From a virus, in IMG/VR virus record IMGVR_UViG_3300000216_000003, positions 1-64,000 of that record: a stretch of 64,000 nt of DNA; one strand, 5' to 3'. Below the pieces are notes generated by a model. The model ran no database searches. It was not told where the DNA came from and saw only the letters and a list, made by a program, of their open reading frames with translations. This document shows, piece by piece, positions 1 through 64,000 of this stretch (position 1 is the stretch's first letter; each line of letters starts with the position of its first letter). The position numbers and the translations under genes are program-made.

Positions 1-513
1 CTGATCGTACTTTTCTGCCCCATCCTCAAATACTTTAAGCACATCTTCTGGCTTTTGATCATATCCTTTCGTAAAATCTTTCCATGCTTTTAGATACCGT
101 TTCGGAGTTTCTAACAATCCACCACGTTCTACATCTTCTCCGATAAACTGCAATAATCTAGTGGGGATATCTTCAGCACCACCAACTTCTGACGTCTCTT
201 CCCATGGAAATTGAATCCAGACATTCTCAATATCGAGCCCTTTAGTAAAAAGAGCGTAAAATGGTTTATCTGGATATAATTCTTTATATTTTTGTTTTGT
301 CTTACCACTATCCACTAAATCATCTACAATAATATCAGCATCTTCTACATTATCTACAACTATTGCTCCAATCATCTTTGATAACATATATGCAACAGGA
401 ATGCCACCTCTTGGAACTCCATATACACTACGATGATTAAAACTTGTTTTTAGAATGGCTTTTGATAAATCAAGTATTTTAGTTGAAATATCTTTATGTG
501 TTAGTTTAATCAT
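1..513 (-). CDS. folE: phosphoribosyltransferase-GTP cyclohydrolase I fusion (C-terminus outside window)
   Basis: Open minus-strand frame running off the window edge; 171 residues are visible. Residues 1-100 look like a type I phosphoribosyltransferase: GVPRGGIPVA at 32-41 and a PRPP-binding loop DADIIVDDLVDSGKT at 58-72. From about residue 118 the sequence matches the start of GTP cyclohydrolase I (FIGEDVERGGLLETPKR, then KGYDQKPEDVL). FolE makes dihydroneopterin triphosphate, the first step to preQ0; QueD, QueE and QueC are encoded nearby. Start ATG overlaps the upstream TGA (ATGA). The zinc and catalytic residues of FolE lie beyond the edge, so activity cannot be judged. The fusion partner is inferred to use a base plus PRPP, substrate unknown. 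Confidence 0.85.
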   Translation of the reverse strand, partial: MIKLTHKDISTKILDLSKAILKTSFNHRSVYGVPRGGIPVAYMLSKMIGAIVVDNVEDADIIVDDLVDSGKTKQKYKELYPDKPFYALFTKGLDIENVWIQFPWEETSEVGGAEDIPTRLLQFIGEDVERGGLLETPKRYLKAWKDFTKGYDQKPEDVLKVFEDGAEKYDQ

Positions 514-656
514 TGAACATCTCCACACCCAGTACAAACATATACATCTTGATCTTCAGACCATTCCCATTCTGAATCATATCCTCCATCTTCTTGTTCC
601 TCATTATTACATTGACATCCGATGTCTTCGACTTCAAAAGTTGGTTCTTTACTCAT
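510..656 (-). CDS. 48-residue acidic zinc-binding-like protein
   Basis: Short ORF between the fusion gene and the paralog array. The product is rich in Glu and Asp and has two cysteine pairs, CQC near residue 14 and CTGC near residue 41, suggesting one small zinc site. Stop TGA overlaps the next ATG and the start sits just before the upstream stop, so it is translationally coupled. Function unknown; similar tiny acidic Cys-pair proteins are common in large phages. Confidence 0.6.
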   Translation of the reverse strand: MSKEPTFEVEDIGCQCNNEEQEDGGYDSEWEWSEDQDVYVCTGCGDVQ

Positions 657-1106
657 TTATGATTCCTTTAAAATTACTTTATTGATGGCATTTCGCAAAT
701 TAACACTATATAACTTTTCTTTTTCTTCTTCTAAATAATCATTAGATTTCTCTAATTCTGTAATACTTGATTCTAAATGTTTAATAATTTCATGGGATGT
801 TGGAATGCTATCTTTTATTTTATTATATATAAATTTTTCAAGTCGATTCATGACATATCCATCTAAATTACAAGCAGACGGTATATCAGCTTCACTATAC
901 ATATTAAGATGAAGACTGTTGCTCATTCTCCCAATCCTCAGCCCACCCTCATCTACTTTATAACCAACATTATTTACTTCTGATATTGTTATTCTTGTAT
1001 TTTCAATATACTTATTATTTACATCTTGCTCTCTGATATGTTTAAGAATAGAATCCGATAGAGTAGTGAGAGCTTTTTCAGTATTTTTAAAATGATTACT
1101 CTTCAT
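657..1106 (-). CDS. coiled-coil family protein, tandem paralog 4
   Basis: 149 residues, last of four tandem related genes (657-2433). N-terminal helical region with LTTLSDSIL heptads, a middle part with GYKV and beta-rich segments, then a Glu/Lys-rich helix (LEKSNDYLEEEKEKL) leading to LRNAINKVILKES. The tail matches the LxKxILExS ending seen throughout the window; its AAGGAATC codons form the ribosome site for the following small gene. No known domain recognised. Confidence 0.75.
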   Translation of the reverse strand: MKSNHFKNTEKALTTLSDSILKHIREQDVNNKYIENTRITISEVNNVGYKVDEGGLRIGRMSNSLHLNMYSEADIPSACNLDGYVMNRLEKFIYNKIKDSIPTSHEIIKHLESSITELEKSNDYLEEEKEKLYSVNLRNAINKVILKES

Positions 1107-1107
1107 A

Positions 1108-1548
1108 TTAAGAATCCTCTAGAATTACTTTATTAATCGCATTCCGCAAATTACCATCTAATAACTCATCTTTTAAATTTTCAGAATATTCATTATCCTT
1201 TTCTAACTGAGTAATGCTTTCTCTTAGATTCTGAATAATTTCTTGTTGAGTTGGTAAATGATTTTTCATCTTTTTCCAAATGAAGTCTTCAAGGTTATGT
1301 ATTGTTCGCGTACATAACTTTCTATTGGATACTAATAATTTATCAGATTTAAATTTAATAGTTAAAGTATCATTAAAACTATCAATACTTACTTTATTTA
1401 CATTATACCCAAGATTTGTTATTTCTTTTATACAATCTTGAGTTAATAATATATTCTCATTATTTTTATCTTGACTTTTAATATGATTAGAAAGTTCTTT
1501 TCTTAATTTATCAATAGAATTTTGCATATTTTTAAGAACTTGACTCAT
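1108..1548 (-). CDS. coiled-coil family protein, tandem paralog 3
   Basis: 146 residues, clearly related to its downstream neighbour: shares GYNV in the middle, ESITQLEKDNEYSENLKDELL and the ending LRNAINKVILEDS. N-terminal LRKELSNHIKSQDKNNENI suggests an alpha-helical start. The final codons give AGAGGATTC eight to ten bases before the next ATG. Function unknown; recent duplication is the simplest reading. Confidence 0.75.
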   Translation of the reverse strand: MSQVLKNMQNSIDKLRKELSNHIKSQDKNNENILLTQDCIKEITNLGYNVNKVSIDSFNDTLTIKFKSDKLLVSNRKLCTRTIHNLEDFIWKKMKNHLPTQQEIIQNLRESITQLEKDNEYSENLKDELLDGNLRNAINKVILEDS

Positions 1549-1549
1549 A

Positions 1550-1987
1550 TTAAGAATCCTCTAGAATTGCTCTACTTATTGCAGATTGTAGATTAGTATT
1601 AAGTAATTCTTTTTCCTGTTCTATATCTTGCTCAACAACTTTCTCCATACTTTTAATCTTCCTCTTCATACTCTTTAATACTTCATCTTTATCTGGAACC
1701 ATTGTTTTAATTAACTCTTCCATCATACCACTCACCCAATAATGAGTTTCGTTATCACCTACATCGATTTCAGGTATTTGAATTCGAAGACGAATATCAT
1801 ACCAACAATTTTTAGTTGTTCGATCTTCCCACATATGATATTCAAACCCTTCATCTTTTAATTCTTTCATAAAAGATTTTAATAACTCTATACCTTTAAT
1901 ATGCCGCTCACAATCAGTTACCAAATAAGATAATTCTTTTTTTAATTTATCTAATGCCTGGCCTGTATTTTTGAGTTTTTGATTCAT
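1550..1987 (-). CDS. coiled-coil family protein, tandem paralog 2
   Basis: 145 residues; same architecture as neighbours (LKNTGQALDKLKKELS at the N-terminus, GFEY in the middle, charged helix MKRKIKSMEKVVEQDIEQEKELL, tail LQSAISRAILEDS). Central part is Trp/His-rich (WEDRTTKNCWYD) and more diverged than that of paralogs 3 and 4. Start ATG overlaps the upstream TGA. Function unknown. Confidence 0.75.
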   Translation of the reverse strand: MNQKLKNTGQALDKLKKELSYLVTDCERHIKGIELLKSFMKELKDEGFEYHMWEDRTTKNCWYDIRLRIQIPEIDVGDNETHYWVSGMMEELIKTMVPDKDEVLKSMKRKIKSMEKVVEQDIEQEKELLNTNLQSAISRAILEDS

Positions 1988-2433
1988 GATTCCTCTAGAA
2001 TATTCCTAGTGATAATACTCTGTAGACTTGACGCTAGAGTTGCTTTTTCTTCTTCCACCTTAGTTGCGATATTATCTTCTATCTCTTCTATTTTCGCATC
2101 TAATAATTTTTTCAACTCTTCTGGATCTGGAGATGCCAGTTTTATTAGTTCTTCGCATATATTTTTAAATGAATCCTCTTCCCTCTTCGTATCGAATCTA
2201 TGTCCCTCAATCTCAATAGGAATTATTAAAGCTATAGACTGCCCAGTAATTTTATTATCACCATCTGTATGATTAAAACGCATAATCTCCACACCAGCTT
2301 TCTCTACTCGTTTAGATACTTTTTTTAAAGGTTTAATAATTTTTAATAACCTTTCATATCCTTTAATATTATCAACTAGTTCTTCTCTTAATAATTTTAA
2401 GGAGTTCTCAATATTCTCAATTTTTCTACTCAT
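1984..2433 (-). CDS. coiled-coil family protein, tandem paralog 1
   Basis: 149 residues, first and most diverged of the four. N-terminal helix ENSLKLLREELV, middle with GVEIMRF and IALIIPIEIEG strands, C-terminal helix ending LQSIITRNILEES. ATG overlaps the QueE stop (ATGA), so it is translated with the preQ0 gene, although nothing in its sequence suggests a role in that pathway. Confidence 0.75.
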   Translation of the reverse strand: MSRKIENIENSLKLLREELVDNIKGYERLLKIIKPLKKVSKRVEKAGVEIMRFNHTDGDNKITGQSIALIIPIEIEGHRFDTKREEDSFKNICEELIKLASPDPEELKKLLDAKIEEIEDNIATKVEEEKATLASSLQSIITRNILEES

Positions 2434-3137
2434 GGCACTCCGGCAATTTTGTGTATTTGTACGGATAATCGGTAACAGTGTTTTAGTGCTAATTTTGTAG
2501 CATGTGCTAAATTGGCTTTATTCTTTTCTTCATCTTGTTCATCCATTGGTTGAACATAAATAACAGGAAATGAGCCTTCAGGTCTTGCAAGTAAAATTTC
2601 ATTACCCGTTAAGGCACTGACATTTGGCAATCCATCAATTTCTCGGGTTTCCCCTTCTTTAACAATATATTTATAATGACTAATGTTTTTAACTAGACTC
2701 TTATTAATCTTTCCTGTCTTAGGACTGCAACAAATTCTAAGGTTTTTATGATTTGCAATATCATTCATTTCCTGAAACCATAGGGTTCCATTTGTTTCAA
2801 TAATAACTTCAAAATTATCTGCTAGTAGTTTACGTACTAGTTGAGGTAGCCCAGCCTGAACAAAAGGTTCTCCTCCACTAATACTAATTAATCGACAGTC
2901 TTTATGTCGAGTTTCTTCAACACGCTTTAAAATATTAGCAATAGACATTGCTCTAATATTTGTACTGAAATCTGTATCGCAAAATGTACATGTTAAATTA
3001 CAATCTGCAAAACGAATAAAAGTGATTGGCTCACCACTAGCGAATGCTTCACCTTCTAGTGAAAAGAAAATTTCTTTAATACGAATACTACCATTGAATA
3101 ACTGTTCTTGATTAACTACTTGATTCTTGCCAAACAT
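2430..3137 (-). CDS. queE: 7-carboxy-7-deazaguanine synthase QueE
   Basis: 235-residue radical SAM enzyme of the QueE type, converting 6-carboxytetrahydropterin to 7-carboxy-7-deazaguanine in the preQ0 pathway. Cluster-binding cysteines C46, C50, C53 (CNLTCTFCDT), the family lead-in EGEAFASGEPITFIRF at 29-43 and the SAM-binding GGEP at 88-91 are intact. First gene after two upstream promoter motifs and head of the operon that ends in the FolE fusion. Length fits phage and bacterial QueE. Confidence 0.93.
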   Translation of the reverse strand: MFGKNQVVNQEQLFNGSIRIKEIFFSLEGEAFASGEPITFIRFADCNLTCTFCDTDFSTNIRAMSIANILKRVEETRHKDCRLISISGGEPFVQAGLPQLVRKLLADNFEVIIETNGTLWFQEMNDIANHKNLRICCSPKTGKINKSLVKNISHYKYIVKEGETREIDGLPNVSALTGNEILLARPEGSFPVIYVQPMDEQDEEKNKANLAHATKLALKHCYRLSVQIHKIAGVP

Positions 3138-3167
3138 TTAGATTACTCTCCTGTATGATGTCTTTTA

Positions 3168-3201
3168 CCATTATATCTATATAACAGTATTAAAAACGTG
3201 G
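3168..3201 (-). promoter_or_regulatory. phage promoter upstream of queE
   Basis: On the minus strand, CCACGTTTTTAATAC then TATAGATATAATGG, with the G of GTTTTTA 16 bp before TATAGA. One of about twenty copies in the window; this one carries the longer CCACGTTTT upstream element. Confidence 0.75.
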
Positions 3202-3230
3202 AATTTTTAAAATAAAAAATCAATTTCAAT

Positions 3231-3265
3231 ATATTATATCTATATATTAATGGTTCTAAAATAAG
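3231..3265 (-). promoter_or_regulatory. second core promoter motif upstream of queE
   Basis: Minus-strand TATATAGATATAATATATTG. The core is perfect but the -35-like element (TTTTAGA) is weak. It lies about 60 bp upstream of the first motif, giving a tandem arrangement. Confidence 0.5.
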
Positions 3266-3302
3266 TCTCAGATTAAAGAATTAATCTAAATTATATCTTT
3301 TT

Positions 3303-3332
3303 AGAAATAAAATACTGGGTTTTACCCCAGTA
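3303..3332 (-). terminator. terminator after the 9.4-3.3 kb operon
   Basis: Stem TACTGGG/CCCAGTA with a 6-base loop followed on the minus strand by TTTTATTTC. It lies just past the stop of the 3339 gene. Confidence 0.75.
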
Positions 3333-3338
3333 CTAAGT

Positions 3339-3707
3339 TTATGTCGCTTCTAATACCCGTTTGATTGTTATTTTCTTTAATTCTCTATCTAGTTTTTTGA
3401 TTATTTTGATCCTATGTTTATATGAACCCTGCCAATCAGACCAATAGTTAGGTAATGTATTATATACTAAGTCTTTTAGACTAGCACCAGCCATACTTGA
3501 TCCTGCAAACATCTTAGTTTTACGATAATAAGTATGTGCATTAGTTACTCGTTCATCACCATAAACTGTAATAAATCTATTATAGATAGGTATCCATATT
3601 TTGTTTTCACTGCGGATACCATACTCATCTGGTGACATACTAACTATTTTTAATAATGAATTATATATACTATCTAAATTTTCTTCAATTTCTTTATAAT
3701 AGTTCAT
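3339..3707 (-). CDS. hypothetical protein, operon-terminal
   Basis: 122 residues, basic, with LKKITIKRVLEAT at the end, a degenerate form of the ILExS tail. Contains an aromatic-rich middle (YNTLPNYWSDWQGSY) and an N-terminal helix. As the last gene before the terminator it has no downstream gene to couple to, and its tail has drifted. No domain recognised. Confidence 0.72.
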   Translation of the reverse strand: MNYYKEIEENLDSIYNSLLKIVSMSPDEYGIRSENKIWIPIYNRFITVYGDERVTNAHTYYRKTKMFAGSSMAGASLKDLVYNTLPNYWSDWQGSYKHRIKIIKKLDRELKKITIKRVLEAT

Positions 3708-4093
3708 TAAGATTGTTCCAACATTAATCTATATAGTTGTTTTTCAATAGAACTTAATATTTTTAATTGTTTAGGTCGACTAAATCGTCCAATATAGTCT
3801 TTTGTTTTACTACTGAGTCTAGCAATATTATTCTCATCATTAATTGAGTAAATTCCACTAAATCTTTTAGGTGTCTCGATAGAATGGTCAAACATATGTT
3901 CAATATAATTATTACTACTATAAATTTGAAACATCTTATCACGTTTCACAATTATTTCAATCAGAGTACCGAATACAGTTAAACCATAACCACCTCCCAT
4001 TGCTCGATGATTGCTTACAGGTAGTGCATAAAGTATGTCACGAATATCCTGATATTTTTTATTGATTTTTCGTTTGATCTCTTTATTAGTCAT
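3707..4093 (-). CDS. hypothetical protein with ILExS-type tail
   Basis: 128 residues, N-terminal basic helix (KEIKRKINKKYQDIRDILY), Gly-rich stretch MGGGYGLTVFG near residue 32, and tail KQLYRLMLEQS. The tail codons TTGGAACAATC form the ribosome site for the TAATG-overlapping next gene. Unknown function; likely distantly related to its two neighbours by layout. Confidence 0.72.
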   Translation of the reverse strand: MTNKEIKRKINKKYQDIRDILYALPVSNHRAMGGGYGLTVFGTLIEIIVKRDKMFQIYSSNNYIEHMFDHSIETPKRFSGIYSINDENNIARLSSKTKDYIGRFSRPKQLKILSSIEKQLYRLMLEQS

Positions 4094-4452
4094 GACATAC
4101 TAAGCCTATCTTTTAATATATCATTCTTAATTTTTCTCAAAATATATTTAGTCTGAACACGTTTCTTAGTCTGAACTCGAAACATATGAAGAGCTCCTTC
4201 AATAGTATTGGTCACATTTTTATATAGTGGAAGTATTTTGAATTTTGGAGGCATTGGTTTATATGGTTCAAATCTAATAGCGGTTATTTTACCAAATGCA
4301 ATCTGAGCTCCAACACTGAACTTATCAAACTCGACAATAGTCGCGAAGAATCCATCGACGTCGAATAAGTCAGTGTGAGCTTCCATATACTTTAGGATTA
4401 AATTATCCACATCAGCATACATAGATTGCAGTTCTTTTTCTCTCTTAGTCAT
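4090..4452 (-). CDS. hypothetical protein
   Basis: 120 residues, helical N-terminus, central beta-rich segment (FFATIVEFDKFSVGAQIAFGKITAIRFEPY) and a basic C-terminus ending NDILKDRLSMS, a weak version of the common tail. Overlaps both neighbours by ATGA or TAATG. No family recognised. Confidence 0.72.
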   Translation of the reverse strand: MTKREKELQSMYADVDNLILKYMEAHTDLFDVDGFFATIVEFDKFSVGAQIAFGKITAIRFEPYKPMPPKFKILPLYKNVTNTIEGALHMFRVQTKKRVQTKYILRKIKNDILKDRLSMS

Positions 4453-4751
4453 TAGTACTCCTTTAAAATATGATATAATAGTTTATCTTTAAATTTCTTC
4501 ATATCGAATATTAATCTATATTCTTTTAATAATAGTTTTAGTTCTTTCTCATTATTGAATGGTCGATTAGCATAATATAATGGCTTATATCCACCTTCTC
4601 TTAATCTCCATTGATTCTCCATACGGTCAACAAACCAAGGCGAATCATAATTATGATAATTCCACATCTCCCCACTCTTAATAGATACTTGAAAATATCT
4701 AGTTGGATGGTGACATCTTTTATTAAGTAAATCTATTATCTTTATGCCCAT
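4452..4751 (-). CDS. hypothetical protein of a local small-paralog array
   Basis: About 99 residues from ATG 4751; an in-frame TTG at 4772 would add seven residues but is less likely. Shares with the next three genes a pattern of Trp/Tyr-rich N-terminal half, F.NE.E...LLKEY.L.FD.KKFK and a short helical tail (LLYHILKEY). Unknown function. Confidence 0.7.
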   Translation of the reverse strand: MGIKIIDLLNKRCHHPTRYFQVSIKSGEMWNYHNYDSPWFVDRMENQWRLREGGYKPLYYANRPFNNEKELKLLLKEYRLIFDMKKFKDKLLYHILKEY

Positions 4752-5002
4752 TCTAATAACCGTCTCCGACAATCATTTTTAAATTTCTTAATATCAAAGT
4801 CAATATTATATGTTTTCATATATTCCATAAATCGTTCTTCATTTGCAAATGCCATATGTGTATAATTTTTATTAATATTTCTAAGGTACCACATCGATCC
4901 CCTATAAACATACCATTCGTTATTTAGTTTAATACCAGACCATTGAGGGTAATTCTCCAGAGCATCCGTCAACTTGTTTATTATTTTTATAAAGTCAGAC
5001 AT
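4742..5002 (-). CDS. hypothetical protein of a local small-paralog array
   Basis: 86 residues. NEWYVYRGSMWYL in the middle, then FANEERFMEYMKTYNIDFDIKKFKNDCRRRLLEWA. The last part aligns by eye with the 4452, 5002 and 5277 products, pointing to tandem duplication. Overlaps the downstream start. Confidence 0.72.
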   Translation of the reverse strand: MSDFIKIINKLTDALENYPQWSGIKLNNEWYVYRGSMWYLRNINKNYTHMAFANEERFMEYMKTYNIDFDIKKFKNDCRRRLLEWA

Positions 5003-5277
5003 TAGGATTTCTCCAGTATTTGCCGGGTTATTTGGTTTTTAATATTGCTTTTGATTTCAGAAAGAGACATGGTTATATCTTTCTTTTTTAATAATTCAGT
5101 AATTTGTCTGTCATTTGAAAACGAAGAACCACATCGAGCATAATCTCCAAGATGGTAATAATATACCGCAGAACCTGGTACTTTTGCTCTACATCTAAAA
5201 ACTATATCTTTATTAATAGTAATAAATGAATCCTCTAACATATCTACATATTCATCTAATACTTTAACTATATCCAT
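5002..5277 (-). CDS. hypothetical protein of a local small-paralog array
   Basis: 91 residues; N-terminal acidic helix, Tyr-rich YYYHLGDYARC, then SNDRQITELLKKKDITMSLSEIKSNIKNQITRQILEKS. It has the fullest ILExS tail of this array. Start and stop overlap neighbours by single bases. Confidence 0.72.
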   Translation of the reverse strand: MDIVKVLDEYVDMLEDSFITINKDIVFRCRAKVPGSAVYYYHLGDYARCGSSFSNDRQITELLKKKDITMSLSEIKSNIKNQITRQILEKS

Positions 5278-5543
5278 TATACCCCCTTTAATATTAATTT
5301 AAGACACTTCTCTTTAAGTATTTGAATATCTATATATATATTTAGCTTAATTATTATACTTTTAAATTCCTCTTCAGTTTGAAAATCAGTATCTAGTCCA
5401 TTCCATAATGTATGGGTACTTAAATTCCAATATTGATTATATATACTTTCATTAATATATACATTTTTACATATTTTAATTGATGAAAAAGACCCATTAT
5501 AAGTAGTAAAGTATTTCTTAAGTATTTCTTCTAAGTTCTCCAT
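5277..5543 (-). CDS. hypothetical protein of a local small-paralog array
   Basis: 88 residues, overlapping the end of the amidotransferase gene by 26 bp. The ATG at 5543 follows AAAGG at good spacing. Pattern TEEEFKSIIIKLNIYIDIQILKEKCLKLILKGV matches the array. Unknown function. Confidence 0.72.
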   Translation of the reverse strand: MENLEEILKKYFTTYNGSFSSIKICKNVYINESIYNQYWNLSTHTLWNGLDTDFQTEEEFKSIIIKLNIYIDIQILKEKCLKLILKGV

Positions 5544-6198
5544 TTAAGACACCTTTCTCATCATCAGTAAAGAAATATGGAGTGTTTTGGTTCAAGAATG
5601 GTTTTCGCCGTTCAAAACATTTATCTTTAAAGTTGCTGTTATATACATAATTCATAGGTAACATCTTAGACCCTTCAAATTCAACAGAAGAAATATCTAA
5701 GTTATCACCAATATATAATGGACTAGTTTGATTTCTAAATATTTTAAATGATTTATACTCTTCAATCAAAACACAAGCAAAGGCACCATCCAATTCCTTT
5801 AGGGTAGGGATAATCCCGGACCGGCTAATACTATGTAATAATAACTTTGTATCCCACTGTATATTTGTAGAGTATTTGGTATTTAATCTTTGTATTTCTT
5901 TATTTTTCAAAATTCCATTATGCCATAATAAATATTTCTTGATAGTAGCTGGATGAATTCTAGACTGGTCATGGATCAGACCCCCAGTAGGGGCCTGAAT
6001 ATGAGCCAACATATACTTTCCATCTCGCACATGTCTCAATAGATCTTTATCAAATTTACCAAATTTCTGTAAAGGATTACATTCTAATGTATCTGGATCA
6101 ATAGTCGTAAGACTATGACTGAATTGTCCTCTAGATGCATTTAAATCTAATAACTCTGATAGTTTCTCTTTTGAGAATGATCCGATTATTCCACACAT
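5518..6198 (-). CDS. class II glutamine amidotransferase (Ntn hydrolase)
   Basis: 226 residues starting MCGIIGSF, so Cys2 becomes the N-terminal nucleophile after Met removal, as in all class II glutaminases. An upstream ATG in frame lies inside the SSB gene and would bury the nucleophile, so start 6198 is chosen. LLWHNGIL and DGAFACVLIEE match the family core (HNG, DGafa). No synthetase domain is attached, so ammonia must go to a partner. In some phages a glutaminase works with QueC to amidate preQ0; with QueC in the next operon this is the favoured role, by inference. An asparagine-synthase-like role is the alternative. Confidence 0.85.
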   Translation of the reverse strand: MCGIIGSFSKEKLSELLDLNASRGQFSHSLTTIDPDTLECNPLQKFGKFDKDLLRHVRDGKYMLAHIQAPTGGLIHDQSRIHPATIKKYLLWHNGILKNKEIQRLNTKYSTNIQWDTKLLLHSISRSGIIPTLKELDGAFACVLIEEYKSFKIFRNQTSPLYIGDNLDISSVEFEGSKMLPMNYVYNSNFKDKCFERRKPFLNQNTPYFFTDDEKGVLNGELRRNT

Positions 6199-6199
6199 T

Positions 6200-6547
6200 T
6201 TAGAATGGGATGTCGTCATTAAAGCCTGGAATTGTACCGCCACCCTGAGGTGCTTGTTGCTGTTGTTGAGGTTGCTGTTGTTGGAATCCACCTCCACCAC
6301 CTTGCTGTTGGAATCCACCTCCACCACCTTGTCGCTGGAACCCACCTCCACCTTGATGACCACCTTCAGATGGTGGATAAGCATTAAGCCAACCATTCCA
6401 ATCGCCAACAGGAACAGAATTCATCTTAACACTTACTTTAGGAGAACCGTCTTGGTTTTGATCAAGAAGTACGATACCAACTGTAGTGTAATACTTTTTA
6501 CCATTTTCTTCACGAGTATGCTTTAGTTGTAGAGTTTGTTTAGCCAT
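6200..6547 (-). CDS. single-stranded DNA-binding-like protein with Gly/Gln linker
   Basis: 115 residues. A compact N-terminal domain of about 60 residues (KKYYTTVGIVLLDQ, KVSVKMNSVPVGDWNGWL) is followed by a linker with three GGGGGFQ-type repeats and a poly-Gln run, ending IPGFNDDIPF, the acidic tip used by bacterial SSBs to recruit partners. The N-terminal part is shorter than a normal SSB OB fold, so this may be a reduced ssDNA-binding protein. Encoded just before the amidotransferase. Confidence 0.72.
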   Translation of the reverse strand: MAKQTLQLKHTREENGKKYYTTVGIVLLDQNQDGSPKVSVKMNSVPVGDWNGWLNAYPPSEGGHQGGGGFQRQGGGGGFQQQGGGGGFQQQQPQQQQQAPQGGGTIPGFNDDIPF

Positions 6548-6568
6548 GTTATTTTCGATCCTTTTAAA

Positions 6569-7273
6569 TTATTGAAGTTCTAAGTAAAGTCTTTCAAGAG
6601 TATGTTTCAGTTCTTTTTTCCGTCCAAGTGCTTCAGCAACGCCTAACATAAATTTCACATTCTTAGAGTTGCTAATACTTACTTTAGTAGTATATTCAAA
6701 GAATTCTAAATTCAATGAACCTCTACCTCGTCCAGCATCTATTTTATATTTGATATTTTCATCTTTCATAATAAAATGGGTATTGGTAGTCCAGTGACCT
6801 TTTCTAGACTGCATATTTTTTAATTTCCTTAAAATATCAGAAATAGGTTCAGCATCTTTTAGATTTATTCTTTTCATACATGATATGACATTATATTTAG
6901 TGCACCAATTAATCATCCTCTTAATACCTTCAGAATCTAACAATTCATCTTTACTCATTGTAATTTCAAGTATTTTGAGTATTGATAATTCCGTAGTATT
7001 TAAAGAATCATAATAATTGATACACCCTTGAGAATACATTCTTACATTAATATTTTTATATATTATAGATTTTCCTCTAGTTGTCCCAATCATTTCATAT
7101 GGAATATCATATTGTTTACATATTCGTGTAAATGCTTTGACTGCTTGCGGATTTACTGCTCTTGTTTTTTTATCTTGAAATATGAGAGTTGCAGATAACC
7201 CAATATCACCAAAGACTGGAGTAACATCATTATTTTCACATAATTGTAAAAATCTAATATCACCATCACTCAT
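6569..7273 (-). CDS. hypothetical protein
   Basis: 234 residues, mixed alpha/beta, no recognised domain. Notable segments: ARGRGSLNLEFFEYTTKVSIS near 180-200 and a Lys/Arg-rich C-terminus (EALGRKKELKHTLERLYLELQ). It lacks the common C-terminal tail and lies between the Zn-ribbon gene set and ssb. Could bind nucleic acid, but only the charge suggests it. Confidence 0.72.
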   Translation of the reverse strand: MSDGDIRFLQLCENNDVTPVFGDIGLSATLIFQDKKTRAVNPQAVKAFTRICKQYDIPYEMIGTTRGKSIIYKNINVRMYSQGCINYYDSLNTTELSILKILEITMSKDELLDSEGIKRMINWCTKYNVISCMKRINLKDAEPISDILRKLKNMQSRKGHWTTNTHFIMKDENIKYKIDAGRGRGSLNLEFFEYTTKVSISNSKNVKFMLGVAEALGRKKELKHTLERLYLELQ

Positions 7274-7674
7274 AACCTCCTCATCTTTTCTTTCATTAAT
7301 AGATGTAAAAGATTAAACCCTTTACTATTTAGAAATCGATCCTGTATGTAGAATCTGTAACCATATCCAACAGAGGCAAGTATAACAGGACAATCTAATC
7401 CTTCGGCCTTGATTTTAGCTGGTTCTTGGTAATATCTTAAATCATAGGCATGCTTAGACGATATTACACACTTCTTGTCGAATAGTTCAATACACTCACA
7501 CGCTTCTGAATCAATATGAAGTAGTCCAAATGGAGCATACCCACGATCACCAGTTTTAATCATTACATCATTATTATATATGTATATCCAATTAATAACA
7601 TCTAAACAATCTTTAATATATTTTCGGTATTTTTTAACGAATAATAGTGTACATAGATATCTTAAATATCTCAT
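7270..7674 (-). CDS. hypothetical protein
   Basis: 134 residues with a very basic, hydrophobic start (RYLRYLCTLLFVKKYRKYIKDC) that may associate with membrane or nucleic acid, then a beta-rich core. Ends KEKMRRL without the common tail. ATGA overlap with the next gene. Unknown. Confidence 0.68.
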   Translation of the reverse strand: MRYLRYLCTLLFVKKYRKYIKDCLDVINWIYIYNNDVMIKTGDRGYAPFGLLHIDSEACECIELFDKKCVISSKHAYDLRYYQEPAKIKAEGLDCPVILASVGYGYRFYIQDRFLNSKGFNLLHLLMKEKMRRL

Positions 7675-8009
7675 GTATTATCCAATATTGCTTTAGTAAT
7701 TCCATTTATAAACTCTGACATTTGTTCTTTCGTAAACATTGTATGTGTACTTTCTTCATTAGCAATCTTATATAGATTACGCTTACTAATATCATCATAC
7801 TCAAAACTCAGAGTAACCGGACACCCATAATCATCTCCCATAATCAGCATATCCATAATATATACTGGTTCTTCGCCATCCAATTCAGTATCACATTCTT
7901 GGCAATATCCAAGATCATCAAAAGTAACACTATTTGTATTATTGATGTCATCTGTTTCCCAACCACACTTCGGGCATTTTAAATAATTATTGGACAAAGT
8001 CGCCTCCAT
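7671..8009 (-). CDS. zinc-ribbon small protein with ILExS-type tail
   Basis: 112 residues. CPKCGWETDD near the start pairs with CQECD 24 residues later to form a zinc ribbon; the rest is beta-rich and ends INGITKAILDNT. ATG 8009 is used here; a TTG at 7997, just after GGAGG, is an alternative start that would begin right before the ribbon. Likely a small nucleic-acid or protein adaptor. Confidence 0.72.
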   Translation of the reverse strand: MEATLSNNYLKCPKCGWETDDINNTNSVTFDDLGYCQECDTELDGEEPVYIMDMLIMGDDYGCPVTLSFEYDDISKRNLYKIANEESTHTMFTKEQMSEFINGITKAILDNT

Positions 8010-8193
8010 CTGTATCTACAAGTTCAATATTATTAACACTTTCTTCAAGAGTAACTATAGGTATATCCCGCCACATTTTAAAATCTTTAAAATTTTCACG
8101 GAATGATACATATTGTTGAAATTTTATAACATCATTATCTTTATCTACGACCATTCTAAGTGTAAATTCTGGCGGACTATTGAATCTAGACAT
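7987..8193 (-). CDS. small hypothetical protein
   Basis: 68 residues, FTLRMVVDKDNDVIKFQQYVSF beta-rich. Lacks the ILExS tail but still carries GGAGG close to its end (DGGDF codons), where the next gene starts. Unknown function. Confidence 0.65.
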   Translation of the reverse strand: MSRFNSPPEFTLRMVVDKDNDVIKFQQYVSFRENFKDFKMWRDIPIVTLEESVNNIELVDTDGGDFVQ

Positions 8194-8393
8194 TAACTAG
8201 TCTCCAATATATATTTAGTAAGAGCCCTGTGTAATTCTTTTACATTATCATCAGATATCCAAATCTGAATAGTGTCTGCCCCATTTCTACCGGCCGCAAC
8301 ATGTAGACCATTAAAATGATCATTAAACAGATCTATATATTGATGAGGTGCAAAATCATTTTTAACATAAAAAATAGAGTCGGATGTTTTCAT
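8193..8393 (-). CDS. 66-residue paralog with LTKxILExS tail
   Basis: One of several 65-66 residue proteins: beta-rich body (FYVKNDFAPHQYIDLFND) then VKELHRALTKYILETS. The last codons, TTGGAGACTAGT, run into TAATG so that TTGGAG serves as the next ribosome site. Related to the 8396 product in the KELHxxLTR ending. Confidence 0.7.
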   Translation of the reverse strand: MKTSDSIFYVKNDFAPHQYIDLFNDHFNGLHVAAGRNGADTIQIWISDDNVKELHRALTKYILETS

Positions 8394-8395
8394 AA

Positions 8396-8596
8396 TTATG
8401 AATCATCTAATAATTGACGGGTAAGTACTGCGTGTAACTCTTTTATCTTACTAGCAGGAACTACCATATGTACTTTTCCATCCGTCATTCTATTATATGC
8501 TGGAATCAATAGTTCACCGGATCCAGCGGATATTTTAACATCTTGAGGATAATCAACAATATATTCGGCAATATGTTCATATGCTTTTGAAATCAT
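8396..8596 (-). CDS. 66-residue paralog with LTRxLLxxS tail
   Basis: 66 residues ending IKELHAVLTRQLLDDS. N-terminal half differs from 8193 except for hydrophobic pattern. ATG overlaps the preceding TGA. Function unknown. Confidence 0.7.
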   Translation of the reverse strand: MISKAYEHIAEYIVDYPQDVKISAGSGELLIPAYNRMTDGKVHMVVPASKIKELHAVLTRQLLDDS

Positions 8597-8871
8597 GATG
8601 CCTCCAATAGAGTTCTACTTATACGACGATGTAAGTCTTTAAGCTCATCTTTTGATGAATGTTCCATCATAAAATTGCCAAATTTCCACATTAAAGTCTT
8701 TACATCATTCTTATTAATTACAATACCGCCTCGAGGAGCGCCTTCAGGCCAGAAATTATCCAGCAACTGTATTCTAATACCTGGTCCACCATTCCAATTA
8801 TCTATTTCATCTTCTCTAATATGAAGATATCTTTTGGGGTTTTCATACTGATTCTTAGCTTCCAAGTACAT
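8593..8871 (-). CDS. small protein with tail DLHRRISRTLLEAS
   Basis: 92 residues. Contains NWNGGPGIRIQLLDNFWPEGAPRGG, a Gly/Pro-rich beta segment, and a C-terminal helix with the common tail. Codons of LLEAS supply a weak GGAG-type site for the following gene. Overlaps the upstream gene by 17 bp. Unknown. Confidence 0.7.
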   Translation of the reverse strand: MYLEAKNQYENPKRYLHIREDEIDNWNGGPGIRIQLLDNFWPEGAPRGGIVINKNDVKTLMWKFGNFMMEHSSKDELKDLHRRISRTLLEAS

Positions 8872-9139
8872 TAGCTGCTAACTCCTCCCTTTCATATGTA
8901 TAATCATGATTAATTGCATCTATTAAATCTTCTTTAATATCAGGATCTGTCTCATAATGAGGGACCATACAGAAAGCGGAGTCAGTCCACAATACCCGTC
9001 CGGCACGATATCTTCCCTTTTGATCTCTGAATGTGACTTCGATACATGGTAAATGATCATCGACATATCGATTAATAATATTAACATCTTTAATATCTGT
9101 GATATTTTCAAAATTCTTCGGGAATACTCTATCCGCCAC
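8855..9139 (-). CDS. small hypothetical protein
   Basis: 94 residues with GTG start overlapping the upstream TAG (TAGTG) and preceded by GGAG at good spacing. Beta-rich core (CIEVTFRDQKGRYRAGRVLWTD) and an ending REELAANVLGS, a diverged tail. Unknown function. Confidence 0.7.
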   Translation of the reverse strand: MADRVFPKNFENITDIKDVNIINRYVDDHLPCIEVTFRDQKGRYRAGRVLWTDSAFCMVPHYETDPDIKEDLIDAINHDYTYEREELAANVLGS

Positions 9140-9354
9140 TATGCCATCTCCAGTAATAATTTTTGAATAGCAGTAATCAGTTCTTTCGCTTTCTCTGGAC
9201 TAAGTACAGTATCATAAGAAGGTTTCCTTTCTGGATGTGTTCCGTCGAAAACATCTTCTATAGTTATTCTAATGTCTCCACGGTCAATCCGAATTACAAT
9301 ATCTTCATTATAACTATCTTTCATATTATATGTTGACACAATAAAAAACTCCAA
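9139..9354 (-). CDS. small protein, first gene of the 9.4-3.3 kb operon
   Basis: 71 residues, beta-strands (MEFFIVSTYNMKD, IVIRIDRGDIRITIE) and helix ending AKELITAIQKLLLEMA. It follows a strong promoter motif at 9375-9403, so it heads an operon of about 25 genes. Function unknown. Confidence 0.72.
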   Translation of the reverse strand: MEFFIVSTYNMKDSYNEDIVIRIDRGDIRITIEDVFDGTHPERKPSYDTVLSPEKAKELITAIQKLLLEMA

Positions 9355-9374
9355 ATAAGGTTGATATTATTCTT

Positions 9375-9403
9375 TATTATATCTATATATACTATATAAA
9401 AAC
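9375..9403 (-). promoter_or_regulatory. phage promoter for the 9.35-3.3 kb operon
   Basis: Minus-strand GTTTTTATATAGTATA then TATAGATATAATAAAG, exact 16-bp register. Its -35-like GTTTTTA is immediately downstream of the terminator hairpin at 9414-9441 and shares that terminator's T-rich tract. Confidence 0.8.
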
Positions 9404-9441
9404 ACAAATAAAACTGGGTAAAGACGTTAATCTTCACCCAG
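9404..9441 (-). terminator. terminator overlapping the end of the 9427 gene
   Basis: Stem CTGGGTGAAGA/TCTTTACCCAG (one mismatch, 6-base loop) on the minus strand, followed by TTTTATTTGTGTTTTTA. The U-tract merges with the -35 box of the next promoter. Confidence 0.75.
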
Positions 9442-9627
9442 GTATTGTTGTAATTTTTCTTTTATTTCGATTGCTATATCACGCTCAATATATACAATTT
9501 CCATTCGATTAGCAGCATATATTAATACTAAATTCAATTTTCCATTGATAACATTTAAACTTATGGCTGGGCCATCTTTATCTGCTTCTTCTTTTACTAT
9601 TAATAAATGTTTATTATGAATTGTCAT
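9427..9627 (-). CDS. small hypothetical protein, operon-terminal
   Basis: 66 residues from the ATG (9627) that overlaps the upstream TGA; an ATG at 9645 lies inside the upstream gene and lacks a ribosome site. Sequence is hydrophobic/beta (ISLNVINGKLNLVLIY), ending LQQYLGED, without the common tail, as expected for the last gene of an operon. Confidence 0.7.
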   Translation of the reverse strand: MTIHNKHLLIVKEEADKDGPAISLNVINGKLNLVLIYAANRMEIVYIERDIAIEIKEKLQQYLGED

Positions 9628-9821
9628 GATGTTTCCAATAGCCATTTACCTAATGACTCATATAATTCTTTTATATCTTTTCTACTCATATGTGACGCAT
9701 TATCAGATGATACAAATCTGACATAATGCTGATTAGAATAGAATCTGATTATATGTCTATTGAATCTAGAACAATCATATAAACAGTCCTCATCTGCTTT
9801 TCTATTCCATGCGCCATTCAT
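9624..9821 (-). CDS. 65-residue protein with tail LGKWLLETS
   Basis: 65 residues; CLYDCSRFNRHIIRFYSNQHYVRF then KDIKELYESLGKWLLETS. Shares the LYEWLGKLLLE ending with the 11037 product. TTGGAAACATC before ATGA forms the next gene's ribosome site. Confidence 0.7.
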   Translation of the reverse strand: MNGAWNRKADEDCLYDCSRFNRHIIRFYSNQHYVRFVSSDNASHMSRKDIKELYESLGKWLLETS

Positions 9822-10426
9822 ACCGAAATCAGTACCTCTTTCATAAGTGAATTTTTGGTACTTTGATATTTATCTGTTGCTAATAACCAAGCCGTCGTAA
9901 GTCGAAGTAATATACGGTTGCTATCAATATGTAGATGTTGAGGATAACTATTACGACTTTCAATTCCTAATTTATTCCCATACATAGTTACTTTAAATAA
10001 TATATTATTTAGAATACTTATATTTTTTACTTTTGGAGTCGTAGTTATATCTTTATTTAAAATATTTAATAGTAATTCCATTTCTTTATCACATGTATTT
10101 AAATATTTAATTACATCAATAGTTGAATATGTCTCGTGTAAAAAATCAACATCTTTAAAATTTATAATAGTTGTAATTAATTTACCTTCTCTGTTGCTTA
10201 ATGCTCTTAAAATAATATCCATAAATATTTGAAATGCTTTATCTTCAATGAATTTAGAATAGTAGTATTCAGATTCTAATACTGGAATGTTTTTAATTGT
10301 TAATCCATTATCAAACGTTAATTCTACACTAGCATTTATTTTAAATCTAATATTATCTTTATCGCAACTTTTATCATATATAGATCTAAATTTATGGAAT
10401 TTATCCCAATCAGTAATATCTCCCAT
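9818..10426 (-). CDS. hypothetical protein
   Basis: 202 residues, mainly helical with several Asn/Lys/Ile-rich segments; no motif recognised. Same length and gene layout as the upstream 10426 product, though sequence similarity by eye is weak. Ends KEVLISV. Unknown function. Confidence 0.72.
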   Translation of the reverse strand: MGDITDWDKFHKFRSIYDKSCDKDNIRFKINASVELTFDNGLTIKNIPVLESEYYYSKFIEDKAFQIFMDIILRALSNREGKLITTIINFKDVDFLHETYSTIDVIKYLNTCDKEMELLLNILNKDITTTPKVKNISILNNILFKVTMYGNKLGIESRNSYPQHLHIDSNRILLRLTTAWLLATDKYQSTKNSLMKEVLISV

Positions 10427-11037
10427 TAAGCATTCTTTAATTTAGTATACATTAGTTTTCTATTAAATTCATCCATCTTACCACCTGCTTTCAAAATAGT
10501 AATAACACCTTTAAAATATTTAAAATATTCTTGTTTTTGTCTATCCCGATACATACCCATTTTTTCATTATTACTATAATATTTAAGATTCTGTATTCTT
10601 AACTTCATGAATGGAACATGAAACCCGATAATATTACCCATTAATTCAATTTCAAACAATTGACTTTTATATGAACAATTTCCATTAATATTTTCAAGGA
10701 AAAGCCAAAAGTCTTCGACTTCTGAAGTTGAAATAGATTCAAATATCTCTATTAATTTAGCCGGGTCTTTTACCTTCTTACTTAAAGTAGTGACACCTTT
10801 TAAGTGTTTACTTGTTGTTTTAGTAATATTAAATATATCAGTAATGAATTTAAATACTTTATAATCATTATCTGTCCATTTATTTAAGATATTTAGCGCT
10901 TCTTTAAATGTCTTATTTGAAGCTGCATTAATAACACATCCATTGATTGCAAGATCAATACCTTGCAATCGAATGGATTTATTAAAATCTGAAGATAATA
11001 ATGGTTGTAGTTCAACTAGTTCACAATCAACAGCCAT
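10426..11037 (-). CDS. hypothetical protein
   Basis: 203 residues, helical. IDLAINGCVINAASNKTFKEALNIL and FDLxxEN-like segments, basic C-terminus FNRKLMYTKLKNA. Start overlaps the upstream stop (TAATG). No recognisable domain. Confidence 0.72.
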   Translation of the reverse strand: MAVDCELVELQPLLSSDFNKSIRLQGIDLAINGCVINAASNKTFKEALNILNKWTDNDYKVFKFITDIFNITKTTSKHLKGVTTLSKKVKDPAKLIEIFESISTSEVEDFWLFLENINGNCSYKSQLFEIELMGNIIGFHVPFMKLRIQNLKYYSNNEKMGMYRDRQKQEYFKYFKGVITILKAGGKMDEFNRKLMYTKLKNA

Positions 11038-11276
11038 TAAGCTTTTTCCAGTAATAGTTTACCCAACCACTCATATAATATTTTAACCTCTTTTCTTTCA
11101 AATGTGTTATATACCTTAACTTCAACAGTAGCGTCACCAACATCTAAATCTAAAGTATTACAAGCACTTAAAAATTCAGCACTAGATTTATCAAATGATA
11201 AGATATTACTACTACCCGAACTATTTCTTGTGTGAAATTCTATCTCACCAAATTCTTCTTCTTCGTATATAACCAT
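11037..11276 (-). CDS. small acidic protein with tail LGKLLLEKA
   Basis: 79 residues, acidic N-terminus (YEEEEFGEIEF), Ser-rich stretch, beta segment TVEVKVYNTF and ending LYEWLGKLLLEKA, close to the 9624 tail. Unknown function. Confidence 0.7.
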   Translation of the reverse strand: MVIYEEEEFGEIEFHTRNSSGSSNILSFDKSSAEFLSACNTLDLDVGDATVEVKVYNTFERKEVKILYEWLGKLLLEKA

Positions 11277-11506
11277 TAGGATGATCCTAGTAACATTTTA
11301 CTAATATAAGAATGTATAATTTTAAGGTTTTCTTTATTTAGAGTTATAGTTGCCGCTGCTGTCGTTTCTGATCCATAATCATTTATAATTTTAATTTGGG
11401 CACTTGCCCCATATTGAGATTCGATGGGATATATCGTAATATCTTGATATACCCCATCCATCTCTCTACTAGAAGTGTTAATTTGTAATTCTTCTAGATC
11501 ATCCAT
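11276..11506 (-). CDS. small acidic protein with tail ISKMLLGSS
   Basis: 76 residues, beta-rich (DITIYPIESQYGASAQIKII), ending LKIIHSYISKMLLGSS. Its ATG lies within the last codons of queC, so it is co-translated with that gene. No domain recognised. Confidence 0.7.
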   Translation of the reverse strand: MDDLEELQINTSSREMDGVYQDITIYPIESQYGASAQIKIINDYGSETTAAATITLNKENLKIIHSYISKMLLGSS

Positions 11507-12260
11507 CTTCTAATATATTCTCCCATGGAATATCAATACTATATGGAATTGGATCTTTCATTCCAGCTTTAGCAAAGTTCATAATCCGTTCTGAACAACT
11601 TGGACAGATGCCGCAACTATAGCAGACCTCTACAGGTTCAACATTTTTCAGATTATCAGGCTCTACTTTTAAACACTCTGTTGGATCATAACAAGTATGC
11701 GTATCGTCAAATGGTACATTTAATTCAATGCCAATTTTAATTTCATCTACTTTTGCCATATCAATAAATGGAGCTTCGATTGTAATTTGATATTTACGAT
11801 TAAGCATTGAAATGTCATTCATCAAATCCACAAAATTTCGAGAAGTATCCCAATACTGGTACTCATCATGGGCCTGAAGTCCTAAGAATATTTTTTTACA
11901 TCCATTGCTTTGGGCATATGATAATGCAATAGTAGAGAGCATCATATTTCTATATGGTACTTCAGTTACTGGTTGTGGATCGCCAATTACATCTTTAATA
12001 GTTGGCATTTTAACTGTTGAGTCTACTGCTAATGCAGACACATCTTTAATAATTGTCCCAAGAAAGGAAATATCAATAATATGATGTAATACATCAAGCT
12101 TCCGGCATGATATCTTCGCTTTCTCTACTTCAATAGAGTGGCGTTGACCATATTGAAATGTGAGAGCAAAGACATTCTCAGCTCCATATTCTTTAACTAG
12201 TTTATATAACAAAATTGTACTATCTAATCCACCACTAAGTACGCTTACAACTTTATCCAT
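11499..12260 (-). CDS. queC: 7-cyano-7-deazaguanine synthase QueC
   Basis: 253 residues, ATP-dependent conversion of 7-carboxy-7-deazaguanine to preQ0. PP-loop SGGLDS at 9-14, FQYGQRHSIE at 45-54, and the C-terminal zinc site CYSCGICPSCSER with a further upstream Cys (CYDPTEC). Length is normal for the family and all motifs are intact. Lies in the operon that begins at about 15.3 kb and includes QueD. Confidence 0.95.
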   Translation of the reverse strand: MDKVVSVLSGGLDSTILLYKLVKEYGAENVFALTFQYGQRHSIEVEKAKISCRKLDVLHHIIDISFLGTIIKDVSALAVDSTVKMPTIKDVIGDPQPVTEVPYRNMMLSTIALSYAQSNGCKKIFLGLQAHDEYQYWDTSRNFVDLMNDISMLNRKYQITIEAPFIDMAKVDEIKIGIELNVPFDDTHTCYDPTECLKVEPDNLKNVEPVEVCYSCGICPSCSERIMNFAKAGMKDPIPYSIDIPWENILEDG

Positions 12261-12343
12261 TCAAAATACCTCGCTATAATTACTAATGTTGCCGTTCCAT
12301 ATAAAACAATCAAAATCCATTTATTTATCGGAGTACATACCAT
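12245..12343 (-). CDS. 32-residue single-span membrane peptide
   Basis: Short ORF filling the gap between the 12349 gene and queC. Product MVCTPINKWILIVLYG... has one hydrophobic span (about residues 9-24) and a short basic or aromatic end; it overlaps the queC start by 16 bases. ATG lies five bases past the upstream stop. Position and composition support it but the ribosome site is weak. Confidence 0.42.
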   Translation of the reverse strand: MVCTPINKWILIVLYGTATLVIIARYFEWIKL

Positions 12344-12348
12344 ATTAT

Positions 12349-12819
12349 TTAATCCCAGAGGTTAAAGTAGTATTTGCGGAATAAATCTAAACCTTCATCG
12401 ATTTTCGTTTGATCTTTTTTCTTAATTGCAAAATAATCCTGTCCATCAACAATTATTTTAAATGCAATAATCATCCGTTCAAGAATAGTCATCCACTTAT
12501 GAAACCCAGGATCGCCTTTAATAGGTGTAGCATAATCAGGAGTACCATCAGGTTTCATTTCGTATTCACTTAAAGAACCAGGATAACCATGGGTCATTAA
12601 ACGAAAACGAATTAACCGGGGGAGGATATATTCTGCTAATGTGATATCAAAGGACCATAAATCACTATCACTAAATCCCCGGGTTTTAATTTGTTTTTGG
12701 TATTTTTTCCAACCTTTTTTATAATCTTTTTTAGTTATTAGATTATTAGTTGGGTTATATTCCATATGTTTCTTCTTAATATTTAAACGTTTAATAAACT
12801 TCTTACTTGGTTTTAACAT
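12349..12819 (-). CDS. paralog of the upstream gene, WS..LAEYILPRL family
   Basis: About 156 residues from ATG 12819, directly after the upstream stop; the longer open frame would overlap the neighbour by 95 bases. Basic N-terminus, then DLWSFDITLAEYILPRLIRFR, Gly/Pro segment, FHKWMTILERMIIAFKIIVDG and LDLFRKYYFNLWD. The same four blocks occur in the 12821 product. Proteins of this pattern occur in large phages, function unknown. Confidence 0.75.
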   Translation of the reverse strand: MLKPSKKFIKRLNIKKKHMEYNPTNNLITKKDYKKGWKKYQKQIKTRGFSDSDLWSFDITLAEYILPRLIRFRLMTHGYPGSLSEYEMKPDGTPDYATPIKGDPGFHKWMTILERMIIAFKIIVDGQDYFAIKKKDQTKIDEGLDLFRKYYFNLWD

Positions 12820-12820
12820 T

Positions 12821-13261
12821 TTACCACCATAGGTGTTGGTAATATTTATGGAATGCATCGAGTCCTCTTGTAATTCGAATATTATCTTTTTTTGACCACT
12901 CATGCCAATTATCATCTACAATCTTTCCATGGGCAAAAATCATATCATCAATAACATTTCGCCATTTTTTAAATGCTTTATTATTAGCTTTAACCATTGC
13001 TTTTTTAGATAGTTTACCAGATCCATCATCTAGATTTCCAATTGAGTCGAATGATTGATCGGAAAACTCAGATGGAAATCCATTCATATCTTTACGAAAT
13101 AATTTTAATCTTGGTAATGTAAATTCAGAAATAACTGAGCATAACGACCAACATTCAGTTGAACTTAACCCGGTTTTCTTTAATTGTTTCATATGATGTT
13201 TATATCGCTTATCTTTTTTATCTATATATAATGGTTTTTTTGTTGACCATTTAGTTAACAT
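12821..13261 (-). CDS. WS..ISEFTLPRL family protein, tandem pair
   Basis: About 146 residues from ATG 13261, preceded by AAGAAGAAG; an in-frame TTG at 13282 is possible. Blocks ECWSLCSVISEFTLPRLKLFR, FKKWRNVIDDMIFAHGKIVDD and LDAFHKYYQHLWW mirror the downstream paralog. Very basic N-terminal 30 residues may bind nucleic acid. Function unknown. Confidence 0.75.
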   Translation of the reverse strand: MLTKWSTKKPLYIDKKDKRYKHHMKQLKKTGLSSTECWSLCSVISEFTLPRLKLFRKDMNGFPSEFSDQSFDSIGNLDDGSGKLSKKAMVKANNKAFKKWRNVIDDMIFAHGKIVDDNWHEWSKKDNIRITRGLDAFHKYYQHLWW

Positions 13262-13268
13262 CTTCTTC

Positions 13269-13550
13269 TTATCTTTCTTCAAAATATTCAGCCCTCGCTA
13301 CAGTAGTTTCCATATCATCTTCATCTTCATCCATTGACCAGTTTACATCACACTCTTTACATCGATCCCATAAAAGATTTAAGACATGGGGATTTTCCCA
13401 ATCTCCCCGATTGAGATATGAACAATATCCATTATCTTGTTTTGGTTTATCAATAAATATAAACCAAAATGGACATATTACTTTATTCCCATTTAAGTCA
13501 TACGAGTAACAATAACCACCTTCAGGTATTATTTGATCTAGCCGAGTCAT
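13269..13550 (-). CDS. small Cys/Trp-rich hypothetical protein
   Basis: 93 residues with scattered cysteines (CYSYD, VICPFWF, CSYLN, CKECD) that could hold a zinc ion, and an acidic end (DEDEDDMETT). First gene after the terminator at 13574-13605. Unknown. Confidence 0.68.
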   Translation of the reverse strand: MTRLDQIIPEGGYCYSYDLNGNKVICPFWFIFIDKPKQDNGYCSYLNRGDWENPHVLNLLWDRCKECDVNWSMDEDEDDMETTVARAEYFEER

Positions 13551-13573
13551 TTATTTACCTTTGAAAATATAAT

Positions 13574-13605
13574 GAATGGGTAGAAATATTTATAACTACC
13601 CATTC
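13574..13605 (-). terminator. hairpin after the 13611 gene
   Basis: Perfect 10-bp stem GAATGGGTAG/CTACCCATTC with a 12-base AT loop. The following minus-strand tract ATTATATTTTC is only moderately U-rich, so it may attenuate rather than fully stop transcription in the queD-queC operon. Confidence 0.6.
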
Positions 13606-13610
13606 ATATT

Positions 13611-13865
13611 TTACCTGTCTGCAAGTCGGTCAAGTTCTTTTTTATATTGTTCAAGCCGTTGATTACTTATACTTGTATATTGTTCATGAGACATACCGAT
13701 TACGTTCAATATTGTGTCTTTAATAGAAACGGTATATGAAGCAAATGATTCATTAAGCAGCAATCCAACAGAAAACCACAAAATCTGGACACGACTATAC
13801 TTATATTCTGTATTTTCAATATATAGCAATTTAGGCCACTTATGCAATTCAAAGAATAACATCAT
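13611..13865 (-). CDS. small hypothetical protein
   Basis: 84 residues, hydrophobic helices (ILWFSVGLLLNESFASYTVSI) and a helical charged end (QRLEQYKKELDRLADR). Directly downstream of queD with ATGA overlap. No motif recognised; could be membrane-peripheral. Confidence 0.68.
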   Translation of the reverse strand: MMLFFELHKWPKLLYIENTEYKYSRVQILWFSVGLLLNESFASYTVSIKDTILNVIGMSHEQYTSISNQRLEQYKKELDRLADR

Positions 13866-14470
13866 GTTACTTGTTGCTCAACTGCCTTATTAAAGAATTC
13901 AGATTCGATAGAGTCAAGTTTGATATTATTGAATAATTCACGATCAGTCCAGTCATTCATTACATCTTCACTAAACTCAATCATATCAATATCAATATGG
14001 CCCATAGTATCAATATAATCATAGACATCTCGGACGCCACATTCTGCGTATCCAGTATCCGTTTCATGTACACGAATGGATTTAAGAGTAACTTCTCCTT
14101 CACCATTTGCCATTTTGGTTTTCTCGAGAATCTTATCTACTAAGAGGAATAGTACTCGAGAGAGTTGTTCAGCACTTGGATTAACTGGAATACTAATCCA
14201 TCGGGCACTGTGTTTTTTGATTGAATCAATATAATCACCATTATCTTGATCCCAGAAGACAGTAGCATGATCAAATGAATCAATAATATCTTTAATATTA
14301 CCTTTCATTAGACCAAAGTCATACACCATCTGACCATTATCTAAGTACTTCGAATCCAGCATTACTTCTACTTTATAACTATGTCCATGAATACTATATT
14401 TACAACGATCTGTACTACAGTTACGCACAACATGGGCATTTTCAAATTTGTAAAGTTTTCTAATAATCAT
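13862..14470 (-). CDS. queD: 6-carboxytetrahydropterin synthase QueD
   Basis: 202 residues. Zinc ligands H13, H28 and H30 (FENAHVV, IHGHSY), candidate catalytic Cys23, FGLMKGNIKDIIDSFDHATVF matching the family DH block, and VHETDTGYAEC matching the C-terminal ET motif. Converts dihydroneopterin triphosphate to 6-carboxytetrahydropterin, between FolE and QueE. It is longer than usual (about 120-140) with extra residues after the core. Confidence 0.93.
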   Translation of the reverse strand: MIIRKLYKFENAHVVRNCSTDRCKYSIHGHSYKVEVMLDSKYLDNGQMVYDFGLMKGNIKDIIDSFDHATVFWDQDNGDYIDSIKKHSARWISIPVNPSAEQLSRVLFLLVDKILEKTKMANGEGEVTLKSIRVHETDTGYAECGVRDVYDYIDTMGHIDIDMIEFSEDVMNDWTDRELFNNIKLDSIESEFFNKAVEQQVT

Positions 14471-14666
14471 CTTCGTCTTCTACCTCATCAGCAAAACAAT
14501 TAATGTCATAATCTTCTTCTGTATTTGTATAATCTATAATAGCATGTGTTATATTAGTTTGTTCTTTAGCTAGTTTAATAGCTTCTTCTTCTGAATTAGC
14601 TTCTACTATTCCAAGAAAAACTGTCATATCTACAGATGCATGCACTTCGTATCTTTTCTTACTCAT
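14460..14666 (-). CDS. small acidic DpnD/PcfM-like protein
   Basis: 68 residues from ATG 14666, which overlaps the upstream stop. Beta-alpha-beta pattern YEVHASVDMTVFLGIVEANSEEEAIKLAKEQ is typical of small DpnD/PcfM-like domains, followed by an acidic tail (EVEDEDDY). Resembles the 14897 product, so the two flank the zinc-ribbon gene as paralogs. Confidence 0.65.
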   Translation of the reverse strand: MSKKRYEVHASVDMTVFLGIVEANSEEEAIKLAKEQTNITHAIIDYTNTEEDYDINCFADEVEDEDDY

Positions 14667-14904
14667 CTTCTTCACCGTCTGTAAAAATCTCTTTAATCTC
14701 TTTTCTTGATATTGGAAATTTTCCTTGAACTTGTCCACAGTCTAAGCAAATATCAATATTAATATAGTCACCTCCATTATCAAATATCATAGCATACCCT
14801 TGATAATCAACATTATCACTTTCAATATTCACCCATGCCATATCGCTACATTTACCACCAACAATTGCGATACGGGGACTATTACATTTAGTACACTCAG
14901 ACAT
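14659..14904 (-). CDS. zinc-ribbon small protein
   Basis: 81 residues from ATG 14904. CTKC at residue 4 and CLDC about 55 residues later form a likely zinc ribbon; acidic C-terminus (FTDGEEDE). The longer upstream frame overlaps the preceding gene and is less likely. Function unknown. Confidence 0.68.
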   Translation of the reverse strand: MSECTKCNSPRIAIVGGKCSDMAWVNIESDNVDYQGYAMIFDNGGDYINIDICLDCGQVQGKFPISRKEIKEIFTDGEEDE

Positions 14905-15082
14905 TTTTAATCTCCAATACTTTAATTTCGGGAATATCAAATTCTAATTCTTCAAAAATTTTATCATGTAGCTCTTCTGATCTGGTTTCAGCTATTTTCC
15001 GAGCTTCTTCATAAGAATCTGCTTTAACTTCTCCAAGATGATTAGTGATATAATATTCTGCAACTAGTTCATATGTAGGCAT
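14897..15082 (-). CDS. small DpnD/PcfM-like protein
   Basis: 61 residues: MPTYELVAEYYITNHLGEVKADSYEEARKIAE, a beta hairpin plus helix typical of PcfM/DpnD-like proteins. Similar to the 14460 product (YEV...V.A.S.EEA). Lies directly after the broken repeat gene. Confidence 0.68.
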   Translation of the reverse strand: MPTYELVAEYYITNHLGEVKADSYEEARKIAETRSEELHDKIFEELEFDIPEIKVLEIKNV

Positions 15083-15309
15083 TTAACTATACTCCAGTAT
15101 AAGTCGTGAAACTGTCTTTTGATCTAGAGTGGATTTACCATCTTTGAGCCATTGAATCCAATCTACTTTTGATAGTTTATTGCCTTTAATATACCAAGCT
15201 TCTCGATTATTGCTATTGGTATGTATAAGAGCTGGACCATCTTCTCGATGTAGAATTCCGTCTCCATTTGTCCATTGTCGATCCCCCAGATATTTTTCTG
15301 TCCATTCAT
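15083..15309 (-). pseudogene. frameshifted HREDGPA-repeat protein
   Basis: A good ribosome site (AAGGAAATTAAT) and ATG at 15309 lead into a frame that stops after 48 codons, while the repeat-family sequence (TNGDGILHREDGPALIHT, IKGNKLSKVDWIQWLKDG, TVSRLILEYS) lies in another frame with no start. One extra G in the run of five at 15283-15287 would join the two frames. Either a decayed copy, a homopolymer error or a phase-variable site. It would be the first gene of the queC-queD operon. Confidence 0.7.
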
Positions 15310-15346
15310 ATTAATTTCCTTAAAAATAATAAGTAGATTATAACAT

Positions 15347-15375
15347 ATAATATCTATATATAGAATTAGAAAAAT
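15347..15375 (-). promoter_or_regulatory. phage promoter for the 15.3-9.4 kb operon
   Basis: Minus-strand TTTTTCTAATTCTATA then TATAGATATTATATG, correct 16-bp register with a weaker -35-like element. Drives the broken repeat gene, queD and queC. Confidence 0.65.
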
Positions 15376-15785
15376 TAATTATACTTTAATATATTATAAG
15401 TTATTTTACTAGTTATTTCACCTTTATAATATTTATGGAACCATTCTTTCCATTCTATAAATGATAGTTTAATTCCATTAATATACCATTCTGGAATACC
15501 TTTAACTGGGTCAACAGCTGGACCAATCTCACAATGCAGTAATCCATACTTCCACCACTCGGTTATTTCATTCTCAACATTGACGGCTGGAGCATCTCTT
15601 CTGTGTAATTTTCCATAATAATACCAGTTCTGCTCAAGTTCTGTTATTATTGCAGGACCATCTAAACGATGTAGTTTGCCATGTTTAAACCAAAACTCAT
15701 TGCCATTTGGTTTAATAATAGCAGGACCATTCTTTCGATGGTATCTATCTTGCTTATCTAACCAATATTTAGTTTTATCAGTCAT
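15375..15785 (-). CDS. HREDGPA-type repeat protein (MORN-like)
   Basis: 136 residues made of about five repeats of roughly 23 residues with the pattern W..G.LHR.DGPA (YHRKNGPAII, LHRLDGPAIIT, LHRRDAPAVNV, LHCEIGPAVDP). Ends SKITYNILKYN after the family segment INGIKLSFIEWKEWF. Such MORN-variant repeats occur in giant viruses and jumbo phages, role unknown. Stop lies at the edge of the next promoter. Confidence 0.85.
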   Translation of the reverse strand: MTDKTKYWLDKQDRYHRKNGPAIIKPNGNEFWFKHGKLHRLDGPAIITELEQNWYYYGKLHRRDAPAVNVENEITEWWKYGLLHCEIGPAVDPVKGIPEWYINGIKLSFIEWKEWFHKYYKGEITSKITYNILKYN

Positions 15786-15796
15786 TTGTTTTCCTA

Positions 15797-15826
15797 TTTT
15801 TTAAACATGTTGATATAGATATAATA
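15797..15826 (+). promoter_or_regulatory. phage promoter for the 15.9-17.3 kb operon
   Basis: Plus-strand TTTTTAAACATGTTGA then TATAGATATAATAAAT, 16-bp register. The first gene starts about 80 bases downstream. Confidence 0.75.
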
Positions 15827-15904
15827 AATAAGGTAAAAAATCACGATCTTATTATTACTTAATAAAGTGATCGTATATAAAACTTAAATAAAGGAGCGAA
15901 CTAA

Positions 15905-16144
15905 ATGGAACCGTATACATTATGCAAATTCGATATAAATATATACCCAAAAGACTTTGGAAAAGATAAAGATCCATATATTGCAGAAGTTACAAAAATA
16001 ATGAATAATGAGATATATTTAATATATATGGGAGATATTCCCAATATGCCTGGACACTGCCTTGTTATAGGATATGAAACAGGGAAACCATATATAGCTT
16101 ATCATCCAGAATGTTTTATTCCTATTTTAATGGAGGAGTTGTAG
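15905..16144 (+). CDS. IPNMPGHC small protein, copy 1
   Basis: 79 residues. Shares with the next gene the block Y.G.IPNMPGHC(L/I)V.G...GK.Y..YH, so the two are tandem duplicates. Preceded by AAGGAG at good spacing. Beta-rich, one conserved Cys and His; could be a small SH3-like fold, but no family is recognised. Confidence 0.78.
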   Translation: MEPYTLCKFDINIYPKDFGKDKDPYIAEVTKIMNNEIYLIYMGDIPNMPGHCLVIGYETGKPYIAYHPECFIPILMEEL

Positions 16145-16145
16145 A

Positions 16146-16355
16146 ATGATTCGGCAATATGCAAGATGTTGGTTATCACCAGATTCAGTTAATGATGAGG
16201 TGTTTAAACGAAAATTCAAGAAGGAATCGTTTCTTGTTTATATAGGAGAAATTCCAAATATGCCTGGACATTGCATAGTAGCTGGGTGGGATAGCGGTAA
16301 ACTATATTCTGGATACCATACTGATACTTTTATAGAAATTGGAGATGATGAATGA
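16146..16355 (+). CDS. IPNMPGHC small protein, copy 2
   Basis: 69 residues, second copy of the IPNMPGHC pair with a basic N-terminus (FKRKFKKESF). Starts one base after the previous stop, with GGAGGAG before it. Function unknown. Confidence 0.78.
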   Translation: MIRQYARCWLSPDSVNDEVFKRKFKKESFLVYIGEIPNMPGHCIVAGWDSGKLYSGYHTDTFIEIGDDE

Positions 16356-16645
16356 GAAATGATGAATTCGCAAGTCAATATAAAGACTTGCAAATAAAAT
16401 GTGCAAACTATGTAAAATGCTATCCAAGATCCGTTTATAATATCTGGAAACCGGAAGGAGAAGTACATACACCTCCTATGATTGAAGATATTGAATTGGA
16501 CGCCCAAGATCCTAACTCATGGTCATTTGAAGGTACTTATGCTGGAAGTTTAGTCTTCAATTGTGATCCATATGATAATACAGTTTTTGCCGTTATAAAT
16601 AGAGAAGGTAGAATTAAAATAGTAGGTAATGGGGATTATGAATAA
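16352..16645 (+). CDS. hypothetical protein
   Basis: 97 residues; NIWKPEGEVHTPPMIEDIELDAQDPNSW then beta strands (GSLVFNCDPYDNTVFAVINREGRIKIV). ATGA overlap with the previous gene. No recognised family. Confidence 0.72.
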   Translation: MRNDEFASQYKDLQIKCANYVKCYPRSVYNIWKPEGEVHTPPMIEDIELDAQDPNSWSFEGTYAGSLVFNCDPYDNTVFAVINREGRIKIVGNGDYE

Positions 16646-17063
16646 TAATTATCTATCTAATTACATACTAGAAATGTCACAATTAGTAGGTGAATTAGAT
16701 GAAATATTAAAATTAGTATCTATAGAGATAAAAAGAAAGTTATTAGTCAGAAAACCCATCCACTATGTTATATTAAAAGATATGATCGATGATGGAGAAA
16801 TATCTTTAATACCAAGATGGGCGGGGGTAAATCAAAAGAATTATAATGGTGCTTTAGATATTTTAAATGAGATTCTTTATACAAGATACAAATTTGTCGG
16901 TCCTGTATTACATGCTACAATTATATACTGGATAAAGAGTCCATTAGAAATGAAGAACATTAGAATATATTCTGGTAGACCTGATGATTTAGATATTATT
17001 ATGACTATTAAATCAAATGAAAAAGTTAAATACAAACAGATGGAGATAAGTAATGAAGAGTGA
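16638..17063 (+). CDS. hypothetical protein
   Basis: About 141 residues from ATG 16638; ATG 16629 in frame is an alternative adding three residues. Helical N-terminus (SQLVGELDEILKLVSIEIKRKLL) and mixed C-terminal half. Overlaps the preceding stop. Unknown. Confidence 0.72.
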   Translation: MNNNYLSNYILEMSQLVGELDEILKLVSIEIKRKLLVRKPIHYVILKDMIDDGEISLIPRWAGVNQKNYNGALDILNEILYTRYKFVGPVLHATIIYWIKSPLEMKNIRIYSGRPDDLDIIMTIKSNEKVKYKQMEISNEE

Positions 17064-17280
17064 ATACTATACTTATATAAGAGCAGATATTGAATCTAAA
17101 ATTATGGAAGTAGCTGATAGAGAATTATCATATCATCCAAATCCAGATATATCAAGTACATTTGCCAGAAAAATAAATAATGCATACTTCGACTGCCGTC
17201 GAATGTTAGATGCATATGAAAACCAAAATAGTCAAGAAGAATGGGTTTCTGCCTATCTTGATTACAATTCAGAAGAGTAG
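17053..17280 (+). CDS. hypothetical protein, operon-terminal
   Basis: 75 residues, helical, acidic end (EWVSAYLDYNSEE). GGAG seven bases before the ATG; terminator follows immediately. No recognised motif. Confidence 0.72.
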   Translation: MKSEYYTYIRADIESKIMEVADRELSYHPNPDISSTFARKINNAYFDCRRMLDAYENQNSQEEWVSAYLDYNSEE

Positions 17281-17286
17281 AACAAA

Positions 17287-17312
17287 GGGTGCCCTTTCGG
17301 GCACTCTTTTTA
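17287..17312 (+). terminator. strong intrinsic terminator
   Basis: GGGTGCCC-TTTC-GGGCACTC stem-loop followed by TTTTTATTT, just after the 17053 gene. It separates the plus operon from the convergent minus gene at 17310. Confidence 0.9.
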
Positions 17313-17672
17313 TTTAAGAAGTGTATTTTCAAGTACCCGAATAATGTGATGTTTACTTTCTTCTATATTATCCGCACAGACAAATCGATCAAAAGCCAAG
17401 TCATTAAATCTACCAAGTAGAAGTTCTAAGACTTCGTGGAGGGCGTATTTTTTAACTAGCTTTTTAGTAGGTTTTATGTTCCATTGATCATTCATCGTAA
17501 TGCGGGCAGACTTTGCTCTATAATCCATTTCACACATTGCAAAATAGTCATTTGTCATAAATGAATCAAGTACGACTTCTAAATGATAATTTATAAGTCC
17601 AAATTTCTTCTGCCATTTAAACACTTCTTTTTTAAATAATTTAAATTGTTTTTCTGTTATGTTATATTTCAT
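17310..17672 (-). CDS. putative metalloprotease-like protein (HExxE)
   Basis: 120 residues. LINYHLEVVLDSF, ARITMNDQW and KKYALHEVLELLLGRFNDLAFD resemble small phage SprT/peptidase-like proteins in which HExxH follows a Lys/Ala helix. Here the motif reads H-E-V-L-E, so the second His is replaced by Glu; it may use a different metal ligand or be inactive. Last gene of the pol/RNase H operon. Confidence 0.6.
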   Translation of the reverse strand: MKYNITEKQFKLFKKEVFKWQKKFGLINYHLEVVLDSFMTNDYFAMCEMDYRAKSARITMNDQWNIKPTKKLVKKYALHEVLELLLGRFNDLAFDRFVCADNIEESKHHIIRVLENTLLK

Positions 17673-17696
17673 ATATTCTCCAAATAAAACATACCC

Positions 17697-18626
17697 CTAT
17701 TTAAGGGGTATGCCGTTTGACCGTTTGATTGCTTCGATTATACGTTCAGCTGATTTAGATACCGATTTAGCCCAAAGAGCCTTAATATCCACTTCAATAG
17801 TAAATTTCTTCATTAATTCTAATAGTTCTTCTTTATTATACGTATATGGAACTGTCATATATCGAATATTAGCAAATGGAAGAGGTCCGATGTATAGTTC
17901 GTTTCTATTTTTAATTGGAGTTATTAAATCATTAAAGATTTTTTGGTTTTTAATATTAATAGGAACAAATTTACCAGCCATCATAGGTTTAAATGTTTCA
18001 GTTTGAGTAAGTGTATTGTATAGTTTCATACCAACAACGCCGGCAGGTTCTTTTTTATATACACCTGTACCAAACTTACCATTCGATCCAATATAAGAGA
18101 AATCTCCAGACTTTGAATCAGTTATGATTCGATTCCAGCTTTTATTAGCAAGATCGTTTAATGCTTTAGTTGTATCGACCTTTCCATTAATTTTTTTATT
18201 TAGAGCGATATCTTCAACTAATGCCCGAATAAAGTCTTTAGTGACTCCTGAATACTCATTTCGTACAACAGGGATTCCAGTATATTTAATCTTCGGGGTA
18301 TCATATGTTCGACCCTCTTTTGATGTAGCAGCATAAGCATAGTTTTTCTTAACATCTAAGAATAATATACTTTCGGCTGTGAGTTCAGTTTTATAGAAAG
18401 TCATATTATGTTCAGGTGCGACATTCATCTTCTTGAGTAAATGGTCAACTGTAAATCTTTCAATTACATCATTTAATTCAGTACCAACTTGATCTGCAAA
18501 TTTAACACCTTCTTCTGGATCTTTTGGTTTAAGAGAAGGGACATTAATATATAATGAATCGGTATCACTATAAAGTACATATTTAAGTGGATTATCTACA
18601 TCATCAAAGAAAGTTTTTTTAATCAT
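17697..18626 (-). CDS. family B DNA polymerase, C-terminal palm/thumb fragment
   Basis: 309 residues. Motif C YSDTDSLY lies only about 18 residues from the start, and DVKKNYAYAATSKEGR matches the KKxY block of family B polymerases. The exonuclease domain and motifs A and B are absent, so this is a split or truncated polymerase subunit with its own ATG overlapping the RNase HI stop. The other half is not recognisable in this window. Probably part of the replicative polymerase. Confidence 0.82.
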   Translation of the reverse strand: MIKKTFFDDVDNPLKYVLYSDTDSLYINVPSLKPKDPEEGVKFADQVGTELNDVIERFTVDHLLKKMNVAPEHNMTFYKTELTAESILFLDVKKNYAYAATSKEGRTYDTPKIKYTGIPVVRNEYSGVTKDFIRALVEDIALNKKINGKVDTTKALNDLANKSWNRIITDSKSGDFSYIGSNGKFGTGVYKKEPAGVVGMKLYNTLTQTETFKPMMAGKFVPINIKNQKIFNDLITPIKNRNELYIGPLPFANIRYMTVPYTYNKEELLELMKKFTIEVDIKALWAKSVSKSAERIIEAIKRSNGIPLK

Positions 18627-19072
18627 TCTGTACTTCCTTGCGCATCTACTGCTTTATTAGCAAGCCTATCAACAAGATTATTAAGAGGATCGTTAGCATG
18701 AGCTTTTACCCAATGGTATTTAACGGTGAGTTTTTGATCTAATGCATCTAATTCTTTCCACATTTCTACATTCTTAACCGGTTTTCCAGCAGCAGTCTTC
18801 CAACCTTTAGCCTTCCAATTTTTAAGCCACTGACTCATTCCCATTTTTACTAAATTACTATCAGTATAAACATTGATTGGAATAGATGGTGATTGAACCG
18901 CCTCTAATCCTTTAATAACAGCCATTAGTTCCATTTGATTATTAGTAGCATGTGGAACATATCCATTAAGACGTTTTTCATATTGTTTATATTTTAAATA
19001 TACACCCCATCCACTTTTACCTGGATTATTACGGCTTGCTCCATCACAATACAATATGATAAAATCACTCAT
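18623..19072 (-). CDS. rnhA: ribonuclease HI
   Basis: 149 residues, full-length RNase HI. Catalytic carboxylates D10 (LYCDGASRNNPG), E48 (NNQMELMAVI), D71 (YTDSNLV) and D135 (NNLVDRLA) are present, with the basic handle KNWKAKGWKTAAGKPVKN. Removes RNA primers from RNA-DNA hybrids. Encoded immediately upstream of the polymerase fragment. Confidence 0.95.
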   Translation of the reverse strand: MSDFIILYCDGASRNNPGKSGWGVYLKYKQYEKRLNGYVPHATNNQMELMAVIKGLEAVQSPSIPINVYTDSNLVKMGMSQWLKNWKAKGWKTAAGKPVKNVEMWKELDALDQKLTVKYHWVKAHANDPLNNLVDRLANKAVDAQGSTE

Positions 19073-19264
19073 TTAATTCCATCCTTTTTTCAAAATAGCA
19101 GTCACAATATCTAAAGCTTCTTGATAATATTCATGGTTTTTATTCTTCTTATGCATATGTTTTTTTAACCAAACTGGAGAATTACTTCTTTCATTAGGCA
19201 ATTCCATTTCTTTAACTAATTTTTCAAGACGTTTAAACAATTGAGGCTTATTATCTATATCCAC
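19073..19264 (-). CDS. small basic hypothetical protein
   Basis: About 63 residues from GTG 19264, which follows AAGGA at good spacing; the ATG at 19297 is an alternative. Helical, very basic middle (WLKKHMHKKNKNHEYYQ), ends VTAILKKGWN. Coupled to RNase HI. Function unknown. Confidence 0.62.
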   Translation of the reverse strand: MDIDNKPQLFKRLEKLVKEMELPNERSNSPVWLKKHMHKKNKNHEYYQEALDIVTAILKKGWN

Positions 19265-19488
19265 TTGAATTCCTTGTTTATTACAATGTGATACCATCCA
19301 TCTACTCCATGATGTCTAAAGAAATTTGCTGAGTATCTAGAAATAGGGATGGTATCTCCACCTTTAGTAACTATGTATAACTTATTATTCTTCTTGTATG
19401 TATTATCAACAAATATATCACAGAATGGGACAGTGTATAATGTCTTTTGAATAAATTTAATCGTCCGAAGACGTTCTGTTCTTGTCAT
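19255..19488 (-). CDS. small basic hypothetical protein
   Basis: 77 residues, basic start (RTERLRTIKFIQKTLY), beta segments with YIVTKGGDTIPISRYSANFFRHHGVDGWYHI. Overlaps the DUF3310 gene by 32 bases. No known domain. Confidence 0.65.
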   Translation of the reverse strand: MTRTERLRTIKFIQKTLYTVPFCDIFVDNTYKKNNKLYIVTKGGDTIPISRYSANFFRHHGVDGWYHIVINKEFKWI

Positions 19489-19846
19489 ATTCTTTTATTA
19501 ATTTATGAATTAAAATAATAGTATCTGGTAAATGTTCTGGTGATTGTTCAACCACATTATCAATAATCTCAGATTCTTCAAATCCTAATTGTTGGTCTAC
19601 ACAAAAATCTTCACTATATATTTCGGGATTTAATGTAATTCTAGGAATATCATTAATATTTTCTAATAAATATTCAGTATAGAATAAAGCTTTTTCTACA
19701 TCTTCTTTCCCATTCTTCCATCTATGCCGAGATATATATTTAACAATATTACCTCTATAAAAATCAAGGGTTTGATCAAGAATAAAGTCTATTACTTCAA
19801 TTTTGCCTTTATTATAGTGATCCGGATGTTTTACTTTATCAGCCAT
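19457..19846 (-). CDS. DUF3310 family protein
   Basis: 129 residues. The N-terminal 65 residues match the phage DUF3310 pattern: VKHPDHYNKGKIEVIDFI, then GNIVKYISRHRWKNGKEDVEKALFYTEYLL. The family is widespread in phages and has been called a nucleotide-kinase-like protein, without proven activity. The C-terminal half (acidic, ENINDIPRITLNPE...) is specific to this phage. First gene of its operon. Confidence 0.85.
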   Translation of the reverse strand: MADKVKHPDHYNKGKIEVIDFILDQTLDFYRGNIVKYISRHRWKNGKEDVEKALFYTEYLLENINDIPRITLNPEIYSEDFCVDQQLGFEESEIIDNVVEQSPEHLPDTIILIHKLIKEYDKNRTSSDD

Positions 19847-19888
19847 GTTTTCAATTCCTTTATATATATATTATTAATTAGAAAACGT
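19847..19888. promoter_or_regulatory. overlapping divergent promoters, variant core
   Basis: Plus strand: GTTTTCAATTCCTTTA then TATATATATTATT. Minus strand: GTTTTCTAATTAATAA then TATATATATAAAGG. Both keep the 16-bp register and GTTTTC box but have TATATATA in place of TATAGATA. They serve the 19897 and 19846 genes. Confidence 0.5.
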
Positions 19889-19896
19889 AATTAATA

Positions 19897-20214
19897 ATGG
19901 AGAAATGTATGTTTACAAAATGTAAGGTATTAGAAATAACAGATGAAGAAATGAATGCAATGATGCATGACGATGGATCTGAATTTAATGGAATCGATAA
20001 GTCTATAAATATACCATCATATGATCACTTAATTCTTCGATTTGGCAATCCATATAAATATGAAGAATATAATATGTGGAAATTAGAATTACCAGATCAA
20101 AGAATTATTTATATATGTTATTATTTAGATCGAGAAACTCCCAATATAGAAATTGCCATAAATTATGTATCTTATCTAAATGATATATTCGACACCCTAT
20201 TCCGAAAGGAGTAG
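19897..20214 (+). CDS. LRFGNP family small protein, isolated plus-strand gene
   Basis: 105 residues. YDHLILRFGNPYKYEEYNMWKLELPDQRIIYI matches the block D.L.LLFGNP....W.LE... seen in minus-strand genes at 29037, 29398, 40461 and 40754. Monocistronic, with its own terminator overlapping the 3' end. Function unknown. Confidence 0.75.
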   Translation: MEKCMFTKCKVLEITDEEMNAMMHDDGSEFNGIDKSINIPSYDHLILRFGNPYKYEEYNMWKLELPDQRIIYICYYLDRETPNIEIAINYVSYLNDIFDTLFRKE

Positions 20215-20226
20215 GGTTTTATTTCT
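20194..20226 (+). terminator. terminator overlapping the 19897 stop
   Basis: ACCCTATTC/GAGTAGGGT stem (one mismatch) followed by TTTTATTTC. It also overlaps the end of the convergent thyX gene. Confidence 0.75.
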
Positions 20227-21085
20227 TATCATATACCTCTTCATATACATCCATTAAGATTGGGTATTTCTTTTTAACCATTTCATACGCAGTCATAGCA
20301 TAATCACGAATCTCAACCTGAGCATGATCATCACATCGTAAGCCAAAGAAATTACTCAAGCTTCTAAAATTAACAGTCCAGTATAAATCGGTATAAGTTG
20401 CGACAGGCATTACATTACGAATCAATTCTCGGGCTCTAGCTCTAGCACCCTTAATATTAATAGGATACTTTCCAGTGCCTTTACAATATTCACATTCTTC
20501 CCGCAAATGTTCTGGAATTTCAATTTTACCTTGAAATACTCCAGTTGAATTACAGTGAGGGCATGCGGCTTCAGATTGCACAGCAATTCTATCATACATC
20601 TGTGCAAGTTTCTCTTTGTGAAATTTATAAGTATTAGAAATTACTCGTTCATATTGTTCTAAATCTTGATCTGTTAATAGTTCAAGACCATCGAATGTTA
20701 TATGATCTTGATCTGGAATATAAAATTCATCAAGGGGAGTTCTATACCGTTGACTATATTCATTAAAACTACTAATACGATGTCGAATCCATTGACGGGC
20801 AACGAATAAAGGCATCACAATTCTAAATCTAAAATATAATGTTTCGAATGGGGTACCATGATTATTTTTAAGTAGGTGAGTTAATAATTTAATATCTTTA
20901 TCTTTAATATCTTTAATGTTATAAATCTTAGTATTTGAAGTAGATACTCTTGCATTATTTAGAATTTCTGCTTCATCACCCCAACTGGATTCAAGTTCAA
21001 TAAATCCAGAATTGTGTACTTTTTTAGCAAATGTTGGATTTGTTTTAACTTTAAGGGCTATTTCATCTTGTAATGATTTATTCAT
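20219..21085 (-). CDS. thyX: flavin-dependent thymidylate synthase ThyX with zinc insertion
   Basis: 288 residues, makes dTMP from dUMP using FAD and methylenetetrahydrofolate. Signature RHRISSFNEYSQRY at 101-114 and an ARARELIRNVMPVATYTD block in place of the usual ARxxLP. Between them sits an insertion of about 35 residues with CPHCNSTG (C175, C178) and CEYCKGTG (C198, C201), the CxxCxGxG form of DnaJ zinc fingers. This makes it longer than typical ThyX (about 220-250). Confidence 0.95.
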   Translation of the reverse strand: MNKSLQDEIALKVKTNPTFAKKVHNSGFIELESSWGDEAEILNNARVSTSNTKIYNIKDIKDKDIKLLTHLLKNNHGTPFETLYFRFRIVMPLFVARQWIRHRISSFNEYSQRYRTPLDEFYIPDQDHITFDGLELLTDQDLEQYERVISNTYKFHKEKLAQMYDRIAVQSEAACPHCNSTGVFQGKIEIPEHLREECEYCKGTGKYPINIKGARARARELIRNVMPVATYTDLYWTVNFRSLSNFFGLRCDDHAQVEIRDYAMTAYEMVKKKYPILMDVYEEVYDKK

Positions 21086-21248
21086 GGTGAACCTCTGGCT
21101 TTGAAATATATGATTTTTTTATGATGACTGGCATTTGTTGCATAATAAACTCAATATCTGATTTATTTAATCCCATACTAAAAAGAAATCCAATAACATT
21201 CCGGGCTAATTCAAATGCTTTAATTTTACCTATAGTTCTATTTTCCAT
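21078..21248 (-). CDS. 56-residue hypothetical protein
   Basis: Short helical ORF between thyX and the J-domain gene: MENRTIGKIKAFELARNVIGFLF... ending KPEVHHE. It overlaps the thyX start by eight bases and the upstream gene by about ten, which fits real, coupled coding. Function unknown. Confidence 0.62.
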   Translation of the reverse strand: MENRTIGKIKAFELARNVIGFLFSMGLNKSDIEFIMQQMPVIIKKSYISKPEVHHE

Positions 21249-21945
21249 TTTGAATTTGTTCTAACTCCATTAACATCTTTAAATTTTGTTTAATCATATG
21301 ATTACTGTATATATTTTTCGCTACTAATTTTCCGGTCTTTCCAGCTTCATATTTGGTAAACATAATAAACCCAATACTATTCTTTATATTATTAAGTTCC
21401 TTTTCTTTTTTTAATAATGCCAATGTTAATATTTCTATTTCTTCTAATAATTTTTCAGGTTCACATTCTTTTAAATCATTAAATAGATCAGTAATAGTTA
21501 ATCCATCTTTTAATTGATTCCATATATCAGACAATGCTTTAAAATCAAAAATAATATACGCATCATTCGCAATCTTAAATAACCCTATTAACTCTTCACT
21601 AGTAGTCATATCAGGATGGCATTTTTTAGAAATATCTCTAAATAATGATTTACATTTGCTACGAGTTATTTTATCAACTACTATTTTCGGTTCTTCTGCT
21701 AATTGAAAATTTGGATTATGTTCATTCGGCTTATTCTTTAATCTTTTAATATTCTCTTCATCTAATTGTCTTTTTATTTCTATTTGATCATCCATAAATG
21801 ATGGATTCTCTTTTCGAAGAGAACTTAAACACGATTCTATATTGGTTAGTGTTTCATCTGTTGACTGTTGTATAGTATCTATATGTTTTTTAATCTTTAT
21901 TATTTTTTGATAATATTGAGCAGATTGAATAATAACAGGAACCAT
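21238..21945 (-). CDS. J-domain protein
   Basis: About 235 residues from ATG 21945 (a GTG at 21960 is possible). Central helices CKSLFRDISKKCHPDMTTSEELIGLFKIANDAY show a J-domain with HPD at 110-112. Flanking regions are coiled-coil-like (LLEEIEILTLALLKKEKELNNI). J-domains stimulate DnaK ATPase, so this phage protein may recruit host DnaK. It lies two genes from a ThyX carrying DnaJ-like zinc fingers. Confidence 0.8.
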   Translation of the reverse strand: MVPVIIQSAQYYQKIIKIKKHIDTIQQSTDETLTNIESCLSSLRKENPSFMDDQIEIKRQLDEENIKRLKNKPNEHNPNFQLAEEPKIVVDKITRSKCKSLFRDISKKCHPDMTTSEELIGLFKIANDAYIIFDFKALSDIWNQLKDGLTITDLFNDLKECEPEKLLEEIEILTLALLKKEKELNNIKNSIGFIMFTKYEAGKTGKLVAKNIYSNHMIKQNLKMLMELEQIQNGK

Positions 21946-21947
21946 AT

Positions 21948-24638
21948 TTAACCCGGCCACTTTGACTTGATCGCATATGCTTTAGCATTGATAGATGTTA
22001 ATAAATCTAACATATTACTTATCTCTGAATAATATATACCATCAAATGAGTCATCTTTTATATTTGATTTAATTATAGCTAAATAGTTATTAGATTTATC
22101 ATATATTGTCTTAGCTATTCTAGTTTGCACTTGTTTTTGATCTATAATTTTAGCTATTTCAATAACAGTATTACTAAGAACTTCTATAGACTCTTTAAAT
22201 ACATTATACACTTTAATAGTTGATCCTGTACTTGTTTCTGGTATAGGAATAGAACTGCCATTTATTTTATAATCTATTAAGGCCACTTTTAATGAATTTA
22301 ATTGAACTTCTCTTTCATTAGAATCCCATCCAGTAAATCCAATTTCTTTCATTGTTACTCCAGTTTTAGACTTACTAATAACAATTGTCGGATTTAATTT
22401 TATTGGGGTTTTAAGAACCGGTGCATTAGTTTTTTCTTCATCATCGATTCTAATTTGTTCTTTTCTTTCGGCATTTTCTTTAGCAACTACAGCCTTTTTT
22501 CTAGCATTCACTAATTGATATTTAGCGAATCTCAAATGACTTACTTTTAATATATCACTATCTGGATTAGTTGGATTTAGATTTGAAATACTACTACTAA
22601 TAGAAGAGGCATTCGAACTAATATCTATATTTGATACAGATTCTAATGCAGAAACTAAAGTATCATTATTACCAGAATGTATAGCGGTACCTACTTCAAT
22701 TGCTTCTAAACTACTTAATAATTGATCTTGAGTAGTGCAATCTCGTATGTTTGTATTGAGGGATTCAATTATTAACGTTTTTCTTTGAGATGAATTACAT
22801 CTATTATTCATATTTTTTAATTCAGAAACAATAAAACCTGCTTTTTCTTGTATTGATTCCATATAACTTAACACGGCAGACTCAGACATAAGAGCAGCAT
22901 TAATAGCACCAGATGCTTCAATCTTTATATTATTGAAAACTTGAATAGTCTCTTCAGCTGTTGATCCAGTTGTTATTTTATTTTGTCCAGTTATTGAGTT
23001 AATTCTCGATTTCATAATACTGGTTACTGAATTATATATAGTACTACTATTTAACATCGCAATATTTGAAGATATCTCTACATCACCATTCTCTAGATTA
23101 GAAATATAAGAGCCAACAGATTCTGTAGATGATCCACAGTCTGCGACTCCATTCATAAATGTTTCAGCTTGTTCTGGGCATAGTGTACTAAGACTTATTG
23201 AAAGATTTGAAATTTCATTGCTGCGAATATATGTATCTAAACTTGATATTTTATAACTTAAATCTGAAATTTGAGAATCTAATTCTCCGATACTTTCAGT
23301 AGCTGCAGATATAGTTCCAGTATTAACTTCACTTTCTATATCACCAATAGTAGTAACTGCATCTTTTATTTTATCAATTGCCCCACCCACCATAGTAGAA
23401 GCAGCATCTTGACAGTCTCGTTGAGATTGTGAATTACCTTTACCTGATTGAATGGCAGATAAGACATTAGAAAGGGATGAATTTAAATTTTTAGTTGAAC
23501 ATCTTAATACTGAAGCACCACACTTATTAAGTACATCTTTTATTTCTTTTGGAAGAGAAGAAGATAATTTATCTAATTCAGAACCTAAGACTGCTGACGC
23601 ACTTGGTAATACTTTTTTAGCTATATTAGCTGCTGCCGAAGCACCAGCCTTACCAATAGTATTTTTCAGTTCTTCGAAAGTTGTTGATGTTGCTTTTTGT
23701 AAAGATGTTGCACTTGGGGCTGCTGATGTTGATATTGCTTTAGCCGCAGTCGCTGGATTAAATGGTAACGGTTCTGATGAAACAGGAATATCTCTACCTC
23801 CAGCCATCGCATCTTTTAATCCAGAAGCAGCACTAGAAACAGTCTCTGCTATATCATTAAGACTAACATTTGATAAATTAATACCAGCCATACTTCCAAG
23901 GGTTGGAATTGAAGGAATTTGTATGCCTCCAATCTTTGGCATACCAATCCCTCCCAAGTCCGGCATTGTAACAGAACCGCAAGGACTATCACTTTTTCCT
24001 TGAAAAATACTTCCAACTGCACTTAGACTTTTAGAAGCGCTTTCAAATACAGTATTTAAAGATTTTGATTGGTTTAATACGGAATCTGCTATACCATTAC
24101 TACTATCTAAATTTTTACCTAATGTATTTTGCACACTAGAGGAAATATCTGACATATTAAATCCAAGAGTATTTGCAATAACATTAATATTACCATTTTT
24201 ATTAGCTAAATTAATACTATTAAGGGCAGTTGAAATATCAACGGCACTAGATATCATATCTTTATTATCAGGGGTTGATAAAAGCTGGATGTCATTAGAT
24301 GACATTCTAGATGATTCAACTTTCTCCCTTTCTAAATTAGATAATAATGTATCAAATTTTAGTTTTTGATAACTTAACAGGGTTGAAATTTCCGATATTT
24401 GAGTTGCATTAAGATTAGTGTCGGCTTGTAGATTTGTTGTAATTATAGAAAATTTAGTATTTTGTATAATAGCAATATCATAAGCAGCATTAAGAGCTTT
24501 TCCTTTATACTCAAATGCAATATCTGAGATCCTATCTCTAAGATCTGATAACTCAGTAGATTGTCCATTATAACCTATATAAGTTCCATAAATATTTGTA
24601 ATCTCATTAGATAGATTATAAAAATCTAAACTTGTCAT
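21948..24638 (-). CDS. large Ser/Ala/Ile-rich protein, possible structural
   Basis: 896 residues, the largest complete gene here. Low-complexity Ser/Asn/Ile/Thr-rich with long helical stretches, an Ala/Pro-rich region near 290-350 (KAISTSAAPSATS) and a Gly/Pro/Ile segment near 220-250 (MPKIGGIQIPSIPTLG). Composition resembles phage structural or ejected proteins, but no domain is recognised. The downstream J-domain gene overlaps the window of its stop. Confidence 0.75.
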   Translation of the reverse strand: MTSLDFYNLSNEITNIYGTYIGYNGQSTELSDLRDRISDIAFEYKGKALNAAYDIAIIQNTKFSIITTNLQADTNLNATQISEISTLLSYQKLKFDTLLSNLEREKVESSRMSSNDIQLLSTPDNKDMISSAVDISTALNSINLANKNGNINVIANTLGFNMSDISSSVQNTLGKNLDSSNGIADSVLNQSKSLNTVFESASKSLSAVGSIFQGKSDSPCGSVTMPDLGGIGMPKIGGIQIPSIPTLGSMAGINLSNVSLNDIAETVSSAASGLKDAMAGGRDIPVSSEPLPFNPATAAKAISTSAAPSATSLQKATSTTFEELKNTIGKAGASAAANIAKKVLPSASAVLGSELDKLSSSLPKEIKDVLNKCGASVLRCSTKNLNSSLSNVLSAIQSGKGNSQSQRDCQDAASTMVGGAIDKIKDAVTTIGDIESEVNTGTISAATESIGELDSQISDLSYKISSLDTYIRSNEISNLSISLSTLCPEQAETFMNGVADCGSSTESVGSYISNLENGDVEISSNIAMLNSSTIYNSVTSIMKSRINSITGQNKITTGSTAEETIQVFNNIKIEASGAINAALMSESAVLSYMESIQEKAGFIVSELKNMNNRCNSSQRKTLIIESLNTNIRDCTTQDQLLSSLEAIEVGTAIHSGNNDTLVSALESVSNIDISSNASSISSSISNLNPTNPDSDILKVSHLRFAKYQLVNARKKAVVAKENAERKEQIRIDDEEKTNAPVLKTPIKLNPTIVISKSKTGVTMKEIGFTGWDSNEREVQLNSLKVALIDYKINGSSIPIPETSTGSTIKVYNVFKESIEVLSNTVIEIAKIIDQKQVQTRIAKTIYDKSNNYLAIIKSNIKDDSFDGIYYSEISNMLDLLTSINAKAYAIKSKWPG

Positions 24639-24648
24639 GCTCTACCCC

Positions 24649-24981
24649 TTAATATTCTTGAATACAAGCCCCTAATAATTTTTTAATCCACTTAGGCCGT
24701 GGAGTTGTATTCCGTTCAATTTCTAATAGTTTATGTAAAATATCATAAATAACAGGTACTTCAGGAGTGATCTTAACACCAGTAATAATCGGAGTTTCTA
24801 ACCCTTCTATTGATTTTGCATATCCAGTTTTTCTATTAAACATATCTCTTGGACTACAATAACTAACACCAACATCAAGAGTATTATCTTCTTTTTTACG
24901 GGTAGCAATTGTAATTGTTCCCATTGTAAAATGTGTATGTTGATCATTAAGTAGTCGTAAATGTCGAACTCTAGTAATCAT
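24649..24981 (-). CDS. hypothetical protein
   Basis: 110 residues, beta-rich N-terminal half (HFTMGTITIATRKKEDNTLDVGVSYC), helical basic C-terminal half (HKLLEIERNTTPRPKWIKKLLGACIQEY). Lies directly before the large Ser-rich gene. No recognised family. Confidence 0.72.
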   Translation of the reverse strand: MITRVRHLRLLNDQHTHFTMGTITIATRKKEDNTLDVGVSYCSPRDMFNRKTGYAKSIEGLETPIITGVKITPEVPVIYDILHKLLEIERNTTPRPKWIKKLLGACIQEY

Positions 24982-25284
24982 TTAATTGCTCCACTTATAG
25001 TAACAATGATTATAAATTGTTAAACGTAAATCGCGATTTGTTTTAATTAGTGTATTATTACCCGGAAAATTATTAGATATTACAAATTGATCTTTTCCAG
25101 GTATATAATTATTATCATATATTGAATATGTATTTGTAGCTATTAATTGCTTTTTACCAGTTCTAATTAAATATTTATAGTATTTATCTGCATTATAGAA
25201 TTTGCCTTTAAAACAAATAGTAAATATCTCAGATGCATGTACATTTAGAGTAAATAATAAAGAAAATATAAGTGCGTATATCAT
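24982..25284 (-). CDS. exported small protein with signal peptide
   Basis: 100 residues. Residues 1-17 are a clear signal peptide (MIYALIFSLLFTLNVHA, cleavage likely after HA). The mature part is basic and Tyr/Asn-rich with two cysteines (FTICFKG, YNHCYYKW) that could form a disulphide in the periplasm. Suggests a Gram-negative-type export target. Function unknown. Confidence 0.75.
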   Translation of the reverse strand: MIYALIFSLLFTLNVHASEIFTICFKGKFYNADKYYKYLIRTGKKQLIATNTYSIYDNNYIPGKDQFVISNNFPGNNTLIKTNRDLRLTIYNHCYYKWSN

Positions 25285-26615
25285 GTATTAATCTCTACAA
25301 TTTGGTTAGTTTTAAATTCAGATTTAAAAATATTTGTTTTAACTTTAATAGATGATATAAACAAATCATCAAAAGCAGTATCTATTAAATCAAATATAAC
25401 TGGCTGCTTCTTCCCTTTACATATTCGCAGTACTCTACCAGACGTTTGAATTACACTTGTTTTACCTTTTAAAGGGCATGCTAATAATAAAGCAGAAAGA
25501 GCTTTATAATCAAATCCAGCTGAAGCATATCTACTAGTCGCTACTAATAATGTATCATCTTCTTGATCCACTTCTCGTTGTTCACTAAAAAATGGTCTTG
25601 CATTTAACCCTTTATTTATAAGCATAGCAGTAATCGTTTCTACTTGTTTTTTCGTACTAACAATAATAATTAAACGATGGCCTACCTCCATACATTTACT
25701 TGAGATTCGATATATATTATCTAAATACTTTTCACTTTGAAGTATAATACTATTATGAAAAGCGACTTTTTTAATATAATCTCCCATATAATGCATTTTT
25801 CGCTTATACTTCGGCCCAAGTCCTGAATCATATTTTACAAAGTTAATTTTCGGTGTCATATCATAGTCTTTAACAACATATAATATGTCTCCAATCGTTC
25901 CCTTTAATAATAATTCATTTATACCTCTAACATATGGAGTAGCAGTTAATCCTACTATATTTAAGGTATTTAGCAATAATGAACTTGTTGCAAATTTTCC
26001 AGCTGATGATGTCTTATGTACTTCATCATAGAATACTAAATCATATCCAGCATCTCTAATTTTTACATACCATTCTTTAAGATCAGTCTTTACTTTTGAT
26101 AATAAAGTTTGTACCATTGCAATTGCAACTGGTTTATCTGTTTCAAATTTCTTTCCTTGTATAATACCAATATCATCTTCCTCTAATGACGTAAACTGAG
26201 TATATGCATCAATCCACTGTTCCATTAGTTTAGTATTATCAAGAATAATTAAAGTTTTTTTCTTTAGTTTTGAAGTAAGGAATGCGGCTGAGAATGTCTT
26301 ACCAAATCCAGGACTAGCTTGAAATAACCCACCAATATTTCCATTTTGATTATAATAATCAAGTAAATATTTAAGGGCTGCTTTTTGGCCAGATCTAACG
26401 TCAGCAGTAGATTCAATTTCTATTGTTTGAGGTTTAAATTCAGCATCAACATGATTAAATATTAATGGTGTCGGATAGTCTTTATTAAAATATCGTGGTA
26501 ATATATAGTGTGTCGGTGTTTCATGTAATAAGAATTCTTGATCTGCAAAATTGTACAAAGCAGGGTACTGATTTAATAATTGAGGCAAATCATTTTTATT
26601 AAGTAATGTCCACAT
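25281..26615 (-). CDS. SF2 DNA helicase, UvsW-like
   Basis: 444 residues. Walker A SPGFGKT (101-107), DEVH (197-200), GLTATP (222-227) and QTSGRVLRICKG near 390 give a complete superfamily 2 helicase. An N-terminal 60-residue domain and the DEVH/RecG-like order match T4 UvsW, which unwinds branched recombination and R-loop structures and helps shift replication mode. Overlaps both neighbours. Confidence 0.88.
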   Translation of the reverse strand: MWTLLNKNDLPQLLNQYPALYNFADQEFLLHETPTHYILPRYFNKDYPTPLIFNHVDAEFKPQTIEIESTADVRSGQKAALKYLLDYYNQNGNIGGLFQASPGFGKTFSAAFLTSKLKKKTLIILDNTKLMEQWIDAYTQFTSLEEDDIGIIQGKKFETDKPVAIAMVQTLLSKVKTDLKEWYVKIRDAGYDLVFYDEVHKTSSAGKFATSSLLLNTLNIVGLTATPYVRGINELLLKGTIGDILYVVKDYDMTPKINFVKYDSGLGPKYKRKMHYMGDYIKKVAFHNSIILQSEKYLDNIYRISSKCMEVGHRLIIIVSTKKQVETITAMLINKGLNARPFFSEQREVDQEDDTLLVATSRYASAGFDYKALSALLLACPLKGKTSVIQTSGRVLRICKGKKQPVIFDLIDTAFDDLFISSIKVKTNIFKSEFKTNQIVEINT

Positions 26616-26944
26616 TAGCTCATCTGTAGTATCCGTTTATTAATTGTTTGTTTCTCATATTCATCTGATAATTTGGAATATAAATCTTTTAATATGGGTA
26701 TAAATATTTCACCATATGTTATACATATATCATCAACAGTAAACATAATTACTGAAGTATCTTGATTTTCTTCAGTATTTAATCTAATACTAGTTGGAAT
26801 ACATGTATCTTTAAAATGTCCAGATGCTCCATTAGGAACATTAACTTCTATCCCATATAAATAAGCCCATTTATCATTATAACTATACTCTATATATCCA
26901 TATTTAAATTTACATTTTTGAAGTAGGTTTGAATTATTTTTCAT
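26615..26944 (-). CDS. small protein with tail INKRILQMS
   Basis: 109 residues, beta-rich (YGYIEYSYNDKWAYLYGIEVNV, VIMFTVDDICITYGE) then helix DEYEKQTINKRILQMS, a variant of the common tail. Stop overlaps the helicase ATG. Unknown function. Confidence 0.7.
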   Translation of the reverse strand: MKNNSNLLQKCKFKYGYIEYSYNDKWAYLYGIEVNVPNGASGHFKDTCIPTSIRLNTEENQDTSVIMFTVDDICITYGEIFIPILKDLYSKLSDEYEKQTINKRILQMS

Positions 26945-27290
26945 CTAGCAGTAGCTTAGAACAAGTATTCTTTATATTTGAATCATTCGAGTATTCAAGA
27001 GCGAATCTAATAAGAGATTCTTCATCGGGACTATTAATATAAGGCATTTCTTCTCGTATAATATCAAATATTTTCGGTCCTACAGCACATATACCAATTT
27101 TAAATACTAACTCTTTTAGGTTTTTATTTTCCGCTTCTAGTATATCTAATTTAGTTAATCCAGTACTATTAGCAACTGTATTTACTGCATTTGAAAATTT
27201 GGCTCCAACTCCAGTTATTGCATTATGTTGTATACCATCTAATACATTTCCCATTATTTCCTCTACTTCGTATGTAATATCAAGGCTCAT
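26934..27290 (-). CDS. small hypothetical protein
   Basis: 118 residues, helical with a leucine-rich middle (LTKLDILEAENKNLKELVFKIG) suggesting a short coiled coil; ends NIKNTCSKLLLDEK, a degenerate tail. ATGAG overlaps the upstream gene. Unknown. Confidence 0.7.
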   Translation of the reverse strand: MSLDITYEVEEIMGNVLDGIQHNAITGVGAKFSNAVNTVANSTGLTKLDILEAENKNLKELVFKIGICAVGPKIFDIIREEMPYINSPDEESLIRFALEYSNDSNIKNTCSKLLLDEK

Positions 27291-27601
27291 AGTAACTCCA
27301 ATATTCGTTTAGTAATCGAATTCTTATCATCTTTACTTAATTCTAACTTATCAAAACAATCTCGCAACCATATAACTTCAATATCTGCATTAGTAAATGA
27401 AAAACATTTATCTTTATACAACTCGTATCTATCTTTACTATTTTTTATCTGGTATTTTAAATATTTAGAGACATTCATCTTTAAATTATCTTCGACGATT
27501 TCCAATGGGGGAGGATCTAGATTGCCCATTACTATTGTGCCCATATTATTAGGAATAGCAATAACATTCGGATCTCCTGGTGGTGGATATATATTAGACA
27601 T
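27287..27601 (-). CDS. small protein with tail ITKRILELL
   Basis: 104 residues. Pro/Gly-rich N-terminus (IYPPPGDPNVIAIPNNMG) then helices ending LSKDDKNSITKRILELL. Function unknown; starts three bases after the UDG-like gene. Confidence 0.7.
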   Translation of the reverse strand: MSNIYPPPGDPNVIAIPNNMGTIVMGNLDPPPLEIVEDNLKMNVSKYLKYQIKNSKDRYELYKDKCFSFTNADIEVIWLRDCFDKLELSKDDKNSITKRILELL

Positions 27602-27603
27602 AT

Positions 27604-29040
27604 CTATCTCTCCAACATATTTTTTAAACTAATATTTAATTGATACATAAGATTCTTCTTCTGTTTTGCCGTTAAATATGTAACTGCATCAATTTTATCA
27701 GTAATATATTCACAATCTTTATATTTTCCATTCGAAAAATATACTGGGTATTTAATCGGTTCTGTTTTATATTTCTTATGACCATGTTTATCAATGAAAA
27801 CATAAAGAACTGTCTCTCCTAATACTTGAATATTAAAAAGAGTAAAATCAGAACTAATTTTTTCTACTTTTTGATCACCTACTAAATTCATATCAGCCTC
27901 AGGTATGGACTCTTTTTTCATTTTAACTAAAATAGAATCTAATTCAGTAATTGCCTTTTCAAATTTAGGCATATTTCTATCAGTAATATCATCAGGAGCC
28001 ATCATAGCAAACTTAGTGCCAAATAATTGGCCGTTATTTTTAGACAATAAACCTTTAATACCATTAGATTGACAAACTTTCTGCCCTAAATATATCTGTA
28101 ATTTAGAGGGGAATTGTTGATGTACTAAATCTGTAACACTTTTACACCCACTAATAACATTTCTTATACCCTTTAATTTATCACCTTCATGCGAATAACA
28201 CATTAGACTATTAGTATAAACATATGTTAAACCATATTTCTTAGTCATCGATTCAAAATGGTATCTAAATAGTTTACCAAAATTATCGGAAAAAGGAAGA
28301 TTATTATTAACATCTTCTAACGAGGGAGACAAGCCAACCACAGCAATATCCACATTACTTGGATTATCAACACAACTAGCATTAGTATCTAAAACTATTG
28401 TACCTTTATTGTTAAGGGTACAAGATTTACAGGCTCCTCTTGTCTTGATATATTGTTTGAACATATCATTGATTTCGGTTACCTTTTCTTTTACATTTAT
28501 TTGCTGTTCTGGAATAACTATTGATTTTTTAGCTTTGCCACTTTTTAATTTTTCTTTACCACCTATAGTAAGTTTAATATTATCTATTATTTCTTCAGAT
28601 ATAATACCTACATTATATAATTCAAATAAGTGATTAATTTCATCCTGGTTTAACGGCTGCTCTTGAACAGTTTTGTAGAATTTATTAATTGTATCAGTAA
28701 ACGTATTACGTGGTAAGTTTTGATACTTACTAAAATATAACTGGTTTAAACTTCTAATGTTAAAGGTATGAAGTAATTTAGCAAAAGTAAATAAGTAATC
28801 TTGTTGATTATATTTATGAAAATCATAAAGATTGTTTAAATATTTATTTACATATACTATGAGTTGAGGATGGTTTAAAATAACATTGTATAGTCTATAT
28901 ACATAACTAGCTTGGAACTCTTTTTCATCAAATATTGGTTTAATACTACTTGGATTTAAGAGCCATTTAGTTAGTTGTTTTATCTTTTTAAACTTTAAAT
29001 CAACTTTACTAATTTTTTTAATACCTGTCGTAGTCTTCAT
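27604..29040 (-). CDS. uracil-DNA glycosylase superfamily domain protein
   Basis: 478 residues. The first 190 residues are helical and unique. The middle (about 205-350) resembles family 4/5 uracil-DNA glycosylases: CKSC, AVVGLSPSLEDVNNNLPFSDNFGKLF (motif 1 with the PF element) and YVYTNSLMC. The C-terminal 100 residues form an extra domain. Could excise uracil, or serve as a non-catalytic UDG-fold module as found fused to some phage polymerases. Catalytic residues are not certain. Confidence 0.65.
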   Translation of the reverse strand: MKTTTGIKKISKVDLKFKKIKQLTKWLLNPSSIKPIFDEKEFQASYVYRLYNVILNHPQLIVYVNKYLNNLYDFHKYNQQDYLFTFAKLLHTFNIRSLNQLYFSKYQNLPRNTFTDTINKFYKTVQEQPLNQDEINHLFELYNVGIISEEIIDNIKLTIGGKEKLKSGKAKKSIVIPEQQINVKEKVTEINDMFKQYIKTRGACKSCTLNNKGTIVLDTNASCVDNPSNVDIAVVGLSPSLEDVNNNLPFSDNFGKLFRYHFESMTKKYGLTYVYTNSLMCYSHEGDKLKGIRNVISGCKSVTDLVHQQFPSKLQIYLGQKVCQSNGIKGLLSKNNGQLFGTKFAMMAPDDITDRNMPKFEKAITELDSILVKMKKESIPEADMNLVGDQKVEKISSDFTLFNIQVLGETVLYVFIDKHGHKKYKTEPIKYPVYFSNGKYKDCEYITDKIDAVTYLTAKQKKNLMYQLNISLKNMLER

Positions 29041-29411
29041 AGCCCTCTCAATGTCTCCATCATCTCAATATCATACATATCGTCTTCTATTTGACCCAAT
29101 AAATCTCTAGTCGGTATTAATTTTTGACCAAGTATCCTCTCTAACTCTTGAGGTACTCCATTATTTATAGTCCATTCTGAAATCTCACCAATTCTATATA
29201 TTCTATGAGTAGATATTGTTACTGTTTTTTGTACATTTATCAATTTAATATGCCACCAGATACTTGTTTTACTTTCTTGATAGTTTCCAAATAATAATAA
29301 TAATTTATCCAGACTTATTTTATACCAAAATGGATGTATTTTAAATAGATTTATATTATAATATTTATCAACAGGACCTTCTACTACAACATAATCTCTA
29401 GCCAACTTCAA
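29037..29411 (-). CDS. LLLFGN family protein
   Basis: 124 residues, TTG start after GGGAG. ISLDKLLLLFGNYQESKTSIWWHIKLINVQKTVTIST is the family core also found in the neighbour 29398 and at 19897, 40461 and 40754. Ends with an acidic helix. Overlaps the downstream ATG. Function unknown. Confidence 0.7.
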   Translation of the reverse strand: MKLARDYVVVEGPVDKYYNINLFKIHPFWYKISLDKLLLLFGNYQESKTSIWWHIKLINVQKTVTISTHRIYRIGEISEWTINNGVPQELERILGQKLIPTRDLLGQIEDDMYDIEMMETLRGL

Positions 29412-29685
29412 GATACTCCCGTATTAACTGTAAGTCTTTTGCTTTCTGATACCTGAATTCATATTCATATCGAACACCATGCCGATTATGCGCCTCTGCC
29501 CAACTAATTTCAAATATTTTCCTACTTTTAATCATCCTCAAAGTCCAACCAAAATCATAAGTAGGTTGACCTAATAAAAGCATTAACTTATCCATAGATA
29601 TTGTTTTCCCACTAACAATAAAATTTTCTGTATGCTTCCATGATGGAATTTGTCGTTGTTCTAATACTTTAAACGGTCTAGGCAT
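29398..29685 (-). CDS. LLLLGxP family protein
   Basis: 95 residues; SMDKLMLLLGQPTYDFGWTLRMIKSRKIFEISW matches the adjacent 29037 product, so they are a tandem pair. Starts just after the terminator at 29703-29734. Unknown function. Confidence 0.72.
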   Translation of the reverse strand: MPRPFKVLEQRQIPSWKHTENFIVSGKTISMDKLMLLLGQPTYDFGWTLRMIKSRKIFEISWAEAHNRHGVRYEYEFRYQKAKDLQLIREYLEVG

Positions 29686-29702
29686 TTATTAGTTCCTAAA
29701 TA

Positions 29703-29734
29703 AAAAGGGAGAGAACGTTAATTCTCTCCCTTTT
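29703..29734. terminator. perfect palindromic terminator
   Basis: AAAAGGGAGAGAA-CGTTAA-TTCTCTCCCTTTT, a 13-bp stem with A and U tracts at both ends. Placed after the 29749 gene; works in either direction. Confidence 0.85.
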
Positions 29735-29748
29735 GTTGTGCTTAGTGA

Positions 29749-30225
29749 TTAGGCTAGGATATCGTCCAAGATGGAGTCGATATCGGATTTGCCTTTACCT
29801 TTAGCAGCGCCACCGCCAAATTCTTTATGTGGAAGTTTTGCTTCAACATAAGCTTGTAGTTTTGCAATTGAACCTTGATCATTAGCAGCTTTAGCAGCTT
29901 CAATACGATCTTCAATGTTCTTACGGGTCTGTCTTACACAATTATAAACTTGTTGTCTAGTTACTTCATTACCATTGAGCTTAGAGAGCTCTTGTGCAAT
30001 GATGGAAGTATCTTTAGTAGCATACTGATCTAGAATGATCTTCTTATCTTCAGAAGTCAAACGAACAGCAGGCTTCTTACGAACTTCGCCATTTTTATTT
30101 ACTTTAGCGCCACCGGGAACGGCAGGAGCAGTTGCATCAGGAGCGGCATCAGCGACAGCGGCAACAACAGGGGCAACAGCAGGAGTAGCGGCAGGAGCTT
30201 TGGCGAAAGGGTTAGGTGCATTCAT
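29749..30225 (-). CDS. Ala/Pro-rich protein with helix-turn-helix-like core
   Basis: 158 residues. N-terminal 40 residues are Ala/Pro/Val-rich and likely disordered. Residues 55-115 (LTSEDKKIILDQY, TSIIAQELSKLNGNEVTRQQVYNCVRQTRKNI) look like a homeodomain-like or HTH DNA-binding helix set. Gly/Lys-rich linker and acidic end DIDSILDDILA. The higher GC of the Ala/Pro region stands out, and the gene has its own strong terminator, which fits an abundant DNA-binding or regulatory protein. Confidence 0.72.
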   Translation of the reverse strand: MNAPNPFAKAPAATPAVAPVVAAVADAAPDATAPAVPGGAKVNKNGEVRKKPAVRLTSEDKKIILDQYATKDTSIIAQELSKLNGNEVTRQQVYNCVRQTRKNIEDRIEAAKAANDQGSIAKLQAYVEAKLPHKEFGGGAAKGKGKSDIDSILDDILA

Positions 30226-30260
30226 GTTTTTAAATCCTTTTTTTTATGATTAATGTTTGT

Positions 30261-32021
30261 TTATTGTGCACTTGAAAATAAGCGCGAAATGTTAAATCTC
30301 TCTACATCTTGACATAATCGTCTTTTTAAATCGACATTTGTAATACATTGCATAATTGCCCCACTCTCTTCACCGAGAGGAGGTTGTAGTATATATTCAA
30401 CAGGTTGTTGTTTAGTAACAACTTCCAGGTGATCTGCGCTCATTTCTCCTAATCCTTTAAAGCGCTTAACTTCGAATCCATTCGAACTATATTGGTCAAT
30501 AAGAGACTCATCATATATGGGTATCATAGGATGTTTCTTTTTAAGTGCACCATATAGAGGTGGCACTATAATAGATACCCGTTTTTCTGTAATTAGACTT
30601 GGAGCGTAACGCCAAAGTGCTATTAAAACTAATACCACAATGTGCATTCCATCCGCATCAGCATCACATATTATTTTTACATTATCATATCTAAATCTGC
30701 GTTTCCCTACGCCGATCGCTTCCAATAAATATTTTACTTTCCCTTTTTCTTTTTCTGTAACTTTTCCAATTGATTTATTAATCGTATTTTCGATTTTACC
30801 AGATAATGGAAATATTGCTTCATCTTTTGCGTTTCTAATCTCAAGCAATGTTCCTCCGGCAGAGTCACCTTCTAGTATATATAATATTTTACCAGGAGAG
30901 TTCTTACAATCTTTTAATGGATTGCCAGACGATACTCTTTTGCCTCTACTTCCAAGTGTTTTTTTAGCTTTTTTATTCGATTTAAGATTTGTAATAAATT
31001 CAAAATGCTCTTTGAATAAAGGAATCTTTAATGAGACATCCCCTTTTAATTTATTAATTACAGATGACATGTTTTTTGTCATTTTTGTTTTAATCTGACT
31101 ATCAAACTTAGGCTCTGGGACTGTTACAGATACATACATTTTTAAATATGAAAGAATATCATTCTTTGTAAGTTTAGACGTTTCTTCTAAGTATTCTTTA
31201 ACACAATTATAAATTAATGTTGAAGAATTTGTTAGATATGTGCCTTCACATATATTAAGATTAACATCTCCTTTTATAGTGTGTGCTTGTCTTCCGATTG
31301 AATCATAAGTAAAGAAAATATCAATATTATCAGCTATAGATACATGTTCTAACGTATCTGCACCTACTTCTTGTTTCGCATAATCATATAATGAATTTAC
31401 TTTAATCTGATCATTATTTAATAATAAGTAATGGTCAGGATTATGTGCCGAAACTAGTTCTAATCTTTTTCTTAGTTTATCTAAATCATATTCAGCAGAA
31501 ACAAAATATTGAGGGTCTACTGCAAATACAATTTGAGTAGTCCAACTATTTGAATCTTTAGTTATGATCTTTGAATGGAATGTTGAATCTTGGAAATAAT
31601 AATTAATAACTTCATCTTTATTAATAGGATTTCTTAATATTAAATTCATTCGGGTAGATAATGCATTAACAGCTGTTAATCCAATACCGTGTAATCCAAT
31701 AGCATTTTTATATCCACTATTATCGAATTTTCCACCAGTTTTAGCTTGTGTAGCAATAGCAATAGGTGATTCGAGAAAGCTGCCATCTGGCATTTGGACA
31801 TTTTGTATTGGAATACCCCTACCATTATCCGTAATAGTTACACTATTATCCGGATTAATATCCACAGCAACGGCTGTTGCATATCCATTAGCTAACTCAT
31901 CTAGTGAATTATCTAATACTTCTGTAATCAAGTGATCTGGACTATTGGTATCTCCAATATACATCCCAGGTCTTTGGCGAATATGTTCAATATCCCCCAT
32001 TGCTTGAATAGTGACGCTCAT
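30261..32021 (-). CDS. type II DNA topoisomerase ATPase/TOPRIM subunit
   Basis: 586 residues, GyrB/ParE type and close in size to the T4 large subunit. GHKL ATPase: RPGMYIGD, EVLDNSLDE, DNGRGIP, GLHGIGLTAVNALS. TOPRIM: YILEGDSAGG and IICDADADGMHI; FKGLGEMSADHL in the C-terminal part. Strand passage needs the partner encoded at 36759. Preceded by a promoter at 32066-32098 and monocistronic or nearly so. Confidence 0.93.
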   Translation of the reverse strand: MSVTIQAMGDIEHIRQRPGMYIGDTNSPDHLITEVLDNSLDELANGYATAVAVDINPDNSVTITDNGRGIPIQNVQMPDGSFLESPIAIATQAKTGGKFDNSGYKNAIGLHGIGLTAVNALSTRMNLILRNPINKDEVINYYFQDSTFHSKIITKDSNSWTTQIVFAVDPQYFVSAEYDLDKLRKRLELVSAHNPDHYLLLNNDQIKVNSLYDYAKQEVGADTLEHVSIADNIDIFFTYDSIGRQAHTIKGDVNLNICEGTYLTNSSTLIYNCVKEYLEETSKLTKNDILSYLKMYVSVTVPEPKFDSQIKTKMTKNMSSVINKLKGDVSLKIPLFKEHFEFITNLKSNKKAKKTLGSRGKRVSSGNPLKDCKNSPGKILYILEGDSAGGTLLEIRNAKDEAIFPLSGKIENTINKSIGKVTEKEKGKVKYLLEAIGVGKRRFRYDNVKIICDADADGMHIVVLVLIALWRYAPSLITEKRVSIIVPPLYGALKKKHPMIPIYDESLIDQYSSNGFEVKRFKGLGEMSADHLEVVTKQQPVEYILQPPLGEESGAIMQCITNVDLKRRLCQDVERFNISRLFSSAQ

Positions 32022-32065
32022 AAATTTATCACCTATTTTTGAACAATTAAAACTGCTTTCATTAA

Positions 32066-32098
32066 AATAATATCTATATAAGATTTTTGAAAACGTGG
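32066..32098 (-). promoter_or_regulatory. phage promoter upstream of the topoisomerase ATPase gene
   Basis: Minus-strand CCACGTTTTCAAAAATCTTA then TATAGATATTATTTT, exact 16-bp register and the extended CCACGTTTTCAAA box. Confidence 0.8.
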
Positions 32099-32117
32099 TT
32101 ATGTACTAAAATCTTAG

Positions 32118-32945
32118 TTATTTGGATGTTCTTAATAATGACAAAATGGGATAGATGAAGTATCTAAGAATCCATTTTGGATTTGATGTTATAATACTTT
32201 TTTCAAGTGTACCATTCTGAGTAATCGTCTTGCCATTGTCGAAAACATAGTAATATTTATATTTTTCAAATTCTCCAGACTTTTTCAAAATATCCATATA
32301 AGTCTTAGAATATATCTTATAAATATACGTCAAAACTCTAGGATCCCCTGAAAATATAGCCGGAAGTAATTCTTTTACTATGTATTCCGGTGGTGACTTT
32401 AATTGTCCTTTTACATCTATTTTATTGTTATACTCATATATAGATGTTTTATTAAAACGCATGTATTTAATTACATCATTGATATGAAATTTTACATCAT
32501 TATCTAATATATAATTACTAAATGTAATATTTTTTGAATCTACTGGTATTCCACTAAATACAGCACCATCTTTTTTATATTCAAGTATGTTAACATTATC
32601 CCAATCATTATATATCTTACCTAAACAAAATACTTTTGAATACATATTTAAATCAGATATATAATTATGATTAGGGGTAGATGCTTGTTTTAATGTTGTT
32701 GCTATAAATATATTCCGTTCTAATTTTGATTCTAAACTGAATATACGTTTGACAAAGTCATTATCTTTTCCAAATATTATTTTACAAATAGTTGGAAATG
32801 CAGATGTAATATCAAGCTCAATGATATCTTCTGCTAATATTTGCGTTTGGTTATCATCGGCATAATAATATGCAAATTTTTCTCCAATATTGCCAATAGC
32901 ACAGTCTTTAGTTAATCGAGCATAGTCATCAAGAAGATCGATCAC
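32118..32945 (-). CDS. polymerase-palm-like protein of unknown function
   Basis: 275 residues from GTG 32945 (no ATG in frame upstream of a stop). DIIELDITSAFPTICKII near residue 45 resembles motif A of family B-like polymerases (DxxSxYP), and EYKKDGAVFSG near 125 could be a degenerate second acidic motif. The rest is not recognisable and key residues are uncertain. Could be a primase-polymerase or an inactive palm protein. Last gene of the clamp-loader operon. Confidence 0.55.
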   Translation of the reverse strand: MIDLLDDYARLTKDCAIGNIGEKFAYYYADDNQTQILAEDIIELDITSAFPTICKIIFGKDNDFVKRIFSLESKLERNIFIATTLKQASTPNHNYISDLNMYSKVFCLGKIYNDWDNVNILEYKKDGAVFSGIPVDSKNITFSNYILDNDVKFHINDVIKYMRFNKTSIYEYNNKIDVKGQLKSPPEYIVKELLPAIFSGDPRVLTYIYKIYSKTYMDILKKSGEFEKYKYYYVFDNGKTITQNGTLEKSIITSNPKWILRYFIYPILSLLRTSK

Positions 32946-33024
32946 TGTCTCTACTTCGCATAATAATATTCACTCCAATTCCTATAATAATAGATACTAT
33001 AGTTCCCGCTAGAAAATCAATCAA
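32929..33024 (-). CDS. 31-residue single-span membrane peptide
   Basis: TTG start overlapping the upstream TGA (TTGA). Product (M)IDFLAGTIVSIIIGIGVNII then RSRDSDRSS: one hydrophobic span and a charged tail. Overlaps the GTG of the 32118 gene. Supported by the overlap chain, not by homology. Confidence 0.42.
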   Translation of the reverse strand: MIDFLAGTIVSIIIGIGVNIIMRSRDSDRSS

Positions 33025-33119
33025 GAGTTATTATTCCGTTTTTGTTCTGCGTCAGAATAAATAACTCTAATTGCGTGAAGTCCTACACATGCTAGTAGAA
33101 GTAGTAATAGCTCGCCCAT
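33021..33119 (-). CDS. 32-residue hydrophobic peptide
   Basis: MGELLLLLLACVGLHAIRV then YSDAEQKRNNNS: an N-terminal hydrophobic span with LLAC, which might be a lipobox-like site, and a polar tail. Lies between the clamp loader and 32118 in a gap that would otherwise be empty. Low certainty. Confidence 0.42.
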   Translation of the reverse strand: MGELLLLLLACVGLHAIRVIYSDAEQKRNNNS

Positions 33120-33170
33120 TTTATTAAACACTCCATGTTAATTTATTTTAGTCATTCTCTGGGGTACTCC

Positions 33171-34172
33171 TTACATATTGAGTTTTAGAACACGATCTAT
33201 TGCCTCACTTAGAAATGCTAAGTAATGTAAATATGGCAACTTCTTCGTTGAATGAGATTCCAAATACTGTGAAACCAGAATTTTTAATGGGAGAAAATGT
33301 ATCTTATTGTTTATTTCTTCATAAATAGTTTCATAATGTAAATCTCTACTAAATTGTGCAATCTCTAATATTTGAGCATAAGGTTGTGATATTGGAGAAT
33401 TTAATGGACTAGATAGTATTAATTTTTTAGATGTAATATCTGTAGCAGATAAAATAATATTCATTATTTCTAATGTCTTATTAATAATCAGTTCTTCATT
33501 AGAAGATATTTTAGTCTTAACATTACTAAAATCTAACTGCCCATTCAAGGCATTAACTTGAAGACTGGTAATTAAATTCCTAAGCCCCATACTAAAGTTA
33601 GTAAAAGCATAGTTTTTTAATTCTTCTTCATTATACGTAATATTTTCACTATCTAAAATTTGTTTTAATCGAACATATGTGCCTTCCTGGTTAACACCTT
33701 TAAATTCGATAATATGATTAAATCTACTTTGTACAGCAGGGTCAATCTTATTTAAATAATTGGTGGTTGCGATAAAAGTAGCATGGGATTGAAAATTCTC
33801 TAATGTGCCATCTTTAAGTTGAATTAATGCCTGATTTGATAATCTATCAAATTCTTCAATAACGATAATTTTCTTACTGGATTTAATTGCTCTTTTTTGA
33901 ACCCATGTCGATAGAGCATCAATCTCCTGTACAGAACGACTTTTAATCTTATTTAAATCGTTACTATTTTTAATAAATTTGTTAACTAGAATTGAAATAA
34001 GTGCAGATTTACCAGTTCCTGGTTTTCCGCATAAGAGTAAATTTCCATCAATATGGCCGGCCTCCAACCACTTTTGTACTTGATCTTCAAGAGCTTTACT
34101 CTCAAAGACGTACTCGTCAATACCTTTCGGCTTATATTTCATAAACCAACTAGTATCAAGAATATTACCCAT
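33171..34172 (-). CDS. clamp loader AAA+ subunit (T4 gp44/RFC-like)
   Basis: 333 residues. Walker A GKPGTGKS at 49-56, Walker B KIIVIEEFD at 101-109, sensor 1 ATTNYL, and the arginine-finger SRF (AVQSRFNHII), all typical of RFC/gp44 subunits that open and load the sliding clamp. The C-terminal 130 residues would form the collar. No separate gp62-like small subunit was recognised nearby. Confidence 0.9.
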   Translation of the reverse strand: MGNILDTSWFMKYKPKGIDEYVFESKALEDQVQKWLEAGHIDGNLLLCGKPGTGKSALISILVNKFIKNSNDLNKIKSRSVQEIDALSTWVQKRAIKSSKKIIVIEEFDRLSNQALIQLKDGTLENFQSHATFIATTNYLNKIDPAVQSRFNHIIEFKGVNQEGTYVRLKQILDSENITYNEEELKNYAFTNFSMGLRNLITSLQVNALNGQLDFSNVKTKISSNEELIINKTLEIMNIILSATDITSKKLILSSPLNSPISQPYAQILEIAQFSRDLHYETIYEEINNKIHFLPLKILVSQYLESHSTKKLPYLHYLAFLSEAIDRVLKLNM

Positions 34173-34210
34173 GTTTCTCCTTTATATAGTAATCAAAGTA
34201 AAATCCCAAT

Positions 34211-34240
34211 TTATTATATCTATATGTCTATTTTAAAAAC
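34211..34240 (-). promoter_or_regulatory. phage promoter upstream of the clamp loader gene
   Basis: Minus-strand GTTTTTAAAATAGACA then TATAGATATAATAAAT, exact register. Its -35-like box overlaps the U-tract of the terminator at 34251-34279. Confidence 0.8.
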
Positions 34241-34279
34241 ACAAATAAATCTTCAGGCATTCTCAAGGAATGCCCGAAG
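34236..34279 (-). terminator. terminator overlapping the end of the 34253 gene
   Basis: CTTCGGGCATTC/GAATGCCTGAAG stem (one mismatch) followed by ATTTATTTGTGTTTTTA on the minus strand. The same T-rich tract as at 9404 leads directly into a promoter. Confidence 0.78.
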
Positions 34280-34492
34280 AAGAAGTCTATTGTTTCTTTC
34301 ATTTGTTGATGATCTTATTATTTCTGGTATATATTTTACATCCAACCAATGATATCCGGTTCCTTCCCAGAATTGTATATTTAATACATATTCATTAGTT
34401 GCATCTTGTTTTAATTTAGCAATGGGTTTATTATTTTTTAATAGACAATAAGCCCATTCACTCCAACCTAAATCTTCTTCATTATAAATCAT
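34253..34492 (-). CDS. small protein with tail LLLRAFLENA, operon-terminal
   Basis: 79 residues, acidic Trp-containing N-terminus (YNEEDLGWSEWAYCLL), beta-rich middle (YVLNIQFWEGTGYHWLDVKY), C-terminal helix with a degraded common tail. The stop lies inside the terminator stem. Unknown function. Confidence 0.7.
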   Translation of the reverse strand: MIYNEEDLGWSEWAYCLLKNNKPIAKLKQDATNEYVLNIQFWEGTGYHWLDVKYIPEIIRSSTNERNNRLLLRAFLENA

Positions 34493-34689
34493 ACTAATAA
34501 TAATAAGGCTTTACTAAGTTCTACCTTATTTTCTTTATTAGTACATATTTTTAAATACATACGAATATAATCTAATGATAAAAATATGGAAAAACTAGGA
34601 TCATCATTTAGATACGTCACTTTAAATATTGCAGTATTTCCTGAAACTTTTTGGTATACAAAATTAGATCTATTTACAATATGTTTCAT
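34489..34689 (-). CDS. 66-residue paralog
   Basis: 66 residues, beta-rich N-terminal half (FVYQKVSGNTAIFKVTYL) then KICTNKENKVELSKALLLLV. Here the tail has lost its polar end. Same size and layout as neighbouring 65-76 residue genes. Unknown. Confidence 0.7.
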   Translation of the reverse strand: MKHIVNRSNFVYQKVSGNTAIFKVTYLNDDPSFSIFLSLDYIRMYLKICTNKENKVELSKALLLLV

Positions 34690-34937
34690 TAACTTTCTTC
34701 TAAAACTAGGCGCATTATTCTGTATTCATCTTCTTTAGATATGCAGTATTTAGAAATTTCTCTTATATTTATACTATCTTTATCTAATTCCCAATAAGGA
34801 CACCCATCACTACCATGAACAAGACATGCTCCAGCTGGTACAGATTTCATCTTTAATTTAATTTGTTCATCATGTGATATTCTAAATTTAACATTAGGAA
34901 TGAAAGAATCCATCCCTCCAAGTGTATTTAAAAACAT
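34689..34937 (-). CDS. small paralog with tail RLVLEES
   Basis: 82 residues. MKSVPAGACLVHGSDGCPYWELD in the middle (two Cys) then helix SKEDEYRIMRLVLEES. TAATG overlap with the next gene; the GAA GAA AGT codons are a weak ribosome site. Unknown. Confidence 0.7.
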   Translation of the reverse strand: MFLNTLGGMDSFIPNVKFRISHDEQIKLKMKSVPAGACLVHGSDGCPYWELDKDSINIREISKYCISKEDEYRIMRLVLEES

Positions 34938-34947
34938 ATTAATACCT

Positions 34948-35235
34948 TTATGTTTGACTTAGTATAAATCGAGTTAGTTCATATTTAGCCTGTCGAGTAC
35001 TGCATCTATTTATCATTCTTTTAGCCCCATCTACCGTCATCATATAAGTAGTTGGAAATAATTTAGATTTATTATAAAAATTATAGTATGGTTCAGTTTT
35101 TATTCTAAATACGCCACTATCTCCTATCATATGGTTTAATTTAATTTCCATTATAGTTACATTATCAAGATAGTGTTTTATTTCATCACCTTGTGTTATT
35201 ATTTTATATTTCCAGTTGCGATACCATTCAATCAT
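34948..35235 (-). CDS. small paralog with CSTRQA...LTRFIL tail
   Basis: 95 residues. Shares with the 36284 product the segment YMxxxDAxRxxxRCSTRQAKYELTRFILSQT and FRIKTEPYYNFY...FP, so they are duplicates (36284 has RITPEPYYNEW...FP). The common block LxxCxTxxAKxxLTKxIL defines a subfamily of five or six proteins in this operon. Unknown function. Confidence 0.74.
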   Translation of the reverse strand: MIEWYRNWKYKIITQGDEIKHYLDNVTIMEIKLNHMIGDSGVFRIKTEPYYNFYNKSKLFPTTYMMTVDGAKRMINRCSTRQAKYELTRFILSQT

Positions 35236-35429
35236 AATAGTTTCAATATTAATTTAGTTAAAACATTTTTAGCTTTAGATGTAGTGCAATGATTTAAGAT
35301 GATTCTTGCATCATCAACACCTCTAACGAATAGAGGCATATGACGATCATCATCAAATACCACATATACATGACTACTATCTGGCCATTCATAGGCATTT
35401 ATAATTCTATGAGAATTTAATAATATCAT
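35232..35429 (-). CDS. small paralog with CTTSKAKNVLTKLIL tail
   Basis: 65 residues: YVVFDDDRHMPLFVRGVDDARIILNHCTTSKAKNVLTKLILKLL. A near-complete subfamily member of minimum size: one beta hairpin plus the conserved helix. Unknown function. Confidence 0.74.
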   Translation of the reverse strand: MILLNSHRIINAYEWPDSSHVYVVFDDDRHMPLFVRGVDDARIILNHCTTSKAKNVLTKLILKLL

Positions 35430-35656
35430 GAATGTTCCAATATAAATTTAGTAAGAGTATGTTTTGCTTTATCAGTAATGCAATCAAGTAGATAACTTTT
35501 AGCTAAATATGGGCTTAAATGCATCTCTCTTTTAACTCCGATTGCTTCAGTAACTGTTACAATTGGACATTTTTTACATGTAATTGGTTCCCATATAAAA
35601 ACATCAACTATTCCTATAACGGCTAATATTTCTTCTTCCGTTAATATATCACTCAT
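35426..35656 (-). CDS. small paralog with CITDKAKHTLTKFILEHS tail
   Basis: 76 residues; acidic N-terminus, ITCKKCPIVTVTEAIGVKREMHLSPYLAKSYLLDCITDKAKHTLTKFILEHS. CKKC may be a zinc half-site. ATG overlaps the TGA of the ORF at 35653. Unknown function. Confidence 0.74.
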   Translation of the reverse strand: MSDILTEEEILAVIGIVDVFIWEPITCKKCPIVTVTEAIGVKREMHLSPYLAKSYLLDCITDKAKHTLTKFILEHS

Positions 35657-35850
35657 GACTCCTCTAATAATATTCTAAGTAGTTGTTTATCTACTCCAGG
35701 AACATGCGGTTCTTGCATTAACTCTTTAATTGTTTCAGGTGTATTTTTATATCTCATTACTTGATTATACTTATTATACTTATTATACCTTCGAACGAGT
35801 ATATCTAAAGGCCAATTAGATCCATCTTTAGTATTTATAACTTTGAGAAT
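35653..35850 (-). CDS. 65-residue paralog lacking a normal start codon (possible AUU start)
   Basis: An open frame fills the gap between 35656 and 35850 and ends LLRILLEES with TTAGAGGAGTC before ATGA, exactly like a family member. There is no ATG, GTG or TTG at the expected position; an ATT overlaps the upstream TAA (TAATT where neighbours have TAATG) and would give 65 residues, the family's usual size. An internal ATG would give only 34 residues. Contains YNKYNKYN from a short DNA repeat. Either AUU initiation or a freshly inactivated gene. Confidence 0.5.
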   Translation of the reverse strand: MLKVINTKDGSNWPLDILVRRYNKYNKYNQVMRYKNTPETIKELMQEPHVPGVDKQLLRILLEES

Positions 35851-36284
35851 TATACAGTCCTTAATAAGTATCTCCCAATATTCATTTTTAATTGAGGTCT
35901 CTTTACCAGTTCAAAATATTCTTTTAACATACTTGGTTTTGGACTTTTTGCTATTAATAAATCAACACTATCTAATGATATCTTGTTATAATCACTAATA
36001 TGCACTTTTCTGGCGGTTAAATCAAAATACAGGATAGTATCGATAATATTAAAAGTTATTAATACTTGATCTTCGAAATCAAATATACAAACACCTGTAA
36101 ATTGTTCAATATCTGTATGAGGACAATTTTTTAAATGACAATCTCTTATTCTTTTCTGTTCTGATATGCGCTTAATATACCGATTGGATTGTGGTTCAAG
36201 GGAAGACCATTTATAACCAATACCAGTACTTATTGGTTTTTCATATTCTTTTTCACTAAGTACATCATATCCAAAATGACACAT
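35850..36284 (-). CDS. hypothetical protein
   Basis: 144 residues. CHFGYDVLSEKEY at the start, a Cys/His-containing segment RDCHLKNCPHTDIEQ, beta-rich VCIFDFEDQVLITFNII, and an ending KMNIGRYLLRTV, a reduced tail. Larger than its small neighbours. Function unknown. Confidence 0.72.
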   Translation of the reverse strand: MCHFGYDVLSEKEYEKPISTGIGYKWSSLEPQSNRYIKRISEQKRIRDCHLKNCPHTDIEQFTGVCIFDFEDQVLITFNIIDTILYFDLTARKVHISDYNKISLDSVDLLIAKSPKPSMLKEYFELVKRPQLKMNIGRYLLRTV

Positions 36285-36562
36285 TATGATCTCTCTAGTA
36301 TAAGTTTAGTAAGTGCATTCCTAGCTTGTCGTGTGCTGCATCTAGGTAATAGTTTAAGCGCATCTTCTTTTGTTAAATGAATTGCCGCAGGAAACCTATT
36401 CCGACGAAATTGCCATTCATTATAATACGGCTCCGGTGTAATTCTGTATGAGTGTAGAAGTTGTTCATATTCAACTAACATAATCGTAGTAGTTAATAGA
36501 TGAGTTATGATATCTTTATATAATTGATTACCTCCATAATCAAATCCATAATCAAACCCCAT
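36284..36562 (-). CDS. small paralog with CSTRQARNALTKLILERS tail
   Basis: 92 residues: short repeat GFDYGFDYGG at the N-terminus, HSYRITPEPYYNEW, FPAAIHLTKEDALKLLPRCSTRQARNALTKLILERS. Duplicate of 34948. Unknown function. Confidence 0.75.
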   Translation of the reverse strand: MGFDYGFDYGGNQLYKDIITHLLTTTIMLVEYEQLLHSYRITPEPYYNEWQFRRNRFPAAIHLTKEDALKLLPRCSTRQARNALTKLILERS

Positions 36563-36759
36563 TATATAGACTCTAATATAAATTTAGTAAGTTCATTTTT
36601 TGCTTGAGGTGTAATGCATCTGGATAGCATATCTTGCGCCTTTATTTTATCCATCATAATATAATAAACTTTCCTATCCAGAGTTATTACTTTAAAATCT
36701 GGACAGGAAAAATGTTCGGTTGGAAGTATACGAATCTCAATTACATCAGTTACTGGCAT
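36562..36759 (-). CDS. small paralog with CITPQAKNELTKFILESI tail
   Basis: 65 residues: IRILPTEHFSCPDFKVITLDRKVYYIMMDKIKAQDMLSRCITPQAKNELTKFILESI. Directly downstream of the topoisomerase A gene (TAATG overlap). Unknown function. Confidence 0.75.
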   Translation of the reverse strand: MPVTDVIEIRILPTEHFSCPDFKVITLDRKVYYIMMDKIKAQDMLSRCITPQAKNELTKFILESI

Positions 36760-38084
36760 TACTTTAAGCTATCAAGTCTATCTAAAGTTAGTTTATCATG
36801 ATCTTTTATATCACCTAAAATCCGTTTAAGATCTCCTTGAACTGCGACTATATCAATATCTTTTTCAATTAAAGTTTTAATTCGATATTTACCACAGACT
36901 TGTCTAATTTCATCGTCTTCAATATTCATCTTATTATATGGAATAGTATGAGCATAAATTTGTCTAAATCCAGTAACTAAGTCATCTACTTTTTTCAAAG
37001 AAGATCCAGATTCAACTAACATCCTAATAATACTAATAATATTAAGTTCTCTGATTTTCTTTTGACTCTTAGCTAATTCATCTTTTAGATTACCCATCCA
37101 AGCATCTTTCCATTTAGAAAAAGCATTGAAAAGTATTTGATCTATCGAATATAATTGCACAGTGCCGTTCTCACTAACAAAATTACATTTTACATTTACT
37201 TTAGAACTAACTTGCATTTGAACTGTATGAATAAACTGTTGATCACAATTACCTTTTCTAGGGGTAACCTCAATACATAACACCTTTTTCTCAGTTAAAT
37301 CTATGACATCATAGTACGGAATCTTGTTCTTTTCTTCATATTTTTCATTAAAGGAAATCAACCTAGAGAAACCGATTAATGGATTTTTACCTAGAATATA
37401 TACTGAATTATTTTTAACAATTATTTTCGGTACTATTTGAACAGTTCCAATACCAGTTGTCAATATTTTTTCAAAATCACCAACAGTCTCTTCATATACA
37501 TCACAATTCTCTACTTGTGGTATAATTGTAGGTGGTGTTTGATTTGTTAATAATGCATGAGTTCTACTTATTAGATCAAAGAAAGAATATCTTGGAATTT
37601 TAGTAATATTAAAGGAAATACCCGTAATAAACCCATTTCCGATTAATCCTAGGGGGATTGGAGAAGGTAGGTATAACGGCTCTTTCTCTAATTCTATCTT
37701 CTCCCAAGGTACAAAATCAAGAAACTCACTAAACATCTTATCTAAATAACTAGATGTTTTAATTTCTGTGTATCTATAGGCAGCTGCTTTAACACTATGT
37801 AATGCATCATGTCCCCAGTTTCCCATCGGTTCAGCGAAACCACGTTTGGCTAGGGATATAAGAGATGCATAAGTAGATAGATCACCATGAGGGTGATAAT
37901 GTGCAATAGCTTGACCTACAATTTTAGCAGATTTTACAAATTTGCCACCTCTTGCCACTTCATGCAGGCAGAGTAATAATCGTCTTTCGACAGGCTTTAG
38001 AGCGTCGACGTCACCAGGAATTGCTCTTAGAGCATCTGTGTATCGTCCATATGTTGCATATAGTGATGGGATAGCAATTTTCAA
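36759..38084 (-). CDS. type II DNA topoisomerase cleavage subunit (T4 gp52-like)
   Basis: 441 residues, the size of T4 gp52, not full GyrA. DALKPVERRLLLCLHE (29-42), KSAKIVGQAIAHYHPHGD (51-68), GNWGHDALHSVKAAAYRYTE with catalytic Tyr105. The C-terminal DNA-wrapping domain of gyrase is absent. Partner of the ATPase subunit at 30261; together they probably relax DNA at replication forks. Confidence 0.92.
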   Translation of the reverse strand: MKIAIPSLYATYGRYTDALRAIPGDVDALKPVERRLLLCLHEVARGGKFVKSAKIVGQAIAHYHPHGDLSTYASLISLAKRGFAEPMGNWGHDALHSVKAAAYRYTEIKTSSYLDKMFSEFLDFVPWEKIELEKEPLYLPSPIPLGLIGNGFITGISFNITKIPRYSFFDLISRTHALLTNQTPPTIIPQVENCDVYEETVGDFEKILTTGIGTVQIVPKIIVKNNSVYILGKNPLIGFSRLISFNEKYEEKNKIPYYDVIDLTEKKVLCIEVTPRKGNCDQQFIHTVQMQVSSKVNVKCNFVSENGTVQLYSIDQILFNAFSKWKDAWMGNLKDELAKSQKKIRELNIISIIRMLVESGSSLKKVDDLVTGFRQIYAHTIPYNKMNIEDDEIRQVCGKYRIKTLIEKDIDIVAVQGDLKRILGDIKDHDKLTLDRLDSLK

Positions 38085-38096
38085 AGTTTACTTTCC

Positions 38097-39089
38097 TTAT
38101 GACAAAGATAATTGGAACCTATTAAGTTTATTTCTAAAAGCATTATATTCACCGACCATATGAACATATGCAACCATACGAGTAAGCATTCCAGTATAGT
38201 CATAATCATAACTACCTAGTTCAACATTTCGTATACATGGTACACTTACCCATATTTTTTTAAATGCTTGAGGATTATAAATATTAAATACTAACCCTTT
38301 TATATTTATAACCATATTTGTTTTATACTTACTTGCTGTAGCGGCATCGTTAATTCTAGTCATTTGCTTTAGAATAGATTCAACATCATCTGTTATTTTA
38401 TCTTGTGAATTAAGCAAATTTGTATATTCTGCATTTTTAAATATGGATGCTATTTTATTAATACTAGAAGATGGGATATCTATTGTTGAATGACTATTAC
38501 TAGTATATGATCCATCTGCAAGATAGTTTAAAAATTTCAAATGTTCTGATGTAGTACTATCTCCAATCTTTTGAATATTTTGCAGTTTCTTAATAATTGT
38601 CTTTAATTTATCTGTTAATTTTTCTTCTAATGGGTAAAAACCCAACATACCTATAGTACATTCAAAATTTAAATAAGTATAATTATCCCCTACTTGGCGT
38701 TTACTATAAATTGATAATTCTTTAGGTCTTAAATTAACCCGAAATTGATGAGCAGTGCCTTCGAAAACCTTGTCTATTAATTTTTGAAAATTGATAGTTT
38801 TAATTGCCTGTTTATTTGTAAACCGACAAGCAGAATGCCCTTCTACTTCCCGTATAGTTATACTACTAAAACGATTACTATCATCAATAATAAATATAAC
38901 ACCGTTTTTTACATTAGCAATACCTTGCCTACTATTAATTTGATCAAATTCAATCATTGATGAGAATGCCCACCCTGCATTATCAACAAGATAAATCCCT
39001 TTTTGGTTTTCTAATAAAGAGGAGTATTTATTACCACCCCTAAATATTATATCATTATTAGATGCTTCCAAAATATTCGTTATTTTCAT
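38097..39089 (-). CDS. hypothetical protein in the replication cluster
   Basis: 330 residues, mixed alpha/beta; segments with FIIDDSNRFSSITIREVEG, FRVNLRPKELSIYSKRQVGDNYTYLNFE and KTNMVINIKGLVFNIYNP. No motif recognised. Between primase and topoisomerase A. The neighbour 39086 overlaps by ATGA, hinting at a shared complex, but nothing else supports it. Confidence 0.75.
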   Translation of the reverse strand: MKITNILEASNNDIIFRGGNKYSSLLENQKGIYLVDNAGWAFSSMIEFDQINSRQGIANVKNGVIFIIDDSNRFSSITIREVEGHSACRFTNKQAIKTINFQKLIDKVFEGTAHQFRVNLRPKELSIYSKRQVGDNYTYLNFECTIGMLGFYPLEEKLTDKLKTIIKKLQNIQKIGDSTTSEHLKFLNYLADGSYTSNSHSTIDIPSSSINKIASIFKNAEYTNLLNSQDKITDDVESILKQMTRINDAATASKYKTNMVINIKGLVFNIYNPQAFKKIWVSVPCIRNVELGSYDYDYTGMLTRMVAYVHMVGEYNAFRNKLNRFQLSLS

Positions 39090-39487
39090 GTTAGTAACAG
39101 TTTAATCCTTTGAAATTCGTGAATAACAGTTTTGACTGCGCTATAATGTCTTAGTATCTGATACATTTCAACTGGAAATTTTTTCTCATTTACTTCAAAT
39201 ATATAAGAATCTGTCTCAGTATTAACTGATATAGATCTTTTAGTTCCCCCATTTTTATTCCCTACCAACCAGTATAGTTTTATACTACCAGTTTCAAAGA
39301 ATTTTTTATATATATGTCTATCCATAAATTGAAAGTTCGGTTCTTTCTCATCTTTAATAATATAATCAAGAAATTTTTCTCCACAATTATCCAATTCTAA
39401 TAGAGAGGCATGTATTTCTTTTATATTATCAAAATCTTGAACCGTATTTGTAATGGTATTCATATATTTAGCGTCAAGTTTTATCAA
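39086..39487 (-). CDS. hypothetical protein
   Basis: 133 residues. SIKLYWLVGNKNGGTKRSISVNTETDSYIFEVNEKKFPVEM is beta-rich; helical N- and C-termini. Overlaps primase by 14 bases. No recognised family. Confidence 0.72.
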   Translation of the reverse strand: MIKLDAKYMNTITNTVQDFDNIKEIHASLLELDNCGEKFLDYIIKDEKEPNFQFMDRHIYKKFFETGSIKLYWLVGNKNGGTKRSISVNTETDSYIFEVNEKKFPVEMYQILRHYSAVKTVIHEFQRIKLLLT

Positions 39488-40400
39488 TATTCATTAACTC
39501 CGAAACATCTTTTGTTAATATTGGCTTATAATATTCAGCAGTACATTCTGGATTTAATTGATTCATTACTTGAGTTATTGAAAATTTAATTTGATTCGTA
39601 TTCAAAATATCAGCATCGAAAACAATTTTAAAGTTATGTTTTCCGATTAATAAAAAATTAGTAATTAGTTCTTTAACTACTTTTGTATAATACTTACCAT
39701 TAATGGCTAAGAAAAAATTATTCTTAGTATTAAAAATACTATAATGGTAAAGATTAATAGCATCAAATGCACCTTCACATATAACAATAGATTCGAATTC
39801 ATCTATCTTTCCTATATCTTGAAAGAAATAATATTGTTTATTGGTTGCATTCATATAACGTATTTTTGAAGGAGATATAAATCTAGAAGTGACTATATTT
39901 CCATTATAATTACTAAATGTACATCTTAATTTATTATCATATACATCTGGGTATAAGAAATGTTCTAGTGCCGATCCATCTAATATTCTTGTATATAAAT
40001 ATCTTTGAAAAACATCATAATATTGTGGATTATTACTTCTAAACTCTCTATGTATACTTTGTATTGGTATTTTTTTCTGTTTTATTAATGATTTTGAAGA
40101 GGATGTAAATACATAATCAGTCTTAAGAGATGCAAGTTTCCTAAGCACATCTATATTACTAAATCCACCATCTTTTAATAACTTTAATAATGAACCCTTA
40201 CTATCACATCTAAAACAGTTAAAAAATGGCTTCCTTCTACCAATATTCATATGCCCGTGGGATGGATTTAACTTTCTAATTGCATCATCACAGTAAGGGC
40301 AAAACATTTCATAATATTCATGATTTGGTAACAGTTTAAATATTTTTGAAGTTGTTTGTAAATGATATACGATATCAGGAAAGTCTTCTATTTGAAACAA
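39474..40400 (-). CDS. DNA primase, DnaG/gp61 type
   Basis: 308 residues. N-terminal zinc ribbon C34, C37, C62, C65 (MFCPYCDD, NCFRCDSKG) and a TOPRIM-like catalytic domain with IVICEGAFDA near 190 and FKIVFDAD near 255. Makes RNA primers for lagging-strand synthesis. First gene of the operon from the promoter at 40432-40461. Confidence 0.9.
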   Translation of the reverse strand: MFQIEDFPDIVYHLQTTSKIFKLLPNHEYYEMFCPYCDDAIRKLNPSHGHMNIGRRKPFFNCFRCDSKGSLLKLLKDGGFSNIDVLRKLASLKTDYVFTSSSKSLIKQKKIPIQSIHREFRSNNPQYYDVFQRYLYTRILDGSALEHFLYPDVYDNKLRCTFSNYNGNIVTSRFISPSKIRYMNATNKQYYFFQDIGKIDEFESIVICEGAFDAINLYHYSIFNTKNNFFLAINGKYYTKVVKELITNFLLIGKHNFKIVFDADILNTNQIKFSITQVMNQLNPECTAEYYKPILTKDVSELMNIDKT

Positions 40401-40431
40401 TTAAAACCCTCCAATTAATGCATTAACATAT

Positions 40432-40461
40432 TTATTATATCTATATAAGATCAATAAAAAC
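40432..40461 (-). promoter_or_regulatory. phage promoter for the primase-topoisomerase operon
   Basis: Minus-strand GTTTTTATTGATCTTA then TATAGATATAATAAAT, exact register. The -35-like box starts at the stop codon of the 40461 gene. Confidence 0.8.
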
Positions 40462-40757
40462 TAATATATTTCTAGAAGTATATCAGATACATGATTAGGA
40501 TTGTCTCCAAATATATAGACAGATTGACAAGAACTTATTATGTTTACTAATTCACCATTAAAGAATTCTAACTGCCAGAAGTTTTGCCAATGATGGTCAT
40601 CATCTGTCTTTACTTTATATGGATTTCCAAATAATAAAAATAATCTATCATTATTAGAATAGTTCGGTATTTGTATCTGTATTTGACTTGGGTCATTAAC
40701 TCCAAAGAACCCGGATTCAGAAAGAGTTTTGATATGTTTACATTTATAATTTCTCAT
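40461..40757 (-). CDS. LLFGNP family protein
   Basis: 98 residues. IQIQIPNYSNNDRLFLLFGNPYKV...FWQLEFFNGELVNII is the closest match to the 19897 product (ILRFGNPYKYEEYNMWKLEL). Last gene of the clamp operon. Function unknown. Confidence 0.74.
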   Translation of the reverse strand: MRNYKCKHIKTLSESGFFGVNDPSQIQIQIPNYSNNDRLFLLFGNPYKVKTDDDHHWQNFWQLEFFNGELVNIISSCQSVYIFGDNPNHVSDILLEIY

Positions 40758-41089
40758 ATTTTAATTCTTAAGTGTTTAAATACTGGCACTATTGCTTTTA
40801 ATGAATTTGATCTTACTCTTAAATTATTGTCATATAACCTTATTATAACACAATATTTTCCAATCTTCAATTTCCAGAAGATTGCCGGTCCTGGATCAAC
40901 CCAGTCATTTTCTTCATCTACCATCTGCCAAAATGAATCTTTTGGTGGTTGTGGTTCCTTAGTACCTCCACCAATCATTAATGCTATCCTATCTTCAGTT
41001 ATATTTTCTTTTTTATAGTAAACTTCAAATTTATATTTTTGAGAACACATATCTTGTTTTCGAACATTCAAAGCAGTAAATTTTAACAT
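40754..41089 (-). CDS. distant LxxGxP family protein
   Basis: About 111 residues from ATG 41089, nine bases after GGAG; ATG 41104 is an alternative. ITEDRIALMIGGGTKEPQP...ALFWKLKIGKYCVIIRLY-like order (family D.I.L..G.......W.L) with a longer loop. Tandem with 40461. Unknown function. Confidence 0.68.
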   Translation of the reverse strand: MLKFTALNVRKQDMCSQKYKFEVYYKKENITEDRIALMIGGGTKEPQPPKDSFWQMVDEENDWVDPGPAIFWKLKIGKYCVIIRLYDNNLRVRSNSLKAIVPVFKHLRIKI

Positions 41090-41391
41090 TGGTAAGTTCT
41101 CCATAACTCTTTACTTACTTTTTCTAATGATTCATGACTTGGCCCAAAATCAGGGTTTGGATAAGTTTTAAAGGGAGTACATTTTTCCAATAGAAATACA
41201 TGTTCTTTTAATGGTGAACAATTACATTCCCAATACACCGCCTCTTCATATAGAAGCGGTATATTAACTGTTGCTTTACAGGACCGACAATCATAACCAG
41301 CCCATGTAAAGAATGAAGAGAGCCTAGATATAACTAGAGCTTCTCTATATGGTGTTTTTTCTACAATAGTAATATCTTCTCTAAATCCCAT
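41083..41391 (-). CDS. small Cys-rich, putative zinc-binding protein
   Basis: 102 residues. GYDCRSCKATVNIPLLYEEAVYWECNCSP contains CxxC and CxC that could hold zinc. C-terminal SKELWRTYQC. Between the clamp-side gene 41381 and the LLFGNP pair. Unknown function. Confidence 0.7.
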   Translation of the reverse strand: MGFREDITIVEKTPYREALVISRLSSFFTWAGYDCRSCKATVNIPLLYEEAVYWECNCSPLKEHVFLLEKCTPFKTYPNPDFGPSHESLEKVSKELWRTYQC

Positions 41392-41971
41392 TTTTTAAAT
41401 CAATATAATCACTATATTGATCCAATATAGGAATAATAAAACTATCTACAAAATCGGTTAAATCAGTATCAAATATATCTAATGCGACAGTTAATTTCAT
41501 AGTTTCTTTTGGCATGTTGATTGTTTCATCTACATTATGCATAGTTTCTAATGCTTTAATCTTAAAATTAAAATGAGAAACTAATAATTTTTTCAGTTCA
41601 TATGAATCAGTTGGGACTGTTTCTAAAGAAGGTAATGTAATTTTAACCATATCTACAAACAGTATTTCATAAATAAAACGGCCCATAGTTTGAAGCCGTT
41701 GTGATGATAAATTTATAGATTCTTTATAAGGTAAAGAAAAATAATTTTCATCAATATAATCAATCATATCAATTAGTGATTGTTCTGGTAATTCATCAAA
41801 TCCTTGCATATAATTAATACCAAGATTTGTCAAATGTATATATTGACTTTGAATATCAGTATCAAGTTCTTCTTTGACTATAAATCTGTTAATTTGTTTG
41901 ATGATATGCGGATGCCAAGAGGCACCCGCTTTAGTTACATCATCATTATATAGTAGTGTTTCGTTGATCAT
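41381..41971 (-). CDS. hypothetical protein downstream of the clamp-like gene
   Basis: 196 residues, mostly helical (LTNLGINYMQGFDELPEQSLIDMIDYIDENYFSLP, LDIFDTDLTDFVDSFIIPILDQYSDY). No motif found. Position directly after the clamp-like gene is where T4 places clamp-loader parts, but sequence does not support assignment to a gp62-like subunit. Confidence 0.72.
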   Translation of the reverse strand: MINETLLYNDDVTKAGASWHPHIIKQINRFIVKEELDTDIQSQYIHLTNLGINYMQGFDELPEQSLIDMIDYIDENYFSLPYKESINLSSQRLQTMGRFIYEILFVDMVKITLPSLETVPTDSYELKKLLVSHFNFKIKALETMHNVDETINMPKETMKLTVALDIFDTDLTDFVDSFIIPILDQYSDYIDLKNGI

Positions 41972-41987
41972 AATATATTAAATACCT

Positions 41988-42869
41988 TTAAATTAATAAG
42001 TTTTCATCGCCGGATTGGCTGATGTCTTCATATAGTGTTACTGAAATATATCCAGTATTAATTCTACTCATAAGCCAGAATGTATCTTCTACTTTTCCAA
42101 GATGTACTTCATATGCTTCTGCTTCAATCTGTAGAAAACTATAAGACTTAAGTACCAACTGTACATTCACATCTGAAAGAGTTGGTTCGTTTCTATATGC
42201 TGGAAATGTATATACAATAGTCTCTGGGATAGACATTGCTTTTAATTGATCATTATCTACCAGCAATTCAACATATTCAGCCCCTGCCCCTGTAATAACA
42301 CCTTTAATAATTTTAATTACATTTTTATCAAGAGCCAAAGGAACACCAATAGCAGTAGCTGCACTTAGATCTGGCGGAGATTGATCTTCTGTTAACTCTT
42401 CAATTTGTTTTGGAAGAATAATCACCATATCATTATTTTTAATTAGATATTGTTGTTGCTCTGGATTATCAATAATCTGAACATCATCATTACCACGTAA
42501 AGCCTTAAATAATTTAATATATTTTTCAGGATTAATAATATGTAGATTAATATCAGGACCAAGAAGCTCACTAACATCAATATTAATAACAGCGGTACCT
42601 TTATTAATAGACTGATTAATAGTACTATTACTAATAGTAATTACACCAGTTTTTTCCAGAATACTGAGTAGTTTAGCTAATTGATCCCATTCAGCAGGAC
42701 TAATCTTAGCCAGTAGAGTCTGCCCTTCTCCAAGAGCAACAGCCGGTGTGGCTACTGGTGTAGCCTCTGGTGTAGCAGCCAAAGGAGCAGTTTCTTGAAG
42801 TTCAGGCATAATTAATTCTTGGGTTGGTGAAGCCTCTGCTGGAGTAGTAGATGCGAAGACGTTTGTCAT
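41988..42869 (-). CDS. sliding-clamp-like DNA polymerase processivity factor
   Basis: 293 residues. The first 60 are Ala/Pro/Thr-rich and probably disordered (VATPAVALGEG). The rest has the clamp pattern of helix-beta units: WDQLAKLLSILEKTGVITISNSTINQSI, HIINPEKYIKLFKALRGNDDVQIIDNPEQQQYLIKNNDMVIILP. This resembles T4 gp45-type clamps, and a clamp loader and other replisome genes lie nearby. Identity rests on pattern only; the Ala/Pro N-terminal extension is unusual. Confidence 0.6.
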   Translation of the reverse strand: MTNVFASTTPAEASPTQELIMPELQETAPLAATPEATPVATPAVALGEGQTLLAKISPAEWDQLAKLLSILEKTGVITISNSTINQSINKGTAVINIDVSELLGPDINLHIINPEKYIKLFKALRGNDDVQIIDNPEQQQYLIKNNDMVIILPKQIEELTEDQSPPDLSAATAIGVPLALDKNVIKIIKGVITGAGAEYVELLVDNDQLKAMSIPETIVYTFPAYRNEPTLSDVNVQLVLKSYSFLQIEAEAYEVHLGKVEDTFWLMSRINTGYISVTLYEDISQSGDENLLI

Positions 42870-43228
42870 TTAGTTTCCTTTTCAGTCATGATTTTATTGA
42901 AAGTGTATTTTTCCCGATTTTTATTTATAATATCTTGAATAGTTGAACATGGTTCTGTAACTTTAATATTTACGATAATGCTTCCATTTGAATAATATTC
43001 TTTTTCTCTTCTAATAGTATATATACATCCGACTGATGACTTTTCTACCATCGATTCTGTTAGCCAATATTCATCGCTATGAGGATTGGTATGTAACAAT
43101 ACTAACCCAACACTACTAAGAATTAAGAGTGCGCTAAAAAACCAGGTTCCATAAGGAAAATTTTCAACAAAAAACATAATAGTAAAAAATAAGGACATTA
43201 TACATATTATCGGTAGTGCTATTTCCAT
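42866..43228 (-). CDS. membrane protein, CSTIQ pair copy 1
   Basis: 120 residues: two adjacent hydrophobic spans in the first 50 residues (LPIICIMSLFFTIMFFV, WFFSALLILSSVGLVLL), then a soluble domain with CIYTIRREK...EPCSTIQDIINKNREKYTF. The soluble part matches the next gene, so the two are duplicates. The pair of Cys may form a disulphide. Unknown function. Confidence 0.78.
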   Translation of the reverse strand: MEIALPIICIMSLFFTIMFFVENFPYGTWFFSALLILSSVGLVLLHTNPHSDEYWLTESMVEKSSVGCIYTIRREKEYYSNGSIIVNIKVTEPCSTIQDIINKNREKYTFNKIMTEKETK

Positions 43229-43597
43229 TTAATTATCACCTTCTGTACGTATGGTACTATTTAATATTTTATACTTTTTCCGGTTCTCATCTATAGTAGA
43301 TTGAATAGTGGAACATGGTTTATCAATATTGATAATTGTAATATCCTGTCTAGAAATACTCCATCCTTTATGTTTTCGTAGTGAATAATAACAATTATTA
43401 GGGAGTTGTTGTATATATTCTTTATAATAATATGTTGGACTCCCTTTCATAATATCATAAGATTTGCCACCGGCTGCTATTCCACCTAATAAAAACATCA
43501 AACCAACAAAATAGTGGGTTGTTTTGTTTGCGGTTAATATAAAAATTATTGCTAATGTAAGCAATACAACAGCTACAATTATAAGAATAATATCCAT
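43229..43597 (-). CDS. membrane protein, CSTIQ pair copy 2
   Basis: 122 residues: two hydrophobic spans (IILIIVAVVLLTLAIIFIL, YFVGLMFLLGGIAAG), then CYYSLRKHKGWSISRQDITIINIDKPCSTIQSTIDENRKKY, clearly related to 42866. Encoded back to back with it and the deaminase gene. Unknown function. Confidence 0.78.
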   Translation of the reverse strand: MDIILIIVAVVLLTLAIIFILTANKTTHYFVGLMFLLGGIAAGGKSYDIMKGSPTYYYKEYIQQLPNNCYYSLRKHKGWSISRQDITIINIDKPCSTIQSTIDENRKKYKILNSTIRTEGDN

Positions 43598-44011
43598 TTA
43601 ACAAACCTCGATTATTTCATCTGAATTTAGAAAATTCCGACGTTCAATTACTCCGAAAGTGCTATTATCAATAGTATAATATATCCGTTTTAATCCTATT
43701 TTATTTAAATAGTTCATACAGTGTTTACATGGTTTCGCTAGTCTGAATTTATTTGCTTTATCGATTCTAACGACTAACATTTCCAATCCTTTTAGATCTA
43801 TATATGCATTTAATACTGCGTCCTGCTCTGCATGAAGACTCCCTACCCATTTCATATATTTAGGATGTAGACGTCTTTTACTTCTCTGAGCTGTGTTTTT
43901 ACCTTTAGATATGATTTTTGATTTATTAAATATAATAGCACCTAGTTTAAATTGGTGGTCTACTTTTTTAGCTTCTTTAACAGCCGCCGTAATGAAACTC
44001 TTTTTAAACAT
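43598..44011 (-). CDS. dCMP/cytidine deaminase family protein
   Basis: 137 residues. Zinc-binding and catalytic H60-A-E62 (SLHAEQDAVLNA) and P-C95-KH-C98 (AKPCKHCMNYL) are intact. Likely deaminates dCMP to dUMP to feed ThyX, though the short basic sequence leaves the substrate open. First gene of the clamp operon after the promoter at 44043-44073. Confidence 0.88.
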   Translation of the reverse strand: MFKKSFITAAVKEAKKVDHQFKLGAIIFNKSKIISKGKNTAQRSKRRLHPKYMKWVGSLHAEQDAVLNAYIDLKGLEMLVVRIDKANKFRLAKPCKHCMNYLNKIGLKRIYYTIDNSTFGVIERRNFLNSDEIIEVC

Positions 44012-44042
44012 AAACCCCTCTTTCTATTCATTAATATGTAAT

Positions 44043-44073
44043 TTATTATATCTATATATTAATAAATAAAAAC
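44043..44073 (-). promoter_or_regulatory. phage promoter for the deaminase-clamp operon
   Basis: Minus-strand GTTTTTATTTATTAATA then TATAGATATAATAAAT. Placed right after the terminator of the candidate small RNA at 44085-44181. Confidence 0.8.
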
Positions 44074-44084
44074 AAGTAAAAGAT

Positions 44085-44181
44085 CATCAATAACCGAGGT
44101 TATTAATGAAGACACAATCTTAAACTCCAGGGATTAACCCGAAGGTTAAATCTGTGAGAACTAGGACAAGTCCTAATTCTT
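44085..44181 (-). ncRNA. candidate small RNA with three hairpins
   Basis: No ORF. On the minus strand, downstream of a perfect promoter at 44187-44218, are TAGGAC-TT-GTCCTA (44162-44175), TTAACC-UUCG-GGTTAA (44134-44149, a UUCG tetraloop) and CATTAATAAC-CTCG-GTTATTGATG (44085-44108), the last followed by ATCTTTT as a terminator. About 100 bases long. Promoter, compact stems and terminator together suggest a structured RNA; function unknown. Confidence 0.6.
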
Positions 44182-44186
44182 TATAT

Positions 44187-44218
44187 ATAATATCTATATC
44201 AAATCTTTGAAAACGTGG
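44187..44218 (-). promoter_or_regulatory. phage promoter for the candidate small RNA
   Basis: Minus-strand CCACGTTTTCAAAGATTTGA then TATAGATATTATATA, exact register and full CCACGTTTTCAAA box. The next feature downstream is not a gene but three hairpins. Confidence 0.78.
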
Positions 44219-44228
44219 TGATTCTATA

Positions 44229-44747
44229 TTAGAAAGAATTACCAGTTACTGCACTAAATGCACTAAAGTCAACATCAGAGAACTCTAAATTATGTGAAGC
44301 AATAGTATATTCAATTGATTGTTCTTGTGCACCAAGAGTGGGTAATAGATTTCCAGTTATAGGATCTACATCCAAATTTCCATTACCAAGTGCAATAATA
44401 ATTGGAAGATCTGGATTAGAATACATAAACATTGAAGTATATAGTGTGAATGCTGTTTCTACTACTTCAACATTAGTAGCGTCCATATCATCATCAACAA
44501 TAATCTTTAGAAATGTAGGAGATCCATCTCTTGATATCACATTTACATAACTAGCAGCATATGCTCTTATTAATGTAAATTTAGTAGCGTTACTTGGAAG
44601 AACAATGGACCCACTTAATAGATATTTTGGGTTTGTTAATATTGTTTTTCCACTTGATGATACTAGATCTTGTGATTCTTGATATGCAGCCCCACCTCCA
44701 GCATACTCAATAATTTTTGTTTTAGTTTCAGTGATAAGTTGTTTCAT
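44229..44747 (-). CDS. hypothetical protein, monocistronic
   Basis: 172 residues. Beta-rich with YASYVNVISRDGSPTFLKIIVDDDMDATNVEVVETAF and a hydrophobic IIIALGNGNLDVDP stretch. Own promoter at 44842-44879. Could be a small structural or decoration-type protein by composition, but nothing proves it. Confidence 0.75.
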   Translation of the reverse strand: MKQLITETKTKIIEYAGGGAAYQESQDLVSSSGKTILTNPKYLLSGSIVLPSNATKFTLIRAYAASYVNVISRDGSPTFLKIIVDDDMDATNVEVVETAFTLYTSMFMYSNPDLPIIIALGNGNLDVDPITGNLLPTLGAQEQSIEYTIASHNLEFSDVDFSAFSAVTGNSF

Positions 44748-44841
44748 TAAATTATATACCTTTTTATATCATTTAAGAATGTTACTAATCCTATATAGTG
44801 TATAAGACTTTAAAAAATAATATTAATATTTAGGCCCCAAT

Positions 44842-44879
44842 ATATTATATCTATATATTCCTGCTACGTAAATAAAAAC
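44842..44879 (-). promoter_or_regulatory. phage promoter upstream of the 44229 gene
   Basis: Minus-strand TTACGTAGCAGGAATA then TATAGATATAATATATTG. GTTTTTA is present but 8 bp too far upstream, so the functional -35-like box may be TTTACG. Confidence 0.65.
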
Positions 44880-44897
44880 ATACAAGCTATTTTTTAC

Positions 44898-44926
44898 TTT
44901 TATCTAGTTTTGATATAGATATAATA
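44898..44926 (+). promoter_or_regulatory. phage promoter upstream of the 44962 gene
   Basis: Plus-strand TTTTATCTAGTTTTGA then TATAGATATAATAAAA; divergent from the 44842 promoter. Confidence 0.75.
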
Positions 44927-44961
44927 AAATACTATTTCCTCTTTTACAAAGGATTTTTACT

Positions 44962-45129
44962 ATGAAAGCATTCCGTATTCGGAAGAACAACTATTTGTTC
45001 CTGGAAGGCTGTATACAAAACCTATTTTACTCAGAAGGAGTACCGCCACATTTCAAATTTCAACAAGAAATGCCATTTAAAAGACCATCAAAGAAAGGTG
45101 TTATATTCTTTTGTAGAAAAAAGACATAA
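44962..45129 (+). CDS. 55-residue basic protein, monocistronic
   Basis: MKAFRIRKNNYLFLEGCIQNLFY..., basic and aromatic, ending FFCRKKT. AAAGGA sits at good spacing before the ATG; a dedicated promoter lies 35 bases upstream and a terminator follows at 45145. A small, highly basic early-type protein; function unknown. Confidence 0.75.
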   Translation: MKAFRIRKNNYLFLEGCIQNLFYSEGVPPHFKFQQEMPFKRPSKKGVIFFCRKKT

Positions 45130-45144
45130 AGAAATAAAGAAATA

Positions 45145-45177
45145 AAAGAGTAATCGTAATAATATACGTTACTCTTT
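45145..45177. terminator. bidirectional terminator
   Basis: AAAGAGTAA/TTACTCTTT stem with about 15-base loop, A-rich before and TTTATTTG after. Sits between the convergent 44962 and 45183 genes. Confidence 0.75.
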
Positions 45178-45182
45178 ATTTG

Positions 45183-45521
45183 TTATGACCATTTTAAAAT
45201 TAGTTTTGTTATTGTTTTTTGATCCAAAGATGATTTACCATCTTTAAGCCTCTGTATCCATTCAATTTTAGATATTTCTTTATCAATAATATACCATCTA
45301 TCTGGATTATCATTATTAAATATTATAGCTGGTCCATCTTCTCTATGTAATAACCCATTATTAAACCAATATTTATTTCCTGTACTTGTATTTACAAAAG
45401 CATACCCATCTTCTCTATGTAGTTCTCCGTATGTATTTGTCCATATTAAATGGTCACCATCTTCATCAGTTTCACCTTTAAGATTAGGTGGATATATGTC
45501 AATTGTATAATGTTTACTCAT
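45183..45521 (-). CDS. HREDGPA-repeat protein, operon-terminal
   Basis: 112 residues with repeats ELHREDGYAFVN and LLHREDGPAIIF, then WYIIDKEISKIEWIQRLKDGKSSLDQKTITKLILKWS. The tail keeps ITKLIL but has KWS where upstream copies have ENS; no gene follows. MORN-variant repeat family, role unknown. Confidence 0.85.
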   Translation of the reverse strand: MSKHYTIDIYPPNLKGETDEDGDHLIWTNTYGELHREDGYAFVNTSTGNKYWFNNGLLHREDGPAIIFNNDNPDRWYIIDKEISKIEWIQRLKDGKSSLDQKTITKLILKWS

Positions 45522-45523
45522 TA

Positions 45524-45859
45524 TTAACTATTCTCCAGTATGATTCTGTTGATTGTCTTTTGATCCAGAGAGGATTTACCATCTCTTAAGTATTGAATCC
45601 ATTCATCTTTCGTTATATATTCACCATCAATATACCATTCATTAATATTTCCACTTTTCCAAATGCAAGCAGGACCATCTTCTCTATGTAACACGCCTCT
45701 ACAATACCAATATTCGGCACCAGTTTTATAAATAATTGCTGGTCCATTTTCTCTATGAAATAATCCATCAGAATCAGTCCATACACGATCACCATATTTA
45801 CATTCATCCCCATTTAAATTGGGAATAAATAATTCTTCATCGTATATGTCATTTGGCAT
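45524..45859 (-). CDS. HREDGPA-repeat protein
   Basis: 111 residues. Repeats LFHRENGPAIIY and VLHREDGPACIW, then IDGEYITKDEWIQYLRDGKSSLDQKTINRIILENS. Nearly the same C-terminal third as 45183. Overlaps the upstream stop (TAATG). Unknown function. Confidence 0.85.
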   Translation of the reverse strand: MPNDIYDEELFIPNLNGDECKYGDRVWTDSDGLFHRENGPAIIYKTGAEYWYCRGVLHREDGPACIWKSGNINEWYIDGEYITKDEWIQYLRDGKSSLDQKTINRIILENS

Positions 45860-46179
45860 TAACTATGCTCCAGTATGAGTTTTAATTCTGTATTTCGACC
45901 TAAACTAGAGGCAGCTTCTTTAAGCCATTGAAGCCACTCATCTTTTGAAATATCTATTCCATAGACATACCATCTAAGATCATATGATTCATCAACAGCT
46001 GGACCATCTTCTCGATGTAACCACCCATGATAGAACCAATTAACATGCCCATCTGGATATATAATAGCTGGACCATCTTCACGATGCCATCTACCTTCAG
46101 AATCAGTCCATATCATATCTCCATCTTGGTCTAATTCACCTTTAATATTGGGTTTAGTGCGTACAGTTGTATTATTCAT
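45859..46179 (-). CDS. HREDGPA-repeat protein
   Basis: 106 residues. Repeats RWHREDGPAIIYPDG and WLHREDGPAVDESYD, then VYGIDISKDEWLQWLKEAASSLGRNTELKLILEHS. The tail LKLILEHS precedes an ATG overlap. Unknown function. Confidence 0.85.
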   Translation of the reverse strand: MNNTTVRTKPNIKGELDQDGDMIWTDSEGRWHREDGPAIIYPDGHVNWFYHGWLHREDGPAVDESYDLRWYVYGIDISKDEWLQWLKEAASSLGRNTELKLILEHS

Positions 46180-46484
46180 ATATTAAGACATTTCTTAATA
46201 GATTTAATAGCAGCTTCCATCTTTAGACGGGCAGAAGAATTAGCACTATGAACTTTTAATTTGGGGCATTTAAAACTTTTATTTAAGTGTACTTGTTCTT
46301 CAATGTATAATAAAACATCATAACCAGTACCAATACCTTCATCGTCTCCTAAGTCATGATCTAAACTAATTACAGATATCCTTTCTGGATGTTTTAGTAA
46401 TGTTATTACTTCTTTAGGGGTTTTTAATAGTATCCAAGTATTATCATATGGAGTTCTTTCATCATCGAGATATATTTTCATCAT
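46176..46484 (-). CDS. cyclic-phosphate-processing receiver-like (cREC) protein
   Basis: 102 residues: KIYLDDERTPYDNTWILLKTPKEVITLL, VISLDHDLGDDEGIGTGYDVLLYIE and VHSANSSARLKMEAAIKSI. This is the pattern of cREC proteins (LDDER.P, SLDHDLG..tGYD, HSaN..gr..M). The family occurs in phages and near anti-phage signalling genes; a nucleotide-ligand role is proposed from fold only. Unlike its neighbours it has no HREDGPA repeats or ILExS tail. Confidence 0.82.
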   Translation of the reverse strand: MMKIYLDDERTPYDNTWILLKTPKEVITLLKHPERISVISLDHDLGDDEGIGTGYDVLLYIEEQVHLNKSFKCPKLKVHSANSSARLKMEAAIKSIKKCLNI

Positions 46485-46744
46485 GAATTCTCCAATATTA
46501 GACGAGTAATTTTATCAATTGAAATACTCGGATTACCAGATTTAAGCCATTGTATCCATTGTTTCTTAGTCATAATATTACCGTGATTGTAATATATTTC
46601 GAATTTATTATTAGTAATCATAGCCGGGCCATCTTCTCGATGTAGTTCTCCTTTATCATCACACCAAATTAAACCACCATCTACAGTAGCGACACCTTGT
46701 ACATTACGACGACTATGTTTTATACTATCTTCATTAAATGTCAT
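46481..46744 (-). CDS. HREDGPA-repeat protein, short
   Basis: 87 residues with one repeat, GELHREDGPAMITN, then YNHGNIMTKKQWIQWLKSGNPSISIDKITRLILENS. Same C-terminal module as 45183-45859. Overlaps the cREC ATG. Unknown. Confidence 0.83.
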   Translation of the reverse strand: MTFNEDSIKHSRRNVQGVATVDGGLIWCDDKGELHREDGPAMITNNKFEIYYNHGNIMTKKQWIQWLKSGNPSISIDKITRLILENS

Positions 46745-47091
46745 GATTCCTCCAATATTAATCCAATTAATTCATTTCGCTCTTTTCTTGTTATATTTTT
46801 AATATTATCTAAAATATACCTAGCATCTTCTCCCCTCAATTCTGAAGTTTTTATATTTATAACAACTCCATTATCCCAAATATTTAATAATCCATGCATA
46901 ATATCTAATATTTTTCTAAAATCTAAATCATAATCATCAAACTCATTTGTAAAAATAGTTATATCCATATTACTAGAATACTTATTCTCATCTAAACATA
47001 CTCTAAATAATTCAGTTTCTAGTGTAATTTTGATCATTTTAGTAACATATGTAATAACTTTTTCTTCTGCCGCTTCTCGTCTCGATATCAC
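46741..47091 (-). CDS. paralog family B, tail ELIGLILEES
   Basis: 116 residues, GTG start overlapping the upstream TGA. Pattern: N-terminal helix (KVITYVTKMIKITLETELFRV), beta region and ...ARYILDNIKNITRKERNELIGLILEES. With 47088, 47447, 47812 and 48374 it forms five tandem relatives sharing (I).T...LF.(I/V)......I and an LxxLxxIxxxExxxLxRxxLExS ending. TTGGAGGAATC serves the next ATG. Confidence 0.76.
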   Translation of the reverse strand: MISRREAAEEKVITYVTKMIKITLETELFRVCLDENKYSSNMDITIFTNEFDDYDLDFRKILDIMHGLLNIWDNGVVINIKTSELRGEDARYILDNIKNITRKERNELIGLILEES

Positions 47092-47450
47092 GATTGCTCC
47101 AATAGATGTCTTCTGAGTGAATTCTCTTCTTCTGAAGAAAGATTTTTACTTCTATTTAACATATCTCTAGTTTGACAATTATTCAATATATCTGCTCTAA
47201 CTGATATATTTATTATATCAGCACCGAAAAATACATCAGGGTCTAGAATATCCCTCCTAATTATATTATACCAATATTCTGATATATTAATATAGGATTC
47301 AAAATTCAAATCTTTAATCGGTAGATACCGGATAGAAATAGCCGTAATATTATAATCTGTTGTTGTAGTATATTTTACTATAAACAGATTAGATCCGATA
47401 GTCTTCTGAACTAGTTTTTTAACTTCTTTTATTAATTGATCAGTTGTCAC
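47088..47450 (-). CDS. paralog family B, tail SLRRHLLEQS
   Basis: 120 residues: EVKKLVQKTIGSNLFIVKYTTTTD, INISEYWYNIIRRDI, MLNRSKNLSSEEENSLRRHLLEQS. GTG start. Same architecture as 47447. Unknown function. Confidence 0.76.
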   Translation of the reverse strand: MTTDQLIKEVKKLVQKTIGSNLFIVKYTTTTDYNITAISIRYLPIKDLNFESYINISEYWYNIIRRDILDPDVFFGADIINISVRADILNNCQTRDMLNRSKNLSSEEENSLRRHLLEQS

Positions 47451-47815
47451 GATTGTTCCAATAGATGTCTATTTAACATATTAGTTTCTTTATTGGAAAG
47501 ATTTGGTATTATTCGGAATATATCCATTATTTGTTTTTTCTCTAATATATTAGTATTAATAATTAAATGCTTAATTTTATTATATGTTTTACTATCTCTA
47601 AACATATCTTCTATTTTATGTTTCAAATATTCATCAGTTGGAATAGTTCCAAGTAGAATATTACCTCTCATAATAGTAATAACTTCAGATTGTAGATACC
47701 ATATAGTTAAATACATAGTATTATTAATTCTAGAAGTATCTAATATGAAAAGTCGGTTGCCTAGTATATTTCGACATATAGTTCTTGTATTTCTAATTAT
47801 CTCTTTTTCAGTCAT
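47447..47815 (-). CDS. paralog family B, tail MLNRHLLEQS
   Basis: 122 residues: NTRTICRNILGNRLFILDTSRINNTMYLTIWYL, then helices and IFRIIPNLSNKETNMLNRHLLEQS. Last codons TTGGAACAATCGTGA hold the next ribosome site and start. Unknown function. Confidence 0.76.
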   Translation of the reverse strand: MTEKEIIRNTRTICRNILGNRLFILDTSRINNTMYLTIWYLQSEVITIMRGNILLGTIPTDEYLKHKIEDMFRDSKTYNKIKHLIINTNILEKKQIMDIFRIIPNLSNKETNMLNRHLLEQS

Positions 47816-48372
47816 GATTGCTCCAATATCACTCTATTTAATCTAATCGTTTCTTTAACTGTAATAGAAGGGATAGTATCTAAAAGATGTAAAACTGCTG
47901 CTTTATTTAATTCTTCAAACACTATCTTTATTCTAATCCCTCTCATATCTCCAGTTTGAACAATTGCACCTCTCATAATTGGAATCTTCCATTTTACAGA
48001 GTTTTGCATCATTCTTCGTTGAATAAACATACGATTATTAGAAGTATTAGCTTCATGATCTACAAATATTCGAATATAACAATCAAATGGTTTAATACTG
48101 TTCCATTGTATTGTATGGTTATAATCGATTGCAAATAATCTATTTGGCAGTATCATTTTAGCTATCATAGTTACGTCATTTTTTATCTTATTTAATCTAC
48201 TTAATCTAGATCTATATACTAATTCACCAGTCTCTCTAGGAGATATAAAAGGGGGTGTTGATATACTACGAGGCATAGCCGGTATTGCGAATACGGGTAT
48301 TCCTGGTTCTATGATTGGATTTTCTTCATAAGACTTTATCCACATATCATGAAACGATTTTAAACTAAACAT
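47812..48372 (-). CDS. paralog family B with N-terminal extension, tail RLNRVILEQS
   Basis: 186 residues. An extra 55-residue start with Pro/Ile-rich PIIEPGIPVFAIPAMPRSISTPPF precedes the family core (MIAKMILPNRLFAIDYNHTIQW ... LDTIPSITVKETIRLNRVILEQS). Longest member of family B. Unknown. Confidence 0.76.
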   Translation of the reverse strand: MFSLKSFHDMWIKSYEENPIIEPGIPVFAIPAMPRSISTPPFISPRETGELVYRSRLSRLNKIKNDVTMIAKMILPNRLFAIDYNHTIQWNSIKPFDCYIRIFVDHEANTSNNRMFIQRRMMQNSVKWKIPIMRGAIVQTGDMRGIRIKIVFEELNKAAVLHLLDTIPSITVKETIRLNRVILEQS

Positions 48373-48373
48373 T

Positions 48374-48721
48374 CTAAGAATCCTCCAATATTATACGAGT
48401 TAATATATTCTTTTCATAACTAGTAATATCATAAAGAGTATCAAGAAGAGATTGGGCTTCTTCCCTCCCCAATTTATTTATGGTTATATCTTCTACTCTT
48501 GCTCTTTTATCTGTTATTCCAGTATTTATTAATTGTTGTAGATTGTATAATAAAACAACTGATATTGAATCTTTATTTATATGAGATATTTTAATTTTTA
48601 CTTCATTATATTTTATACTTTTCTTTATCTTAAATAATCTAGTATTTGTCATTACTTCTATTATATAATACATACTATTCTTTATTGTATCTAAGTGAAC
48701 CCTTTTTTGAGAAGATATCAT
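48374..48721 (-). CDS. paralog family B, tail ILTRIILEDS
   Basis: 115 residues: MYYIIEVMTNTRLFKIKKSIKYNEVKIKISHI, EEAQSLLDTLYDITSYEKNILTRIILEDS. GAGGATTC precedes the next ATG. Unknown function. Confidence 0.76.
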   Translation of the reverse strand: MISSQKRVHLDTIKNSMYYIIEVMTNTRLFKIKKSIKYNEVKIKISHINKDSISVVLLYNLQQLINTGITDKRARVEDITINKLGREEAQSLLDTLYDITSYEKNILTRIILEDS

Positions 48722-48990
48722 ATATTTTCCAGTAATGCTTTAGTAATTATATTTAACGGCAACTTTGAATGTTTTTTAATCCAATTTCTCCAATCTTCTT
48801 TACTAAGACTCCTCCCATGTATGTAAAATAGATCATCCTTATTAATATTTCCTCTTATAATAGCAGGGCCTTCTTCTCTATGTAATTTCTTATCTTTTCT
48901 GTAATAACAATTACCAAAAGGATCAATATATTGTATATCTAGTGTTATCCTTGCTATCTCAGTTATTACTGTAATATCATCCCGATCCAT
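48718..48990 (-). CDS. HREEGPA-repeat protein, first gene of the 49.0-45.2 kb operon
   Basis: 90 residues, one repeat (KLHREEGPAIIRG), then IHGRSLSKEDWRNWIKKHSKLPLNIITKALLENI. Follows the promoter at 49024-49053. Its ending is a variant of the common tail. Unknown function. Confidence 0.8.
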   Translation of the reverse strand: MDRDDITVITEIARITLDIQYIDPFGNCYYRKDKKLHREEGPAIIRGNINKDDLFYIHGRSLSKEDWRNWIKKHSKLPLNIITKALLENI

Positions 48991-49023
48991 ATTAACCCCT
49001 ATATATAGAATGTGAATATATTG

Positions 49024-49053
49024 TATTATATCTATATAAGACGAAATAAAAAG
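49024..49053 (-). promoter_or_regulatory. phage promoter for the 49.0-45.2 kb operon
   Basis: Minus-strand CTTTTTATTTCGTCTTA then TATAGATATAATACAA. CTTTTTA replaces GTTTTTA because the box is the U-tract of the terminator at 49053-49079. Confidence 0.75.
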
Positions 49054-49079
49054 TGGTGAGACCTTGATGATCTCACCAC
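49046..49079 (-). terminator. terminator after the 53.4-49.1 kb operon
   Basis: Perfect stem GTGGTGAGA/TCTCACCAC with 9-base loop, followed on the minus strand by TTTTTATTTCG, which is also the promoter box of the next unit. Confidence 0.85.
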
Positions 49080-49085
49080 GGTAAA

Positions 49086-49331
49086 CTAACCGATAACGAC
49101 TAGTTTTAGTTGTGTATTTTTTGGAGTTGAAGTCATATCAAGAGTAATCTCAATACTATCTTCAGTAATAGTATCGATACCCCAATCAAAAGCTTCTTTC
49201 CATAATTCTGTTTCTTTATATCTATAATAGACAAAACAAACAACATCTGTTGTATTTAATTCATGATATAATGTATGTTGAGTTTTATCACAAACCCATT
49301 CAAATACTTCCTTCTTTACACAACCGCTCAA
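49086..49331 (-). CDS. hypothetical protein, operon-terminal
   Basis: 81 residues. KKEVFEWVCDKTQHTLYHELNTTDVVCFVYYRYKETELWKEAF, then beta strand SIEITLDMTS. Two or three Cys. Ends LKLVVIG. ATGA overlap with the DUF7662-like gene. Unknown. Confidence 0.72.
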   Translation of the reverse strand: MSGCVKKEVFEWVCDKTQHTLYHELNTTDVVCFVYYRYKETELWKEAFDWGIDTITEDSIEITLDMTSTPKNTQLKLVVIG

Positions 49332-49729
49332 GCGACACGCATCAATAGACGATCGCTAAGGACTTTAGCGATACCTGAATTAGTTTCTGCTAACTCAGTG
49401 TCTGATAAATATGGTAGAAGTTCAATAAAATTAGAACCAATACGAGTAAAGGTAACTGAGTGTTTCGAACTGTAGAAATCTACAGAGGATACCATATAAC
49501 CAGAGCTCAACCACATTAGAGTATGGTAATGATGATATTTTCCAGGAGCATCTTTATCTGGATGTGGATCATTAGACCAGAATAATGCGTTCATATGATC
49601 AGTAGCGCTCTTAGGCAATGTAAATCCTAGAATATTCTCTAGTTCTTCCATTGATAATTTAACACGCTGTGTAGTCTTTTCAGAAAGGTAAGTATGTAAT
49701 GGTTTGTATTTTGATTTAACCTTCGTCAT
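49328..49729 (-). CDS. DUF7662-like protein
   Basis: 133 residues. VKLSMEELENILGFTLPKSATDHMNALFWSND...LMWLSSGYMVSSVDF matches a small domain with L..lE.ilG..LP.SA..h...W.......W...G, also present in 50009. Common in bacteria and phages near nucleases or DNA-modifying genes; function unknown. Confidence 0.65.
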   Translation of the reverse strand: MTKVKSKYKPLHTYLSEKTTQRVKLSMEELENILGFTLPKSATDHMNALFWSNDPHPDKDAPGKYHHYHTLMWLSSGYMVSSVDFYSSKHSVTFTRIGSNFIELLPYLSDTELAETNSGIAKVLSDRLLMRVA

Positions 49730-49976
49730 CTGATAAGTCTCCTTGGGGTTGTGGTGTATCTCTAGAACAATAACGCTCTAGAAGTAGTGGTTCTTTGTTA
49801 AATAATCCAAGTATACATGATACTTCGTTAATAGGTCTGTTTGAATTAAGTGCTTCTTTTTTAATATTTTCTATTTGTTGTAATTTTTGTTCTTCATGCT
49901 TATATCTAAGAACATCTTCAGATGTATCACTTTTATACATAAATATTATCATAACTATAATAGTTAGTGCAACCAT
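49716..49976 (-). CDS. small membrane-anchored protein
   Basis: 86 residues from ATG 49976 after TTAGGT. Residues 1-14 (MVALTIIVMIIFMY) are hydrophobic; the open frame extends upstream with more hydrophobic residues (WSDIILGI) but no standard start, so the span may be longer. Soluble part is charged, with a few Cys (CILGLF, RYCSRD). Unknown. Confidence 0.62.
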   Translation of the reverse strand: MVALTIIVMIIFMYKSDTSEDVLRYKHEEQKLQQIENIKKEALNSNRPINEVSCILGLFNKEPLLLERYCSRDTPQPQGDLSDDEG

Positions 49977-50008
49977 TATACCTAATATAATATCACTCCA
50001 ATTGATAT

Positions 50009-50767
50009 TTATAATGTTCTCGCAATATGTGTAATCAAGGATACTTTCTCTTCTTTATTTAAAGCATCAATCCCATTAATAATAATATCATATACTTGCC
50101 CTGGTGCATATTGAGCTTCTTGCTCATGTGTTACTACTTCTTGTTCGTGAATAATTGGATTAATATAGTTATTGTAATCTGCTAATTGTTCATCACGAGG
50201 CAAAAGACATTCATGTTTATCAAGATAGTCGAATAGATATTTCTTAAACTTCAATGCTTCATGTTCTGCTGCTTCAATAGTTCCACAAGAATGTATAGAG
50301 AAGAATTTACATAGATCAACACCTGGATTATAATTAATATTCCACCGAACACCAAAATTTTTACCACTTGAAGGTTTTTCTAAAACATCAGGTCGGCCTT
50401 TAACTGTACAACCATTAATCCATGCTGATGGGCGATTACTTTTTTGTTTAGGTGTATCGTAATGTGATCCCCTTTTAATAATGTCAACATTTATAATAGT
50501 TTCTTCTTTGGTTCTATCTTTATTAGTATTAGGAAATATATCTTTGGGAGTTCGTACTTTATACCCCATACTGAATAAAGTAATAGACATACGTTGATCT
50601 TCTATTGTCCACCAGCGATTATGTCTTCTGGCTGAGGGCGGTAGAGATTGTCCAGTAAATCGTTCAAGAGTATTTAAAGATAGTGATGTTTTATCTTTTG
50701 AAAAATCATTAGTAATAACTTCAATATATTCTTTTAATAATGGATCACTATAATTAAAATCTGGCAT
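50009..50767 (-). CDS. DUF7662-like plus AP2-like DNA-binding protein
   Basis: 252 residues. N-terminal SLNTLERFTGQSLPPSARRHNRWW...MSITLFSMGY is the DUF7662-like part; the middle (NFGVRWNINYN...KFFSIHSCGTIEAAEHEALKFKKYL) resembles an AP2 DNA-binding domain (GV..W...F....T..EA...A). C-terminal helical region. A DNA-binding accessory or regulatory role is inferred; no nuclease motif is visible. Confidence 0.6.
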   Translation of the reverse strand: MPDFNYSDPLLKEYIEVITNDFSKDKTSLSLNTLERFTGQSLPPSARRHNRWWTIEDQRMSITLFSMGYKVRTPKDIFPNTNKDRTKEETIINVDIIKRGSHYDTPKQKSNRPSAWINGCTVKGRPDVLEKPSSGKNFGVRWNINYNPGVDLCKFFSIHSCGTIEAAEHEALKFKKYLFDYLDKHECLLPRDEQLADYNNYINPIIHEQEVVTHEQEAQYAPGQVYDIIINGIDALNKEEKVSLITHIARTL

Positions 50768-50837
50768 TTAAAAATTTCCTATTAAATTAAAACAGACGCA
50801 ATCGCTAGTATAAGCCGACTGCGCCGTTAGTGGGAAG

Positions 50838-51293
50838 TTAAGGTCTTCTGCAGACCTTTTTACGGCCAGGCCATTGTTTTTTAGAACAGTCTTGACCAAG
50901 TTTTTGTAATTTTTGTATTACTTCGCCTATTGGGTTATTATATGGAAAGAAGCTACCATCATGCATATTCATATTCAATTCATAATGTATAATAGTACAT
51001 ACTCCAATTCCTTTATCTCCAACTGGAAGTTTAGCAACAAAATGAATATCTTCTTCTCCAGTTAAAATCATTAAACCATGGCGCAATCGAGATAAGACAA
51101 TATTCATTTGCTTATCAGAATTAGTTCGACCAATATAGATGGGTGCTCCGGGTTTAATATTTTCTGGGTTCTCTCCAGCCTTTTTACAGAGTGCGGCAAT
51201 ATAAACTTGATCTTGTTTTTCAATTGGACGGGAATCTGATTTTGAATTTTTCATTGCTACATCTAATACTTTATCAATAGAAAGCAAATTCAC
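50838..51293 (-). CDS. hypothetical protein downstream of the radical SAM gene
   Basis: About 151 residues from GTG 51293, which follows AGGGA; the ATG at 51332 lies inside the radical SAM gene. PVGDKGIGVCTIIHYELNMNMHDGSFFPY and GAPIYIGRTNSDKQMNIVLSRLRHGLMIL are beta-rich. Basic end (KKQWPGRKKVCRRP). Possibly a partner of the SAM enzyme by context only. Confidence 0.65.
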   Translation of the reverse strand: MNLLSIDKVLDVAMKNSKSDSRPIEKQDQVYIAALCKKAGENPENIKPGAPIYIGRTNSDKQMNIVLSRLRHGLMILTGEEDIHFVAKLPVGDKGIGVCTIIHYELNMNMHDGSFFPYNNPIGEVIQKLQKLGQDCSKKQWPGRKKVCRRP

Positions 51294-51304
51294 AGTTATA
51301 ATCC

Positions 51305-52789
51305 CTAATAAGTTTGAAATGTTGAAATCCATTTATCATTAAATGGTGAGATTTGATTATCTTCTTGACTATAACTATCTTTAGCCATTGTCATATTTAC
51401 AGCATCAATATACATACTAAAACAACCTTCTTTTGTCTCAAATAATTTTTCATCAATTCCAATATGCAATAATTCTTTTTCATATTTACGGGCAAGACCA
51501 GTATCGATACCAATCTCAATATCTTTAATTTTATCACCGGCTAATTTAAGAGTTAAACCAATTAGCCAATTATTATAATAATTAGGATCAAAAGATTCTC
51601 CTCTACCAACAGGTTTAAAGTCGAGTAAAGTAATTCTTGCATTTGATAATCCTTGCATATGTGTAATTATATCATAAAAATCATGAATAGAGCTACTTCC
51701 CATTACATATTGAAAATTAAATTTATAATATTGCGGAGCATCTTTAGTAGTGTTTAATATATCTTCAGAATTAGAGATACTAACTGCATAATTAGCTCCT
51801 AATTCATCTAATTGTTTTGAATTCTTACGAACATATTCAATATTACGAGTAGTGAAATTAGGAATAATGTCTTGTTTCCGAAACTGTTCAAGAATCTGTA
51901 TAAAGTCTGGATGTGTTGTTGGTTCACCTCCTCCAATAGCTACTTCAAAAATATTGGCATCTCCAAGTGTTTTAATAATATGAGACATATTATCCAAAGT
52001 AGCATGTTTTCCTTTAGTAGAACTACCTTGATAACAAAAACTACAACCAGTTTCACAATAGTCTGTAATCTTTACATCTACTAGTTCAGGAGTTGTCGAT
52101 TTGATATAATCAGGGTGTGAACCATTTAATGTAAACCGTATCTTAGTTCCATTACTTTGATTAAATACAGCCCAATATCCTTTATCTTTTCTTGCTATTA
52201 CTTTTAATTTAGCAGCCCCATATGGAACATATTGTTGAATAGCATCTAAAGCATTAGGAGTTTTATACTCATCAGTAACATATTCTTCTTTATCTTCATC
52301 ATAGTATTCAGAATATGTGTCTGCGCTTAAATAATGACCATCCCCATTATCATTTCCACCAAGAATAACAATTTGATCATTATTCCCAATATATGCAATA
52401 ACATCATCTAAAAAATTAGAGTTTGGTTTATTATCCCTATGTGAATATGGAAATGTAAAACTAGACTGATGATCAACATAAGAGGGCTTAAAACCTTCTA
52501 CTTCACCTTCATCACCTTCAATATACTGTTTAGCACATTCTTTACCAACACGACGAAAAGTATCTTTTAATGCTCGTCGTTCAAGAGAGTTCTCTTCTGT
52601 TTGTCCTATAATTAAAGATAACATATAATGTTGTTTTGCTATTGGTGAAACTAATGTAAAATCATTCCAACCATATTGACCAACATCACTATCTCCAATA
52701 TCATCAGAGAAAGTATCTTTCTTAAAAACAATTGAGTGACTACTGCTACTATTTGTAGCAAATCCATATCGAATACTAGAAACTTTCAT
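51305..52789 (-). CDS. radical SAM enzyme of unknown function
   Basis: 494 residues. The first 230 form an extra domain beginning MKVSSIRYGFATNSSSSHS; the core starts at about 235 with CETGCSFCYQGS (C245, C249, C252) and GGGEP (286-290), followed by a TIM-barrel-like pattern (FKPVGRGES). A single Cys (EGCFSMY, near 460) could bind a second cofactor, but a full SPASM set is not visible. Substrate unknown: a peptide, nucleic acid or small molecule. Adjacent 53185 and 52776 are tightly linked. Confidence 0.85.
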   Translation of the reverse strand: MKVSSIRYGFATNSSSSHSIVFKKDTFSDDIGDSDVGQYGWNDFTLVSPIAKQHYMLSLIIGQTEENSLERRALKDTFRRVGKECAKQYIEGDEGEVEGFKPSYVDHQSSFTFPYSHRDNKPNSNFLDDVIAYIGNNDQIVILGGNDNGDGHYLSADTYSEYYDEDKEEYVTDEYKTPNALDAIQQYVPYGAAKLKVIARKDKGYWAVFNQSNGTKIRFTLNGSHPDYIKSTTPELVDVKITDYCETGCSFCYQGSSTKGKHATLDNMSHIIKTLGDANIFEVAIGGGEPTTHPDFIQILEQFRKQDIIPNFTTRNIEYVRKNSKQLDELGANYAVSISNSEDILNTTKDAPQYYKFNFQYVMGSSSIHDFYDIITHMQGLSNARITLLDFKPVGRGESFDPNYYNNWLIGLTLKLAGDKIKDIEIGIDTGLARKYEKELLHIGIDEKLFETKEGCFSMYIDAVNMTMAKDSYSQEDNQISPFNDKWISTFQTY

Positions 52790-53192
52790 CTATATCTACC
52801 TCTATAGTTTTAACTTTCTCAAGTTGATGTGTTGAATTAAATACATCATCAACTGGAATAGAAACCTTTTTCTCCCCAGTCATAAATTCCCCAGTCTTCT
52901 TATTTCTATATAAGGTAACATGAAAAGAATTAGATGTAATATTTACTAAATTTAATTCAGGATTGCCTTCTTTATGTTCTCCATCTAATGACCACTGATG
53001 TAGTGCAGTACCATCATCAATAGAATCTGTTATATATCCTATTAATGGATACCCAAGTTTACCTTGAGTAGATATAATATCTGCTGTATATTCTCCATTA
53101 GCTGTCATCATTGGATCTTTTAGTCTTAATAATCGTTTTGAAGCAGATGGTAATCCATTTAACTTTGGTTGTGTAATTGGAGTATCACTCAT
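52776..53192 (-). CDS. small protein linked to the radical SAM gene
   Basis: About 138 residues from ATG 53192 that overlaps the upstream TGA. Beta-rich: PLIGYITDSIDDGTALHQWSLDGEHKEGN, FHVTLYRNKKTGEFMTGEKKVSIPVDD. The IGYI.D...LH.W..DG block matches 53185. The radical SAM start lies inside its 3' end. Unknown. Confidence 0.68.
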   Translation of the reverse strand: MSDTPITQPKLNGLPSASKRLLRLKDPMMTANGEYTADIISTQGKLGYPLIGYITDSIDDGTALHQWSLDGEHKEGNPELNLVNITSNSFHVTLYRNKKTGEFMTGEKKVSIPVDDVFNSTHQLEKVKTIEVDIDESF

Positions 53193-53397
53193 TTTGAATA
53201 CCTTCAAATATTGGTTCTATAATTGAATAATCTTCTACATTATAAACACTATTACCATCATCATCCCAAGCATGTAACTTATTATTATCTTCAATATAAC
53301 CAATATGTCTGAAAGGATGTCTTCCTTTCTTTGTAATATAGTGGATCCAAGATCCAGTTTTTGTTTTAAGTAAAGAAGGGTTACTCCAGTCGATCAT
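53185..53397 (-). CDS. small protein, first gene of the radical SAM operon
   Basis: 70 residues from ATG 53397, nine bases after TTGGAG and downstream of the promoter; a longer frame would run across the promoter. HIGYIEDNNKLHAWDDDGNSVYN matches 52776. Function unknown. Confidence 0.7.
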   Translation of the reverse strand: MIDWSNPSLLKTKTGSWIHYITKKGRHPFRHIGYIEDNNKLHAWDDDGNSVYNVEDYSIIEPIFEGIQNE

Positions 53398-53426
53398 TAT
53401 TAGTACTCCAATAAGTAAATTATATT

Positions 53427-53456
53427 CTATTATATCTATATGAGATAATTGAAAGC
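53427..53456 (-). promoter_or_regulatory. phage promoter for the radical SAM operon
   Basis: Minus-strand GCTTTCAATTATCTCA then TATAGATATAATAGAA. Back to back with the plus promoter at 53455-53483. Confidence 0.72.
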
Positions 53457-53483
53457 TTGAATCAAAAATATATAGATATAATA
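53455..53483 (+). promoter_or_regulatory. phage promoter for the 53538 gene
   Basis: Plus-strand TATAGATATAATATATT core at 53471; -35-like sequence GCTTGAA is weak. Confidence 0.7.
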
Positions 53484-53537
53484 TATTAGAATCTAATATT
53501 TTTAGATTTTTCATTTTACCTTTAAGGAGCCTAACCT

Positions 53538-53888
53538 ATGTCTGAAGAAAATACACCTACCCACGAAGCACAGTCTGATACTCAAACAGAGCCCACAGAA
53601 GAACAAAAACAATTATTTATGCAGAAGATGCAAATGAAAGCTCAACAAGAAGCTTTACTAAAACATCAAATTGTTCAGTCTGCGTCTACAATTTTAGCTG
53701 GCATTTTTTCAAATACAACATCAAGTGTCGGTGGAATTAATAGTGATCCAACTAAGAATCTAGCTATTCGCAATAAGAGACTAGAAAAAGTCGGAGTTGC
53801 CGTAGATACTGCTATTACACTTATTTCTTATGTTAATGGTCTTGATCTTGATAAAGATGTCAAGAAGATGGGCCAAGAAAAGAAATAA
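53538..53888 (+). CDS. hypothetical protein, monocistronic
   Basis: 116 residues. Acidic, Thr/Glu/Gln-rich start (EENTPTHEAQSDTQTEPTEEQKQ), helical middle (MQKMQMKAQQEALLKHQIVQSASTILAGIF) and a basic C-terminus. AAGGAG lies before the ATG. Strong terminator follows, as expected for an abundant single-gene unit. Possibly virion or early protein; not recognised. Confidence 0.77.
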   Translation: MSEENTPTHEAQSDTQTEPTEEQKQLFMQKMQMKAQQEALLKHQIVQSASTILAGIFSNTTSSVGGINSDPTKNLAIRNKRLEKVGVAVDTAITLISYVNGLDLDKDVKKMGQEKK

Positions 53889-53906
53889 AATATATTTTTA
53901 TTTTAC

Positions 53907-53953
53907 AAGTAATAACTCAGGTTACTATCTCGAGTAAACCTGAGTTATTACTT
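53907..53953. terminator. 17-bp palindromic terminator
   Basis: AAGTAATAACTCAGGTT/AACCTGAGTTATTACTT, with AT-rich tracts on both sides (TTTTATTTT toward the gene). Shared by the plus gene 53538 and the minus-strand candidate RNA. Confidence 0.85.
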
Positions 53954-54125
53954 CATTTCATGGACAACTCTACCCCCATGAAATACTACCATAATTTTAA
54001 GCATTATCTTTATAATAGAGACAATGCTGCCGTAAGTTAACATGGGTAAAGTTAAAACTCACACCAGTATAATACTTAAACTATAGCGGGCCACCGACTT
54101 ATAGAGTATAGTGGCGGTAGCTTGA
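53907..54125 (-). ncRNA. candidate structured RNA of about 215 bases
   Basis: No ORF of note. The minus strand after the promoter at 54131-54160 has ACTATA...TATAGT (54080-54112), GCCAC...GTGGC (54090-54115), AGCATT...AATGCT (54000-54028), TTTCATGG...CCATGAAA (53956-53983) and ends in the 17-bp terminator. Some stems can compete, so the fold could switch. Function unknown. Confidence 0.6.
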
Positions 54126-54130
54126 TATTA

Positions 54131-54160
54131 TATTATATCTATATCAAATCCTTTAAAAAA
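54131..54160 (-). promoter_or_regulatory. phage promoter for the candidate RNA
   Basis: Minus-strand TTTTTTAAAGGATTTGA then TATAGATATAATATAAT. Directly after the weak terminator of the 54174 gene. No coding gene follows it. Confidence 0.75.
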
Positions 54161-54182
54161 TAAAGGACGTTTTTTACGCCCA
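54155..54182 (-). terminator. terminator at the end of the YWS array
   Basis: GGGCGT/ACGTCC stem (one wobble pair) overlapping the stop codon of the 54174 gene, then TTTATTTTTT on the minus strand. The T-tract is also the promoter box of the next unit. Confidence 0.65.
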
Positions 54183-54383
54183 GTACAGTTTATTATATCT
54201 AATTACATTTTCTGTTGGATCTCCAATCATTTCTATAGCATAAGGAGAACGTCTGCAAATAGCATATGCATTCTCTTCGATTGGGGTATCTCTAAATTTT
54301 ATTAATATATTTACCCAAATATTATCCCAATATCTCCAAGACTTATTATCTAATAATAATGTATATGCATAGGATAATCTCAT
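54174..54383 (-). CDS. YWS-tail family protein, operon-terminal
   Basis: 69 residues from ATG 54383, matching its neighbours in length. DTPIEENAYAICRRSPYAIEMIGDPTENVIRYNKLYWA: the family core is P.EENAY.ICR...., ..I.DPT..V..YNKLYWS. In this last copy the final Ser is Ala, and TTGGAG is lost. Function unknown. Confidence 0.75.
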   Translation of the reverse strand: MRLSYAYTLLLDNKSWRYWDNIWVNILIKFRDTPIEENAYAICRRSPYAIEMIGDPTENVIRYNKLYWA

Positions 54384-54385
54384 TT

Positions 54386-54595
54386 TTAACTCCAATATAA
54401 TTTATTATAGTTTTCGACTGCTGTTGTTGGATTCTTAATTACTTCTATAGTATGGTCTGCTACTCTACATATTTTATATGCATTCTCTTCAGTTGGTGTT
54501 TTCTCAAATTCTAATAGTAATAATTTCCATTTAATATCCCAAGAAGTATGTGGTGGTTCTTTTAACATTTGAACAAATTTATCAGATAATTCCAC
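54386..54595 (-). CDS. YWS-tail family protein
   Basis: 69 residues from GTG 54595. KTPTEENAYKICRVADHTIEVIKNPTTAVENYNKLYWS. The last codons TATTGGAGT supply TTGGAG before the next ATG. Close duplicate of both neighbours. Confidence 0.76.
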   Translation of the reverse strand: MELSDKFVQMLKEPPHTSWDIKWKLLLLEFEKTPTEENAYKICRVADHTIEVIKNPTTAVENYNKLYWS

Positions 54596-54597
54596 TA

Positions 54598-54810
54598 TTA
54601 ACTCCAATATAATTTATTATAAGTTTCGACTGCTGGTGTTGGATCTTTAATATTATTAATAGATTTAGGAAAAAATTTACAAACAATACATGCATTCTCT
54701 TCACTTGGTTTTCTGTGAAAATTCAATAAAGCTTGTTTATACCCCCTATTATTTCTTTTCTTCCTCCATTTTTTATTTATAATCTTAATAGATTCTTCGG
54801 ATAATTTCAT
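54598..54810 (-). CDS. YWS-tail family protein
   Basis: 70 residues from ATG 54810 (TAATG overlap). KWRKKRNNRGYKQALLNFHRKPSEENACIVCKFFPKSINNIKDPTPAVETYNKLYWS; basic N-terminal half. Unknown function. Confidence 0.76.
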   Translation of the reverse strand: MKLSEESIKIINKKWRKKRNNRGYKQALLNFHRKPSEENACIVCKFFPKSINNIKDPTPAVETYNKLYWS

Positions 54811-55079
54811 TAAGACCACCACATCTTATGATATGTTATGACTGTTTCTGGGACATCTTTACAATACTTCAATATATCTGGATATACTTGTATTAATTTA
54901 TTTATATCAGAAATTGATATATCTTCATACTTATATGATTCTTTATTCTTAAACCATTCATAATAACCATGTGAATTTAACATAATATGTAGAGATGCTG
55001 TTAGTCTATTTTGACTATCGGGGATATAATCAACAGGACATTCAATAGTCGCTTTTTTTACCGTTGTATTTATTTGCAT
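54810..55079 (-). CDS. YWS-tail family protein, diverged
   Basis: 89 residues from ATG 55079. The N-terminal part differs (INTTVKKATIECPVDYIPDSQNRL, HIMLNSHGYYEWFKNKESY) but the end SVPETVITYHKMWWS-type is the same module. TAATG overlap both sides. Unknown function. Confidence 0.72.
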   Translation of the reverse strand: MQINTTVKKATIECPVDYIPDSQNRLTASLHIMLNSHGYYEWFKNKESYKYEDISISDINKLIQVYPDILKYCKDVPETVITYHKMWWS

Positions 55080-55318
55080 TATACCTCCTGTAGTTTTATA
55101 TATGTCTTTAGTTCTTGAGTAGGGTTTATAACCCAAGCATAGAATGTGTTGCTCCATGTTTGTTGTTCTGAATGTCTTTGTCTAAACATATGATATATAT
55201 TTATAGCGTTTTCGAACGTTGGATCGGCTGCCATCTTAAAGAATCCGTCTCGCCATTCAATTTCATCTGGAGTGGTAGAGTGCCAGGATTGAGTAATTAT
55301 GTCTTCTCGTAAGTGCAT
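55079..55318 (-). CDS. small paralog, tail YIKLQEV
   Basis: 79 residues. WRDGFFKMAADPTFENAINIYHMFRQRHSEQQTWSNTFYAWVINPTQELKTYIKLQEV. DPTFENAINIYH is shared with 55318 and 55563, and the NPTQELKTYIKL ending parallels the YWS array. AGGAGGTATAATG gives a strong site for the next gene. Confidence 0.76.
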   Translation of the reverse strand: MHLREDIITQSWHSTTPDEIEWRDGFFKMAADPTFENAINIYHMFRQRHSEQQTWSNTFYAWVINPTQELKTYIKLQEV

Positions 55319-55563
55319 TAAGACTCCATTAGTTTTACGTAGTTGATTAGTTCTTGAGATGGGTCTTCGAACCAGGTGAAGAAAGAACCCTTATCCCATA
55401 TATCATTATCGAAATTATTAATTTTATATTGGTATATATTTATGGCATTTTCGAATGTTGGATTATTGTGGAATATTAAAAACACTTCTTTCCAATCATC
55501 ATGTTTCCATACATCTTCATCAACATCTATTAAATCGCAAAGTACTTCTTTTGATAATTGCAT
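55318..55563 (-). CDS. small paralog, tail YVKLMES
   Basis: 81 residues from ATG 55563. NNPTFENAINIYQYKINNFDNDIWDKGSFFTWFEDPSQELINYVKLMES, near-identical in layout to 55563. The longer open frame upstream lies in the neighbour. Unknown function. Confidence 0.76.
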   Translation of the reverse strand: MQLSKEVLCDLIDVDEDVWKHDDWKEVFLIFHNNPTFENAINIYQYKINNFDNDIWDKGSFFTWFEDPSQELINYVKLMES

Positions 55564-55802
55564 TAGGAATCCATTAGTTTTACGTAGTTGATTAGTTCTT
55601 GAGATGGGTCTTCGAACCAAGAGAGGAAGCCGATTGAAGTCCATGCGTTATTCTCAAAATGTTTCGATTTTAAATGATATATATTTATAGCATTTTCAAG
55701 TGTAGGCTCTTTCATAAATAATATAAAACTATTTTTCCATTCTGGATCAGTTTTCCAATAGCTATGCATTACTGTATTTTCTGTATCATGAGTTAGTTTC
55801 AT
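55563..55802 (-). CDS. small paralog, tail YVKLMDS, first gene of the array
   Basis: 79 residues. EPTLENAINIYHLKSKHFENNAWTSIGFLSWFEDPSQELINYVKLMDS. The 3' 60 bases are almost identical in DNA to those of 55318, a sign of recent duplication. AAGGAAAAATATA precedes the ATG. Function unknown. Confidence 0.77.
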   Translation of the reverse strand: MKLTHDTENTVMHSYWKTDPEWKNSFILFMKEPTLENAINIYHLKSKHFENNAWTSIGFLSWFEDPSQELINYVKLMDS

Positions 55803-55954
55803 TATATTTTTCCTTCGTTAATTTATTTAGCTGTAAAAATACATTTTCGCTATATTTTATCAAAGATGAAGAAAATATAAACGAAGATACATCAAACACG
55901 TCGTTGAGCCTCCCACGGCAAATGAAAAGATTAAATTTAAAACCCTTTCATTAA

Positions 55955-55983
55955 AATAATATCTATATATTAGTTTTGAAAAC
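55955..55983 (-). promoter_or_regulatory. phage promoter for the YWS array
   Basis: Minus-strand CCAAGTTTTCAAAACTAATA then TATAGATATTATTTT, exact 16-bp register. Leaves an untranslated leader of about 150 bases before 55802. Confidence 0.8.
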
Positions 55984-56529
55984 TTGGAAGCGGCCAGGGG
56001 ATTCCTCTCTTCCTTTATTTTTTATGTATATTCAATAAAAAATCATAAATTTTAATGTAATTATACATAATTTTTATAAATCTAACTATTAACTTAAAAA
56101 AACAGAGTTTCAGCGCGACGGCGAAACCCTAACAAAAGCTGTTAAGTTTTTAACTATATCAAATACTGAGTTAGACCTCCCACTTAAAAAATTTTTAGAA
56201 AAAAATGCCCCGTAAAACTATTCTAACTTCTATTAAGTAGTTTCACTTCTGAGACCAGAGTGCTACTTTTACTTAGCTCCTTAGAATAGGAAGAGTTAAG
56301 ACAACTCACTTTGAATTATCTTAAGTACAAGTTTATTATTTCTATTAATTCTTAGTATTTTATTTTTTAATTTAATTAACTTATTGTCTTAGTTTACTTT
56401 AAAATCTTTAAGAAAGATATAATGAGTAATAGATACTATCTAGTTCAATTTCTTTTGGTTATGGAATATTATATATATATATTCTTGGTTCTTCACACTT
56501 TGACCTAATAAGTCCTTATTTTTACTGTA

Positions 56530-56558
56530 TTTTTTAAAACTTATATATAGATATTATA
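56530..56558 (+). promoter_or_regulatory. phage promoter upstream of the 56616 gene
   Basis: Plus-strand TTTTTTAAAACTTATA then TATAGATATTATAAAG, exact register. Confidence 0.78.
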
Positions 56559-56615
56559 AAGTAAAGAATAGGGTTATTTTTCAGACTTAACTTAAATACA
56601 GGGAGTATACTCAAA

Positions 56616-57113
56616 ATGAATACTGAAGATCAGCATATGCGCGGAGTTAATGAAGTGGTAATTAATAAGGTTCCTTATATATCGGTTACTTATGGGAGAC
56701 GAGGAAACGATAATTATAGAAACCATCGTATACCTCTTGATGGAAGGTATGATAAAAAAGATGCATTCAAGATAGGGAAATTCTTGCGAATGGATATATC
56801 ATTTGGAAATCCAGATGCAACTGTTGAAAGTACTATAAGAAACCATAAAGAATTATCACATCTAGAATATAGTGGATTAGATTCTACAAATACTAGTGGG
56901 ATTGCTGGGGTTTTTTTTACTAAAAATAACAATAGCTGGCGAGCTTATTTTGGAACACCTAGTACATCTACTCATAAAAGCGCATCTTTTTCTATTAAAA
57001 AATTCGGGAATGATAAAGCCAAACGAAAGGCAATTACTCTAAGAAAATTATGGGAAGGTGGCTCTAATATTACCCGCAAAGAATTTCTAAAGATGATCTC
57101 CGGCGTTTGTTAA
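56616..57113 (+). CDS. AP2-like DNA-binding protein
   Basis: 165 residues. The C-terminal half, TSGIAGVFFTKNNNSWRAYF...ASFSIKKFGNDKAKRKAITLRKLWE, matches an AP2 domain (SG..GV......W.A.....K...FS...G...A...A...R), as in phage HNH-AP2 endonucleases, but no HNH motif is visible. N-terminal VPYISVTYGRRGNDNYRNHRIPLDGRYDK may be a partial second repeat. Own promoter and terminator. Confidence 0.7.
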   Translation: MNTEDQHMRGVNEVVINKVPYISVTYGRRGNDNYRNHRIPLDGRYDKKDAFKIGKFLRMDISFGNPDATVESTIRNHKELSHLEYSGLDSTNTSGIAGVFFTKNNNSWRAYFGTPSTSTHKSASFSIKKFGNDKAKRKAITLRKLWEGGSNITRKEFLKMISGVC

Positions 57114-57124
57114 TCTTTTCAACT

Positions 57125-57157
57125 GCTCCTAGGACTTTCCTAGGGGCTTTTATTTTT
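57125..57157 (+). terminator. terminator after the AP2-like gene
   Basis: GCTCCTAGG/CCTAGGGGC stem (one wobble) followed by TTTTATTTTTGG. Confidence 0.85.
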
Positions 57158-57182
57158 GGACCAAAGATATATAGATATAATA
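57153..57182 (+). promoter_or_regulatory. phage promoter for the 57.2-61.0 kb operon
   Basis: Plus-strand TTTTGGACCAAAGATA then TATAGATATAATATATTG. The TTTT box is part of the U-tract of the preceding terminator. Confidence 0.78.
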
Positions 57183-57220
57183 TATTGAAAATAAATTTTT
57201 AAGAATTATAGGAATTTAAT

Positions 57221-57484
57221 ATGTGGATTGATGAGAATGATTTAAGAGTATTACATGTATATGATCTCGATCTATTTGAACTTGGTCGATTACCGTCTGA
57301 TAAACAAATACAAAATAATCCAGATGTTGTGTCAATGGAAGACTGCATAGAACTTTTAAACTATGTCGAAGTTGATGAAGATGAAGCATTAGAATTAATC
57401 CGCAAGTGGAAGTTCACAATTAAATATATTGAGGAACCGACAATTGCAGTTACTAATTATCATACTCTATTATGGGAAGTTTAA
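57221..57484 (+). CDS. plus-strand member of the YWS-like family, tail YHTLLWEV
   Basis: 87 residues, acidic. MEDCIELLNYVEVDEDEALELIRKWKFTIKYIEEPTIAVTNYHTLLWEV: the EEPTIAVTNYHTLLW ending matches DPTPAVETYNKLYW at 54.2-54.8 kb. The last codons give GGGAAG before the next ATG. Function unknown. Confidence 0.75.
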   Translation: MWIDENDLRVLHVYDLDLFELGRLPSDKQIQNNPDVVSMEDCIELLNYVEVDEDEALELIRKWKFTIKYIEEPTIAVTNYHTLLWEV

Positions 57485-58027
57485 ATGATTTCAACTCAAG
57501 ATGCTAGTGGTATCCATTTTACATTTGATAATAAATTTATATTAAGTATTCAATATGGATATGGTAATTATTGTGAGAATAGAAGTGTTGATCAGACATT
57601 AGATAAGCCAGTTGATTATTTATCTTTAAATCACAAACCACATAAATCAATAAATGCTGAAATTGCTATATTGCATCAAGATAAAGATATTAAATTCTAT
57701 GAAAATAACGATATGATGACATTTGGCAGAGTTGCTAATGGATTAGATGATGAAGTAGCCGGATGGATCCCTACAGAGAAGATTATGGATGTAATGGAAT
57801 GGGTAAGACGATTACCAACTACATATAGACATACTTGTGATATATTAGACTTTCCAATTAAAGGTAGAATAGTAGAAGATGACTATCGGAATATTCTCTG
57901 GTACCCAAAACCATGGAATAATGAGTTAATATTTAAGGCTATTACTCAATCTGAGGATGCTATTCATTATATTGAATCACCATCTATAGATATTCAAAAT
58001 TATTATAAATTAAAATGGATAGTATAA
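57485..58027 (+). CDS. hypothetical protein, tail YYKLKWIV
   Basis: 180 residues. The first 120 (TFDNKFILSIQYGYGNYCENRSVDQTLDKPVDYLSL) are unique; the end ESPSIDIQNYYKLKWIV is the family tail. The gene overlaps the next start (TAATG). Unknown function. Confidence 0.74.
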   Translation: MISTQDASGIHFTFDNKFILSIQYGYGNYCENRSVDQTLDKPVDYLSLNHKPHKSINAEIAILHQDKDIKFYENNDMMTFGRVANGLDDEVAGWIPTEKIMDVMEWVRRLPTTYRHTCDILDFPIKGRIVEDDYRNILWYPKPWNNELIFKAITQSEDAIHYIESPSIDIQNYYKLKWIV

Positions 58028-58233
58028 TGCATGTTAATAAAGTAGTATTAAATATTGCAAGAACTAAATTTAATATAGATAGTAAACTTAAACATTTAGT
58101 ACTTAATTTTAATGATAATCCAACTGAAGAGAATGCTTATGAATTTTGTCGCCATTATGAAATCACAATACCGTTATTTATTAAGAACCCTACGGATAAT
58201 GTTCGGAATTATCACAAACTCTTCTGGTCCTAA
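58027..58233 (+). CDS. YWS-tail family protein, plus strand
   Basis: 68 residues from ATG 58027, which overlaps the upstream TAA and follows TGGATAG; ATG 58015 is less likely. LNFNDNPTEENAYEFCRHYEITIPLFIKNPTDNVRNYHKLFWS: same PTEENAY...NPT..V..YxKLxWS core as 54174-54598 on the other strand 4 kb away. Confidence 0.76.
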   Translation: MHVNKVVLNIARTKFNIDSKLKHLVLNFNDNPTEENAYEFCRHYEITIPLFIKNPTDNVRNYHKLFWS

Positions 58234-58237
58234 ACAA

Positions 58238-58477
58238 ATGACAGTTAGTCGATTGGTCTATCGTATGATGATTGAAAATAAACATGCTCCAAATGACCCT
58301 GGGACTATTTATTGGTCAACAAACGTTCCAGTTTCTAATACTGAAGTATTGAATATATTAGCATCTGATAGAGGCCTAATGCAAAGTACTTTAATGAGTT
58401 ATCTAAATAATCCAACTCCAGAAGTAACTAAGTTTTGGGAACGTGAACAATTATATAGGAAACTAAAAGAAGTATGA
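58238..58477 (+). CDS. hypothetical protein
   Basis: 79 residues from ATG 58238; the longer frame overlaps the previous gene. LMSYLNNPTPEVTKFWEREQLYRKLKEV has the NPTPEV start of the tail but a different ending. Stop overlaps the next ATG. Unknown. Confidence 0.68.
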   Translation: MTVSRLVYRMMIENKHAPNDPGTIYWSTNVPVSNTEVLNILASDRGLMQSTLMSYLNNPTPEVTKFWEREQLYRKLKEV

Positions 58478-60090
58478 TGGATTTACCAGTACGATATATT
58501 CCAATAAATTATCAAACTTTTAGAGCAGTTATTAAGATAACCGTTAAACCAATGGTAAATACTCTACGGATCGAGTATAGTTATCATGACCTCAAACAGC
58601 CACAACTAATACAAACTGTGGAGAAAGCTTTTCTAGAGGACCCCTCTGCTAATAATATATTTAATACTCTACCACTAGAAATGTTATTTAAACATGACAT
58701 CTCTGTGGCTCAAGCAGCATCTCTGGTTTTTTATCTTGAGAATAAATTAAAAGATCCGAAAGATTTTATCCCGATTGACTTACCAAATTTAAAATTATAT
58801 CTACAAAAGTCTCAAATCTATTTAATATATACATTTATTAAATCCGTATCTGAACAATATGAAATAATATTATCTAATTTAAAAAATGAAGGAAATAATA
58901 AAAAGAATGAAGATACTAAAGAGGAGGAAGTAAGTAATGCTAGCAGATCTACTACTTCCGGCGATGTTCGTAACGATGTTCCTGTTGTTCCTAGTAGAGT
59001 TGATAAATCACTGTTGCCCGAGAAGAACGGAGAAATAACAGATATTTTAGAAGAGGCTTTTTCCCTTTCTCCTAATAAAATTGTTAATTTCTACTTAACT
59101 AAGCAAATCATTAATAATAGTCACAGCTGTATCATAGAAGAGAACGGGAATAATATCACCATTGGGATAATCCCCCTTATAGATGTTGAACTTTATAGTT
59201 ATTCTCTATCTAATGTTAGTGATTTGAATAATGTTATTAATTCTTTTGATATTAATCAAGATGATATTATTATTAAGATTAAAACAGCATGTCAACATTT
59301 AAATTATATAATTAATGAACGGCAAAATGTGAAACCATTATTGTTAACGGCGGCATTACAAGTGGTTTCATTCTTAATCTATCTTTACCGTATTAAATTG
59401 CCAAATACTAAATCGGATAACTTCGAGAACATTATTAATGGTTCAATTCAAAGAATTATGATTAATGTATTCAAAAGTCAGACTTCAATCCTCTTTAAGT
59501 TTAAAGATTATTTGGAATTAGATTATGATGAAGAAATTAAGACTATTAATTCATCAGTTGAGAAATACAATTATCTATTAAAAATTGATAAAGATGAATT
59601 TATCGATAGTGTACTGGCGGATGTTAAAACATCTAAAACAACTGAAGAAGAATTAGAATTACCCTTGATTAATACACCTACTGTGATTGATATTACTAAG
59701 TATTTTGGTACTACTATTGATTGGAAAAATGATAAACGTCTTTTGGCATATGAAGTTATTGAAAATCCTAGACACAAAGTCATTAGTCAGTCATATAATC
59801 AATTACTAAAAATTAGCCAAAGTGGTACGAATCTTGCGATAAAAAATATGAATTTGATTGTCTCGAAATATTATGATATAATTACAACTAAGATATTTAA
59901 AGAAATTGACAATAATCAAGAACTAGTAAAGACTAATGTTAGTACATTATTATTAATGAAAAAGTTTATTATTCCATTTGTAAGTAAAAGTACAAGTACA
60001 TATACCCTCCTATTTTTATTATATCAAGTAGTAATACCACATATTCATAATATGCATGGACAAACTCAGTTCATAGATGTATTTCACTAA
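58474..60090 (+). CDS. large hypothetical protein
   Basis: 538 residues. N-terminal 140 residues helical, a charged low-complexity linker (NNKKNEDTKEEEVSNASRSTTSGDVRNDVP) near 145-175, then helical and beta-rich C-terminal 350. No motif recognised; not obviously enzymatic. Could be a structural or polymerase-associated factor by position near the RNA polymerase subunit gene. Confidence 0.75.
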   Translation: MMDLPVRYIPINYQTFRAVIKITVKPMVNTLRIEYSYHDLKQPQLIQTVEKAFLEDPSANNIFNTLPLEMLFKHDISVAQAASLVFYLENKLKDPKDFIPIDLPNLKLYLQKSQIYLIYTFIKSVSEQYEIILSNLKNEGNNKKNEDTKEEEVSNASRSTTSGDVRNDVPVVPSRVDKSLLPEKNGEITDILEEAFSLSPNKIVNFYLTKQIINNSHSCIIEENGNNITIGIIPLIDVELYSYSLSNVSDLNNVINSFDINQDDIIIKIKTACQHLNYIINERQNVKPLLLTAALQVVSFLIYLYRIKLPNTKSDNFENIINGSIQRIMINVFKSQTSILFKFKDYLELDYDEEIKTINSSVEKYNYLLKIDKDEFIDSVLADVKTSKTTEEELELPLINTPTVIDITKYFGTTIDWKNDKRLLAYEVIENPRHKVISQSYNQLLKISQSGTNLAIKNMNLIVSKYYDIITTKIFKEIDNNQELVKTNVSTLLLMKKFIIPFVSKSTSTYTLLFLLYQVVIPHIHNMHGQTQFIDVFH

Positions 60091-60100
60091 TGAGGTTATA

Positions 60101-60274
60101 ATGATTGAAGAACTAAGACTTGAAATCGAAGGATTTCACAATGAACATAATATAGAAGCAGTAGCAGATAAAATTAATGAAATAATTCAATATTTAAATG
60201 CATTAGAAGAACAATTTGGTAATATGGCAGATGTGCTTGCTGAAATACCAAAAGATGCTGAGGACTGGGATTGA
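60101..60274 (+). CDS. small acidic helical protein
   Basis: 57 residues from ATG 60101 after GAGGTTATA. EELRLEIEGFHNEHNIEAVADKINEIIQYLNALEEQFGNM, coiled-coil-like, ending EDWD. Unknown function. Confidence 0.68.
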   Translation: MIEELRLEIEGFHNEHNIEAVADKINEIIQYLNALEEQFGNMADVLAEIPKDAEDWD

Positions 60275-60277
60275 GTA

Positions 60278-60394
60278 ATGCTATATTCAATATTTAAATA
60301 TATGATAATTGTATTCTCACTTATCATATTTCTGACTGTGGGATCTGCTAGTCTTATACAGGTCATATATGTATTAATACAAACGTTATCATAA
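60278..60394 (+). CDS. 38-residue membrane peptide
   Basis: MLYSIFKYMIIVFSLIIFLTVGSASLIQVIYVLIQTLS, one long or two short hydrophobic spans. Fills the gap between 60101 and 60410 with start three bases after the TGA. Small phage membrane peptide, function unknown. Confidence 0.55.
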   Translation: MLYSIFKYMIIVFSLIIFLTVGSASLIQVIYVLIQTLS

Positions 60395-60409
60395 ATAAGG
60401 TATTTACTA

Positions 60410-60748
60410 ATGATTAAAGCATGTAAAAATTGTAGATGGGCTGGTAAGAAGCAGTTATTTATTATGAAATATCGAACTATGATATGTAAAAATATAAAGA
60501 ATGTCGGTTGGCGTGTAGAACCGCAAAATGAGACGGATTATACTACAGGAACGACTAAATATAATAATGGAGAATATATGACATGTAATGTTGCTAGACT
60601 AGAACATCAGTCTTGTGGTAAAGAAGGTAAACATTTTGAGGCATATGATTCTATCATTAGTAAGATTAAATCATATGGGGGCACATTTATTATAATAGAA
60701 ATTATAATATTAATAGAAGCCATATTTGTATTGAATATGTTTTTATAA
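60410..60748 (+). CDS. Cys-rich protein with C-terminal membrane anchor
   Basis: 112 residues. CKNCRWAGKK at residue 5, later MICKN, MTCNV and SCGKE could form a zinc site; the last 24 residues (FIIIEIIILIEAIFVLNMF) form a transmembrane helix. A tail-anchored zinc protein. AAGG precedes the ATG. Unknown function. Confidence 0.74.
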   Translation: MIKACKNCRWAGKKQLFIMKYRTMICKNIKNVGWRVEPQNETDYTTGTTKYNNGEYMTCNVARLEHQSCGKEGKHFEAYDSIISKIKSYGGTFIIIEIIILIEAIFVLNMFL

Positions 60749-60759
60749 GGAATAAAATA

Positions 60760-61011
60760 ATGGCAGTATCGAAGATGATTATCTGTAAAGTATGTAAAAA
60801 AGAAAAGTATGTTACCTATTCACTTGGATATTGTGGTCTAGATCCATCTACTTGTAATGAATGCGAGAAACTAGCAAAGGCAAAAGAGAAATCTCAATAT
60901 TTATTGGCATTGGCTAATAAACCAATTATAGAAAGGCTAGCTGCGATTGAAGAATGGATGTATAAAGAAGATCGCAAACCAAAATACGATAATGAACGAA
61001 TATTATATTAA
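60760..61011 (+). CDS. small zinc-finger protein
   Basis: 83 residues. CKVCKKEK and CNECEKLAKAKEK with CGLDPSTC between give a four-Cys zinc finger; helical basic C-terminus. Last gene of the 57.2 kb operon. May bind nucleic acid. Confidence 0.76.
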   Translation: MAVSKMIICKVCKKEKYVTYSLGYCGLDPSTCNECEKLAKAKEKSQYLLALANKPIIERLAAIEEWMYKEDRKPKYDNERILY

Positions 61012-61018
61012 AATTTAA

Positions 61019-61047
61019 GTTTTCATCAATCTTATATAGATATAATC
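61019..61047 (+). promoter_or_regulatory. phage promoter for the 61097 unit
   Basis: Plus-strand GTTTTCATCAATCTTA then TATAGATATAATCAAT, exact register. Confidence 0.8.
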
Positions 61048-61096
61048 AATTGTAGTAATAAGAATCCTTATTAAAAATAAATTAAGGACTAAATAA

Positions 61097-61147
61097 TTGA
61101 TTCAAGCATCAACTGAAGGATCAGGCGGCTGGGTTGGGGCTGACTGA
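61097..61147 (+). CDS. possible 16-residue leader peptide (TTG start)
   Basis: TTG start 11 bases after AAGGA, product (M)IQASTEGSGGWVGAD. It is the only frame of note in a unit of about 150 bases with its own promoter and terminator. The GSGGW end resembles nothing specific. The transcript could equally be a small RNA. Confidence 0.4.
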   Translation: MIQASTEGSGGWVGAD

Positions 61148-61157
61148 TATATTAAAG

Positions 61158-61197
61158 ATTGGACGATATTCGAAAGAGTGTCGTCCAATTTATTATA
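61158..61197 (+). terminator. terminator of the 61.05 kb short unit
   Basis: ATTGGACGA/TCGTCCAAT stem, 14-base loop, then TTATTATATTTG. Confidence 0.78.
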
Positions 61198-61225
61198 TTT
61201 GTTCATAGAAAAAGTCCACAACTAC

Positions 61226-61255
61226 GTTTTGAAATATGTTCCTATAGATATAATA
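61226..61255 (+). promoter_or_regulatory. phage promoter for the RNA polymerase operon
   Basis: Plus-strand ACGTTTTGAAATATGTTCC then TATAGATATAATATATTG; spacing is 17 bp, one longer than usual. Confidence 0.75.
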
Positions 61256-61296
61256 TATTGAAAGGTAATTTTTTTGTTATTTACATTTATATTTTT

Positions 61297-61336
61297 ATAG
61301 GAAGAACTTAGGGCTCCTCCCAGTTCTTTCCTATAA
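61297..61336 (+). promoter_or_regulatory. leader hairpin before the 61368 gene
   Basis: ATAGGAAGAACT...AGTTCTTTCCTAT, a 12-bp stem with one bulge and a 13-base loop, followed by AATTTTTC. Lies in the 5' leader between promoter and gene; could be an attenuator or an RNA-stabilising stem. Confidence 0.55.
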
Positions 61337-61367
61337 TTTTTCAACTTTACATAAAAGGATAATTAAT

Positions 61368-61679
61368 ATGGATATTGATACTCGTTTAATACTTGATTTT
61401 AGTCCTGGTACTAAAATTAACGTTATATCTGCTACTAATGGACAAAAAAGTGTACATGCTCTCACAAGTAAAGAACTATTACTAACTAGAGCTCACTTAT
61501 ATGAAATTCCCATCACTAATAAAGAACTTAATTATAAAGATTATCATGTAATTAAAGTAGAAGGTGATATTTCCGAAAGAATACACATTTTAAATGTTAG
61601 AGATGGTATGATTGTTATAGAAGCGATTGTTCATCTTGCCAAACTTAAAGATCAAATGGTTATTGGAAAAGTAATTTAA
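61368..61679 (+). CDS. hypothetical protein, first gene of the RNA polymerase operon
   Basis: 103 residues, beta-rich with TKINVISATNGQKSVHALTSKELLLTRAHLYEIPI, VIKVEGDISERIHILNVRDGMIVIEAIVHLAKLK. No recognised motif; co-transcribed with the beta-prime gene. Unknown function. Confidence 0.75.
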   Translation: MDIDTRLILDFSPGTKINVISATNGQKSVHALTSKELLLTRAHLYEIPITNKELNYKDYHVIKVEGDISERIHILNVRDGMIVIEAIVHLAKLKDQMVIGKVI

Positions 61680-61695
61680 TTATTAGGATTTCGTA

Positions 61696-61881
61696 ATGAA
61701 ACTGAACGTAACAAAAAAAGAATTAAAATTTTTAGATGTTACAGATACTATTATTATAGAAACTAGAGATAAAAAATTATTGAAAATAAAGCCTATTGGA
61801 AAAGGGTTTAATATTAGTATCGATGATATTATATACGATGTGAGTGATGGAACCATTAAAAAAATAGGGACTAATGATTAA
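61696..61881 (+). CDS. small hypothetical protein
   Basis: 61 residues, basic, beta-rich (LLKIKPIGKGFNISIDDIIYDVSDGTIKKIG). Overlaps the beta-prime ATG by eight bases, so coupled. Could be a small polymerase-associated factor by location only. Confidence 0.7.
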   Translation: MKLNVTKKELKFLDVTDTIIIETRDKKLLKIKPIGKGFNISIDDIIYDVSDGTIKKIGTND

Positions 61882-64000
61882 TAAACAAGATCTACCTGAA
61901 ATTACATCATCAAAATTATATTTAGATAGTAAGAAGTCGCAAGTAGATCAAGCCGGTTTAATTTCTGAAATTGCCTTTGGACCGGTTAAATCTTATAAAT
62001 GCTCATGTGGTAATCTTAATTCCAAAGTTATTCATGAGAATCAAAGATGTATTAAGTGTAAAGTGGAATGTATTGATAATGCTTCTAGGTATACTAGATT
62101 TGCTAAAATCAGTTTACCATTTCCAATACTCAAAAAACTCGAAAGACAAAAACTACTCAAATTTGTAAAGCGGAAGAATGCACACATATTAGATCCGGTT
62201 CAGTCAGATCGACTAACAACTACATCATTTTATATTCAATATATTAAAGATACAGATAAACTGGAATTAGTTACTGATTATGATGCTGGAAACTGTATAC
62301 CATTAGTAATAACTGGCTTATTTACATTATATTTAGGATTGTATATTGCACAAGTATACTTTACTTCTAAATCAGCAGAAGAACTATTATCTAATTTCTT
62401 TTTTGATCTTTTAGTTGTCCCTCCAAATACACGTATGTCTATACTTGTAGAGAAGGATAGTAAGATGACTATGATCACTCATGAATTAGATAATATTTAT
62501 ATTAAAATTCTAAGACTAAAGCATTATTGCACTAAGTTTGATACATATCAACAGATTCGAGAATATACTGATATGATAATTCAATCATTAGATAATAAGA
62601 TTGGGATTCCAATTACTGATGATATTTTAATTACATTTGATCAATTAACAAGTAAAATTACTTATTATTGCGATGATGTATATTCTCATATTACAGGAAC
62701 TCTTAGTGGAAAGACTGGGTTGATTCGGGATCAATTTTTAGGTAGATCTATTGACTTTAGTAGCAGAGCAGTAATTGTACCAGATCCAACTTTAAAAGCT
62801 CATGAAATAATAATTCCTCGTAAGATATTCTTAAAACTATGGCTTATAGAATACTATAGATATTTAAGAACTATGCTTAAAGATGAATGGGCCACTCTTC
62901 AGACAGCGAAGATATTATCATCAGTTACGAAGACAGAAAATTCATATACGAATGAATTAGAATATGTTGATGAATTTATTGAATACTTTTTTAGAGAAAG
63001 TGACTATAGACAACGAATTGTACTCGTAAACAGACAACCGACATTGTGGCGATACGGTATGCCCGGAGTTATTGTATCTGGAATTACAGAAGAGAATGTA
63101 ATTAAAATTAGCCCTATTAGCACACAACCATTAAATGCTGACTTTGATGGTGATACATATGCTCTTTATCGGTTACATGATAGAGGAGCTATTCAAGAAA
63201 TATCGCAAAATGCTTACACTTTAAATAATATTCAATATGATCATAATACAGCATATCTTAATACTTTATCAATGGAATCTAAATATAGTTTTGTTCTTCT
63301 AACTTACTCCAAGATAAATAATGATTTAGAATATATCACTATAGATTCTTTAAAATCACTACCAATATATGAAGAACCAGAGTTAAATAAATTAGTACTA
63401 TTTAATAAGAAGAGATATTCATATGGAGTATGTCTATTAAATAAATGGTGTGGATTTGATAATATTATACTAACTAAAGAATCATCATCTGATGATCTTT
63501 CGAAAGAAATACATAAAGATAGTTTGTCTAATGAAGATTACTTTAATAGAATAAATAAAGTAAATCAATTGTTAAGTTGGTTGGTATCTACTCATTCAAA
63601 GGAAACATTAACTTTACCTTTTAACGAAGCAATTACTATTGTACATAGTGCACGTGAGAATCATCTTCTCCAACATCTACCATCTAATCCACATATAGGG
63701 CATCAAGTACATCAAACTTTTGTAAATGATGCATATAAAAATATTCCGGAAGAGTTTAAACTTGCCAAATTAGCCAAGTCTAAATATAATAAAGTACAAT
63801 TTTCAAGATCTCTTGTATCTATTGGATATATTGCAGATGATAGAAATATCATCTCACCAGAACCAGTAACGACTGCTCTACTTAGTGGATTAACTGAAGA
63901 AGAATTTTTCAGAACATCATATGGAAGTCGTAAAGGTATTGTTGACAAGCATGATGCAACACCCCGGTCTGGATACTTGGAAAGATCATTAGTATTAAAC
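61874..64000 (+). CDS. DNA-directed RNA polymerase beta-prime subunit (C-terminus outside window)
   Basis: 709 residues visible. N-terminal GLISEIAFGPVKSYKCSCG and RCIKCKVEC form the clamp zinc site; GLIRDQFLGRSIDFSSRAVIVPDP is the switch-2 region; VLVNRQPTLWRYGMPG and the catalytic NADFDGD follow; GLTEEEFFRTSYGSRKGIVDKHD with SGYLERSLV matches the bridge-helix/trigger-loop region. All are contiguous in one polypeptide, unlike phiKZ-type split beta-prime. Encodes part of a phage multisubunit RNA polymerase. Beta and other subunits are outside the window. Confidence 0.95.
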   Translation, partial: MINKQDLPEITSSKLYLDSKKSQVDQAGLISEIAFGPVKSYKCSCGNLNSKVIHENQRCIKCKVECIDNASRYTRFAKISLPFPILKKLERQKLLKFVKRKNAHILDPVQSDRLTTTSFYIQYIKDTDKLELVTDYDAGNCIPLVITGLFTLYLGLYIAQVYFTSKSAEELLSNFFFDLLVVPPNTRMSILVEKDSKMTMITHELDNIYIKILRLKHYCTKFDTYQQIREYTDMIIQSLDNKIGIPITDDILITFDQLTSKITYYCDDVYSHITGTLSGKTGLIRDQFLGRSIDFSSRAVIVPDPTLKAHEIIIPRKIFLKLWLIEYYRYLRTMLKDEWATLQTAKILSSVTKTENSYTNELEYVDEFIEYFFRESDYRQRIVLVNRQPTLWRYGMPGVIVSGITEENVIKISPISTQPLNADFDGDTYALYRLHDRGAIQEISQNAYTLNNIQYDHNTAYLNTLSMESKYSFVLLTYSKINNDLEYITIDSLKSLPIYEEPELNKLVLFNKKRYSYGVCLLNKWCGFDNIILTKESSSDDLSKEIHKDSLSNEDYFNRINKVNQLLSWLVSTHSKETLTLPFNEAITIVHSARENHLLQHLPSNPHIGHQVHQTFVNDAYKNIPEEFKLAKLAKSKYNKVQFSRSLVSIGYIADDRNIISPEPVTTALLSGLTEEEFFRTSYGSRKGIVDKHDATPRSGYLERSLVLN

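Follow-up and report, generated by a model that had tools for sequence, protein, structure and literature searches.

The minus strand between positions 54126 and 53907 of the window analysed here probably carries a stand-alone phage gene for a structured RNA, which would act in trans and belong to this lineage specifically; we put the probability of this reading at about two in three. The window spans positions 1 to 64,000 of G000, a 106,480-base viral contig from IMG/VR with a G+C content of about 30%. The promoter, the terminators, the non-coding status and a folding beyond chance are supported by sequence statistics. Transcription of the gene is suggested by the promoter family to which it belongs, and trans action is the way in which the RNA would most plausibly work.

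G000 encodes the beta' protein of a multisubunit-type RNA polymerase (from window position 61874 onward) and, judging the translations by eye, presumably also a type II topoisomerase, ThyX, queuosine-type genes and many small paralogous proteins. The closest beta' relatives in phage records are only 24% identical, and a search of IMG/VR with a beta' fragment returned 226 relatives, the best of which reached 47-48% identity over 64 amino acids. Because even the nearest beta' relatives are so distant, the phage represents an isolated lineage in the available collections.

Promoter family and predicted boundaries of the RNA unit

The motif TATAGATATWAT is found 28 times in the 106-kb contig, compared to 0.75 copies expected and a maximum of 4 in 100 random second-order Markov sequences with the trinucleotide make-up of the contig. 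With few exceptions, the copies lie between genes and face the next gene or open reading frame (ORF), the start of which is mostly 30-130 bases away. Alignment of the copies revealed a further box, K-TTTT, located 12-16 bases upstream, which is exact in about half of the 28 copies, including the promoter of the RNA gene. The two-box promoter of G000 can thus be written as KTTTT-N11-TATAGATATWAT and is lineage-specific: its enrichment is absent in every other contig examined, and a scan for kin with the promoter pattern yielded 10 contigs, none of which has more than two copies. The promoter of the RNA gene, whose upstream box differs from TTGACA, did not appear among the hits of a generic sigma-70 scan. 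One copy of the family, at contig position 73103, directly precedes a tRNA-Met gene (anticodon CAT; contig 73122-73199, L088:10122-10199); therefore, this promoter class also serves RNA genes. The minus-strand promoter proposed in an earlier note on this DNA, which had been made from the letters alone, is one of the 28 family copies and combines the core TATAGATATAAT with a box of five T residues (Table 1).

Table 1. Features of the predicted RNA gene and its flanks, in window coordinates
Feature	Position	Strand	Remark
Terminator of the upstream minus-strand gene array, GGGCGT AAAAA ACGTCC then TTTATTTTTT	54155..54181	minus	
Upstream promoter box TTTTT of the RNA gene	54155..54159	minus	-16 to -12 before TATAGATATAAT; strongest upstream signal of the family
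Core promoter TATAGATATAAT of the RNA gene	54132..54143	minus	motif family of the contig
Predicted non-coding RNA, about 220 nt	53907..54126	minus	start and end as predicted
P1 5' strand GCUACC	54116..54121	minus	fold A partner 53990-53985; fold B partner GGUGGC 54095-54090
P2 hairpin GCCACU/GGUGGC	54090..54115	minus	predicted fold
P2b hairpin CCG.UAUAGU/AUUAUA.UGG	54064..54089	minus	fold A only
P3 hairpin UGUGAGU/ACUUACG, loop UUUACCCAU	54031..54063	minus	outer pairs with predicted probability 0.99
P4 hairpin AGCAUUGUCU/AGAUAAUGCU	54000..54028	minus	predicted fold
P1 3' strand GGUAGU	53985..53990	minus	predicted fold
P5 hairpin AUUUCAUGG/CCAUGAAAU, loop GGGUAGAGUUGU	53955..53984	minus	predicted probability about 1.0; loop complementary to P3 loop
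17-bp bidirectional terminator hairpin	53907..53953	both	common to convergent gene 53538-53888(+)

Terminators are present on both sides of the RNA unit. The hairpin of the upstream terminator (54181-54165) extends over the stop codon of ORF 54174-54395, the last gene of the array, and its T tract doubles as the upstream box of the promoter of the RNA gene. This array consists of seven short minus-strand genes in tandem (window 54174-55802), which appear paralogous by eye and have similar C-termini of the form ..PTxxxxxYxKLxxS; a Pfam scan of two members gave no match. Judged by the usual spacing, the RNA would start at A54126 or A54123, about six bases past TATAGATATAAT. Base pairing in the predicted structure begins at G54121, no more than about 5 nt from this predicted start. 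The 3' end would be formed by the 17-bp terminator hairpin, the stem of which lies directly 3' of the plus-strand gene 53538-53888.

The promoter aims at the 3' end of this convergent gene, the 3' UTR hairpin of the gene has its full complement in the RNA, and the terminator hairpin is flanked on both sides by a poor T tract. It is conceivable that an orphan minus-strand promoter generates transcripts that read through the terminator and lower the expression of 53538-53888 as antisense RNA, with the folded sequence being a functionless spacer. We regard this as unlikely, since a 17-bp terminator stands between promoter and gene, shared terminators are ordinary among convergent genes, and such a mechanism would not require the sequence upstream of the terminator to fold better than chance.

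The longest minus-strand ORF of the unit encodes 31 amino acids (ATG at 54043, MLTYGSIVSIIKIMLKIMVVFHGGRVVHEMK); the others are shorter. Neither this ORF nor any other minus-strand ORF of the unit possesses a Shine-Dalgarno sequence, and a match of at least three bases, which is a lax criterion, precedes 67 of the 86 long ORFs of the phage. The 31-codon frame is open and the first half of its product is hydrophobic, as would be expected if the unit were a gene for a small protein and its structure the leader of an mRNA. However, in addition to lacking a Shine-Dalgarno sequence, the ORF has its start codon within hairpin P3 and a length that is ordinary for chance, which leaves this explanation with very little credence. 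Two further observations of the earlier note hold for the unit: there is no plausible ORF, and the 17-bp terminator shared with the convergent gene, usable in both directions, is in place.

Predicted fold of the RNA

The whole RNA has a predicted folding energy of -77.2 kcal/mol (z -7.8), which was not reached by any of 200 shuffled sequences. When the terminator hairpin is removed, the z-score is -3.8, and one of 300 shuffles folds as low. Among 758 tiled windows of 168 nt, covering both strands of the window, the terminator-free part ranks ninth; the windows ranked above it include terminators and a second RNA unit described below. The folding of the plus strand of the stretch is almost as strong (z -3.4 when the terminator is left out), which would be in line with a plus-strand element, that is, with a structure forming part of the 3' UTR of gene 53538-53888. 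Yet the interval contains no promoter of the phage family on the plus strand and lies beyond the terminator of this gene; this possibility is therefore considered very improbable.

In the predicted ensemble, P3, P5 and the terminator hairpin are near-certain and P4 is likely, and all four are common to both global folds. In fold A, the helix P1 (GCUACC/GGUAGU) closes a junction with a probability of 0.54, whereas in fold B a local hairpin GCUACC/GGUGGC is formed and GCUAUAGUUU pairs downstream, with a probability of 0.43. The fold of the 5' half of the RNA is uncertain because these two folds are nearly equal. Their close probabilities and the small energy gap of 1.7 kcal/mol might indicate an RNA switch, in which folds A and B are states set by a ligand, a protein or the kinetics of transcription. 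However, comparable ambiguity is common in single-sequence predictions, the RNA is not followed by a downstream gene to control, and there are no homologues with which a switch could be tested. The pair named in the earlier note, ACTATA/TATAGT, has a pairing probability of about 0. Overall, a switch appears improbable.

At least four inverted repeats had been described for the interval, which agrees with the five internal hairpins or helices predicted here in addition to the terminator. The repeats ACTATA/TATAGT and GCCAC/GTGGC do exist and do overlap, but a switch between them is energetically unsupported, the best fold with the ACTATA/TATAGT conformer being 7.5 kcal/mol worse. Of the proposal of a structured RNA of about 215 bases, a discrete structured minus-strand RNA of about 215-220 nt running from promoter to terminator has good support in the sequence.

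The P3 loop UUUACCC is complementary to the P5 loop GGGUAGA, and this complementarity can be extended to 10 bp with one G-U pair. Its energy of -9.9 kcal/mol was reached by none of 2000 shuffles of the loop letters; with a stricter definition of the loops and a simple score, 367 of 5000 such shuffles (7%) do as well as the RNA. These numbers are suggestive of a kissing contact of 7-10 bp between P3 and P5. The two loops may pair within one molecule or between molecules. It is tempting to speculate that the loops assemble copies of the RNA into a defined multimer, or lock a single compact copy that captures a host factor in the course of infection, and that the RNA represents a new class of small phage RNAs that self-assemble or bind proteins; we consider this a long shot.

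Relatives and possible mode of action

No Rfam family, including tRNA, tmRNA, 6S, RNase P, GOLLD and ROOL, was matched by the RNA at gathering cut-offs in a search of the whole window, and relaxed thresholds produced only implausible sub-threshold matches, for instance to microRNAs. The search works on this genome, since the tRNA and the tmRNA of the contig were found by it. BLASTN of the RNA stretch against 50,697 phage and 72,556 plasmid records returned only pieces of chance length, and no relatives were obtained via the protein of the convergent gene, the beta' protein or the topoisomerase. No match to the RNA was obtained in 41 beta'-bearing contigs searched by BLAST or in 18 searched with a one-sequence covariance model; a model built from one sequence is insensitive, and absence therefore does not mean that relatives lack the RNA. 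A radical SAM protein is encoded close by on the minus strand (window 51305-52789, N-terminus MKVSSIRYGFATNSSSSHS) and has full-length relatives, about 25-35% identical, in dozens of large phage contigs of up to 607 kb. A search with the N-terminus identified 49 loci where a related radical SAM gene is the neighbour, and the RNA was found at none of them. Pieces of the RNA were also sought in two pattern scans, which gave chance-like matches only, and nhmmer detected nothing in the loci on which it was run. As none of the searches revealed homologues, neither covariation nor selection on the structure is evident.

Pairing with phage messages was assessed as well. The longest perfect complement of the RNA to a phage mRNA is 13 nt, which equals the median of shuffled sequences, and the whole RNA and three of the four loops pair with phage translation starts no better than shuffles. 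For the loop of the 5' hairpin and the start of ORF 14897-15082, none of 40 shuffles was as good, a value that is uncorrected for five tests; this match is worth a look.

A trans-acting structured RNA is the easiest reading because the unit is insulated by terminators, starts at its first helix, is non-coding and has no clear target among the phage mRNAs. RNA polymerase would start at the phage-type promoter at 54143-54132, while the upstream terminator, whose T tract overlaps the promoter box, would insulate the gene from the upstream array. An RNA of about 220 nt would be made until transcription halts at the bidirectional hairpin. The RNA could then adopt a junction that is closed by the long-range helix and encloses P3 and P4; P5 and the terminator come next, and the loops of P3 and P5 may kiss. 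Most likely, the stable folded RNA would work in trans through a protein or host RNA that it binds, and not through antisense pairing with phage messages.

Known phage RNAs and further RNA genes

The predicted RNA would be an orphan instance of an already known kind, the phage-encoded non-coding RNAs, and has no homologue among the named systems. The packaging RNA of phage phi29, a phage RNA of about 170-220 nt with a junction and complementary hairpin loops, resembles it in size and in the junction and complementary loops predicted here; however, there is no sequence or Rfam match and no packaging context is apparent. GOLLD and ROOL are phage-encoded structured RNAs with kissing loops (PMC12286853). 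They share phage origin, structure and kissing loops with the RNA described here, for which the latter are predictions, but they are several times longer, are often located near tRNA genes and have covariation support and Rfam models, none of which matched here (PMC12286853). RNA-seq of Staphylococcus phage K revealed intergenic small non-coding RNAs such as snc007 (127601-127826, about 226 nt; PMC9241854). Like the RNA of G000, snc007 is intergenic, of similar size and derived from a large lytic phage, and targets are unproven in both cases, whereas the RNA presented here is known from its sequence alone and has no sequence match to those of phage K (PMC9241854). Phage ICP1 produces a non-coding transcript of about 800 nt, reported to be its most abundant transcript (PMC7567579). 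This transcript also originates from ORF-less space and has no assigned function, but it is abundant and far longer than the RNA of about 220 nt predicted here (PMC7567579).

Among large lytic phages, expression of abundant RNAs without assigned function is frequent, and most of these RNAs have been found only via RNA-seq. In G000, RNA genes are marked in the genome itself by a lineage-specific promoter whose copies can be counted. As this promoter also points to a tRNA and to a second RNA unit, it offers a way to list the RNA genes of uncultured phages.

The second candidate unit, of about 115-125 nt, is located on the minus strand at window 44187-44060, with the promoter TATAGATATTAT at 44198-44187. 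It contains a hairpin AGAAUUAGGAC/GUCCUAGUUCU, another hairpin capped by UUCG and a terminator hairpin with T tracts behind it, and folds with a z-score of -5.4 as a whole and of -2.7 without the terminator; a separate promoter at 44056 belongs to the downstream gene. The contig also harbours a complete one-piece tmRNA gene (contig 104354-104711, L090:2354-2711) with the tag ANDEFYAPVALAA. On the plus strand, window 61035-61200 contains TATAGATATAAT, followed by a Shine-Dalgarno sequence, a 16-codon ORF starting with TTG (LIQASTEGSGGWVGAD) and a terminator, and is possibly a gene for a tiny peptide.
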